Part shown: piece after piece, positions 1 through 10,170 of the stretch
How the letters are laid out: the number at the start of each line of letters is the position of its first letter
Numbering within the stretch: the stretch's first letter is position 1
NCBI GenBank assembly: GCA_016935955.1
Contig: JAFGPY010000061.1
Span: 1-10,170, forward strand
Direction: 5' to 3'
Source of the DNA: Planctomycetota bacterium
GTDB taxonomy: Bacteria; Planctomycetota; Phycisphaerae; FEN-1346; JAACEH01
Length of the DNA: 10,170 bases
The notes under the pieces: model-generated
Databases searched by the model: none
Told to the model about the DNA's origin: nothing
The model's input: only the letters and a program-made list of their open reading frames with translations
Position numbers and translations under genes: made by a program

Positions 1-13
1 AATACGCTTCCAT
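1..13 (-). CDS. Start of an unidentified gene, running off the left edge (partial)
   Basis: Only four codons (Met-Glu-Ala-Tyr) and one further base are in the window, so the product cannot be identified. The call rests on the start context. On the minus strand an ATG (13-11) is preceded, 7 bases away, by AGGAGGTGA, a near-perfect complement to the 16S rRNA 3' end. It lies on the same strand as the kinase/regulator pair but 359 bases beyond the regulator's stop, so it is probably a separate transcription unit. A chance match is possible because nothing more of the reading frame is visible. Confidence 0.5.
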
Positions 14-17
14 GCCC

Positions 18-26
18 TCACCTCCT
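18..26 (-). promoter_or_regulatory. Strong Shine-Dalgarno sequence for the left-edge gene
   Basis: The minus strand reads AGGAGGTGA, then GAGGGC, then ATG; counted from the GGAGG core the spacing is 7 bases. This is the best ribosome-binding site in the window and is the main evidence for the partial gene at 1-13. Confidence 0.55.
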
Positions 27-59
27 GGCACAGAAGCCTACCAACTCCTCTCACATCGC

Positions 60-87
60 GCTAGATAAAAACGCAAACCGCTCTAGC
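60..87. repeat. Inverted repeat GCTAGA/TCTAGC
   Basis: Two perfect 6-base arms lie at 60-65 and 82-87 around a 16-base spacer, about 50 bases upstream of the left-edge gene's start. The position would suit an operator or leader hairpin for that gene. Arms this short can arise by chance. Confidence 0.25.
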
Positions 88-109
88 AGGGACCACCAAC
101 TCGTGCCCG

Positions 110-140
110 ACTCCGCCAGTGCTGGGAACGGCAGAGTTTT
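110..140 (+). terminator. Weak stem-loop with a short T tract
   Basis: ACTCCGCC (110-117) pairs with GGCAGAGT (130-137) across a 12-base loop, with one C-A mismatch on the plus strand (a G-U wobble on the minus strand). TTTT follows at 137-140. The orientation is plus, with no plus-strand gene ending nearby. On the minus strand, where a terminator for the regulator transcript would be useful, the stem is intact but no U tract follows. It is a weak candidate. Confidence 0.2.
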
Positions 141-372
141 CTGGTGAAAGGGCAGCAACTCCGAATGTCGATCAGGTCCAGCTGGTGCAGTGCTCGGGTC
201 CCGATCTCTCTACTCGTCTGAATTGTAGGAGCAAAGCTCGTGCCGGTTGTGTTAGATTGCCGTTGACGTGGCGTAACGTGTTGGCTTGCAGGTAGATGTG
301 GTTTTGCTGTTTCCCGCATGGACGCTGGACGCCTGGCGTGGCTCTGCACAGGCTTTGGCCGATGCTGCACCG

Positions 373-1800
373 CTACTGTGCATTGTCGGCGTCGAGGCCG
401 AACTGGCGGACCTTATTCCTGAGGGTGTTACGATGCAGGCCCAGACGTGCAGCCGCGGCCGACTGGTTGCCGTTACATTCCTGGAGCACTCTTTGGAGCA
501 GGGTCCGCTCCAGGGGCTCCATGGCGGCTTGGTACATGTTACGGTTGTCGGTGCAGGCCAGCGACAGATACCGCTCGAGGGCCTTCTCGAGGTCGCTCGC
601 GGCGCGTGCAGCCGATTGCGCGTCGGGCCGGCGAAGCGATTCCGGCAGATGCCCCGGCAGGATAGGACCGTTGCCCGACATCAGGGCGGCATGCTCGATG
701 GCGTTACGCAGTTCGCGGACGTTGCCGGGCCAGAGGTAATTGGTCAACACCTCGGCCGTCTCCGCACTGACCAGCGGCGGCGCCTCGCCGGGCGGAGTCA
801 ATTGGCCCAGGAAGTGGCGGGCCAGCGGCAGGATGTCCTCGCGCCGCTGCGAGAGGGGCGGCAAGGTGATGCGGATGACGGCCAGCCGATAGAACAGGTC
901 CTCGCGGAACTGCCCGACTTCGATGGCCTGGGTCAGGTCGCGGTTCGTGGCCGCAATGATGCGCACGTCGAGTTCCTTCGACTGCACCGAGCCCAGCCGC
1001 TCGATGGTGTGCGAGTCGAGGAACCGCAGCAGCTTGACCTGCACGGCCAGCGGCAGGTCGCCGATCTCGTCGAGCATTAGCGTGCCGCCGTCGGCTGACT
1101 CGAAGCGTCCGGGCTTGTCGGCGTCGGCGCCGCTGAAGGCCCCGCGGACATAGCCGAACAGTTCGCTCTCGACGAGGCTTTCGGGCAGGGCGCCGCAGTT
1201 GACCGCCACGAACGGCTTGTCGCAGCGCGGGCTGTGGTTGTGAATGGCCCGGGCCGCCATCTCCTTGCCAGTTCCCGTGTCGCCGAGAATGAGGACCGTG
1301 GAGTCGGCCAAGGCTGCGCGGCCGATCCGCTTGTAGACCTCCTGCATGGGGGCCGACGCGCCGACAAGTTGCGGCCGGTCGCAGGCCGTCGTCTCGTCGC
1401 TCGCCGCCGCGGGGCCGCGCGCTATGGCCGCACGTTGGGCCAGCGCCTGACCGACGAGGTCGGCCGCATGGTCCAGGTCGAGCGGTTTGACCAGGTAGTC
1501 AAAGGCCTTGTTGCGGATGGCACGCGTGACGGTCTCCAGCGATCCGTAGGCCGTGATGACGATGATCATCGACTGGCTGTCCTGCTCGCGCAGCCGTTCG
1601 AGCACGTCCAGTCCGCTCATGTCGCCGAGGCGGACATCCAGGAAGACCACGTCGGGACGTACCTCACCGTAACGGGCCAGCCCTTCGGCCCCGGTGGCCG
1701 CAACGGTCACGGCGAAGCCGCGGCTCTCGAAGTAGCGGCGGAAGGCGAAGCAGATCGATTCCTCATCGTCAATCACGAGAATCCGTTTGGGATCGCTCAT
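373..1800 (-). CDS. Sigma-54-dependent response regulator (NtrC family)
   Basis: This 475-residue protein has the full three-domain NtrC layout. The receiver (about 6-120) has acidic residues D11/D12, phospho-acceptor D55, T83 and K105. The AAA+ domain (about 143-375) has Walker A GDTGTGKE (173-180), Walker B LMLDEIGD (D244/E245), an ATNRDL sensor and the WPGNVREL motif. A Fis-type helix-turn-helix occupies about 430-469. On phosphorylation by its kinase it should oligomerise, hydrolyse ATP and open sigma-54 RNA polymerase promoters. The sigma-54 contact loop, usually GAFTGA, reads GAFSGA (220-225), a conservative change. The ATG (1800-1798) overlaps the kinase stop as ATGA, with GGAG seven bases upstream inside the kinase gene, so translation is probably coupled. 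The stop is TAG at 375-373. The family is certain; the target genes are unknown. The divergent operon is a natural candidate, though no clear -24/-12 promoter was found there. Confidence 0.95.
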   Translation of the reverse strand: MSDPKRILVIDDEESICFAFRRYFESRGFAVTVAATGAEGLARYGEVRPDVVFLDVRLGDMSGLDVLERLREQDSQSMIIVITAYGSLETVTRAIRNKAFDYLVKPLDLDHAADLVGQALAQRAAIARGPAAASDETTACDRPQLVGASAPMQEVYKRIGRAALADSTVLILGDTGTGKEMAARAIHNHSPRCDKPFVAVNCGALPESLVESELFGYVRGAFSGADADKPGRFESADGGTLMLDEIGDLPLAVQVKLLRFLDSHTIERLGSVQSKELDVRIIAATNRDLTQAIEVGQFREDLFYRLAVIRITLPPLSQRREDILPLARHFLGQLTPPGEAPPLVSAETAEVLTNYLWPGNVRELRNAIEHAALMSGNGPILPGHLPESLRRPDAQSAARAASDLEKALERYLSLACTDNRNMYQAAMEPLERTLLQRVLQECNGNQSAAAARLGLHRNTLRNKVRQFGLDADNAQ

Positions 1801-3248
1801 TCACGTGCTCCAGGCAAGACTAACCAGAACGTGCTGCCGCGGTCGGACGACTCGTAGCCGATCCGGCCTCCGTGCTGCTGGATGATCGTGCGGCAGACGT
1901 GGAGTCCGAGTCCCGTGCCCCCGCGCTTGCCGGTGACGAATGGCTCGAAGATGTCCACGCCCTCTGGCACGCGGACGCCGCCGCCCGTGTCGGTTACGGC
2001 CAGCCGCACGCCGTCCTCGCAACCCTCGACGGTCAGGCCCAGTGTGCCGCCGGTCGGCATGGCGTCGATCGCGTTGAGGGCCAGGTTCAGAATCACTTGC
2101 CGCACCTTGGCGGCGTCGGCCGCAGCCGCTAAGGCGGCGCGGTCGTAGCGACGCTCGACGGTGATCGATGCGTGGCGGCAGCGGCCGTTCAGCAGAGATA
2201 CGACCGAGTCGGCCAGTTCGTCAAGGCGTATTGCCGGCGGGGCGTGCATAGTGCTCGGCGGCGCGTCGTCGCGGACGGCCAGGTCCAGAAGTTCCTTCAG
2301 GTAGGCCTCCATGCGATCGATCTCGCGACGGATGATGTCGAGGCTTTCGTCCTGGAGGTTGTGGCGGGCCAGCTCGTCGGCCAGCACGCGGGCGTTCATC
2401 TTGATGCCGCTGAGCGGATTGCGAAGCTCGTGGGCCAGGGAGGCCGACATCTGGCCGAGCGTGGCCATGCGGGCCGAGCGAGCCAGGCGGCTGCGGGCCT
2501 CGGCCAGTTGGGCCATCAAGCGGTCGTACGACTCAGTCAGCCGCCCGATCTCGCGCGGCCCCCGGGACGCCGTCGGGCCGCCGCCGGATGACGGCGAACC
2601 GGAGGAGGACGACAACTCGGAGGCCAGCAGGGAGTCGAGTTCCATCTCCTCGGCGGCGCGGCTGAGACGGTCCATGCGTGCGGCCAGTTGCCGCAAGGGC
2701 CGCGTGATCGAGTGCGACCACCAGACCGACAGCACGGTGGCCAGGGCCACGGCGGCAACGGTCAGCAGGGCGATCGTCCGGGCGGCGCGGGCCTTGGCCG
2801 ACGTGATACGCTGGACGGGCACCAGCAGGCAGAGCCGCGTGGCTTCTCCGCCGGCGAGGTTTCCGGTTGGCGGGAGGGTGGCCACGGCCATGCGGTAGCT
2901 CTTGCCGGCAAGGACGACGTGTTGGGGCAACGGGCTGTGGGCGAACTGCGACAGCAGCTCGTCGCGCTCCGCGGCGGCAAGACTGCCGGCCGTAATCTCG
3001 CGGCGGTCCGCCGGGCCTGCGGCCGCCTCGTCGCCGAGCATCAGGGCCACCTTCTTGAGCAGATCGTCGGTCAGCGGCCACTTGTTCTCGCTGATCTGGG
3101 TGGCCACGTCGACGACGGCTTCGTCCACGAGCTTGCGTTCGATCTCACGCCCGGCGACCTCGATGCCCAGCCAGCCGACGACCAGTCCCAGGCCCGCCAC
3201 GAGCAGGTTCGTTGCCATCAGCATTCTTGTGCGAATCGACCACCGCAT
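1797..3248 (-). CDS. Membrane sensor histidine kinase (NtrB/ZraS-like), partner of the regulator
   Basis: This 483-residue inner-membrane kinase has a short basic N-terminus, TM1 (about 12-30), an extracytoplasmic sensing region (about 31-155), TM2 (about 158-176), HAMP (about 178-250), a dimerisation domain with phospho-accepting H273 in LAHELRNPL, and a catalytic domain. The catalytic motifs are N392 in LNAIDA, D420 in DTGGGV, the F box FEPF (434-437) and GGTGLGL (443-449). All residues for autophosphorylation are present. I chose the ATG at 3248: TM1 follows at once and GAGGG lies 8 bases upstream. An in-frame GTG at 3359 would add 37 residues of non-conserved appearance. A Ser/Gly-rich segment (about 211-230) enlarges the HAMP connector. 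The sensing region shows no domain I can name, so the signal is unknown. It overlaps the regulator gene by 4 bases. Confidence 0.93.
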   Translation of the reverse strand: MRWSIRTRMLMATNLLVAGLGLVVGWLGIEVAGREIERKLVDEAVVDVATQISENKWPLTDDLLKKVALMLGDEAAAGPADRREITAGSLAAAERDELLSQFAHSPLPQHVVLAGKSYRMAVATLPPTGNLAGGEATRLCLLVPVQRITSAKARAARTIALLTVAAVALATVLSVWWSHSITRPLRQLAARMDRLSRAAEEMELDSLLASELSSSSGSPSSGGGPTASRGPREIGRLTESYDRLMAQLAEARSRLARSARMATLGQMSASLAHELRNPLSGIKMNARVLADELARHNLQDESLDIIRREIDRMEAYLKELLDLAVRDDAPPSTMHAPPAIRLDELADSVVSLLNGRCRHASITVERRYDRAALAAAADAAKVRQVILNLALNAIDAMPTGGTLGLTVEGCEDGVRLAVTDTGGGVRVPEGVDIFEPFVTGKRGGTGLGLHVCRTIIQQHGGRIGYESSDRGSTFWLVLPGARE

Positions 3249-3256
3249 GCAGACAG

Positions 3257-3261
3257 CCCTC
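3257..3261 (-). promoter_or_regulatory. Ribosome-binding site deciding the kinase start
   Basis: GAGGG on the minus strand lies 8 bases before the ATG at 3248-3246. Together with the transmembrane helix beginning about 11 residues later, it favours this start over the upstream GTG at 3359-3357. Confidence 0.55.
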
Positions 3262-3409
3262 GTCCGGACAGAGCAACGCCAACCGGTAAGAGTCTCCCGA
3301 AAAGCGGCCAACAAGGCCACAAAAAAATCGTTGCGACCGTTTGCCGGGTCGGGCTGCACCGGCGTCTAAAGGTATGCAGCCGCTGTGGGAGGCGGTTTTG
3401 TCTTGCGTT

Positions 3410-3426
3410 GGGTACGGGTTTACCCG
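3410..3426. repeat. Nested inverted repeats overlapping the putative -35 box
   Basis: CGGGT (3415-3419) and ACCCG (3422-3426) form a perfect palindrome around TT. A second pair, GGGTA (3410-3414) and TACCC (3421-3425), is nested with it. The elements overlap the candidate -35 hexamer, a typical place for an operator. No known regulator motif is recognised. Confidence 0.35.
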
Positions 3427-3448
3427 AAAATGACATGGCGGTTAAAAT
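3419..3448 (+). promoter_or_regulatory. Candidate sigma-70-type promoter for the operon
   Basis: TTTACC (3419-3424; 4 of 6 to TTGACA) is followed after 18 bases by TAAAAT (3443-3448; 5 of 6 to TATAAT). Transcription would start near 3455, giving a leader of about 110 bases before the ATG at 3566. Consensus rules from other phyla may not hold in this organism. Confidence 0.35.
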
Positions 3449-3553
3449 GGGTGGTGTCATCTCGTGCGATTCAGCGTCGGCCGAGTCGTTGTCGGCTGTT
3501 TCTGGCCGTGCCGTGATCGCGCGCATCCCTGTGACGTCCCGGGCGCACGGCCC

Positions 3554-3560
3554 AAGGGGG
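3554..3560 (+). promoter_or_regulatory. Ribosome-binding site deciding the first operon gene's start
   Basis: AAGGGGG lies 5 bases before the ATG at 3566-3568. It supports that start over the in-frame GTG at 3464, whose 34 extra residues look non-coding. Confidence 0.6.
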
Positions 3561-3565
3561 CAATC

Positions 3566-5269
3566 ATGGAAGAGGCTTTCCGGCGGAGACTGCACCAGGC
3601 CCGGATGCGGCACGATCTAGGTCGACTGCTCAGCCAACTGGCCGACGCCTTCTTGGCGGCTGGCGCGGCGGTGCTGGCGGCCGTGGTGATTGGCAGAGCC
3701 ACAAGCGTGGAGTTGTTGACGCGGCCGGTCATCGCCACGGCTGCAGGGCTGCTCGTGGCGGTGGTCGGCGTTCGCTGGTACCTCACGCGGCCGAGCCTGA
3801 TGCGCGTGGCCCTGATGATCGACGAGCGGCTGGCCCTGCACGAGCGGTTCAGCACGACCCTGGCCCTGGTCGGGGCCGAGGGGCCCTTCGTTGCAGCCGT
3901 TCGCCACGAGGCCTGTGCACGGGCCGCATCGGTGGACCCCGCCAGATCGTTCCCCATCAAGCTGACGCGCCGTTGGGTACACACGACGTGCTGCTGGGCG
4001 GCTGCGGCCGCGGCCTTCTGGTTCATGCCGGCCTTCGACCTGCTGGGCTATCGCGCCGACGCCGAGCAGAAAGCAGCCGAACTGATACGTCTGGAAGATG
4101 CCAGGACCGAGATCAAGACGGCGACCACGAAGGTCGAGAAGGTGACCTCGGGGCTGAAGATTCCCGAGGTGGCCGGCGATCTGCAGAAGCTCGGCGAAAT
4201 GCAGGAAGGCCTGAAGCCTTCGGAGTTCCGCCGCCAGGCCATTCGGCAACTGACCGACATCAGCGACAAGCTCAAGAAGATCAACGACGGCGAGAAGGGC
4301 GAGACGCAACGCACCCTGAAGGAGATGATGAAGCAACTCCGCTCCGGGCAGCAGGGCTTCGCTGACGATCTGGCCAAGGCCCTGCAGAAGGGCGACTTCT
4401 CCAAGGCGGCCGAACTGGCCAAGGAACTCCAGAAGAAGCTGGCCAACGGCAACCTGTCGGAAGCCGAGCGAAAGGCGCTCGCCGAGAAGCTGAAGGACTT
4501 GGCTGAGCAGCTTGAGAAGCTGGCCGCCAATCAGGACGAACTCGAGAAGGCTCTCAAGGAGGCCGGTCTCGACAAGAAGCTGGCCGGTCTCAGCGAGAAG
4601 GACCTGCTGAAGAAGCTCAAGGAAGCGGGCCTGACCGAGGAGCAGATCAAGAAGCTCATGGAGAAGGCCAAGGCCTGCAACAACGCCGGCAAGCTCTGCA
4701 AGTCGCTGGGCAAGGCATGCAGCGGATGCTGTCCGGGAATGGGCAGTTCGTCCCTGTCGCCCGAGGGGCTTGCGGCCCTGGCCGAAGAGTTGAACGACCT
4801 GGATGCTCTGGCGGCCGAGATGGCCGGGCTTGAAGCGGCCCTGAACGAGATCGAGGCCAATATCGCTTGTTTGGGGAAGGGCCAGTGCAACGGCAGTGGC
4901 CAGGGGCTCTGCATGGGACAGGGGAAGGGGCCCTGGGCGCCCGGCGAGTGCGACAAGTTCGGCCGAGGCAGCGGCGGGCCGGGCCATGGCGGCGGGCCCG
5001 TCGATACGGCCGAGGGCGGGCAGGTGAATACGCAGGGCACGCGGGTGCAGAACGTGGACAAGAGCGGGCCGGTCATCGGCACGTGGCGGGCGCGGGTCGA
5101 GCAGGTTCGCGGCGAGGCCTCCAAGGAAGCCGCCTCCACCGTCCAGGCGGCCAAGGATTCCGCGGCCGAGGCGATCAGCGAGAACCGCATTCCGGCGCGA
5201 TACCAGACGTCGGTCAAGCAGTACTTCGACAACCTGCAGGGCACTGGAGAAGACAAGGACCATGAGTGA
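3566..5269 (+). CDS. DUF4175-like membrane protein with a long coiled coil and Cys/Gly-rich segment
   Basis: This 567-residue protein starts at the ATG with a good Shine-Dalgarno. The basic N-terminus is followed by TM1 (about 25-43), TM2 (about 54-73), a loop with an IDERLALHERFSTTLAL stretch (85-101), and TM3 (about 139-158). Positive charges before TM1, after TM2 and before TM3 put the large C-terminal part outside the cytoplasm. Residues about 165-370 are a Lys/Glu/Leu/Ala coiled coil, with LKEAGL repeated at 330-335 and 351-356. Residues 371-462 hold nine cysteines in a Gly-rich setting. A tail ending with IPARYQTSVKQYFDNL resembles the closing motif of large planctomycete proteins that neighbour MoxR/BatA-type genes. 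The DUF4175 link is from memory of that N-terminal pattern and is only moderately sure; no enzymatic motif is seen. The stop overlaps the next gene by 8 bases. It may be a scaffold for the envelope proteins encoded downstream, which is inference. Confidence 0.8.
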   Translation: MEEAFRRRLHQARMRHDLGRLLSQLADAFLAAGAAVLAAVVIGRATSVELLTRPVIATAAGLLVAVVGVRWYLTRPSLMRVALMIDERLALHERFSTTLALVGAEGPFVAAVRHEACARAASVDPARSFPIKLTRRWVHTTCCWAAAAAAFWFMPAFDLLGYRADAEQKAAELIRLEDARTEIKTATTKVEKVTSGLKIPEVAGDLQKLGEMQEGLKPSEFRRQAIRQLTDISDKLKKINDGEKGETQRTLKEMMKQLRSGQQGFADDLAKALQKGDFSKAAELAKELQKKLANGNLSEAERKALAEKLKDLAEQLEKLAANQDELEKALKEAGLDKKLAGLSEKDLLKKLKEAGLTEEQIKKLMEKAKACNNAGKLCKSLGKACSGCCPGMGSSSLSPEGLAALAEELNDLDALAAEMAGLEAALNEIEANIACLGKGQCNGSGQGLCMGQGKGPWAPGECDKFGRGSGGPGHGGGPVDTAEGGQVNTQGTRVQNVDKSGPVIGTWRARVEQVRGEASKEAASTVQAAKDSAAEAISENRIPARYQTSVKQYFDNLQGTGEDKDHE

Positions 5270-6335
5270 GCACCACGAAGCCGGCCGACGCGCCGAGCGT
5301 CACGCTTGGACGGTCGTTCTGTCGTCATTGGCCGCAGTGCTTGTGGCGGGCCTGACGGTGCTGGCCGTCGGCTGCCGCAAGGAGGCCGATCCCGCGGGCG
5401 AGGAGAACGTGGTTGTGCTGTATTGCTCGGCCGATCAGGAGGTCTCCGAACCGATCGTCGCCGAGTTCCAACGCCGAACGGGCATCAAGGTCCAGGCTCG
5501 CTATGACACCGAGGCCGCCAAGACGGTCGGCCTGGTGCAGCGGCTGCGGGCCGAGGCTGGTCGCCCGGTGGCCGATGTCTTCTGGTCGAACGAGGTCTTC
5601 CACACCATTCGCCTGGCCCGCGAGGGGCTGTTGCAGCCGTATGATTTCGCGGGCAAGGCTGCATGGCCGCCGCAATTTGTCGGCGAGAAGGGGCTGTGGC
5701 ACGGCTTCGCGCCGCGGGCTCGCGTCGTGGTGTACAACACAAGCCGCGTCGGCGAGGACGAGGCGCCGCAGCGCATCGAGGACCTGCTGGAAGCGAAGTG
5801 GAAGGGACGCATGGTCATGGCCGAACCGCAGTTTGGAACCACGGGCGGTCACGTGGCCAGTTGGTTCGTTCTCTATGGGCCCGAGCGGGCGAAGGAGATG
5901 CTTCGGACGCTCAAGGCCAACGAGGTCCGCCTCGTGGCCGGCAACAGCACGGTGGTGCGGATGGTTGCCCAGGGTCAGGCCGACGTCGGGCTGACCGACA
6001 CCGACGACGTCTATTCCGGGCAGCGCAACGGTTGGCCCGTGGCGATGAAGTTCCTGCGTCACGGCGATGGCGGGCCCTTGGCCATTCCGAACTCGGTGGC
6101 CCTGATCGCCGGCGCGCCTCACGAGGCGGCGGCCCGTCGCCTGGTGGAGTACCTGCTCAGCGAGGACGTCGAGGCCGCACTGGCCGCCAGTGATGCCCAC
6201 AACACGCCGGTGCACCCATCCGTGGCCGCTCGATTCCCGCAGTACGCGATTGCCGATCCCCTGAACGTGAACTATGGAGACGTGGCGGAGGCCGTTCCCG
6301 ATGCCATTGCCGCCGCCGGCGAAATCTTTGAATGA
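5262..6335 (+). CDS. Solute-binding lipoprotein of an AfuA/FbpA-like ABC importer
   Basis: This 357-residue periplasmic-type binding protein has a lipoprotein signal: basic n-region (R9-R13), hydrophobic core (about 16-36) and lipobox A-V-G-C38, so the mature protein is probably lipid-anchored from Cys38. The mature part starts with VVLYCSADQE (51-60) and continues with FQRRTGIKV, VADVFWSNE and VVVYNTSR (155-162), all typical of ferric-iron binding proteins (COG1840). Where iron binders usually carry a Tyr-Tyr pair, this one has LTDTDDVYSG (244-253), with a single Tyr. The ligand may therefore not be ferric iron or may be held differently. It overlaps the preceding gene by 8 bases (5262-5269) and the permease gene by 4 (ATGA at 6332-6335), so the two transport parts are co-translated. 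AAGGA lies two bases before the ATG, unusually close; GGAGA lies 11 bases before it. Confidence 0.9.
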   Translation: MSEHHEAGRRAERHAWTVVLSSLAAVLVAGLTVLAVGCRKEADPAGEENVVVLYCSADQEVSEPIVAEFQRRTGIKVQARYDTEAAKTVGLVQRLRAEAGRPVADVFWSNEVFHTIRLAREGLLQPYDFAGKAAWPPQFVGEKGLWHGFAPRARVVVYNTSRVGEDEAPQRIEDLLEAKWKGRMVMAEPQFGTTGGHVASWFVLYGPERAKEMLRTLKANEVRLVAGNSTVVRMVAQGQADVGLTDTDDVYSGQRNGWPVAMKFLRHGDGGPLAIPNSVALIAGAPHEAAARRLVEYLLSEDVEAALAASDAHNTPVHPSVAARFPQYAIADPLNVNYGDVAEAVPDAIAAAGEIFE

Positions 6336-8812
6336 ACCGTCCGACTCTGGCACACGGCGTCATTGCGATGGTCGGCCTCCTGATCTGGTTGCTGCTGGTG
6401 GCGTCGCCGCTGGTGATCACGGCGGCGTCGACGGCCGGCGACTGGACGGTTGCAGGGCAGGCCTACTCGTCGCACACGCTGCACGGCCTGATGATCCGCA
6501 GCATCGGCCTGGCTGCGGCCGTGGCCCTCGGCGCTGTCGTGCTGGGTTACCTTCCGGGTCGTCTGTTCGCCTCTGCGGCCCGGGGACGGATGTTGTTGTT
6601 CTGGCTGATGCTGGCGCCGCTGCTGTGGCCCAGGTACGTCACGTACTACGTCTGGTCGCTATTGCTGAGCCCGACGACGCCCATCGGCCGCATCATGGCC
6701 GGGCAGCCGATCGAGGTCAACCAGTGGATCGGGGCCGCAGTTGCTTCGGTCGTGCAGGTGCTGTGGTATTGGCCCCTGGCGGCCCTGGTGATTGCCCAGG
6801 GCTGGCGGAACATCGACGATGAACTGCTCGGCGCGGCCCGCATGGACGCCGGCCCGTGGCAGCGGATGTCGCACATTACGTTGCCACTGCTCGGTCGCTC
6901 GCTGGCCATGGCCTTCGCGGTCTGTTTCGTGCTGGTGCTCTGTGAGTACGGGACCTTTCACTTGGCGGGGGTACGAACCTACGGCACCGAGCTGGCCGTC
7001 ATCTACGAGGCCACCGGGTCGAGCGAAGCCGTCGCGCGGGCGTCGTTGCCGCTCGTCGGGATCGCCCTGGTTCTGGTGATCGCTCTGGGTCGCGGGATTC
7101 GGCTGCTTGCGGCCTCGCAGGAGACGCCGCTCGCTCCCGCGACCGCCTCGTGTGGTCACTGGGTGATGGTGGTTGTGTTGCTGGGCCTGTCGTTGCTTGC
7201 GCCGCTGGGACTTCTTCTTATGAGCGTTCGGGACTTCGCCCCCTTCATGCAGTTCTGGAGCCTTCAACGGGACGGGCTCGCCAACGCCCTGTCCGCCGCC
7301 GCACTGGCCGCTGTGCTGGCGCTGGCCATGGCCGGGGCCGCCGTCATCCTGGAGCATTCCGGGCGCTGGGCGTGGACGGTTTCGCGGCTGATGCAGGTCA
7401 CGTTGCTCGTGGCGATGTTCGTTCCGGGATCGCTTGTCGGGGTGGTCCTGCTGCGGGCCGCGCCGCACACGCCGGGGATGTCCGGGCTGCTGGACCGGTG
7501 GCCCGCCGTGGCCCTGGGGCAGGCTGTCCGTTTTGCGGGATTGGCGCTGCTGGTGTTGATGACAGCCCGTCAGGCGATTGACCGGCGATGCCAGGAGATG
7601 GCCCGGGTGGACGGGGCCGGAACGCTGGCCCTGTGGCGCTACATCCATTGGCCGCTGCTCTGGCCGACGCTGCTGGCGGCGCTGGTGCTCGTGGCCGTCT
7701 TCAGCCTGACCGAATTGTCCGCGACGATGCTGCTGTTGCCGCCGGGAGTGCCGCACTTCACCCAGCGGCTGCTCAACCAGATGCACTATGCCCGTGACGA
7801 GCACGTCATCGCGTCGTGCCTGCTGCTGACGACCGTCTTCCTGGGCATCGGCGGATTGACGGCTGCACTCGTTGCCGTGAAGGGACGGCGAGCTGCGATG
7901 GTGGCCCTGGCTGCTGCAGTCGGGGCGTGTTGTCTTGGCGGTTGCGATTCGGCGCCGTCGCCTTGGGGCTCGCCGGAGTTTTGCGGCTCCCTGGGCAGCA
8001 GCGGGTCCGGTGACGGAGAGTTCCTCTACCCGCGGGCCATCGACCTGGACGGCGACGGCAACCTGTTCGTCGTCGACCGGACCGGCCGCATTCAGCACCT
8101 TGCCCGGGACGGAACGGCCCTGACGGTCTTTCGCATGCCGGACATCGAAGCCGGGTACCCCACGGGTCTGAGCGTCGGTCCGGACGGGCTGCTCTACGTG
8201 GCCGACACGCACTACCATCGCGTGATGATCTTCCAGGCGGACGGGCAGCTTATGCGCCAGTTCGGCGAGTTCGGCGAGGGGGACGGGCAGTTCATCTACC
8301 CGACGGACGTTGCCTTCGCGCCGGACGGGCGTGTGTTCGTCAGCGAGTATGGCGGCAACGACCGCGTCAGCATCTACTCGGCCGAGGGGCAATTCCTGGG
8401 CAGCTTCGGCCGACTGGGCAGCGGTCGCGAGGAGTTCTCGCGTCCATCGGCGCTCTGTGTCGACGCCGAGCGCGGGTTGCTCTATGTGGCCGACGCCTGC
8501 AACCATCGCATCGTCAGTTACACGCTCGACGGCAAACTGGTGGCGATCATCGGCTCGGTCGGCCAGGACCTGGGGCAGTTCCGCTATCCCTACGACCTGG
8601 CCCTGATGGACGACGGCTCGCTGCTGATCTGCGAATACGGCAACAACCGCATTCAGCGGATCGCCCCGGACGGCAAGTCGCTGGGCTGCTACGGCACGGC
8701 AGGCCGCCAGATGGGGCAACTCGCGTACCCGTGGGGCCTGGCCGTGGACCGCAAGTCGAGAGTCTACGTCGTGGACGCCGGCAACAACCGTGTCCAGGTG
8801 TGGCAGCTATGA
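6332..8812 (+). CDS. FbpB-like ABC permease fused in frame to an NHL-repeat beta-propeller
   Basis: This is one uninterrupted 826-codon frame. Residues 1-515 form a double binding-protein-dependent permease with about 12 helices. It has two EAA loops for ATPase docking: E164-L-L-G-A-A-R-M-D-A-G ending at ITLP, and E422-M-A-R-V-D-G-A-G ending at IHWP. Each half therefore looks functional. The last permease helix (about 490-515) runs straight into KGRR (517-520), a hydrophobic stretch and the lipobox LGGC538, like a lipoprotein signal. Residues 545-826 are six NHL-type repeats with recurrent YP, DG, LYVAD and NNRV/NHRI motifs, enough for one six-bladed propeller. FbpB-type permeases normally end near residue 515, so the propeller is an addition. 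Helix count and positive charges put the propeller outside the cytoplasm. The gene overlaps both neighbours by ATGA and lacks a strong Shine-Dalgarno, suggesting coupled translation. No ATPase gene is present within the window. A sequencing error that merged two genes is possible but would need loss of an in-frame stop. Confidence 0.88.
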   Translation: MNRPTLAHGVIAMVGLLIWLLLVASPLVITAASTAGDWTVAGQAYSSHTLHGLMIRSIGLAAAVALGAVVLGYLPGRLFASAARGRMLLFWLMLAPLLWPRYVTYYVWSLLLSPTTPIGRIMAGQPIEVNQWIGAAVASVVQVLWYWPLAALVIAQGWRNIDDELLGAARMDAGPWQRMSHITLPLLGRSLAMAFAVCFVLVLCEYGTFHLAGVRTYGTELAVIYEATGSSEAVARASLPLVGIALVLVIALGRGIRLLAASQETPLAPATASCGHWVMVVVLLGLSLLAPLGLLLMSVRDFAPFMQFWSLQRDGLANALSAAALAAVLALAMAGAAVILEHSGRWAWTVSRLMQVTLLVAMFVPGSLVGVVLLRAAPHTPGMSGLLDRWPAVALGQAVRFAGLALLVLMTARQAIDRRCQEMARVDGAGTLALWRYIHWPLLWPTLLAALVLVAVFSLTELSATMLLLPPGVPHFTQRLLNQMHYARDEHVIASCLLLTTVFLGIGGLTAALVAVKGRRAAMVALAAAVGACCLGGCDSAPSPWGSPEFCGSLGSSGSGDGEFLYPRAIDLDGDGNLFVVDRTGRIQHLARDGTALTVFRMPDIEAGYPTGLSVGPDGLLYVADTHYHRVMIFQADGQLMRQFGEFGEGDGQFIYPTDVAFAPDGRVFVSEYGGNDRVSIYSAEGQFLGSFGRLGSGREEFSRPSALCVDAERGLLYVADACNHRIVSYTLDGKLVAIIGSVGQDLGQFRYPYDLALMDDGSLLICEYGNNRIQRIAPDGKSLGCYGTAGRQMGQLAYPWGLAVDRKSRVYVVDAGNNRVQVWQL
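7877..7945 (+). other. Internal lipoprotein-like signal peptide and possible internal start in the permease-propeller gene
   Basis: From the in-frame GTG at 7877 the frame reads V-K-G-R-R, then AAMVALAAAVGACC, then LGGC with Cys codon 7943-7945. This is a textbook lipoprotein signal layout of basic n-region, hydrophobic core and lipobox, 23 residues to the Cys. An in-frame ATG also occurs at 7898, with AGGGA 12 bases before it. Either codon could start a separate propeller lipoprotein. Alternatively the segment is a thirteenth helix in a one-piece protein, perhaps cut by signal peptidase II. Confidence 0.55.
7964..8809 (+). repeat. Six NHL repeats forming a predicted six-bladed propeller
   Basis: Protein repeats start near residues 563, 608, 654, 702, 750 and 797 of the fusion, at periods of about 45-48 residues. 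Each has an aromatic-Pro entry (YP, or RP in repeat 4), and all but two have a hydrophobic-V-A/V-D or SEY/CEY strand and an N-N/H-R turn. The last repeat stops after its VQVWQL strand, while residues about 548-562 resemble the missing closing strand and loop. The ring can thus be closed by pairing the N- and C-terminal ends, as is usual in propellers. NHL domains bind proteins, sugars or other ligands; no catalytic motif is visible. Confidence 0.8.
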
Positions 8813-10170
8813 TCGCCATGTACTCGATCCATTTCGATCGCCCGCTGTGGCTGCTTGCGGCCCTGACGGCGGTGCCGGTCATCTGGCTGGCATGGCGGCA
8901 CTTGGCCGCCCTGGGTCGCGTGCGCCGTATTGCCGCCGCAGTCTGTCGCGTGCTGGTGATTCTGTTGCTTGCAGCCCTGCTGGCCCACCCGTCGCTCCGC
9001 AAGCAGCACGATCAGGTGACCGTGCTCGTTGGCATCGATCGCAGCCGCTCGGTGCCCGAGGCCTTGCGGCAATCGGCGCTGCAGTATCTGCGCGACGCCC
9101 TGGCCGAGAAACCGTCGGGCGACCAGGTGGCCGTCATCGATCTGGCCGAGCGGCCGATGATCGAGAAACTGCCGGGCAAGGACACCGGGGTCGACGAACG
9201 CGTGCCCAGCCTGATGGGGCACCACACGAATCTGGCGGCGGCCGTTCAACTGGCGCTGGCCATCGCTCCGTCCGACACGGCCAATCGCATCCTGCTGGTC
9301 AGCGACGGCAACCAGACGCTCGGCGACGTGCTGGAGACGGCCCGGGTGGCCGCGACGAACCATGTGCCGATCGACGTACTGGCCCTGCAGTACAACTATG
9401 ATCGCGAGGTCATTCTCAAACGCGTCGTGACGCCGCAGACCGCCCGCACCGGGCAGACCATTTCCGTCCGTTTCGTCCTGCAGAGCACGGCGGAATCCAG
9501 GGGGCGGCTGAACCTGACGCTCAACAACCGCGTGGTGGACCTCGATCCCGACAGCGACTCGTTCGGTGCACCGGTCACGCTGCGGCCCGGAACGAACGTC
9601 AAGACCGTGCAGTTGCCTATCGGCGACAAGGGACTCTACGAGTTCGAGGCCCGCTTCGATCCGGACGACGGGCAGCAGGACACGCTCGAACAGAATAACA
9701 CGGCCGGCAGCGCGACGTTCGTCGCCGGACCTGGGCACATCCTCGTGGTCGACCAGGGTGACGGTGCGGGCCGGCAGATCGCCGAGGCCCTGACCGAGGC
9801 CGGCGTCAACGTGCAGTCGGCCGCCGTCGGGCAGTTTCCCTATCAGCTGACGGAGATGCTCGACATCGACGGCATCGTGCTGGCCAACATGCCGTGCCAC
9901 CAGTTCACGCTGGCCCAGCAGGAGATGATCTGCCAGTACGTCAAGGAACTGGGCGGTGGTCTGGTGATGGTCGGCGGCCCGGATGCCTTCGGGGCGGGGG
10001 GCTGGATCGGCTCGCCGGTAGCCGAGATTCTGCCCGTGGACGTCGACCCGATGCAGCGCAAGCAGATGCCCAAGGGGACTCTGGCCCTGATCATGCACAG
10101 CTGCGAGATGCCCGACGGCAACTACTGGGGCCAGCAGGTGGCCATCGCCGCCGTGAAGGCCCTCAGTTCG
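8809..10170 (+). CDS. BatA-like von Willebrand factor A protein with amidotransferase-like domain (3' end beyond window)
   Basis: 454 codons are visible with no stop; the gene continues past the right edge. It starts with an ATG overlapping the permease-propeller stop (ATGA at 8809-8812), with AGGTG eight bases upstream. Two N-terminal helices (about 12-28 and 42-60) resemble the BatA-type anchor. A von Willebrand A domain (about 70-195) has a complete metal-ion site: D77-R-S79-R-S81, T140 and D166-G. A beta-rich, Ig-like segment (about 200-305) follows. Then comes a class-I glutamine-amidotransferase-like domain (about 309-415) with GGGLVMVGGPDAFG (382-395), lacking a recognisable catalytic Cys elbow, so it is probably non-enzymatic. 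The visible end, LALIMHSCEMPDGN (425-438), looks like the opening strand of a second von Willebrand domain. Such proteins occur in MoxR/BatA-type envelope operons. Its partner is unknown; co-translation with the permease-propeller suggests a shared complex. Confidence 0.88.
   Translation, partial: MIAMYSIHFDRPLWLLAALTAVPVIWLAWRHLAALGRVRRIAAAVCRVLVILLLAALLAHPSLRKQHDQVTVLVGIDRSRSVPEALRQSALQYLRDALAEKPSGDQVAVIDLAERPMIEKLPGKDTGVDERVPSLMGHHTNLAAAVQLALAIAPSDTANRILLVSDGNQTLGDVLETARVAATNHVPIDVLALQYNYDREVILKRVVTPQTARTGQTISVRFVLQSTAESRGRLNLTLNNRVVDLDPDSDSFGAPVTLRPGTNVKTVQLPIGDKGLYEFEARFDPDDGQQDTLEQNNTAGSATFVAGPGHILVVDQGDGAGRQIAEALTEAGVNVQSAAVGQFPYQLTEMLDIDGIVLANMPCHQFTLAQQEMICQYVKELGGGLVMVGGPDAFGAGGWIGSPVAEILPVDVDPMQRKQMPKGTLALIMHSCEMPDGNYWGQQVAIAAVKALSS

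Follow-up and report, generated by a model that had tools for sequence, protein, structure and literature searches.

The window, i.e., the whole stretch of 10,170 nucleotides of planctomycete DNA that was analysed, contains an open reading frame (6332–8812, 826 amino acids) that runs without a stop from an FbpB-like permease through a basic loop and a 13th hydrophobic helix to a lipobox (Cys538) and an NHL propeller. In the window, the start of this fused gene forms an ATGA overlap with the end of the gene for a substrate-binding protein (SBP), and its stop overlaps the start of the VWA/GATase1-like gene by ATGA as well. The order of the operon is helical protein without a Pfam family, SBP, fused gene (permease::NHL), VWA/GATase1-like protein, MoxR, DUF58 and BatA (for coordinates see Table 1). 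The true start of the helical protein may lie downstream of 3464. The best NCBIfam matches of the SBP were SBPs of the 2-aminoethylphosphonate type, all below their cut-offs. The SBP bears its own N-terminal lipobox (Cys38), so that the fused gene has another lipoprotein gene immediately before it. Divergent to the operon, a sigma-54-type response regulator and a histidine kinase are encoded on the minus strand (373–3359), and they may control it.

Table 1. Position of the operon genes and of the parts of the fused protein in the window.
Feature	Position	Strand	Basis or remark
Helical protein, first gene of the operon	3464..5269	+	no Pfam family at E ≤ 0.001
Substrate-binding protein (SBP)	5262..6335	+	SBP_bac_1/6/8/11
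FbpB-type permease part, residues 1–517	6332..7882	+	
Basic loop KGRR, residues 517–520, presumed cytoplasmic	7880..7891	+	sequence
13th hydrophobic segment, residues 521–537, putative internal lipoprotein signal peptide	7892..7942	+	predicted helix 522–535
Lipobox L-G-G-C with Cys538, putative cut before Cys538	7934..7945	+	Cys conservation
Six-bladed NHL propeller, residues 545–826	7964..8809	+	stop 8810–8812
VWA/GATase1-like protein, runs off the window	8809..10170	+	VWA_2 above cut-off, GATase1_like below

The permease part showed the fold of a type I ABC importer (FbpB type), and the structural matches of the propeller included 1rwl (PknD). PknD is a membrane-anchored protein whose NHL propeller lies outside. 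In the predicted structure of the window protein, model confidence reached its minimum at residues 536–543. Judged from the predicted models, helix 13 can span or nearly span the membrane; in that of the fused relative L078 the corresponding helix comprises residues 561–580. The sequence of this segment varies among relatives, its position is constant, and the fused loci carry on average 3.1 K+R against 0.05 D+E at positions –36 to –13 relative to the Cys. The topology, as drawn from the predicted fold and from knowledge of the family, would be compatible with a working fusion, in agreement with the preliminary description of this DNA.

Two further features of the chain were observed. Residue 496 (window 7817–7819), at the start of helix 12, is a second lipobox-like Cys (IASC), which is kept in 119 of the 120 listed close relatives versus 4 of 34 distant ones. 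Three relatives (P0006, P0008 and P0019) contain low-complexity repetitive inserts (EAGAAPRPT-like) between propeller blades, which look like a DNA repeat translated into the propeller.

Fused, split and permease-less relatives

A full-length search at E ≤ 1e-10 matched 264 proteins, and among the 120 matches listed, the window included, permease, junction and propeller were found in one chain in every case. The stop-free run of the permease into a lipoprotein signal and a propeller, which had been described from the window alone, is the same in the 119 other listed relatives. Searching 397 genomes of one class at E ≤ 1e-20 gave 225 matches, many of them to the propeller only and many to fused relatives with 30–40% identity; of 392 genomes drawn from the phylum, 9 matched at the different cut-off of E ≤ 1e-90, so that the two draws are not comparable.

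Loci were then compared in a non-random sample. Loci L001–L034 came from a scan of public genomes with patterns of the window's fused protein, every one of the 34 from planctomycete records; L035–L079 were the best matches of genome searches, and L080–L139 were 60 regions picked by hand from the listing of class-draw matches. Identical propellers, propeller matches below 230 bits, loci with tandem propellers (L047, L051, L053, L054 and L057) and loci lacking a propeller (e.g., L049, L050 and L076) were dropped, leaving 101 distinct loci. The window was counted among the fused loci as well as among the 120 listed proteins. By locus number, loci up to L077 are called near and those from L078 far.

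The preliminary description had asked whether homologues are fused, adjacent or split elsewhere, and the sample was mixed: of the 101 loci, 75 were fused and 11 split, with permease and propeller encoded by two genes of one strand; in the other 15 the propeller had no detected permease beside it. The outcome that had been named as speaking against a fusion, two genes in every relative, did not occur, 75 of 101 loci being fused. Missed permeases or cut flanks may be among the 15, because L105, which was scored as fused by its open frame and tblastn span, escaped the permease profile. In all 34 scan loci the propeller was in frame with the adjoining permease piece, L029 and L030 having breaks inside the permease and L025 and L028 ending at a contig edge. 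Judged from these sequences, the permease-lipoprotein fusion with its internal lipobox is real and conserved.

Seven of the 11 split loci (L080–L086) had one frame with a single stop at the junction (five TGA, one TAA, one TAG), while in the other four (L121, L126, L138 and L139) the frames of permease and propeller differed. The proposal that a stop between adjacent genes had been lost is supported: in seven loci the in-frame stop lies right at the junction, which makes the loss (or the gain) of a stop the right picture. In a propeller tree, fused and split states required at least five changes; the fused L078 clustered with L080/L081, which have one stop (support 92), and the fused L101 with the split L086/L139 (support 100). 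This tree was a quick search with support below 80 on 38 of 98 inner branches, and it does not settle the direction of change. The fusion is a switchable state in which fused and split forms interchange. Two more split pairs, P0246/P0183 and P0248/P0202, are likely from the matching lengths of their contigs. JGI automatic names label some relatives ‘Fe3+ permease / YncE propeller’.

The seven junction stops could also be taken to mean that two ordinary genes had been joined by a missed stop or a frameshift during sequencing. The same join, however, recurs in many independent assemblies and in 75 of the 101 distinct loci. We consider such an error next to impossible, and with 119 other listed relatives and 75/101 loci fused it was rejected as the origin of the fusion in the family.

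The internal lipobox and processing of the fused chain

Cys538 was aligned in all 120 listed fused proteins (of 264 matches) and in all 75 fused loci, 41/41 near and 34/34 far. At positions 521–536, the most frequent residue was present in just 32 to 75 of the 120 listed proteins. Within columns 1–554 of the alignment of the 75 fused loci, in which some rows are incomplete and counts toward the N-terminus therefore lower, full identity was found only at His485 and Cys538. Conservation of Cys538 merely through common descent was rejected, as this residue is unchanged from near to far loci while other cysteines drop: cysteines 198, 496, 709 and 767 fell from 36, 38, 27 and 39 of 41 near loci to 1, 4, 1 and 6 of 34 far ones, and Cys723 from 39/41 to 22/34.

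A lenient lipobox rule, which has no chance control of its own, matched at the same place in 75/75 fused, 11/11 split and 15/15 permease-less loci. The strict pattern was found in 98 of the 120 listed proteins, the window itself failing, and by locus in 57/75 fused, 9/11 split and 11/15 permease-less forms. Fused and free forms were similar in hydropathy ahead of the Cys and in the length of the uncharged run before it, whose median was 16 (fused), 14 (split) and 15 residues (permease-less). The lipobox Cys follows a basic and a hydrophobic stretch, as in lipoproteins; this signal is N-terminal in the split forms and lies behind the whole permease in the fused ones. As the lipobox sits at the same place in the split and permease-less forms, its role there can be taken to be that of a lipoprotein signal. 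In the fused chain, too, the conserved lipobox most likely acts. Lsp, the lipoprotein signal peptidase, was found in 9/10 related genomes and Lgt in 10/10.

We propose, with a probability of about 0.6, that the fused gene represents two neighbouring operon genes working as a small polyprotein, which is lipidated and cut at Cys538. One chain would be translated, beginning with the FbpB-type permease, whose helix 12 would end inside and be followed by the short basic loop. The 13th hydrophobic helix would then serve as an internal lipoprotein signal peptide and place the NHL propeller on the outer face. Lgt would lipidate Cys538 and Lsp would cut just before it. Out of this would come, in equal amounts, a permease extended by one short helix and a separate lipid-anchored propeller. 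What the sequences show is the fused frame, its conservation, the kept lipobox and its place in the natural split and permease-less forms; topology, lipidation, cleavage at Cys538 and a benefit of the fusion are inferred.

A chain that stays uncut, in which helix 13 anchors the propeller next to the channel while Cys538 is at most lipidated or otherwise kept, corresponds to the earlier idea of a transport channel with its own propeller attached. It would agree with the single open frame, with a helix 13 predicted to span or nearly span the membrane, and with the occurrence of PknD, an outside NHL propeller on a membrane protein, among the structural matches (1rwl). However, it leaves unexplained the lipobox Cys in 120/120 listed proteins and 75/75 loci, and also why the free lipoproteins have the same lipobox. 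A tether needs no lipobox, yet Cys538 is kept throughout, in every aligned fused protein as in the free lipoproteins; separation into two proteins after synthesis is therefore the likelier course, and we regard a permanent tether as unlikely. Less likely still is that ribosomes begin at an internal codon such as Met523, besides or instead of making the fused chain, and that the lipobox serves this product. The window has Met523, and within the tested span 38 of the 75 fused loci have an in-frame ATG and 67 have at least one of the codons ATG, GTG and TTG. The same count on control spans from the permease nevertheless reached 45% for ATG (327/731) and 85% for any start, so that the fused loci show no excess, and a start together with a Shine-Dalgarno sequence was found in 5/75 fused loci versus 50/731 control spans. 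Among the free forms, an ATG preceded the signal peptide in 8/11 split and 6/15 permease-less loci and any start codon in 11/11 split loci; a start with Shine-Dalgarno was seen in just 3/11 and 1/15, respectively. The start-codon test is a weak one, because the free forms, which need a start of their own, hardly stand out in it.

If the cut by Lsp occurs, a lipoprotein signal can lie elsewhere than at the N-terminus, and annotation restricted to N-termini would overlook lipoproteins that form the tail of a membrane protein. The fused L078 and the one-stop L080/L081 are natural matched pairs for the handling of a lipobox behind 12 helices by Lgt and Lsp.

Among open-licence papers, judged by titles and abstract starts, none was recognised that describes a permease-NHL fusion or a polytopic protein with a lipobox inside its chain. 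FbcH of Bradyrhizobium, a cytochrome b/c1 precursor, combines a polytopic and an exported protein in one chain, which are parted at an internal signal sequence, and is presumed to be cleaved by signal peptidase I. The site in permease::NHL is in contrast a lipobox, so that the enzyme would be Lsp, acting after lipidation. OpuA is an ABC importer with a fused substrate-binding domain. Substrate-binding domains fused to an ABC importer are also described for GlnPQ (PMC8025302). In both the GlnPQ type and permease::NHL the permease chain carries an extracytoplasmic domain; in permease::NHL, however, this domain is a propeller preceded by a lipobox and not an SBP fold, and the SBP is encoded by a separate gene. 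In Sco2149, a dual Sec-Tat membrane protein, the last of several helices resembles a signal, and in reporter fusions the reporter was released by way of a signal peptidase I site introduced behind helix 3 (PMC5449189). Unlike in the present case, that cut site is engineered and lacks a lipobox, and the export route is Tat.

The permease and the MoxR/VWA operon, in which no ATPase gene was found

An ABC ATPase was found inside the operon at none of the 101 loci; it was seen at two of them, both times outside the operon, on the opposite strand at L020 and in a second importer upstream at L022. This second importer (L022:335–2916) is an ordinary SBP-permease-ATPase set just upstream of the operon. 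Five 19-kb regions contained no ABC ATPase either. In comparison with the FbpB permease of ferric importers (FbpBC, Thermus thermophilus, 9j4r), which lacks the extra helix and the lipoprotein domain found here, the present operon is without an ATPase gene and its far group has degenerate EAA loops.

The EAA2 loop was kept in 37/41 near fused permeases versus 1/33 far ones; of its far counterparts, in which the alignment is less sure, 21/33 had G428 and 24/33 P441. PF00528 matched 42/50 scanned near permeases versus 0/34 far fused ones, and 3/10 scanned split permeases (L126 left out). His485 of the LLNxMHY loop was present in all 34 far fused loci, and the model of L078, a less divergent far member, folds like FbpB. 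The far-branch sequences give hints that the permease is uncoupled from an ABC ATPase there, and their degenerate coupling loops suggest that the permease fold serves a different purpose.

Around the 75 fused loci, a homologue of the helical protein lay upstream in 56 and one of the VWA/GATase1-like protein downstream in 67; helical protein, SBP and VWA protein were all present at 54, many loci being too short for more. Of the 15 permease-less loci, eight had a VWA neighbour, the others being cut or without any query gene. L142 (G348) has the operon with neither SBP nor permease; the free propeller encoded there is 62% identical to that of the window and falls within the near fused clade of the propeller tree. 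On this 5.84-Mb contig the stretch L142:7753–16058 (the place of L079 and L120) encodes the helical protein, a free NHL lipoprotein, VWA/GATase, MoxR, DUF58 and BatA. Because the propeller is present there without a permease, it seems to belong to the MoxR/VWA operon and not to the transporter, and SBP plus permease look like a module that can be absent. The operon joins this importer-like module to a MoxR/VWA/BatA envelope system.

In MoxR-vWA-beta-propeller ternary systems, the vWA protein itself bears a C-terminal propeller (Kaur et al., PMC7159879). These systems and the present operon are alike in having MoxR, vWA and propeller in one neighbourhood, and they differ in that the propeller here is a separate lipoprotein. 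The MoxR protein of L002 scored 47.1 bits against a bpMoxR cut-off of 27. The ternary system was considered for this match and rejected: the vWA protein of L002, the one representative, consisted of VWA and GATase1_like with no propeller family.

A wider reading, which we offer tentatively and hold to be more doubtful than probable, is that the family represents a bacterial polyprotein of an ABC-type permease and a lipoprotein that is matured by Lsp, with an internal lipobox as old as the fusion, and that in one large branch the permease, with neither ATPase coupling nor an ABC ATPase, would be a membrane receptor or scaffold of the MoxR/VWA envelope system.

A further permease was observed at L140:8145–9802 (the gene of L076). 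It is 55–57% identical to that of the window and has altered EAA and MHY motifs; beside it lies only a short SBP match, there is no propeller within 19 kb, and P0241 has the same residues. The L140 permease is perhaps a decaying paralogue.
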